Part shown: piece by piece, positions 1-22,639 of the stretch
Layout of the letters: each line of letters opens with the position of its first letter
Position numbering within the stretch: position 1 is the first letter of the stretch
IMG/VR virus record: IMGVR_UViG_3300020121_000075
Coordinates: 1-22,639 of that record
From: a virus
DNA: 22,639 nt
Strand: one strand, 5' to 3'
The notes under the pieces: generated by a model
Databases searched by the model: none
The model's input: only the letters and a program-made list of their open reading frames with translations
What the model was told of the DNA's origin: nothing
Translations under genes and position numbers: made by a program

Positions 1-224
1 TCGATGATGTCGGCGGGGATGCCGGTCGCGGTCGTGAGTTTCTGGACCTCGGCGGCGCGGTCGGGGGTCGTCGTGTCCGCCTGCAGGAGCGAGGTCCGGA
101 GCGCCTGCTGGCGCTCGGCGTCCTGTTGCTGCGCGAACGCGAGGAACGGGTTCTGGCTGTCGGTCCCGAGCGGGTCCGACTGCTCCGGGTCAGGCGCCCC
201 AAACGCGGAGTCAGAGGCGGCCAT
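1..224 (-). CDS. Large internal virion (ejection) protein, N-terminal fragment, T7 gp16-like position
   Basis: The first 74 codons of a gene that runs off the left edge of the window. ATG is at 224-222, directly after the TAG stop of the preceding gene (TAGATG). The visible residues begin MAASDSAFGAPDPEQ and include NPFLAFAQQQDAERQQAL and TPDRAAEVQKL, a hydrophilic, probably helical start. I recognise this as the typical N-terminus of the very large last protein of podovirus ejection modules, which often carries a lytic transglycosylase domain further in. That domain lies outside the window and is not seen. The assignment rests on position: it follows gatekeeper, nozzle, gp14-like and gp15-like genes, as in T7, where gp16 enters the host envelope during DNA ejection. 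It could also be a different structural protein. Confidence 0.6.
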   Translation of the reverse strand, partial: MAASDSAFGAPDPEQSDPLGTDSQNPFLAFAQQQDAERQQALRTSLLQADTTTPDRAAEVQKLTTATGIPADII

Positions 225-2002
225 CTACGGTACCGCCGGGGGCGGGTGCCCCGTTTTGGCGAGGTACTCCTGGTAGAACGTGAGGATCGCCGGGTCGCTG
301 ATCGGCCGGCCCATGCGCTTGAGCACGGCTTCGATCTGTTTCCGCTGGCCGGACGGGATGCTGTCGATCGTCAGGTCGAGGAGCGGCACGCGCATCTGCG
401 CCGTGGGCATGTAGCCCCACAGGTTCCAGAACGAGCCCGGCACGTCGACGCCCTTACTCAGGAGCTCGTCGGTCATGCGCCGCAGGTCGGTCGTGTCGAC
501 CGGCTTGCCTGTGAGGCTCTCCTGGATTTCGACGCGCGCGCGGAGCATCCCCTGGAGCGCGGCCTTCTTCTTCCCCTCGGCGTCGCTGTACTTCGCCTTC
601 GGGTCGATGCCGTAGAGCGTGAGCGCGTCGTTGATGACGTCCTCCTGGAGCTTCGCCGGCCCGAGGGTCTTCGCGAGGTCCTTCGTGTTGCCCAGAGGAT
701 CGCGGTCTGCACGCCGATGACGTGGTTGAACGCCGCGTCGTCGAGATACGGGCGGTAGCGCAAGAGGTTCGTCTTCGCGAAGTCCTGCGGCGTCTCGGCC
801 GCGGCTTTGAGGAGCGTGTAGTAGGTCGCGTCGTTGGTCTGGATCGGCGTGCCGCGCGCGAGGTGTTCGCTGTACGCCGTGAGCGCGCTCCGCAGGCCGC
901 CGTCGAAGCCCTGCCAGGTCGTCGGCGGGATCCGCGTGAGGTCGCCCTTTGTCGCGTCGAGGATGTTGTACGCGCCGCGGGCGGCGCCCTTCTCGGCCTC
1001 CTGCGCGGCGTGCTCCTGGAGCGCGTTCTCGTGCTCGAGGTATTGGAGCGCGGCGTCGCGCACGTCGGGGTCGTCGATCGCCTTCGCCTTCGCGCGCTGC
1101 TCGGTGAGTGTGCCGCCCGTGGCGAGGATCTGGTCGGCGGCGGTCTGCGCGTCTTTCCGGACGTGGCCCTCTTTCAAGGCGTCCGCGAGGCGCTTGCGCT
1201 GCGCGGGGTCAATCTGGTCGATCGTCTCGTCGAAATAGGCCTGCGCGTTCTTGGTCTGCTCCGTGGCGAGGAGATTCTGAATCACGCCGACGTGCGTCTC
1301 TGACCGGGTCTTCGCGATCGCCGCGGTGAGCTGCTCGGGGCCCATGCCGAGTTTGCCGCCGACGTTGCGGATCGCGGCCTCCTGCTGCGCGAGCTCGTTG
1401 CCGACCATCTGCGGCAGGGTCGACGCGCTGCCGGCCGGCACGGGCACACTCGCCTGGAGGATGGCGCGGTTGCGCGAGTTGTCGAGGAACCCCTCGAGCT
1501 CGTTCGCGCCGTAGCGTTGCATCTCGCTCGCGACGTGCTGGTTGATCTGGTGGTCGAGCGCGATCCCGTGGTCGATGGCGTACGCCTGGAACCGGACGCG
1601 CTGCCGGTCGTTGGTCAGGCCCGCGGCGATGTCACTGCTCACTTTGTCGTAGTCGGTGCGGATTTGCTCCGGGAGCCCCAGCGCGTCCTTCCCTTTCTTC
1701 TGCAGCGCGCCGGTGGTGGGGTCGTAGACCGCGGTGTTCTCCCAGGTGCCGAGCTGCCGCTTCGCGTTCAGATCGGCGATCGTGTCGGCGTAGTCGCGCC
1801 CTTCCTGCGCGGCCTTGCCGGCTTCCTCGGCGCCCAGGCGGAACGCGGCGCCGCCGACCTGGCCGACCGTCTCGGCCTGGCGTTCGCCCGCCTGCGCGAC
1901 GGCGAAGCCTTCGGAGTCCGGTGTCTCGGCCGCGGTGAGCCGCGCGCCCGGGAGCGCGACTGTCTCGACCTTGCGACCGCCGTAGCGCGCAACTGTCGGC
2001 AT
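225..2002 (-). CDS. Internal virion (ejection) protein, T7 gp15-like position, interrupted by a frameshift
   Basis: From ATG at 2002 (TAAATG junction with the preceding gene) the protein reads well for about 435 residues, from MPTVARYGGRKVETVALPG to about FNHVIGVQTAI. Near 700 the frame turns into an Arg/Ser-rich out-of-frame tail that stops at 473. The sensible sequence resumes in the -1 frame at about 695, with GNTKDLAKTLGPAKL, then LLSKGVDVPGSFWNLWGYMP, and ends HPPPAVP at TAG 225. Restoring one base between about 690 and 700 gives a protein of about 592 residues. It is largely helical and charged, with no signal peptide or membrane segment. Position between gp14-like and gp16-like genes suggests an inner-core protein ejected with the DNA. 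I see no slippery heptamer, so a sequence error or a real lesion is more likely than programmed frameshifting. Confidence 0.65.
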
Positions 2003-2611
2003 TTACGGCGTCTCTCCGAACTGATCATTTTCCGCGACGAAGCCCCCGCCCGTCGGCGGCCGCGTGCTGGAGTTGTAGCCATAGCGTTGCTGCACGAGCG
2101 CCGCGGTCCCGAGCGCGAGCTGGCCGGCGCCCTTGATGTAGGCGGTCGTGGCGTCCGCCTTCCCGGCCTGCCCTGCGTAGTACCCGGTCTTGCGGGCGAT
2201 CGCGGCGCGCTTGCGGAGGTCGGTCGCCTGTACGTTGAAGCCCCAGGCCTCACGCGCGGCGTTGGTCCGGATGTTCTGCGCGTCGAGCTCGCCGAGGTAC
2301 GCGGCGTCGGCCTGCGTGTCGACCGCCGAGCCGTAGCCGACGTCGATGTTGCCGGCCGCGACGCCGGCGCGCTGACTGCCGACCAGGCCGCGGACCTGCG
2401 TGCGGAACCGACTCTCGGTTTCCGCGCCGCGCTCGATCGCGTCCTTCGCCTGGAGCTCGGCGATGCCGGCGTTGTAGTCGGCGATTTGCGCTTCCGACTC
2501 GGCGGCCTGCTGTTGCGCGGTGCCGGCCTTCTTCGCGTCCTTCGCGGATTTGACGGCGCCGTAGGCCTGCAGGGCCAGGCCGGCGATCGCGAGCGCGGTA
2601 AACGCAGCCAT
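2003..2611 (-). CDS. Internal virion protein, T7 gp14-like
   Basis: A protein of 202 residues. I chose the ATG at 2611 (MAAFTALAIAGLALQAYGAV) because GGAGGG at 2624-2619 lies seven bases upstream; a TTG five codons further up would overlap the preceding gene and has no such site. Residues 1-20 form a hydrophobic segment, followed by a long Ala/Gln/Glu/Lys-rich helical region (about 25-70) and a more mixed domain with GNIDVGYGSAVD and Tyr/Gly-rich stretches. A short protein with one N-terminal hydrophobic helix, directly after the nozzle gene, is typical of podovirus proteins like T7 gp14, which reaches the host outer membrane during ejection. Its stop touches the start of the next gene (TAAATG). 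Function is inferred from layout and composition. Confidence 0.62.
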   Translation of the reverse strand: MAAFTALAIAGLALQAYGAVKSAKDAKKAGTAQQQAAESEAQIADYNAGIAELQAKDAIERGAETESRFRTQVRGLVGSQRAGVAAGNIDVGYGSAVDTQADAAYLGELDAQNIRTNAAREAWGFNVQATDLRKRAAIARKTGYYAGQAGKADATTAYIKGAGQLALGTAALVQQRYGYNSSTRPPTGGGFVAENDQFGETP

Positions 2612-2615
2612 CGCT

Positions 2616-4874
2616 CTACCCTCCAAGGATCAGGTTCGGCAGCACGCCGAGCACGGTGAACGGCAGCGGGTCGGTGTGGCGGATGAACACGCGCCCGGCC
2701 TTCGTGAACAGGCCCTCGACCGTGAGCTCCTCCTGGCCGGTGAACGGGACCTGCTCGCTCCCCTGGTCGGTCGGCAGGAGGCGCACCTGGTGGAGATGCG
2801 CCACGTCGGGCCCCGCCTGAAACGTGCGCGCGGACGCATCGAGCAGGACGGAGAGACTGCCGACCCGTTTCATCTTGTCGCGGATCTCGACCTGCGCCTG
2901 GCCGACGTCGAGGTCGAGGAGCTCGAGGTCCGCGTACTGAATCGGCAGGCCCGCGTGAATGATGGATGCCGCCGGCGCGAACACATGCGAGATCGTGCCG
3001 CCGGTGACCGTGAACTCGGCCGCCGCGGCGCCGGCCGGATCGCCGTTGTAGATGACGACGCCGTCGGCGACCACGGCGACGACCTGGCCGTTCAGATGAT
3101 CGAGGCCACTGATCGTCGTCGCCGGCGCGCCGCTGTAGCTGAGGCCCGCGTCGACGAAGAAGCTGTCGGCCGCCCAATCGAGGATCGTGCGGCGCTCGAG
3201 CCGCTCGATGTAGCGGACAAACGCCCCGCCGATCGTGCGCCGCACAAGCACGTAGACCGCGTCCTCGCCGGGCTCGGCCACGACACACACGTCCTCGAAC
3301 CGGCCGGCGGCGCCGGTGTCGTGCCGATGCCAGCCCCACACCTCCTGCTCATTGATGTAGGTGAGGCCGAGGAGCACGCCATCGTCGCGGCACGCCCACA
3401 CGATCGAGTGCGGCGTCTGCGCGTAGTCGAGCGCCTGGAGCATGTGGCCGTCGACCAGGTGCGCGGCAAACAGCGTGAGGTCCCGGCCGCCGAGCCCTTC
3501 CACTTGTTGGTCGAAGCGGAGGTCGCGAAGGATGGCGCCCCGCGCCTGCACGTAGAGGATCGCGTTGCCGACGACGACGGGCGTCAGGGCGTCCGCGCCG
3601 ACGAAGGCCTCCTGCTCGGCGTCGATACTGCTCGGCGTCAGGACCGCCGACGTGGTCTTCGTGCTGCCGCCGACCACGATCCACTCGCCGGCGTCCGTCA
3701 GGATGACCAGGCCGTGCGAGAGGCCGAGGAGATTGCGGACCGGGTTGTGCTGGTTGCCGGCGATCTTGAACGTGATCGCGTCGTCGTCCTGGAGCGGGCT
3801 TGAGATGTTGAAATTACTCGCGAGCCCGGTGCGCGAGCCGAACACGGCGTCGGGGTCGAGGTTCGTGTTCGCGAACAGCCGGCGCTGCTGGTAGTAGGCG
3901 GCCGTGCTCGGGTAGTTGTCCGTGCTGTTGAACAGGATCCGCGGCAGCGGCGGCGTCACCGCGAAGTCAGGAATGAAGCCCGTATCGCGGAACGTCGTCA
4001 TCCCGGTCGCCGTCCCGATGAAGCCGAAGGTCCCGTTGCCGAACGGATCGAGATAGACGTAGTACTCGGCCGCCGGCGGCCCGCTGGCCGGCGCGGTCCA
4101 CGAGAGCACGTTCGGCGCGGCCGGCGTCGGGGCGAGGATCGGCGTCACTTGGACCTGCGGCGTCGGCAGGGACTCCTCGTAGGTGTCCACCGCCGCGGCG
4201 GTGACGCGGTAGTAGTAGGACAACGTGCCCGCGGCGCCACCGACGACACCCAGGGCGGTGGGCGGTTGCACCTTGGGCGCGGTCGAGACGACCTGGATGA
4301 CCCACTGCGTCAGCCCGTAGTAAATCAATTCGTAGGGCGGATGGAGTGGTGACGTCAGCGTGATCACGTTCCCGCTCTGCACCCACTTAAAGCCCTCGTT
4401 GCCGTAGACGGTCGGGAGCTCGAGGATGCTCCCCGGCATCGGATACCAGTACGTCGTGTTGGGCGGCGCGTGGCCGGTGCCGTCCTTCACGCAGTAGTAG
4501 TTCACCCCGCCGCTCGCGGTGATGTCCCCGATGTGATACTGCGCGGCGTTGTCGTAGGCCGCGACGCCGGTCAGCGTCACGAGGCCGCCGTTCTTATAGA
4601 AGCGGAGATAGCCGGGCCCGGCCTCGAGGAGGAGACTCTCGCCAGCGACCGCGGCCACGTAGCGCAGGAGGAACACGGCGGCGCTGTTGACCTTCGTCGT
4701 GTTGACGTAGCGCGTCCCGGGGCGATTCGCGACGCCGCCGTGCCGTTGCACGAGGAAGTTGCGACAGGTGCGGAGGCCCTGGTGGTACTTCTGGAGGTCG
4801 GCGCGCGCGGCGAGGGCGGGGGCGAGCTCGCCGCCAGCAAAGGCCCGTTGGAACGTGGACGCGGGGGCAGCCAT
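2616..4874 (-). CDS. Tail nozzle / tail tubular protein B-like protein
   Basis: A protein of 752 residues beginning MAAPASTFQRAFAGGELAPA. The first 60 residues carry the signature of a widespread podovirus tail protein: FAGGELAPALAARADLQKY, then RTCRNFLVQRHGGVANRPGT. I place it with T7 gp12-like nozzle proteins, which form the hexameric tube below the gatekeeper ring. Residues about 205-310 look like a fibronectin type III-type beta domain (SYYYRVTAA, VLSWTAP, YYVYLD). The rest is beta-rich with repeated Trp/Gly patterns (NLLGLSHGLVILTDAGEWIV; EVWGWHRHDT), as expected of a propeller-like nozzle. ATG 4874 follows the TAG of the gatekeeper fusion directly (TAGATG). The neighbours (gatekeeper upstream, internal virion proteins downstream) match T7 order. 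The family is fairly certain; the precise fold is inferred. Confidence 0.75.
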   Translation of the reverse strand: MAAPASTFQRAFAGGELAPALAARADLQKYHQGLRTCRNFLVQRHGGVANRPGTRYVNTTKVNSAAVFLLRYVAAVAGESLLLEAGPGYLRFYKNGGLVTLTGVAAYDNAAQYHIGDITASGGVNYYCVKDGTGHAPPNTTYWYPMPGSILELPTVYGNEGFKWVQSGNVITLTSPLHPPYELIYYGLTQWVIQVVSTAPKVQPPTALGVVGGAAGTLSYYYRVTAAAVDTYEESLPTPQVQVTPILAPTPAAPNVLSWTAPASGPPAAEYYVYLDPFGNGTFGFIGTATGMTTFRDTGFIPDFAVTPPLPRILFNSTDNYPSTAAYYQQRRLFANTNLDPDAVFGSRTGLASNFNISSPLQDDDAITFKIAGNQHNPVRNLLGLSHGLVILTDAGEWIVVGGSTKTTSAVLTPSSIDAEQEAFVGADALTPVVVGNAILYVQARGAILRDLRFDQQVEGLGGRDLTLFAAHLVDGHMLQALDYAQTPHSIVWACRDDGVLLGLTYINEQEVWGWHRHDTGAAGRFEDVCVVAEPGEDAVYVLVRRTIGGAFVRYIERLERRTILDWAADSFFVDAGLSYSGAPATTISGLDHLNGQVVAVVADGVVIYNGDPAGAAAAEFTVTGGTISHVFAPAASIIHAGLPIQYADLELLDLDVGQAQVEIRDKMKRVGSLSVLLDASARTFQAGPDVAHLHQVRLLPTDQGSEQVPFTGQEELTVEGLFTKAGRVFIRHTDPLPFTVLGVLPNLILGG
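2619..2624 (-). promoter_or_regulatory. Ribosome binding site deciding the start of the gp14-like gene
   Basis: GGAGGG on the minus strand, seven bases before ATG 2611. It lies inside the last codons of the nozzle gene, so the two genes are coupled, and it argues against the upstream TTG as start. Confidence 0.6.
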
Positions 4875-7800
4875 CTAGGGTTTGCGCGTGATGTTCCACT
4901 GGTCGCCCCGCGCGACAATCCACGGCGCGGGGCCGTTGGGCGCCTGCTGCTGCTCTTTCATCGCCGACGCGCGCGCGACGTTGAGCGTGATGTTGTATTG
5001 CTGCCAGGCGCCCTCGGCGACGCGCTGGCGGAGCTGGGCCGCGGTCGGCGTCGGGACCTTGGCCTTGCGCGGGTCGTCGGGCCCGCGACCGAATTGCTCC
5101 ACGGCCTCCGGGTCGGCCTGCGCGAGACTCGGCGCGAGGACCGCCGCCAGGCGCCAGGCGAGCGCCTCCTGGAAGACGTGATCGGCGATGAGCACGGTGC
5201 CATCGAGCCGCGCGGTGTACTCGAGCACGGCGTCCTCGAGGTCCGTGAACAGGAGCCCGCCGATCGCGTCGGTGCCCGTGCGGAACTGCGGCGGGGTCGG
5301 GTCCCACCGCCGCCCCTGCCCCGCCGGCGAGACGAGCCGGCGCGCCATGACGCAGTCGAGCGGCAGGCGATAGCTGTAGGTCCAGTCCGGGTTCGCCTTG
5401 GTGGTCGGGCTGCCGGCGACGAGCACGAGCGGGTCGACGTAGCGCGTCGCGAACGGCCAGGCGAAGTCGCGGAGGACACTCTGGAGCTCGGCCTCGAACA
5501 CGTCGCGCACCGCCACCGCGCCCCGACTCTGGTCCGTTGTGAGGTTGGTGATCGTCTGCGCGCCGATGCGGAGGAGCCCGCGGTTGACGACGGCGGCGTT
5601 CGCCGCGGCCGCGGCCGGGTCCGCGTCGATCGCGGCCGGCAGCGTCGGCCGGCCCGGGTTGCCCGGGCGCAGTACGGCGAAGGCGAACGCCAGCGCGGCT
5701 TGATATTTGGCCTGGCACGCCGCGGCGACGTCGGTCATGCGCGTCAACGGCGGCGCCAGGCTCAGGGCGTGTCGCCAGGCGAGCGCGTCCTTGAACAACG
5801 GATCGCCGTCGCCGGCGGCGCACACCGACCGCGAGGTGTACTCGAGCACCGCGTCCGCCTGGTTGGTGTAGATCAGCCCGCCATCGGCATCGCTCCCAAG
5901 TTGGAAGGGCGGCGGCGTGGGGTCGACGCCCGCCTCGCGCGCCACACAGAGGCGTCGCTCGAACACGCAGTCGGTCGGTCGGCGATAGCTGTACAGCCAG
6001 TCCGGCGACGCCGCCGGCGACGGGCCCGCGACGATGACCAGCGTCGCGTAGTGCGTGGCGAACGGCCAGGCGAAGTCGCGCAGGACCGTGTCGACGTCGG
6101 TGATGTAGTGCAGGCGCGCGACGGTCGCCTCCATCGTGTTCTCGGTCAGAATGTCGCCGATCTGCTTGCCGATGCCGATGCGCGAGAGCGCCTGGTTGAT
6201 CAGCTGCGTCGACGGGCTGACGCACTGCGGCCCGAACGGATCGATCGGCGGCCCAGGCGGGAACGGCGGGTCCGTCGGCGGCCCGGGCGGCTCCAGGGGC
6301 GGCAGGGGCGGGATGTAGGGCGGACCCTGCGGGCCGGCCGGATCGACCGGCACAAACTCGCCGGGCGGGGACCAGCCGCCGTTCCCAGCGGTCGCGCTGC
6401 CCGGCAACACGAACACGTCGTAGGTGACGCCGGCCGCGTTGACCGCGACGCCGAGCGTCACCGAGTCAATGCCGCCGGCGGTGATCCCGGTCGAGGCGTT
6501 CGCGGTGTTCGGCCACTGCGTCGAGCTCGTGGTCAGATGCGACGGGTCGCGCATAAAGACGACGCCGTTGTGGCCGACCACGAGCGCCCACGCGGGGCGC
6601 ACGCCGGACGGCGCGAAGTTGATCGTGCGCGTGCCGCCACCGTCGCCGACGTAGCTCGCCAGCCAGAGCACCTTACTCACGCCCGGATCGCCGCTGCCGT
6701 CATTGCGGCGGAAGGCGATGTAGCTCGCCTGGACCGCGTTCGCGTTCGCGAGGCCCGGCTTGTAGGTGAGCGTCCCGTTGCTCATCGCGAGGCCGTTCGC
6801 CACTTCGGCGCCACCGAACAGACTGATCGCGGTCGGCCCGCTGCCGAGGCCCTTGAAGAACACCGAGGCCGTCGCGAGTTGGGTCGCCGCCTCGTGCAGG
6901 AGCAACACGGCCTCGGGCGTGAACTGCTCGCCGTCGAGCGGACTGACGACGTCGTACGCGACGCGGTCCGCGGCCAGGCCGCCGGCGTCACAGAACCGCA
7001 TCCCCGGATCGCAGAACGCGACGTAGGTGTACGTCTGGCCCGCCACGTTGCTATCGGTGCTCGGCCCGGCGAGCCGCACGAGGGTCTGCTGCTGCTGCGT
7101 TGACAGCCAGGGGGAGGGCGGTACCGCGTAGAGGCCGGCGACCGGAATGTCGGCGCCGCCCGCCTGCCAGCCGAGCATCCGCTTCCAGTAGTAATCCGGA
7201 TCCTCGAGGTAGTGCGTCCAGGGCTCATAGCTGGCGAGGTTCTTCGCGAACCCGTACGCGAGCTGGTTGCTCTCGGCGAGCGCCTGCTCGAGGTTGTCGG
7301 GCGCCGACGGGAGATCCATGTTCGTCTCGACGCCCTGCCCCTGCACAAACGTCGGATCGATCAAGACCTGGATGACGTGCTCAGGACTCGGGCCCTGCTG
7401 CCCGCGACTGTGCGCGCTGATCATGCTCGACACCCACAGCGTGCAGCCGTTAGTGCCGCGGATCCACAGGAAGGCGACCGGTGAGCGGAAGGCGAGATCG
7501 AACACGGTCCCATTGCCGACGTAGGTCCCCGTCTTGATGACGACGGGCGCCTGCGGCGGCGCGAGTTGCTGCGCCCACGGCGTGTGCGGGTACGGGGCGT
7601 TGTGAATCCCGATGTGATTCGGAATGCTGTCGGCAGGGACCGGGGCATCGGTCGAGCCCGTGATCGGCGGATAGACGTCTTCATCGCCGAACGTGCCGAG
7701 GATCTCGACCACCGCGAGGAGCCCTTGCACCTTCGTCGCGTCCGTGTTCGGGCCCTTGTCGTAGGTGAGCTCGAGGCCGGCGAGCGGCGTGAGGGGCGCG

Positions 7801-9263
7801 ATCAGCCCGCTCGGCCGATAGAGCCGGTTCGTCCAGGTAAAGGCGCCGGTCTGTGTGCCGAGCGCCACGTCGGTGGCGCCGCCCGGGAGTTTCCAGCCGA
7901 GACTCCCACTTGCCCCGCTGCCGCCCTTGCTACTAAACAGGCCGACCGAGAGCGCGATGATGCCGAGCTGATTCGCCTGGCCGTCGACTTCGGTCGCCGC
8001 GTCGGTCGTGACGCTGAGGCGCGACGCGCTGGTCGTGCTCGCGAGCATCGACGTCGTCGCGGCGGCGTTCGGCGGCCGAATCCGGGACAGGCGCCAATCG
8101 CCGGCCCACGCGGCGGCGTTATGGTTACTCGCAAACCCGGTGGCGCCGACGAGTGCGACGCAGGAGCCCCGAATGAAATCCGCCGACGCGCCCCGCGTGT
8201 AGTCGCCGGTCGGCTGGTCCGCCGCCATCCAGTCGTCGAGGTGCCAGATAAAGTTGTTCGCGGCGCTCGCGATGCTGCCGCCGCCGAGGGTCGACTGCAA
8301 ACACTGCCCGGTCCCCATGTTCGCGAGGGGCGGGCTGCCGCTGATGTCGAGGCCCTTCACGCCGTTCACGAAGACCTTCACGGCCGGCGGGCTGCCGTAG
8401 GTGTAGAGGAGGTCGATCTTGTACCAGGTGTTGACCAGGAGCGTCGCGACCGCGCCGACGAGCGTGTAGGTCGTGAGGCCGTCGGTGTCGTACAGCGCGA
8501 GGCTGCCCGCCGGCGAGAGGAGGAGCGCCGGCCCGCCGTTGTTAATCGTGTTGCGGACGTGCCAGAGGCGGCTCGGGGAATCCGGGAAGCGCACGACGCG
8601 CACATAGAACCGCTCCCACGCGCTCGCGGTCGCCGGCGCGCCCGATTCGACGTGGGCGTGGGTGAGCTGCGCCGTCGTATGCTCGAAGGTGTAGCCGAGG
8701 CCTTGCGCGTGGCGCGACGCGCGCCGGCTCGTCCAGCCCGCGAGATTTCCGGTCCCGCCTTCCCCGCTCGATTGGCTCGGTCCGTCCGCGAGCTCGCCGC
8801 CATCAATCCAGCGGCGCGCGGGCATCGGGACCTTGACGACCGCGTCGGCGCCCGTCGGGACGCCGGTGTTCAGCGCCGGCGCGTATTCATAGTGCGCGTA
8901 CCAGGTGTAGAGCGTCTTGGTGCCAAAGAGCCACGAGATGCCGAACCAGCCGCCACTCTTACGGGTGAACTGATCCTGGTCGAGCGGGTACTGGAGCTCG
9001 GCGAGCGCCGTTTTCCCGAACCACTCCCCCCGGACGCTCGGCGTCGCCCACGGATCGTCTGGGTCGCCGAGGATCGGCAGTGCCGTCGCGTCGGGCTTGA
9101 TCCCCTTCTTGTAGAGGCCGATGCCGACCGCGATCGCCGTCGCTTTTGGCGAGGCGATCACATAGCCGTCCGGGGTCAGGAAGGGCAGCGCGATGAGGTC
9201 GTCGATGTACTTCTGGTCAGGGATGTTGACCGTGTAGACCAGCGCCTCAGCCTTGCTCGCCAT
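4875..9263 (-). CDS. Giant adhesin-gatekeeper fusion: lectin-like tail fibre part plus two tail tubular protein A-like domains
   Basis: A 1462-residue protein in one uninterrupted frame; ATG 9263 follows a TAA directly. Residues 1-150 form an unrecognised N-terminal region. About 150-350 looks like a LamG/concanavalin-type lectin domain (ERFYVRVVRFPDSPSRLWHV, WYKIDLLYTYGSPPAVKVFV, NFIWHLDDWMA). About 350-970 is Gly/Ser/Thr-rich beta sequence with two related motifs near 573-608 and 868-900. About 975-1013 is a proline-rich linker. The rest is two copies of a T7 gp11-like gatekeeper domain (about 1014-1216 and 1217-1419), both with VLRDFAWPFAT, PDW.YSYR and AVLEYT. Gatekeepers form the ring between portal and nozzle, and the nozzle gene follows directly. 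I therefore infer one polypeptide that serves as both tail ring and receptor-binding arm. No start with a ribosome binding site is visible before the gatekeeper part, so the fusion looks real. Confidence 0.72.
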   Translation of the reverse strand: MASKAEALVYTVNIPDQKYIDDLIALPFLTPDGYVIASPKATAIAVGIGLYKKGIKPDATALPILGDPDDPWATPSVRGEWFGKTALAELQYPLDQDQFTRKSGGWFGISWLFGTKTLYTWYAHYEYAPALNTGVPTGADAVVKVPMPARRWIDGGELADGPSQSSGEGGTGNLAGWTSRRASRHAQGLGYTFEHTTAQLTHAHVESGAPATASAWERFYVRVVRFPDSPSRLWHVRNTINNGGPALLLSPAGSLALYDTDGLTTYTLVGAVATLLVNTWYKIDLLYTYGSPPAVKVFVNGVKGLDISGSPPLANMGTGQCLQSTLGGGSIASAANNFIWHLDDWMAADQPTGDYTRGASADFIRGSCVALVGATGFASNHNAAAWAGDWRLSRIRPPNAAATTSMLASTTSASRLSVTTDAATEVDGQANQLGIIALSVGLFSSKGGSGASGSLGWKLPGGATDVALGTQTGAFTWTNRLYRPSGLIAPLTPLAGLELTYDKGPNTDATKVQGLLAVVEILGTFGDEDVYPPITGSTDAPVPADSIPNHIGIHNAPYPHTPWAQQLAPPQAPVVIKTGTYVGNGTVFDLAFRSPVAFLWIRGTNGCTLWVSSMISAHSRGQQGPSPEHVIQVLIDPTFVQGQGVETNMDLPSAPDNLEQALAESNQLAYGFAKNLASYEPWTHYLEDPDYYWKRMLGWQAGGADIPVAGLYAVPPSPWLSTQQQQTLVRLAGPSTDSNVAGQTYTYVAFCDPGMRFCDAGGLAADRVAYDVVSPLDGEQFTPEAVLLLHEAATQLATASVFFKGLGSGPTAISLFGGAEVANGLAMSNGTLTYKPGLANANAVQASYIAFRRNDGSGDPGVSKVLWLASYVGDGGGTRTINFAPSGVRPAWALVVGHNGVVFMRDPSHLTTSSTQWPNTANASTGITAGGIDSVTLGVAVNAAGVTYDVFVLPGSATAGNGGWSPPGEFVPVDPAGPQGPPYIPPLPPLEPPGPPTDPPFPPGPPIDPFGPQCVSPSTQLINQALSRIGIGKQIGDILTENTMEATVARLHYITDVDTVLRDFAWPFATHYATLVIVAGPSPAASPDWLYSYRRPTDCVFERRLCVAREAGVDPTPPPFQLGSDADGGLIYTNQADAVLEYTSRSVCAAGDGDPLFKDALAWRHALSLAPPLTRMTDVAAACQAKYQAALAFAFAVLRPGNPGRPTLPAAIDADPAAAAANAAVVNRGLLRIGAQTITNLTTDQSRGAVAVRDVFEAELQSVLRDFAWPFATRYVDPLVLVAGSPTTKANPDWTYSYRLPLDCVMARRLVSPAGQGRRWDPTPPQFRTGTDAIGGLLFTDLEDAVLEYTARLDGTVLIADHVFQEALAWRLAAVLAPSLAQADPEAVEQFGRGPDDPRKAKVPTPTAAQLRQRVAEGAWQQYNITLNVARASAMKEQQQAPNGPAPWIVARGDQWNITRKP
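5007..6224 (-). repeat. In-frame tandem duplication of the gatekeeper domain
   Basis: Two copies of about 203 residues follow each other inside the fusion protein. Shared blocks are VLRDFAWPFAT, PDW.YSYR.P.DCV..RRL, DPTPP.F..G.DA.GGL, AVLEYT and ALAWR.A..LAP. At DNA level a 23-base block (6058-6080 and 5449-5471) is identical, 609 bases apart, exactly 203 codons. Between the blocks the copies have diverged, so the duplication is old, or the DFAWPFAT block is under strong constraint. Confidence 0.8.
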
Positions 9264-9698
9264 TTAGCCCTCGCGTGCGCCGATGGGATCGAGGCCGTTG
9301 TCGGGATTGTCGATCGGGGCCTGGACGCCACCGGACGCGCCGCGCTCGAGCGCGCGCTGCGTCATCACGTCCTGGCGGACGCCCTGCAGCGCCTCGCCGT
9401 GGCTCGTCGTGTGCTCGGGCGTGTTGGGGTCGACCTCCGCCATCCATTTCCCGAGGGGGTCGCCGGCCGCGAGCGTGAACACGTCGCCGGCGCGCCGATA
9501 CTTCTCGCCGTAGTAGCCATCACTGATCGCGCGCACTTTCGTCCCCGCGTGACGCGCCGCCATCCGCGGCGGGGGCTCGTGTGGGGGCGTGGGCGCCCCG
9601 GGCTCGTCGGGCACGGGCGGCCGATCAGGATCGATGTCGGGGGCGGGCGGCGCCGGGCGCGGCGCGGGACGCGCCGGGGGCGTCGGGGTTTTTGCCAT
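9264..9698 (-). CDS. Small proline-rich virion-associated protein of unknown function
   Basis: A protein of 144 residues. I start it at ATG 9698 (MAKTPTPPARPAPRP) because AGGAGGA lies just upstream; a longer reading would run into the hairpin. Residues 1-45 are Pro/Ala-rich and surely disordered. Residues about 55-85 hold a compact conserved-looking motif (KVRAISDGYYGEKYRRAGDV, then GKWMAEV) of a kind I know from small proteins encoded next to phage capsid genes, probably a little SH3-like beta barrel. The C-terminus is polar. It sits between the cement protein and the tail fusion, so a head-completion or decoration role is possible, but no function can be assigned. Confidence 0.6.
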   Translation of the reverse strand: MAKTPTPPARPAPRPAPPAPDIDPDRPPVPDEPGAPTPPHEPPPRMAARHAGTKVRAISDGYYGEKYRRAGDVFTLAAGDPLGKWMAEVDPNTPEHTTSHGEALQGVRQDVMTQRALERGASGGVQAPIDNPDNGLDPIGAREG

Positions 9699-9702
9699 GC
9701 TG

Positions 9703-9709
9703 TCCTCCT
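9703..9709 (-). promoter_or_regulatory. Ribosome binding site for the small proline-rich protein
   Basis: AGGAGGA on the minus strand, four bases before ATG 9698. It is one of the strongest ribosome binding sites in the window and fixes the start well downstream of the hairpin at 9719-9745. Confidence 0.6.
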
Positions 9710-9718
9710 GCGAGCGCG

Positions 9719-9745
9719 GCGGGCCGGGCACGGTGCCCGGCCCGC
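9719..9745 (-). terminator. Strong GC-rich hairpin after the cement gene
   Basis: A perfect inverted repeat of 13 bases (GCGGGCCGGGCAC and its complement) with one base between the arms, so a realistic hairpin has about 11 pairs and a short loop. It starts eight bases after the TAA of the cement gene and is the only marked structure in this 54-base gap. No T-run follows on the minus strand, so it is not a classic intrinsic terminator. It may be a partial terminator or an mRNA-stabilising 3' end for the abundant capsid and cement messages. Confidence 0.45.
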
Positions 9746-9752
9746 GCGCGGA

Positions 9753-10196
9753 TTAAACGACGTAGGCCTTGCCGTAGTTCACGGGCAAGAGACTAAAGAG
9801 CTCGAACGCGGTCAGCCAGGCGGTCGCGGTGGCCGTGCCGCCGGCCGTCGTGACGCGCACGCCGAGATACCGCTGCGTGGGCGTGCCGGGCGGAAGCGGC
9901 AGGAACCAGTTAGTGTTGGCTTTCGCCGACGCGAGCGGGATCGTCATGCTCGCGTGCGAGAGAACGCCGGCGGTCAGCGCCGCATCGGTCGCCGAGATGA
10001 TCTCGAGGATCGGCGCGGCGACCGTGGCGTCCGCGTTGAACTGAAAAGCAAACCCCACCGGCTCGCCGGTGCCGATCTGCCGCGAGGGCGGCGTGCCGAC
10101 GCCGCCCGGCACGCCCAGGTCGATCGAGCTCGCCGACACCGCAGCGGCCCCGAAGGCCTGCGCGACGGCGACGCGAAGTAGAGCGTCAATGTACAT
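9753..10196 (-). CDS. Bbp16-like capsid cement protein
   Basis: A protein of 147 residues starting MYIDALLRVAVAQAFGAAAV. It is beta-rich and contains SIDLGVPGG, PVGFAFQFNADATV, a Thr/Ala-rich stretch and the late motif PTQRYLGVRVTTAGGTATAT. Length, the opening (YIDA...AQA...S..IDLG) and position right after the major capsid gene match the Bbp16 cement protein of Bordetella phage BPP-1, a jelly-roll protein that sits on the capsid surface at symmetry axes and stabilises the shell. AAGGAG at 10209-10204 lies seven bases before ATG 10196, a strong site fitting high expression. The stop TAA at 9753 is followed by a hairpin. Family assignment is by memory of motifs and gene order. Confidence 0.75.
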   Translation of the reverse strand: MYIDALLRVAVAQAFGAAAVSASSIDLGVPGGVGTPPSRQIGTGEPVGFAFQFNADATVAAPILEIISATDAALTAGVLSHASMTIPLASAKANTNWFLPLPPGTPTQRYLGVRVTTAGGTATATAWLTAFELFSLLPVNYGKAYVV

Positions 10197-10223
10197 ACCG
10201 TTTCTCCTTGTGGGCCCGCGCCG

Positions 10224-11219
10224 TTAGGCGACGAGCGCCTCCGAGTTGAGGAGCTGGTCGACCAGGCGCACCGGCGCGTCGCCGAACATCAGGATCCGCT
10301 TGCCGTCGAAGTTCTCGTAGGTGAGCCCGCCGCCGGCGCCGACCGATTCGCGCGCCTCGCGTCGGAGCAGGCGCCGCATCGTGCGGTTCATGTAGAAGAC
10401 GGGCTTGCCGAGCCGGTTGGGCGGCGTCTCGAGCGCCGTTTCCATGTTCGTGATGATCGTCTTGATATTCGCGGCGTCCGTGTCGCTGACGTCGATGTTG
10501 CAGATCCGCACGACGTAGCGCCAATCCTTGAGCGCGATCCCCGGCTTCCACTGGAACCGCTCCTGATACACGCGCATCCGGCTGCCCGGCAGGCCGGCCG
10601 TGACCTCGGCGGTCACCTTGCCGAAGTCTTCGTGAATGAGCCCGGCCTTGCTGCCCTTCGGGAAGATGCCGCTGATCGTTTCGTCGCCCCAGCAGATCAG
10701 CCAGATACTCGCGTTGTCAGCGGCGGCGCCGCCGGCCTTGATGACGTTGGCGCCGTTGGGCGCGGTGCTCGAGCTGTAGCGCACCGAGAGCCCGGTGAAC
10801 TGCTCGGGGTTCACGCTCGCGTTGCCGTAGAACAGGACGCGCGCGAGCTCCTGGTTCATGGCTTCGATGAACGCGCGGGCCTCGGACAGCCGGAACGCCT
10901 GCTCGTTGCCGTTGAGGAGGACCAGGTCGACGTCGACCTCGGACCACGCCTCGAGGATGCCGGTCTGCTCGTCGATCTGCGCGGTGAGCGACTTGCTCGG
11001 CGTGACGCCCTGGTTGAGCAAGCGCCAGGCGATCGCCGGCAGGCCCGTGCGGACGGTGGTGCGGTGGCCGGTCGGGAGGTTGCCCTCGCGCCAGACCATG
11101 TCAGTGAGGATCTCGTTGCTCTGATTCAGTAATTCCACAATCGTCGGAACTTTGCCATCGGGATCGACGCGCTTCGCCCAATCGGCGAGCGTGAGGTTGC
11201 CCGTTCCTAGTGCGGCCAT
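10224..11219 (-). CDS. Major capsid protein, Bbp17/BPP-1-like
   Basis: A protein of 331 residues starting MAALGTGNLTLADWAKRVDP. The early segment IVELLNQSNEILTDMVWREG followed by RTTVRTGLPAIAWRLLNQGV is typical of this coat-protein family, and the C-terminal part has the expected GKPVFYMNRTMRRLLR and GKRILMFGDAPVRLVD. No cleaved pro-region is apparent. It lies between a scaffold-like gene and a Bbp16-like cement gene, the same order as in phage BPP-1, and is of the right length. It would form the icosahedral shell with an HK97-type fold (family knowledge, not visible here). A GACGAGG stretch upstream of ATG 11219 is the probable ribosome binding site. Confidence 0.85.
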   Translation of the reverse strand: MAALGTGNLTLADWAKRVDPDGKVPTIVELLNQSNEILTDMVWREGNLPTGHRTTVRTGLPAIAWRLLNQGVTPSKSLTAQIDEQTGILEAWSEVDVDLVLLNGNEQAFRLSEARAFIEAMNQELARVLFYGNASVNPEQFTGLSVRYSSSTAPNGANVIKAGGAAADNASIWLICWGDETISGIFPKGSKAGLIHEDFGKVTAEVTAGLPGSRMRVYQERFQWKPGIALKDWRYVVRICNIDVSDTDAANIKTIITNMETALETPPNRLGKPVFYMNRTMRRLLRREARESVGAGGGLTYENFDGKRILMFGDAPVRLVDQLLNSEALVA

Positions 11220-11246
11220 GTGTGTGCCTCGTCTCGAGGCGCGGGG

Positions 11247-11936
11247 TTACTTGTCGGTCGTCGCGCCGTACAGCACTTGGGCAGGGTCTTTCGGCGGCCG
11301 CCCCCGTGCGCCGCCGGCGACCGGCGTGTCCTCGCGCATCGTTCTGCCAAGGTCGGCCAAGAAGGACACGACCTCGAGGTGATTGCCATAGCCCGATCGC
11401 GCCAGGAGTTGTCGCAAGCCGTCCCCGCGAGGGGTGCCGGCCGGCCGGATCGTGTCGAGGGCGAGCTTCGCGAGTTGTTGCGTCTCGTCGAGATGCTCGC
11501 CGCCGTACGTGGGGTCGGCTTCGGTCACGGCGCGGTGCGCCGCGCTCGCGTTCGCGACGGCCTCCGCGTGTTGCGTGACGAGGGCTTGCGCGCCCGCGTT
11601 ATCGAGCTTGTGCTCGCGCGCGATCGCGATGATCGGCTCGAGGTCCGCCTGCGTGAGGAACGCCTCCGCGCCGTCCGGGATTTTGAGGTCGTACTTCTCC
11701 GGAACGACGGGCGCCGGCGGCTCGGCCGGCTTCGCCGCCGGCGGAGCCGGCGGGGGCGCGCCTTCGACAGGCGGTTCGGTCACCGGCTGGACGGCCGGCT
11801 TCTCGGCAGCGGGCGGCGCTGCTGGCTTCTCCGGCACGGACGACGCGGGTGCTGGGGGCTCCGCCGGTTTCGCGGCGGGAGGGGCGGCCGGCGCTTGGGG
11901 GTTAGCCGGTGCGGCGGGCGCTGCTGGTGTGCTCAT
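11247..11936 (-). CDS. Putative capsid scaffold protein
   Basis: A protein of 229 residues. Residues 1-79 are almost only Pro, Ala, Glu and Val; the segment APPAAKPAEPPAP occurs twice (18-30 and 64-76). Residues about 80-180 form a charged helical region (YDLKIPDGAEAFLTQADLEP, IIAIAREHKLDNAGAQALV, DETQQLAKLALDTIRP), a pattern I know from phage proteins encoded just before the capsid gene. The C-terminus is Gly/Arg/Lys-rich (GARGRPPKDP), as in scaffold tails that bind coat protein. It directly precedes the major capsid gene and overlaps the Bbp19-like gene by four bases (ATGA). A scaffold role is the best inference. I see no protease catalytic motif. Confidence 0.7.
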   Translation of the reverse strand: MSTPAAPAAPANPQAPAAPPAAKPAEPPAPASSVPEKPAAPPAAEKPAVQPVTEPPVEGAPPPAPPAAKPAEPPAPVVPEKYDLKIPDGAEAFLTQADLEPIIAIAREHKLDNAGAQALVTQHAEAVANASAAHRAVTEADPTYGGEHLDETQQLAKLALDTIRPAGTPRGDGLRQLLARSGYGNHLEVVSFLADLGRTMREDTPVAGGARGRPPKDPAQVLYGATTDK

Positions 11937-12301
11937 GGGGTCGTGCGCTCCTGGTCGTGTTCCAGTTCAAAGGCGTCGTCTTCCGCGGCCTCGCGGCGGA
12001 CGCGCGCCCGGTTTTCATGTTCCATCCGGTCGTAGAGGTCCTCGCTCGCCTCGAGCCACTCGGCCATGAGTTCGTGGCCGAAGTCCTGGCGCCCGGCGCG
12101 GTAGTGAATCTCCGCCGACTGCGTCCAGATCGAGCGATAGACGCCGGCCGCCTGGAGGATGTGCGACAGCACCAGGCGCCCGGCTTCCGTGCCGAGCACG
12201 GCGCGCACCGCCTCAAGGTAGTCGCGCCGCTGCCGGCGCGCCTTGCGCTCGAGATACGCCTCCTCGGGCGACGGCGGCCGGCGCGTGTCAGGCCGCGGCA
12301 T
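11933..12301 (-). CDS. Bbp19-like phage protein
   Basis: A protein of 122 residues beginning MPRPDTRRPPSPEEAYLERK. The core AVLGTEAGRLVLSHILQAAG, followed by HYRAGRQDFGHELMAEWL, is the hallmark of the Bbp19 family of phage BPP-1 and many prophages: a short helical domain with a Gly-Arg pair and a later aromatic/Gly-Arg motif. The C-terminus is Glu/Asp/Arg-rich. The function of the family is not established; it is always found between portal and scaffold or capsid genes, so an assembly role is likely. Its start lies inside the preceding gene (14-base overlap) and its stop overlaps the scaffold start by four bases, showing tight coupling. Confidence 0.75.
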   Translation of the reverse strand: MPRPDTRRPPSPEEAYLERKARRQRRDYLEAVRAVLGTEAGRLVLSHILQAAGVYRSIWTQSAEIHYRAGRQDFGHELMAEWLEASEDLYDRMEHENRARVRREAAEDDAFELEHDQERTTP

Positions 12302-12818
12302 ACCATCCGCCGAAGACGATCAGCGTCGTGTCGGTCAGGTCCACCTGGAGCAGTGGCACGAGGCCGCCGGCGGCGCCGGCGCCGAACAGGCCGACCTTGT
12401 CAGAGCCGGCCACGGGCACGCCCGAGACACTGCCCTTCGGCGCCGCGAGCGCCGCGACGAGCGGGACCGCGATCGCGCCGCCGGCCTCGCCGACGTCGAC
12501 GGGCAGCCCGCCCAGGAGCACGCCGCCGTCGATCGTGCCGAGCGCACTCAGTTGCACCGTGCCGCTGATCCACACGAGGCCGGCGACCGTCACGTACCAC
12601 CCGACCTGCTGCGTGTAGGCCTGGTCGGCCGCGCCGGCCGTGCCGAGGAGGACCGGCGTGAAGGGCTTCGCCTTCGCGGGCTCCAATGGCGGCAGCCCGC
12701 CGCCACTGTCGCTGCCGGCCGCGGTCGGCGCCATCAGGACGAGCACGTTCTTGTCCGGGTCGTAGCCGATCATCGGCAGGCCCGATCGATTCGTGAGGAG
12801 GACCTCGAGCTCAGACAT
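12288..12818 (-). CDS. Hypothetical structural-module protein
   Basis: A protein of 176 residues starting MSELEVLLTNRSGLPMIGYD. After a charged first 35 residues it becomes Gly/Ala/Val/Leu-rich and strongly beta-like (GWYVTVAGLVWISGTVQLSA, GGVLLGGLPVDVG, VPLLQVDLTDTTLIVFGGWY). There is no signal peptide and no cysteine. I do not recognise the family. The C-terminal two thirds recall small beta-barrel or fibre-tip-like domains (an S-G-T-V-Q-L core with a final aromatic strand), but this is only an impression. It sits six bases after the portal stop and overlaps the Bbp19-like gene, so it belongs to the head operon. Only a weak GGGGT site precedes ATG 12818. Confidence 0.55.
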   Translation of the reverse strand: MSELEVLLTNRSGLPMIGYDPDKNVLVLMAPTAAGSDSGGGLPPLEPAKAKPFTPVLLGTAGAADQAYTQQVGWYVTVAGLVWISGTVQLSALGTIDGGVLLGGLPVDVGEAGGAIAVPLVAALAAPKGSVSGVPVAGSDKVGLFGAGAAGGLVPLLQVDLTDTTLIVFGGWYAAA

Positions 12819-12824
12819 GGTGTG

Positions 12825-14579
12825 TTACCCCGTGGGCGGCGCGGTGATCGCGCCCGGTGCTTGCGCGCTGGTCATCAGGCGATTGAGCACACTGTCGCCG
12901 GTGACCGGCGCCGCGCTGGCATCCTTCGCGGCCTTCGCCGCGGTGGCGAGCTGCTCCGTCTGCGCCTGCTGCTGGACGGCGTCGGCCGCGGCCTGCTTCA
13001 GTTGGTCAGCTTCTTCGTCAGACCGGATGATCCGCGGGTCGACGCCGAGCATGTCGCCGTAGTCGTTGACGACGCGGTTCATATCGATCTTGAACTTGAC
13101 CTCGGGATACTCCTGGGCGAGCGCCAGCGTCGATTGGAGGAAGCGGTCCTGCCCGACGACGCCGACGAGCTTCTGCGCCTGCGCCAGGATCGAGATGTAC
13201 TCGGGCTTCAGGATCACGCCCTCGAGCTCGGGCGGTGGCGGCGGGAACAGGCCCGCGGCGTCCATCAGGCTGTAGACCCGATCGACGATCGGGTCGAGGA
13301 GTTCGTCGTTGGTGCGCTCGAGCACGGGGCCGAGCGCCAGGAGCTTCTCCTCGTGCCGTTCGTCGATCTCGCGCGCCGTCGGCGGTTGCGCGCCGCGTTG
13401 GTCATCCGACCGCGCGAGCATCAGGAACAGGTCCTCGTAGAACGCGCGCTGGATGCGGTACTGCACCTGTTGAATGTCGAACGTGAGATCGCGCAGGTTC
13501 AGGTTGACGTCGTAGACCGACCGCATCCCCTGCATCCCCTCGCGCAGGTCGACGTAGGTGATGTCGCCGGCGAGCAGGCTCGTCTTCATCCCGCGGATCT
13601 GTGACGGCGCGACGACGGGTGGGTCGACCTGCTTGCTGATCGCCTTCGCCTTCTCGAGCTGCATCGACTGCAGTTGTTGCGTGTCGCCGAGCGCGGTCAT
13701 GCCCGGGCAGTCGGTGCCGTAGGTGTCCTCGCCGGTGATGTCCCACCGCGGCGCCATGATCGGGTTCGTTTTGAACCCGCTCTCACGCAGGAACATCGGC
13801 TCGTTCGATTGATACTCCCAATGGCAGGACGCAAACGGCAGGTACTTCGCGCGCGCGCCGGCGCCCGGCGGCGCCTGCAGGTCCGTCGGCTTCACGAGCC
13901 AGCACACCGGGACCGCGACCTCGTAGCTGCCCTTGTCCCACAGGTTGCGGACCGTCCGGCTGATTGTGTCCCACTTGATGTCGCGGCCGTTCGGCTGGAC
14001 GCCGAAGTTCTCGACGACCTGGCGGACGGTGAGCTCGTACTCGCGGACGAATGTGCAGACCAGGCCGCGGTGGTCCTGCCCGAGCGCGTAGCTGCCGATC
14101 GGGTAGCTGTAACAGCGAAAGAGATCCTTCGAGTCGGCGACGATGCTCATCGCGGCCGTGCCGAAGATCCCCATGTCGAGATAGACCAGGGGCAGCACGT
14201 TGTAGAGGTTCGTCGTCGAGAACAACGTGAGCATCCGCTGCGTGACGACGTGCAGCCAGCGCTTGACGGGACCGGACTCGGCGAGGTCCTGGTTCGGGAC
14301 GGTGAGCTTCAGCCAGGGGCGCGCCGGCGACGTGAGGCCCGAGTGCAGGCCGCTCGAGAGCGTGCGGGCACTGAAGCGGCCGGTGCTGTCGATGATGTCC
14401 TGATTCCTTCTATCCCCTTTGTTGCGGTCCTCGATCGTGAACCGCACGCGCCGCGGCATAAAGTTGTCCGCGAGGTCGCGCCAGTGCGCGTCGAACCCGC
14501 TCTGGCGTTCCGACCACAGCGACCCGCGGAGCTCCTCGTAGCGCGTCCGCCGGTCGAGCGGGTTGAGGTATTGCGGCAT
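12825..14579 (-). CDS. Portal (head-tail connector) protein
   Basis: A protein of 584 residues. The opening (RYEELRGSLWSERQSGFDAH, then WRDLADNFMPRR), followed by DIIDSTGRFSARTLSSGLHS and GLTSPARPWLKL, is characteristic of T7/BPP-1-type head-tail connectors. Later LYNVLPLVYLDMGIFGTAAM and VDPPVVAPSQIRGM agree, as does the Gln/Ala-rich helical C-terminus (DQLKQAAADAVQQQAQTEQL). Length is normal for this family. Twelve copies form the ring at the capsid vertex through which DNA is packaged and ejected; it would contact the gatekeeper domains encoded at 4875-9263. The start ATG shares one base with the stop of the preceding gene (TGATG). Confidence 0.88.
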   Translation of the reverse strand: MPQYLNPLDRRTRYEELRGSLWSERQSGFDAHWRDLADNFMPRRVRFTIEDRNKGDRRNQDIIDSTGRFSARTLSSGLHSGLTSPARPWLKLTVPNQDLAESGPVKRWLHVVTQRMLTLFSTTNLYNVLPLVYLDMGIFGTAAMSIVADSKDLFRCYSYPIGSYALGQDHRGLVCTFVREYELTVRQVVENFGVQPNGRDIKWDTISRTVRNLWDKGSYEVAVPVCWLVKPTDLQAPPGAGARAKYLPFASCHWEYQSNEPMFLRESGFKTNPIMAPRWDITGEDTYGTDCPGMTALGDTQQLQSMQLEKAKAISKQVDPPVVAPSQIRGMKTSLLAGDITYVDLREGMQGMRSVYDVNLNLRDLTFDIQQVQYRIQRAFYEDLFLMLARSDDQRGAQPPTAREIDERHEEKLLALGPVLERTNDELLDPIVDRVYSLMDAAGLFPPPPPELEGVILKPEYISILAQAQKLVGVVGQDRFLQSTLALAQEYPEVKFKIDMNRVVNDYGDMLGVDPRIIRSDEEADQLKQAAADAVQQQAQTEQLATAAKAAKDASAAPVTGDSVLNRLMTSAQAPGAITAPPTG

Positions 14580-14911
14580 CAGCCGCCCAGGAGCGTGCGC
14601 GCGGGGATGTTAGCGGTCGGCGTGCCGCCGGGCATCGACACGGGCCCGGTCGCCAACGTGTTGCCGGCCGCGGCGCGCTTCTTCGCTTTCTGTTGCGCGA
14701 GCGCCGCCGCGGCGGCGGCGTTGGAATCGGCGGCCGGGGCGGAGGGCGGGGGGACGGGCGGGGTCGCCTTCGGGTCCGGGGCGTCGGAGCCAGGTGAGCC
14801 GAACGGCGACCCGGGGCCGGATATCGGGACGCCGTTAATCGTGCTAACGGTCGTCAGGCCCGGCTTCTTCGGGTCCTTGCCGCCGCCGAACAGGTGGGCG
14901 ATGAACTTCAT
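14579..14911 (-). CDS. Small low-complexity protein ahead of portal
   Basis: A protein of 110 residues: a short N-terminal hydrophobic/basic start (MKFIAHLFGGGKDPKKPGLT), a long Pro/Ser/Ala-rich middle, an Ala-rich helix with KKRAAAG, and the ending PARTLLGG. Short proteins ending in a (T/S)LLGG-type motif directly upstream of the portal are common in BPP-1-like and related podoviruses; their role is unknown. The start lies within the end of the acetyltransferase gene (68-base overlap) and the stop shares a base with the portal start. I have good confidence that it is a gene because of the recurring ending and context, but cannot assign a function. Confidence 0.65.
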   Translation of the reverse strand: MKFIAHLFGGGKDPKKPGLTTVSTINGVPISGPGSPFGSPGSDAPDPKATPPVPPPSAPAADSNAAAAAALAQQKAKKRAAAGNTLATGPVSMPGGTPTANIPARTLLGG

Positions 14912-15371
14912 CCAGTCGTTTGGTGTACGAGGTTTCCACGGGCACGTAACCGTACCGTTCGTAGAACCGCGCGACCCTCGACTGGTGAGGTGCGACCATT
15001 TTTAACACATCGAGGCCGTGCGCCCTAGCCCAATCTTCCGCGGCGCGTAACAGCCGAGCCCCGACCTGGCCGGCCCGCCGGGCGGTTGGCTCGACCCACC
15101 AGGCGAGCTCCTCGACCAGGAGGTTCGCGCCGTCGAAGGGATTGAGGCCGCCGGCCAGCGCGATGAACCCGACGAGCGCGCCGGCGTCGACGTCGTCCAC
15201 CGCGACCAGGATGGTACAGGCCGGATGCTCGACCAGGACCGCCGCGAAGCCCTCGAGCGCCTCGCGCGTCGGCGCGATGTAGTCGCCGCCGTAGACGGCC
15301 GCGAAGTGCAGCCCGAGCTCCGCGACGACGGGCGCGTCGGCGACCGTCGCCTCTCGGATGTGAACGGTCAC
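14844..15371 (-). CDS. GNAT-family N-acetyltransferase
   Basis: A protein of 175 residues starting MTVHIREATVADAPVVAELG. The GNAT fold is visible: the N-terminal strand and helix (1-25), ILVAVDD followed by GALVGFIALAGG (strands 2-3), VEELAWWVEPTARRAGQVGA holding strand 4 and the acetyl-CoA pyrophosphate loop (R98-R-A-G-Q-V-G-A), then ARLLRAAEDWARAHG (helix 3), and VARFYERYGYVPVETSYTK at the end. ELAWWVEP is a hallmark of the phage-encoded subgroup found in structural gene clusters. Substrate unknown; a virion or host protein is possible. The last 20 or so residues overlap the next gene in another frame and look non-native. The 3' part (about 14910-15070) is less GC-rich than its neighbours, hinting at separate acquisition. 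The ATG overlaps the previous stop (ATGA). Confidence 0.82.
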   Translation of the reverse strand: MTVHIREATVADAPVVAELGLHFAAVYGGDYIAPTREALEGFAAVLVEHPACTILVAVDDVDAGALVGFIALAGGLNPFDGANLLVEELAWWVEPTARRAGQVGARLLRAAEDWARAHGLDVLKMVAPHQSRVARFYERYGYVPVETSYTKRLDEVHRPPVRRRQGPEEAGPDDR

Positions 15372-15730
15372 GCCTCGAGCAACCGCTGCGCGATTTTCTT
15401 GCGGCCGCTCACCGTTTGGATCTCTTTATTGAAATGCGCGCAAGACGTGCAGAGCGTCTGCTGCCGGTCCGCCCAGCCACAGCCGGCCGGGCACGGGTCG
15501 CGCTCCGTGCAGCCGCACCAGCGGCAGGTCCCCGGCCTCAGCTTCACGGCGACAATAAACTCATCGACCATCGGCGCTCCCTCCCAGGTCGGCGGCCGCG
15601 CGCGCGTCGCCCAGGCGATCGTCCCGGAGAACCCGCACGCGCACCGCCACGCGAACAGATACGGCGAACTCGTCGGACGGACGCCCGCCTGCCGGCCACA
15701 GATGCAGGCGTGCGTCCGCGGTTGGGTCAC
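15368..15730 (-). CDS. Double zinc-ribbon protein
   Basis: With GTG 15730, which overlaps the stop of the beta-helix gene (GTGA), the protein has 120 residues. It carries two cysteine clusters: C-I-C-G with C-A-C-G near residues 10-31, and C-R-W-C-G-C, C-P-A-G-C-G and C-T-S-C in the second half. The second cluster (CRWCGC....PCPAGCGW....CTSC) is a recurrent zinc-binding module of small phage proteins. There is a possible second start, ATG 15571, with a strong GGGAGGG site; it would give a 67-residue protein with only the second cluster. Both forms may be made. Metal binding is inferred from the cysteines. Function is unknown. The stop overlaps the acetyltransferase start (ATGA). Confidence 0.62.
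   Translation of the reverse strand: MTQPRTHACICGRQAGVRPTSSPYLFAWRCACGFSGTIAWATRARPPTWEGAPMVDEFIVAVKLRPGTCRWCGCTERDPCPAGCGWADRQQTLCTSCAHFNKEIQTVSGRKKIAQRLLEA
15577..15585 (-). promoter_or_regulatory. Internal ribosome binding site in the zinc-ribbon gene
   Basis: GGGAGGGAG on the minus strand, five bases before the in-frame ATG 15571. The upstream GTG 15730 has no such site and depends on coupling. This suggests an internal start producing a shorter second protein with only the C-terminal cysteine module. Confidence 0.45.
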
Positions 15731-17058
15731 GGCGGGAAGTCGGTCGCGCCGGGATCGTCCGGCGTGAGCTCGATGACCGCGTCCGGCATGGCGTCCTGCC
15801 ACGCCTGCGCGCCTGAGCCGCCGCCGTCGATCTTCATGCCGTAGTCCGATGGCGGGAGCTTCATGTTCCGGAGCACGAGGTTGGTCGGATAGAGCGGCTC
15901 GGGAATCAGGTAGAGCGTGGTACCGAGGCGCACCGCCTCGATCGTGATGTTCTGCAGGGTGAGCGCGTCCGGCGCACCCATGATCGTGACGCCGCGCGCG
16001 TCGCCGCCGTAGGTGTCCGGGTCGAGGTCGGAGAACATCACCTCGTCGAGCAGGACGTCGGTCATCGGGACCGACTCCTGGCCGTCGTCACGGCCGAGGA
16101 TCTTGATGCCGGCGCCGCCGTGTCGGCAGTGGCAGCGCGTGATCGCAACGTGTTGGATCGTGGTCCAGGGCGCGCTCCCGTCCTGGTTCCGCGTGCTCAG
16201 GAGGATCAGGTACGCCCCCTGCCCCTCCGCCGTGCCGCCGTACTCGAGGATGCAGTTGTCCATCTCGACGTCGATCGCACACTTGAGCTCGAAGGCGTTC
16301 TTGACCTGGATGCCGAGGCTCTGCCACGCCGGGTTCTTCGTCAGCGTGCAGTTAGTGATCCGGATGTGCGTCGGCATCCGCTCAGGGCTCGTGCTGTCGG
16401 CGCCGCCGAACATGACCGTCTCGCCGGCGGCCTCGAGGTAGCAGTCGTCGATCACGACGTCGCGTGTCCCGTCCCATCCGCTGATCGCCTGCGTGTCGCG
16501 CCCGAAGTCGAACACGTTCGCGACGTGACACTGCGTCACTAGGGCGCCGGCGCCGTTCAGCATGATGCCGCGGTGGCAGCCGAACCCCGGATCGCCGAGC
16601 AGTGTGCAGCGGTCGATCGTGACGTGCGCGCCGGTCACCGCCACGAGTTGCCGATTCTGATGGGACGTCTTCACGGTCAGCCCGATGAGCGTGACGTCCT
16701 CGCCCTCAACGGTGATCGCGTCCTCGTCCGCGGTGCCGACGATCACGACGCCGGTGCCCGCCCCGGTCGCCCGCCCGGTCGGGACACCCTTCGCGGTGAG
16801 GGTCACCGGCTGCCGCAGCACGAGGCTGCCGGGGTACGTGCCGGCCTCGAGCACGAAGACGCTCTCGGCCGCCGCGCTGTCGAGCAACGGCTGCAGCGGC
16901 GTGCCGGCGGCGACCGGGATCCCGTCGATCGGCTCTGGGGGCTCGGGCGGCGTGGGGCCCTCGAGCGCCTCGAGCGCGAGCTCGAGGTTCCCCTGCGCCT
17001 GGTGGATGTAGTCGATCGCGGCGGTGACGTCCGAGGCGTGACGCGGGCGTGTTCTCAT
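15727..17058 (-). CDS. Parallel beta-helix protein, probable tail spike / polysaccharide depolymerase
   Basis: A protein of 443 residues starting MRTRPRHASDVTAAIDYIHQ at ATG 17058; GAGGGGAG lies just upstream, and the ATG overlaps the preceding TGA (ATGA). Residues 10-33 are a helix that may trimerise or dock. After a Pro-rich linker (35-45) comes a pectin-lyase-like start (ESVFVLEAGTYPGSLVLRQP, then TLTAKG), then about 12 coils with the usual rhythm of a right-handed beta-helix: VTIDRCTLLGD, VVIDDCYLEAA, IRITNCTLTKNP, VEMDNCILEYGG, VAITRCHCRHGG, LQNITIEAVRLG. Cys or Asn recurs at equivalent turn positions. Such folds form phage tail spikes that bind or cleave surface polysaccharides; catalytic residues cannot be named here. 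No signal peptide. It lies next to a putative glycosidase, between terminase and portal. Confidence 0.7.
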   Translation of the reverse strand: MRTRPRHASDVTAAIDYIHQAQGNLELALEALEGPTPPEPPEPIDGIPVAAGTPLQPLLDSAAAESVFVLEAGTYPGSLVLRQPVTLTAKGVPTGRATGAGTGVVIVGTADEDAITVEGEDVTLIGLTVKTSHQNRQLVAVTGAHVTIDRCTLLGDPGFGCHRGIMLNGAGALVTQCHVANVFDFGRDTQAISGWDGTRDVVIDDCYLEAAGETVMFGGADSTSPERMPTHIRITNCTLTKNPAWQSLGIQVKNAFELKCAIDVEMDNCILEYGGTAEGQGAYLILLSTRNQDGSAPWTTIQHVAITRCHCRHGGAGIKILGRDDGQESVPMTDVLLDEVMFSDLDPDTYGGDARGVTIMGAPDALTLQNITIEAVRLGTTLYLIPEPLYPTNLVLRNMKLPPSDYGMKIDGGGSGAQAWQDAMPDAVIELTPDDPGATDFPP

Positions 17059-18557
17059 AGTCGGCTCCCCTCGGGCATCCGCCCGCCGTTCCCATAGCCC
17101 CAGCACTTCGCGTGGCTGTGTTTGACGTTGTCGATCGTGCAGCACCCGCAGTAGCCCCGCTGGTTCGCGTACTCGGGCGTGACGTTGACGGTCTTCGTCT
17201 CTGTGGTGTCCGTCGGCGTCGGCTTCGGCCCCTGCGGGCGCCGCGGCCGGAACCGATGCGGGACGCCCCAGCGCGGCGACGGCTCGAAGTCGTACTCGAG
17301 GAACGTCGTCGCCCGCGTCGCGGAGACGTCCTCGACCGGCACAGTCACGGTGTCGTTGTCGAACATGAAAAACGCGAAGTCCTCCCACAGCCGGAAGCGC
17401 AGGTTGTCGGGGCGCGTCCCGAAGACCCACAGGCTGTCGACCATGCGCGCCTGGAGCATCGCCGTGCTCCAGTACGGCCCCATGCTCTGATAATCGACGC
17501 CGTCGACGTCGCCGTGTAGGTCGTCGTAGAAGCCAAACCTTCCCCTGGGATCACCATCGGCGAACCAGGACGTGACGTGCGGCGAGAAGTGCATCCAGCT
17601 CGAGAGGCCGGCCGCTCGGGCTTTCTGCCCGCAGTGCCGGAAGGCGTCGATCGTCACCTGGCCGGGGTGGTTCCACAAGTTCCACTCCCACCCGAGCGAG
17701 AACTCGTCGACGGCCTTCGCGGCGATGAGCGCGTCCATGATCGGGTCGGCGAAGTCGGCCCACTGCTGCGCGGTCATAAAGGCCGGCTGGAAGTACTTGC
17801 TGCCGATCATGATCCGGCTGTATTTCACGTACCGCTTCACGAACAGACACGTCTCGATGAACTGCTCGAGCGTGCGGCCGTTCCCGGGCGGCGCGGTCGG
17901 CGGCATGTTCACCGGCCCGCAACTGTCGGCGTAGGACAGCGTGAAATGCGTATAGCCGTACCCGGCGTACTTCTCGAGGTAGGCCTTCTGGAAGTCCGAC
18001 GTGTACCGATCGACGAACCACGACAAGATCCGCTCGGGCTTGTTCGGCGACGCGCCCGGCACGACGGGCGCGCCCGGCATCTCGACGCCCCAGGCGTCCC
18101 CGCGGTGATAGTCGCGCGTCGGGATGTCCGGCGGCGTCCACGGGAGCTCGGTGCGGTAGTTCACGGGCTCGACGAACGGCGGCAAGGGCCCCCTGGCGAT
18201 GGCAGGGGGCCGCTTAAAAGACGCGGGGGCCAGCGTCGCGACGACGTTGATCGTCTGGTCGTGGAACTTGATCTGCGGGTTCGCGCCGGTCGTCCAGGGC
18301 GCATAGCCGTCGGCGATGACCTCGACGTCGCCGATCCACGCGGGGTCCTTCGGTGGGCCGGCGTAGAAATTGGCAGGGTTGGTCGCGCGGACCGTCCCGC
18401 TCAGGCCGGCGTCGATCCGAATGACCAGCGGCTTCGTGATCAGCGCGCCCGTCTGGTCGACGGCGGTGACGTTGAACTGAATTGTCTCGCTACTCTGCGG
18501 CGTGCCGGCGCCGCCGCCGTGGATCTCGGCCTTCACGCGATCATGGTGTGTCGTCAT
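17055..18557 (-). CDS. TIM-barrel-like putative glycoside hydrolase with N-terminal Ig-like domain
   Basis: A protein of 500 residues from ATG 18557 (MTTHHDRVKAEIHGGGAG), preceded by GAGAGGAG; a longer reading from 18626 lacks such a site. Residues 20-112 form an Ig-like beta domain (TIQFNVTAVDQTGALITKPL). A Pro-rich joint (115-130) leads to a barrel-like part (about 175-400): SWFVDRYTSDF, YGYTHFTLSYADSCGP, FSLGWEWNLWNHPG, SSWMHFSPHVTSWF, DGVDYQSMGPYW, LRFRLWEDFAFFMFD. Strands ending in acidic or aromatic residues (W290-E291-W, D352-x-x-D355, W391-E392-D) suggest a glycoside-hydrolase active site. The tail holds CGCC...HSHAKC (C470, C472, C473, H480, H482, C485), a possible metal site. I infer a virion-bound enzyme or receptor-binding protein acting on surface glycans together with the beta-helix protein next door. 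The family is not recognised. Confidence 0.6.
   Translation of the reverse strand: MTTHHDRVKAEIHGGGAGTPQSSETIQFNVTAVDQTGALITKPLVIRIDAGLSGTVRATNPANFYAGPPKDPAWIGDVEVIADGYAPWTTGANPQIKFHDQTINVVATLAPASFKRPPAIARGPLPPFVEPVNYRTELPWTPPDIPTRDYHRGDAWGVEMPGAPVVPGASPNKPERILSWFVDRYTSDFQKAYLEKYAGYGYTHFTLSYADSCGPVNMPPTAPPGNGRTLEQFIETCLFVKRYVKYSRIMIGSKYFQPAFMTAQQWADFADPIMDALIAAKAVDEFSLGWEWNLWNHPGQVTIDAFRHCGQKARAAGLSSWMHFSPHVTSWFADGDPRGRFGFYDDLHGDVDGVDYQSMGPYWSTAMLQARMVDSLWVFGTRPDNLRFRLWEDFAFFMFDNDTVTVPVEDVSATRATTFLEYDFEPSPRWGVPHRFRPRRPQGPKPTPTDTTETKTVNVTPEYANQRGYCGCCTIDNVKHSHAKCWGYGNGGRMPEGSRL
18187..18211. repeat. Inverted repeat inside the glycosidase-like gene at its domain joint
   Basis: Perfect 9-base arms (GGCCCCCTG and CAGGGGGCC) around a 7-base loop. 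It encodes residues 116-123 of the glycosidase-like protein, within the Pro-rich joint between the Ig-like and barrel parts. It may be an mRNA hairpin or a trace of domain exchange. Confidence 0.5.
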
Positions 18558-18844
18558 CGGTCGCTCCTCTCGAGTGCGTCCCAGCGACCGGGCAGGCAGG
18601 AATACCCACACACGCCCCCAGGACACCGCCGGTCAATCAACAGTCGAATCGCCTCACCGTCAGGACACACCGCGAAGCGCGGCAGCATCCGCGCGGCCTT
18701 CCCTTGCGCGACGATGTTCTGCGCGAGGGGCGCACACGCCGGCGCGAGCGCCAGGATGCCCGCGAGGATCAGTAGCCACCGCGGCGCGGTGGCCGTCGCA
18801 CGGCGCCCTTCGGTTTGGTGTTCTTCTTCTTCGAGCCCATACAT
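18554..18844 (-). CDS. Small membrane-anchored cysteine-rich protein
   Basis: Up to 96 residues from ATG 18844. After an acidic start (MYGLEEEEHQTEG) comes a hydrophobic segment (residues 23-38, WLLILAGILALAPACA), then a soluble domain with FAVCPDGEAIRLLIDRRCPG and GVCGYSCLPGRW, four cysteines in a C-x13-C-x4-C-x3-C pattern. The segment could be a membrane anchor or signal peptide; the lipobox is poor. Its stop overlaps the start of the glycosidase-like gene (ATGA), which supports translation. The 5' part overlaps a 23-residue basic peptide in another frame whose ATG is better spaced from the shared ribosome binding site, so the true start of this gene is uncertain (ATG 18688 would give a 44-residue form without the membrane segment). 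Function unknown. Confidence 0.5.
   Translation of the reverse strand: MYGLEEEEHQTEGRRATATAPRWLLILAGILALAPACAPLAQNIVAQGKAARMLPRFAVCPDGEAIRLLIDRRCPGGVCGYSCLPGRWDALERSDR
18769..18840 (-). CDS. Tiny basic peptide overlapping the cysteine-rich gene
   Basis: A 23-residue reading frame from ATG 18840, beginning MGSKKKNTKPKGAV and ending RRGGY, with net charge of about +10. AGGAGG (18854-18849) lies eight bases upstream, ideal spacing, whereas the ATG of the overlapping 96-residue frame is only four bases away. Short Lys/Arg/Pro/Gly-rich peptides are common in phage structural operons and could bind nucleic acid. It may also be a leader for translation of the overlapping frame. Too short to be certain. 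Confidence 0.45.
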   Translation of the reverse strand: MGSKKKNTKPKGAVRRPPRRGGY

Positions 18845-18848
18845 GTAC

Positions 18849-18854
18849 CCTCCT
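18849..18854 (-). promoter_or_regulatory. Shared ribosome binding site for two overlapping starts
   Basis: AGGAGG on the minus strand; it serves ATG 18844 (four-base gap) or ATG 18840 (eight-base gap), which open different frames. Spacing favours the second. Confidence 0.55.
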
Positions 18855-18869
18855 CGTCCCGACTGGCCT

Positions 18870-19106
18870 TTACATCACGCGCCGCACGGTGTCGTCGTCG
18901 TACTCGCCGCCGGGTTGGAACCGCTCGAGGAACGTCTCGAACTCGGCCTGGCTCTCGGCGCGGCAGAGGATGAGCCCGTTGCACACTTGCGCCGGGCCGC
19001 CCGTGTAGAGGCCGGTGCCGCGGCGGAGCTGCTCGATCTCGTCGGGCGTCAAGCCGAGCACGCCGACTACTTTCCCGCTCTCCCACGTCGTCACGACCTT
19101 GAACAT
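18870..19106 (-). CDS. Hypothetical 78-residue protein
   Basis: A protein of 78 residues starting MFKVVTTWESGKVVGVLGLT and continuing PDEIEQLRRGTGLYTGG, VCNGLILCRAES and EFETFLERFQPGGEYDDD. It looks like a small compact alpha/beta protein with a Thr-Pro-Asp-Glu-Ile helix cap and two cysteines. I do not recognise the family. The ATG shares one base with the terminase stop (TGATG), so it is coupled to terminase. The acidic C-terminus is unremarkable. Confidence 0.6.
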   Translation of the reverse strand: MFKVVTTWESGKVVGVLGLTPDEIEQLRRGTGLYTGGPAQVCNGLILCRAESQAEFETFLERFQPGGEYDDDTVRRVM

Positions 19107-20605
19107 CAGAGCCTCCCCGGATCGACGTCGTTCCGCCGGCGTTCAGCGAGCAGTTGCGCGCGCCGATCGCGCACCTTGAACGACTGCGCGCTCGCCGTCT
19201 CGCCGCGGGCGTGTGCGACCAGGTCCGCCGGCAGGTCCGGCAGGGCGTAGGTCTGCATGTAGGCGTCCGCCAGGTCAGGCGAGCGCCCGAGCCGTTCTTT
19301 AATCTGGTCCTTCTCCTCGAGCACGAAGACGCCGTTGAGGAACGTGTACGTCGGCTCGGTGAGCTCGCCGATGAGCTCCGGGAGATCGGGCGGCAGCGCG
19401 GCGCCGCCCTTGATCGCCTCGGCGCCCTTGATCCAGAACTCCGCGCGGCGGTTGCGGTAGCGCGGGTCGATCGCCTTGCCGCTGTAGACCACGGGGTGCA
19501 CGGGGATGCCGGCGACGACCAGGTTGTCGATCACGCCGTGGCCCCAATGCCCGGTGTCGTCGACGAGCACGAGCTCGGCGCCCCAGCGCGTCGTCGCGTT
19601 CATCACGCGCGCGGCGATGTCGGTCGTGCGGGCGTTCCGCATGACGACCGGCCGCCAGGCCGCGAGGCCCTGCCGCGGGAAGATGACCGTGCGATCGTCG
19701 CCGAAGCGCGCGACGTCGACGCCGAGCCGCTTCTGTTGGTAGTCGTACTCGTCGACGCGGAGGTGCCGGTGCATCGCGCGCTCGACGTCCTCGGCGCCGA
19801 GCAGGGCGTTGATCGACGTCGGCGGGAACTCGCCGAACACGTTGACCAGGACCCACGGGTTGTCGCGGCCGTAGCTGGCGATCTGCTGCCGCGCCCACTC
19901 GAGTTTGATGCGCGGCGATCGCTTCGGGTTGTCGGGGTCGCCGGTGATCGCGATGACGTACCAGAGCGCGCGGTCGATCGTGCAGGCCCGGTGCAGTGGG
20001 CCCGTCGTGTGCGTCGGGTTGCCGGCCTGGACGAGCTTGCACTCGACGCCGGTCGCGAGCACGGCCTCGGCCGTCGCCATCACGCTTTGGGGGATGCCGC
20101 CGCTCTCGTCGAGCACGAACAGCACATGGTCGGCGTGCAGGCCGGCGAGCGCGTTCGCCTGCTCCTCGGGCGACGCGCTCTTGCTCCAGGTGCGCGCGCT
20201 CGCGTACCAATTCGCCGGCGCCTCGCGGTACTCGATGCGCGTCCGCATCCAGGTGAACGCGGTCGAGAAGTAGGGCGAGCGCGCCATCCACTTCGCGAGC
20301 TCGGCCCACAGGTTGTCGCTGAGGTTGTCGCCCGTGATCGACGTCGCGCCGACGCGCGGGCTGTCGCGCGTGCCGAGGAAGTTCAGGATCAGCCAGGCGA
20401 GCAACGTCGTCTTCCCGGGCCCCTTGCAGGCCTTGATCGCGAGGCGCTCGGTCTTCGGGTTCGCGAAGGCGTGCAGCGCCTCCGCCTGCCAGGCGTCGGG
20501 CGTGGCGCCGAACTCCTCGACGACCATGTCGGCCGGGCGCTCACGCCAGCGTTGCAGTGTGGCCGTCGCGCGGCCGCCGACGTCGGACGGGACGTTCAGC
20601 GCCAT
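19106..20605 (-). CDS. terL: Terminase large subunit (packaging ATPase and nuclease)
   Basis: A protein of 499 residues. The ATPase part shows a Q-motif-like PDAWQAEALHAF (36-47), Walker A KACKGPGKTT (58-67), Walker B VLFVLDES (161-168) with the catalytic Glu, and a coupling motif LVQAGNPTHT (191-200). The nuclease part has the RNase H-like acidic positions: LGVDVARFGDDRTVI (D297, D303/D304), LVLVDDTGHWGHGVID (D349/D350) and SPDLADAYMQTYAL (D444/D447). The complex with the small subunit and portal cuts concatemers and pumps DNA into the prohead. Walker A is of the K-G-P-G-K-T type seen in many P22- or BPP-like terminases. The start overlaps the end of a tiny zinc-ribbon gene by ten bases; the ribosome binding site is weak. 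Confidence 0.92.
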   Translation of the reverse strand: MALNVPSDVGGRATATLQRWRERPADMVVEEFGATPDAWQAEALHAFANPKTERLAIKACKGPGKTTLLAWLILNFLGTRDSPRVGATSITGDNLSDNLWAELAKWMARSPYFSTAFTWMRTRIEYREAPANWYASARTWSKSASPEEQANALAGLHADHVLFVLDESGGIPQSVMATAEAVLATGVECKLVQAGNPTHTTGPLHRACTIDRALWYVIAITGDPDNPKRSPRIKLEWARQQIASYGRDNPWVLVNVFGEFPPTSINALLGAEDVERAMHRHLRVDEYDYQQKRLGVDVARFGDDRTVIFPRQGLAAWRPVVMRNARTTDIAARVMNATTRWGAELVLVDDTGHWGHGVIDNLVVAGIPVHPVVYSGKAIDPRYRNRRAEFWIKGAEAIKGGAALPPDLPELIGELTEPTYTFLNGVFVLEEKDQIKERLGRSPDLADAYMQTYALPDLPADLVAHARGETASAQSFKVRDRRAQLLAERRRNDVDPGRL

Positions 20606-20724
20606 CGGCGAAGCTCGCGTTTCCGCTGCGCGTTATACGCGCGGCGACAGGCCTTGCACCGGCGCGGCTCGCTCGCCCTGAACTGTCGCCGCCGCGTCTC
20701 CCCGCACCGACAATGAAACGTCAC
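20596..20724 (-). CDS. Tiny Arg-rich zinc-ribbon protein
   Basis: A protein of 42 residues from GTG 20724, which overlaps the stop of the preceding gene (GTGA); AAGGAG at 20738-20733 lies eight bases upstream. It reads MTFHCRCGETRRRQF, then RRCKACRRAYNAQRKREL: a C-x-C and a C-x-x-C pair 15 residues apart, embedded in Arg-rich sequence and fitting a single zinc ribbon that binds nucleic acid. Position between the terminase subunits suggests a role near packaging or an HNH-like remnant, but the HNH histidines and asparagine are not present. The strong ribosome binding site and coupling make it a likely gene despite its size. Confidence 0.55.
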   Translation of the reverse strand: MTFHCRCGETRRRQFRASEPRRCKACRRAYNAQRKRELRRWR

Positions 20725-20909
20725 GATGTCGGCTCCTTGTCCGCGGGTTTGTCGCCGAGCAGGATCTCCACCTCGAGCCCGCACGCGCGACACTTGAAGG
20801 TAAAGGGCGCCTTCCCGCGCAGTTGGTCCTTAAGCTGCACGATGCGCCCGCGATACCGCTTCACCAGGCCCTCGAGCTCCTGCATGTGGGCGTGTTCTTC
20901 GGCGGTCAC
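20721..20909 (-). CDS. Small coiled-coil protein with CxxC motif
   Basis: A protein of 62 residues from GTG 20909, which overlaps the small terminase stop (GTGA); GGAGG at 20921-20917 lies seven bases upstream. Residues 1-30 (MTAEEHAHMQELEGLVKRYR, then GRIVQLKDQLRG) form a probable coiled coil; FKCRACGLEVEIL follows, with one C-x-x-C pair, and a charged tail. One CxxC could form half of a zinc site, so a dimer through the coiled coil could complete it (inference). The small genes between terminase subunits in this phage share this cysteine style. Function unknown. Confidence 0.55.
   Translation of the reverse strand: MTAEEHAHMQELEGLVKRYRGRIVQLKDQLRGKAPFTFKCRACGLEVEILLGDKPADKEPTS
20733..20738 (-). 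promoter_or_regulatory. Ribosome binding site fixing a GTG start
   Basis: AAGGAG on the minus strand, eight bases before GTG 20724. It supports the short GTG-started zinc-ribbon gene rather than a longer reading from 20793. Confidence 0.55.
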
Positions 20910-21490
20910 GGCGTCGCCTCCGGTGGCTTCTCGCCGGGCGCCTTGTAGTGGCCGGACAGGATGCGCGCGATCGTGCTGCCGAGGACCTCGGCCGGGCCCT
21001 CGACTTCGCCGGCGAGCTCGAGGATGAGCCGGCGCGCCGCCAGGCTGTCGTTGAGGACCACGGCGGTGCCGGCGACACCGGGGCGGATGCCCTTCACACA
21101 CCGGGCGATGCTGTCGGGCCACTGCGAGGGCGGGAGCAGGGTCCAGCCCTTGCCGAACAACTCCCGGATGTCCGCGCGCGCGTCGTAGCTGACGAGCGCG
21201 AGCGCCTCGTCGGCGTCCATCGCGAGGCGCTGCCAGCGGGCGCGGCGGAGCCCCGTGAGGACCGCCACGATCTTAGGGTTTCTTAGGAGCTTGCAGGCCT
21301 CGACCGCGGCGGTCGTGGTCTTCACGTTGGGGTGCACTTCCTGGTAGGCCTTCGTCCCGTTGTTGCCGTTCGTGTCGTAGACGTGGACGAACGCGAGCTC
21401 GGCCGCCGGCAGCCCGTCGACCTTGGCCGCCGACGCGGCACGGCCGGCGCCGAGCGCCTTCCGCGGCTTCCGGAGGCGGCTCTTGCTCAT
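20906..21490 (-). CDS. terS: Terminase small subunit
   Basis: A protein of 194 residues. A basic N-terminus (MSKSRLRKPRKALGAGRA) precedes the helix-turn-helix-like DNA-recognition segment: AAELAFVHVYDTNGNNGTKA, YQEVHPNVKTTTAAVEACKL and LRNPKIVAVL. This matches the Terminase_2 family, in which N...A...AGY-like patterns bind pac or cos sites. The middle (MDADEALALVSYDARADIRE) is typical too. It would recognise phage DNA and regulate the large subunit encoded 300 bases further on. The ATG overlaps the stop of the preceding small gene (ATGA), and its own stop overlaps the next GTG. Confidence 0.85.
   Translation of the reverse strand: MSKSRLRKPRKALGAGRAASAAKVDGLPAAELAFVHVYDTNGNNGTKAYQEVHPNVKTTTAAVEACKLLRNPKIVAVLTGLRRARWQRLAMDADEALALVSYDARADIRELFGKGWTLLPPSQWPDSIARCVKGIRPGVAGTAVVLNDSLAARRLILELAGEVEGPAEVLGSTIARILSGHYKAPGEKPPEATP
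20917..20921 (-). promoter_or_regulatory. Ribosome binding site fixing a GTG start
   Basis: GGAGG on the minus strand, seven bases before GTG 20909, within the end of the small terminase gene. Confidence 0.5.
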
Positions 21491-21726
21491 GGGCGACGTT
21501 CCACGTTCAACAGGCCGCGCCGACCCTTCCGGCGCTCCTCCTGGTGAATGAGCTCGAGGGCGACGAGCTCGGGCCAGGTGAACGAATCGTCGACGGCGTC
21601 CGCGAGGGTGCGCCGCGCGGCCTCGGTGGCCGCCAGGACGAACGGGTCACGGTCGCCGGCCCGTCGGGTTGGGTGCCACGATCGAAGCCTCTGCGCGCCC
21701 AGGAAGCGGTCGAGGTCTGCAGTCAT
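21487..21726 (-). CDS. Hypothetical 79-residue protein ahead of terminase
   Basis: A protein of 79 residues starting MTADLDRFLGAQRLRSWHPT. It is charged and mostly helical, with FVLAATEAARRTLADAVDD, SFTWPELVALELIHQEERRK and a basic end. No family is recognised. It starts three bases after the stop of the preceding gene and overlaps the small terminase start by four bases, so it is part of the packaging operon. A DNA-binding accessory role is conceivable but unsupported. Confidence 0.55.
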   Translation of the reverse strand: MTADLDRFLGAQRLRSWHPTRRAGDRDPFVLAATEAARRTLADAVDDSFTWPELVALELIHQEERRKGRRGLLNVERRP

Positions 21727-21729
21727 CGG

Positions 21730-22032
21730 TCAAGCGCCCCGAACGGGTTTGATGAACTCCTCGAGGAGCTCGTCGACTTCACGCAGACGGCGCAGGATGT
21801 GCTCGGCCTGGATCTGCGCGAGCCACACAAAACTCCGGATGCGGTCCACGTCGTCGGCCGGCAGTGCCGGGCCGGCAGCCGGCACTGCCGGCCGGCCGGT
21901 GGCGCCGCCGGGGCTGGTGTTATGCTTTTCAGGTGACGCCGACCGCCGCCGACTCGTGGCCGTTTTCTGTGGCCGTTTTTGTGTCGGTCGCTGTCGTTTC
22001 TGGCCGTTTTTAGTCGTTAAAAAAACGGCCAC
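21730..22032 (-). CDS. Hypothetical protein with a doubtful N-terminus
   Basis: The frame is open from GTG 22032 (100 residues), but the first 60 residues are encoded by the TGGCCGTTTT repeats and the large hairpin and are low-complexity Lys/Gln/Arg/Pro/Ala. Only the C-terminal part reads like a protein: VDRIRSFVWLAQIQAEHILR, then RLREVDELLEEFIKPVRGA, an amphipathic helix. A start at GTG 21849 would give a 39-residue protein, but no clear ribosome binding site marks either start. This is probably a small helical gene before terminase, with its 5' end unresolved. Confidence 0.4.
   Translation of the reverse strand: MAVFLTTKNGQKRQRPTQKRPQKTATSRRRSASPEKHNTSPGGATGRPAVPAAGPALPADDVDRIRSFVWLAQIQAEHILRRLREVDELLEEFIKPVRGA
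21855..21894. repeat. Perfect 16-bp inverted repeat
   Basis: Arms CGGCCGGCAGTGCCGG (21855-21870) and its exact complement (21879-21894) with an 8-base loop. It is the strongest hairpin in the window and lies between the att-like repeats and the packaging genes. No T-run follows on either strand. It could be a terminator for integrase transcription, an operator, or an mRNA structure; it also falls within the doubtful 5' part of the small gene at 21730-22032. Confidence 0.6.
22001..22031. repeat. Inverted pair of the TGGCCGTTTTT repeat
   Basis: Arms TGGCCGTTTTT (22001-22011) and AAAAACGGCCA (22021-22031) around a 9-base loop. Both strands could form a stem with A/T pairs near the loop. Since GC pairs are at the base and not next to a T-run, it is a poor intrinsic terminator and better seen as an inverted binding site. 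Confidence 0.45.
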
Positions 22033-22131
22033 AGTGCGTTTTTCTTAAGGTTTTCGAGTGGTTTCACTAAGGAGCACCTATGTCGCTTCTTGGCCTGCCT
22101 CGCCTGTAACCGCGCTCCTATCAACATCTTA

Positions 22132-22148
22132 CAGAATCCATAATTCTG
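22132..22148. other. Candidate attP core (small palindrome between the repeat clusters)
   Basis: CAGAAT-CCATA-ATTCTG: 6-base perfect inverted arms with a 5-base spacer, in the lowest-GC part of the window, about 100 bases after the integrase stop and between two clusters of direct repeats. Tyrosine recombinase core sites have this design (inverted half-sites around a 5-8 base crossover region). This is inference; no host junction is present to confirm it. The rest of 22033-22161 holds no gene I can support. Confidence 0.35.
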
Positions 22149-22190
22149 CCACGGCCCGCTGTGGCCGTTTTTGTGGCCGTTTTCTGGCCG

Positions 22191-22253
22191 TTTTTGTACC
22201 CGCCTCCGGTTTTTGTACCCGGCCGCGATCGTCACAATCGTCACGATCGTCAC
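22191..22253. repeat. Two short direct-repeat arrays at the end of the integrase gene
   Basis: TTTTTGTACCCG occurs at 22191-22202 and 22210-22221 (19-base spacing). Then (G/A)ATCGTCAC occurs three times in tandem at 22227-22253; the last copy overlaps the integrase TGA (22252-22250). These are further possible protein-binding sites of the same att-like region. Confidence 0.6.
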
Positions 22254-22639
22254 GCCTTCGATCCCCACGCCGCGGCGACGCGCTGCCCGCGCTGGACGTC
22301 GAACTGGTGGTCGGGAATCCAGTGCTTATAGGTCGACTCCGTGAGGCTCTCGTTCTTGTGGCCGAGTTGCTCGGACACGTAGCGAAGCCGCTCGCCGGCG
22401 GTCAAGAGCACGGTCGCGAACGTGTGCCGCGTCGCGTGGATGCTCGAGCTCACCGGGATGCCCGCCTTGCGGCAGAGCATCGGGAGGACGTGCCGCGCGA
22501 AGTACTTCGGGTCCAGCCGCTCGCCGCGCGCGTTGGTGAACAGGAGCTCGAGGTTCACGTCCTGCGGCCGCCCGAGCTTGAGGAACTTCTCGCGCTCCGC
22601 CTTCCCGTGCGCCTCGAGCTCGGCCCACAGGTCCGCCCA
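22250..22639 (-). CDS. int: Tyrosine-family integrase, C-terminal part
   Basis: The frame is open to the right edge, so the N-terminal part is missing; 129 residues are visible. They show the catalytic C-terminal region of a tyrosine recombinase: LLFTNARGERLDPKYF, then HATRHTFATVLLTAG (H-x-x-R box, with the catalytic Arg in RHTFAT), YVSEQLGHKNESLTE (LGH motif) and STYKHWIP with the nucleophilic Tyr. The protein ends AAAWGSKA with a TGA inside a 9-base repeat array. It would catalyse site-specific integration and excision, and its presence implies a temperate phage. The repeat-rich segment just downstream is the natural place for attP. Confidence 0.85.
   Translation of the reverse strand, partial: WADLWAELEAHGKAEREKFLKLGRPQDVNLELLFTNARGERLDPKYFARHVLPMLCRKAGIPVSSSIHATRHTFATVLLTAGERLRYVSEQLGHKNESLTESTYKHWIPDHQFDVQRGQRVAAAWGSKA

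Follow-up and report, generated by a model that had tools for sequence, protein, structure and literature searches.

How short-tailed phages pass from a 12-fold portal to a six-fold nozzle with six fibres is a general question in their assembly. The locus described here raises it in a particular form: can an adhesin and the tail gatekeeper be one polypeptide and, if so, how would such chains be arranged on the portal? The window, by which we mean the whole 22.6 kb stretch of DNA analysed (22,639 nucleotides), carries, on its minus strand, a podovirus morphogenesis block of the BPP-1/epsilon15 type. The block comprises genes for a Terminase_2 small terminase, the large terminase, the portal, the major capsid protein (MCP; GP7, E 1.7e-121), a Bbp16-type cement protein, the arm-gatekeeper fusion and the nozzle, followed by an internal protein of gp14 type and another virion protein. 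The fusion gene therefore adjoins the nozzle gene after the MCP and cement genes, in the position of T7 gp11-type adaptors. At the edge of the window (22250-22639) lies a C-terminal phage integrase fragment (PF00589, E 7e-11), which suggests a temperate phage; neither an Rfam nor a tRNA scan of the window gave a match.

The fusion gene reads through from one ATG start without internal stops (Table 1). The initial annotation had described it as an adhesin joined in a single frame to the gatekeeper, with no internal start visible and a proline-rich linker at about residues 975-1013. The single frame and the linker were borne out. Residues 972-1043 contain no in-frame ATG, GTG or TTG codon, the nearest flanking ones being a GTG at residue 971, just before the linker, and then one at residue 1044. 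The linker itself maps to ~979-1013, GC3 is 0.86-0.96 across the whole gene and 0.92 in the linker, and the same architecture recurs in ~60 related loci, as detailed below.

Table 1. Coordinates of the fusion protein, its parts and its expected partners in the window.
Feature	Position	Strand	Evidence and remarks
Arm-gatekeeper fusion protein P0001	4875..9263	-	1462 aa; open frame, single ATG
N-terminal beta domain, residues 1-147	8823..9263	-	AF2 model; homologous across fused family
Concanavalin A/LamG-like lectin fold (predicted), residues 148-366	8166..8822	-	VIA; sub-threshold Laminin_G_3
Second beta domain (predicted), residues 367-530	7674..8165	-	AF2 secondary structure
Beta domain (predicted) with GTYVGNGT motif, residues 571-785	6909..7553	-	interrupted by insert 641-722
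Last beta domain region (predicted), residues 786-978	6330..6908	-	motif SYVGDG...RDPSH...GSATAGN
Pro-rich flexible linker, residues 979-1013	6225..6329	-	composition; low pLDDT at 994-1013
Gatekeeper domain D1, residues 1014-1205	5649..6224	-	hmmsearch; fold match 8ck1_E
Inter-gatekeeper linker, residues 1206-1218	5610..5648	-	~18 unstructured residues from last D1 helix to first D2 helix
Gatekeeper domain D2, residues 1219-1462	4878..5609	-	hmmsearch; fold match 7wmp_m; keeps C-terminal tail
Nozzle protein (T7 gp12 role)	2616..4874	-	phrog_376 E 3.6e-157; directly downstream of fusion gene
Portal protein	12825..14579	-	Pfam Head-tail_con E 2.5e-133; expected gatekeeper-ring partner

Residues 1014-1462 are two tandem gatekeepers of the BPP-1/epsilon15/T7 gp11 type. 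The phrog_394 profile matches the C-terminus in two stretches (E 3.7e-57), and a purpose-built gatekeeper HMM detects both domains (E 3e-63 and 9e-64), with phmmer and HMM bounds that place a complete D1 at ~1014-1205 and a complete D2 at ~1219-1452. The region had thus been recognised correctly as a gatekeeper, though it had been taken for one copy instead of two. The fold is likewise seen twice in the predicted structure (AF2, 28-sequence alignment; mean pLDDT 81, pTM 0.49), a model that at this pTM does not fix the orientation of D1 relative to D2. Both modelled domains show the helix bundle and small beta domain of T7 gp11-type adaptors. D1 resembles the Carin1 connector most closely (8ck1_E; Z 19.9, rmsd 2.7 over 183 residues; AF2 and VIA), and also the LME-1 adaptor (9efk; Z 14.7) and T7 gp11 (Z ~13; both VIA), while D2 (221-453 of the model) matches the KHP30 tail chain 7wmp_m (Z 9.8, VIA).

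In 41 of the 174 columns shared by D1 and D2, both domains are conserved and identical. Together with the completeness of both copies, this would be expected if they filled the same kind of seat. We dropped the idea of a sharp D1/D2 specialisation at the nozzle-facing loop, as just two columns are fixed differently. A C-terminal tail motif, NE-Q...WI-GR, is present in D2 and absent from D1; its retention by the last domain only holds for the fused doubles and, as judged by inspection, for L061, L093 and L035. By analogy with T7 and SU10, this conserved tail would grip the portal. In several relatives, insertions of ~50-90 residues interrupt the gatekeeper, either inside D1 (L052, L053, L055 and L056) or inside D2 or single domains (L041, L049, L054, L077, L079, L084 and L090), and fall at one or other of two recurring sites (HMM ~110 and ~69).

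The linker upstream of D1 is variable in sequence and constant in character. Across 60 loci its median length is 41.5 aa, with 22% P, 14% G, 14% D, 9% E and only 0.6% K+R; the individual linkers (31-106 aa) differ in sequence, keep the frame, are P/G/D/E-rich and acidic, and nearly all lack Met. At its exit, D1 of the window carries Cys1014, at the junction, and Cys1148, in an RPxC motif. All of the 46 testable fused D1/F1 domains have both cysteines, and none of the 36 testable unfused singles has the two together; these counts are not independent, since the sequences share descent. Judged from this pattern, Cys1014 and Cys1148 might form a disulfide that staples the linker exit.

Residues 1-978 are modelled with good confidence as a multi-domain beta arm (AF2 on residues 1-1013 with an alignment of 51 relatives; mean pLDDT 83.7, pTM 0.83). 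The initial annotation had called part of it LamG-like, which is borne out for the predicted fold and not for Pfam membership. Residues 148-366 adopt a ConA-like jelly-roll in the model (Z 14-17 over 168-210 residues, VIA), with matches to sialidase lectin domains, PL14 alginate lyase and Cip1. Laminin_G_3 (PF13385) scores 16.3-17.1 bits against a curated cut-off of 27.6, and 8 of the 51 relatives match it at E<=0.01 (best 3.1e-7). We therefore describe the region as having a predicted ConA-like fold and not as a Laminin_G_3 member. Botulinum and tetanus binding domains in the Foldseek list reflect only this common fold and are uninformative on toxicity. Residues 641-722 (about 7098-7343) form a helical, poorly predicted insert that is also found in L031/L043 and that most relatives lack.

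Mean identity among relatives is ~50% in the gatekeepers, 46% in the last arm domain (residues 846-978, the best-conserved part of the arm), 31% in the ConA domain and 36% at the very N-terminus. The outer parts of the arm carry insertions, and both sequence variability and differences in length tend to increase with distance from the ring. CBM_5_12 modules occur in four relatives, and Ig and cadherin-like domains in single relatives. The conservation gradient and the outer insertions fit an exposed arm with a presumed binding role. Searches for the arm outside the family gave little: tblastn with the full arm against 50,697 phage records found no match, residues 547-985 at a loose threshold gave at most a chance-level match in the phage records, and the arm profile retrieved one chance match and nothing else in a PDB sequence search. 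Peptide patterns for the arm alone also had no match in viral contigs, these single-sequence patterns being too strict.

To collect relatives of the whole protein, viral contigs were scanned with patterns and alignments, and the loci found were then classified with HMMs in all six frames. The classified set consists of the best 80 of 146 relatives, and all locus counts are lower bounds. At least ~60 uncultured viral loci combine a homologous arm with an in-frame linker (~39 complete single ORFs and ~20 partial ones), every fused example being an uncultured metagenomic contig. All sufficiently long arms are homologous, mostly 26-55% identical to that of the window. Fused double gatekeepers account for at least ~28 loci, the window included, and fused singles for at least ~26, and there is one fused triple (L035:2-2491), whose extra copy derives from D2. 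Unfused gatekeepers among the best 80 of 146 include many singles, two doubles (L061:9971-11239 and L076:229-1809) and one triple (L093:289-2073), and these duplications are independent of that in the window. The existence of fused singles and of unfused doubles and triples led us to reject the idea that duplication always accompanies fusion. Separate fibre and gatekeeper genes, which would have spoken against a genuine fusion, were looked for and none was found within the clade; 4 of the ~60 loci are frame-broken, namely L057 (two frameshifts, one at the linker and one in the ConA part), L028 and L068 (frameshifts in the arm), and L072 (interrupted by an in-frame stop). Genome contigs contained unfused single gatekeepers only, and hence no host was assigned to the fused clade.

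Phylogenies help to order these forms. In the gatekeeper tree, all fused domains fall into one clade (SH-aLRT 100), within which singles, D1 and D2 form separate groups and the extra copy of L035 joins D2; the unfused doubles and triple are independent of the fused-clade duplication. On the nozzle tree, too, the fused phages are monophyletic (one change), and the unfused doubles are their sister group. Since both the fused gatekeepers and their neighbouring nozzle genes form single clades, the fusion had a single origin. Tandem duplication, by the same trees, occurred at least four times independently, that of D1 and D2 being a single event inside the fused clade. Copy number changes eight times on each of the nozzle, arm and MCP trees. 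Among fused phages only, a nozzle tree in which the doubles form one clade is rejected (267 log units, p-AU 6e-6). The gatekeeper D1/F1 sequences, by contrast, group by copy number (support 96), which indicates that single and double gatekeepers were exchanged against related nozzles and that both kinds of ring fit nozzles, capsids and arms that are related. The simplest reading of this evidence, which consists of quick trees with SH-aLRT plus one AU test, is that recombination swaps single for double gatekeepers, or the reverse, among phages whose nozzles, arms and capsids are otherwise mixed. Such exchange is also the best available evidence that the two forms are equivalent in shape at the portal and nozzle contacts.

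What ring could such chains build? In the PDB entries for T7 (6r21) and LME-1 (9efk), the gatekeeper rings consist of 12 chains. The T7 gp11 12-ring sits on the portal and holds it by a C-terminal helix of gp11, and each nozzle platform touches a pair of adjacent gp11 subunits that alternate in conformation (PMC6702177). In SU10, neighbouring adaptors likewise differ, and 12 adaptors provide six fibre sites (PMC9509320). A precedent for filling a ring with duplicated domains is the T5 tail tube protein pb6, in which the ring domain is duplicated and the trimer is pseudo-hexameric (PMC5717097).

We propose that the gatekeeper, present in two copies, bears at its N-terminus an adhesin arm of ~980 residues, joined by a flexible linker that is acidic and Pro-rich, and that six such chains would sit on the dodecameric portal, with D1 and D2 in alternate seats of one 12-domain pseudo-dodecamer. 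D2 would provide the C-terminal tail, the part that grips the portal in T7, and each two-domain chain would lie opposite one protomer of the hexameric nozzle, hard-wiring the alternating conformations of neighbours. On geometric grounds, the inter-domain stretch would be long enough to reach the neighbouring seat. Six arms, covalently tethered at the ring, would project outwards and bind cell-surface sugars; with a covalent tether, docking in the gatekeeper/nozzle groove in the manner of separate fibres would be unnecessary. We assign this model as a whole a probability of roughly 0.6. Ring occupancy of 6x2, outward projection of the arm and sugar or receptor binding are its inferred elements.

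The number of arms would follow from copy number. The copy numbers found, in fused and unfused proteins, are 1, 2 and 3, all divisors of 12, and from this and the exchangeability of the forms we infer that fewer chains fill the same ring, kept at 12 domains as 12x1, 6x2 or, for triples, 4x3. With a duplicated gatekeeper, the ring thus probably holds about six arms rather than 12. Fused singles would give 12 arms, so that arm number would not be held at six family-wide, and the triples L035 and L093 would form four chains, which fit 12 seats and do not fit neatly on a six-fold nozzle.

Two other arrangements of the chain have to be set against this 6x2 ring. Twelve chains could place D1 and D2 in two stacked rings, lengthening the connector and displaying twelve arms. 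Fused single-gatekeeper relatives presumably do carry 12 arms, and D1 and D2 are distinct, unhomogenised clades, which could reflect different ring positions. We nevertheless regard stacking as improbable: D1 and D2 share the same conserved core, with two fixed-difference columns at the threshold used, the tail with the predicted portal-gripping role is kept by the last domain only, and a taller ring would be expected to disturb the swapping of singles and doubles against intermixed nozzles and capsids. Arm and gatekeeper might also end up as separate proteins, as in T7, through cleavage at the linker after assembly or through two translation products. The long, probably exposed, P/G/D/E-rich linker would be compatible with this, and in L057 the gatekeeper is in another frame than the arm; L057, with its second frameshift in the same gene, points rather to sequence error or decay. 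Nearly all loci keep the linker in frame, neither linker nor early gatekeeper of the protein in the window has a start codon (residues 972-1043), and the linker exit bears a Cys pair specific to fused forms. Separation is accordingly a reading to which we give little credence.

The function of the arm and the integrity of the gene invite further doubts. The arm could be a structural collar, a capsid-contacting whisker or an enzyme that attacks surface polysaccharides instead of a receptor-binding adhesin. The ConA fold is common to alginate lyases, GH131 and lectins, arm homology is full-length and clade-wide, steadier than in many receptor-binding proteins, and the Carin1 gene in the equivalent position, flanked by those for cement and connector, encodes a head spike base protein. 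The CBM_5_12 and Ig-like modules of relatives and the drop in conservation from ring to ConA domain favour an exposed binding arm, leaving these other roles unlikely, if worth bearing in mind. That the fusion is an assembly chimera or hides a missed frameshift, with arm and gatekeeper genes truly separate, might be suspected because all data are metagenome assemblies and four relatives are frame-broken. We rejected this as extremely improbable given the ~39 divergent complete ORFs and L002, an independent contig with 92% identity in the gatekeeper part, which crosses the junction in a single frame.

Even if it binds receptors, the arm may not be the sole or main receptor-binding protein, since other fibre or spike candidates exist in G002 and at 15727-18626 of the window. 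The notion of the arm as the only fibre is unsupported, given another fibre-like gene in G002, a fused-type genome: it encodes a 370-aa putative tail fibre (L125:10095-11204; phrog_5073, E 1.3e-15) and follows a giant internal protein gene. At 15727-18626, between large terminase and portal, lie two large ORFs that are candidate spikes or enzymes. The first resembles a beta-helix (pectate lyase-type) by eye; neither has a Pfam or PHROG match above cut-off, and homologues of 15730-17097 occur in three of seven related genomes. Near the N-terminal part of the nozzle protein (2616-4874), the stretch YDNAAQYHIGDITASGGVNYYCVKDGTGHAPPNTTYWYPMP resembles a CBM5/12-type module by eye, with no Pfam match at E 0.01. 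Beyond the nozzle and internal protein genes, G001 (L121:6967-14352) and G002 (32058-42173) carry ORFs of 2462 and 3372 aa, which are probably ejection or polyvalent proteins.

The initial annotation had suggested that the fusion may be a little-described way of building a podovirus tail, and we found no earlier description of such a fusion in the open-access literature searched. With no published account in these papers and no detectable relative of the arm among sequenced phage isolates, the lineage appears uncharacterised. What is new here is that the gatekeeper is in tandem, that the design is conserved throughout an uncultured lineage and that its single and double forms are exchanged. 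A broader proposal, which we put forward tentatively, is that docked fibres were replaced in this podovirus lineage by covalent arms, whose number (12, 6 or 4) is set through copy number in exchangeable cassettes on the same portal and nozzle. A gatekeeper of one, two or three copies that is swapped among phages with similar nozzles amounts to a natural experiment on the symmetry step. The covalent arm would be a different solution to fibre attachment, and the flexible linker a natural boundary between adhesin and ring.

Comparison with known systems places the fusion in context. T7 gp17 fibres and SU10 long tail fibres, six to a tail, likewise attach where adaptor and nozzle lie (PMC6702177, PMC9509320). 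They are separate trimers that dock non-covalently, whereas the arm described here is covalent and differs in domain make-up. Its ConA and following beta domain probably correspond to stand-alone phage proteins of ~320-360 aa in BFVD: VpV262 ORFO, a weak profile match whose gene adjoins a tail appendage gene, and Roseovarius phage RPP1 orf82 have a predicted fold like this part of the arm, and differ in being separate proteins without a gatekeeper. An alternative assignment of these matches as YTGNG domains was rejected, as the profile matches are weak and that of VpV262 lies in the ConA part. With T5 pb6, the window protein shares tandem ring-forming domains in one chain and, if our model holds, a ring built from fewer and longer chains as a result of tandem duplication; pb6 differs in its unrelated fold, its place in a long-tail tube, its lack of an adhesin arm and its proven stoichiometry. 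The closest counterparts are epsilon15 gp11, BPP-1 Bbp14, Carin1 gp37 and T7 gp11, which share the phrog_394 profile and the fold; in epsilon15, BPP-1 and Carin1, the gene likewise lies between cement protein and nozzle. Known phrog_394 gatekeepers are single, free proteins of ~200-230 aa, in contrast to the two copies per chain and the ~1000-residue N-terminal arm of the window. Covalent fusion is therefore a conserved and recurrent way of building the tail within this lineage and not a general podovirus plan: with the distant relatives epsilon15, BPP-1 and Carin1 unfused and single, the design is a derived one.
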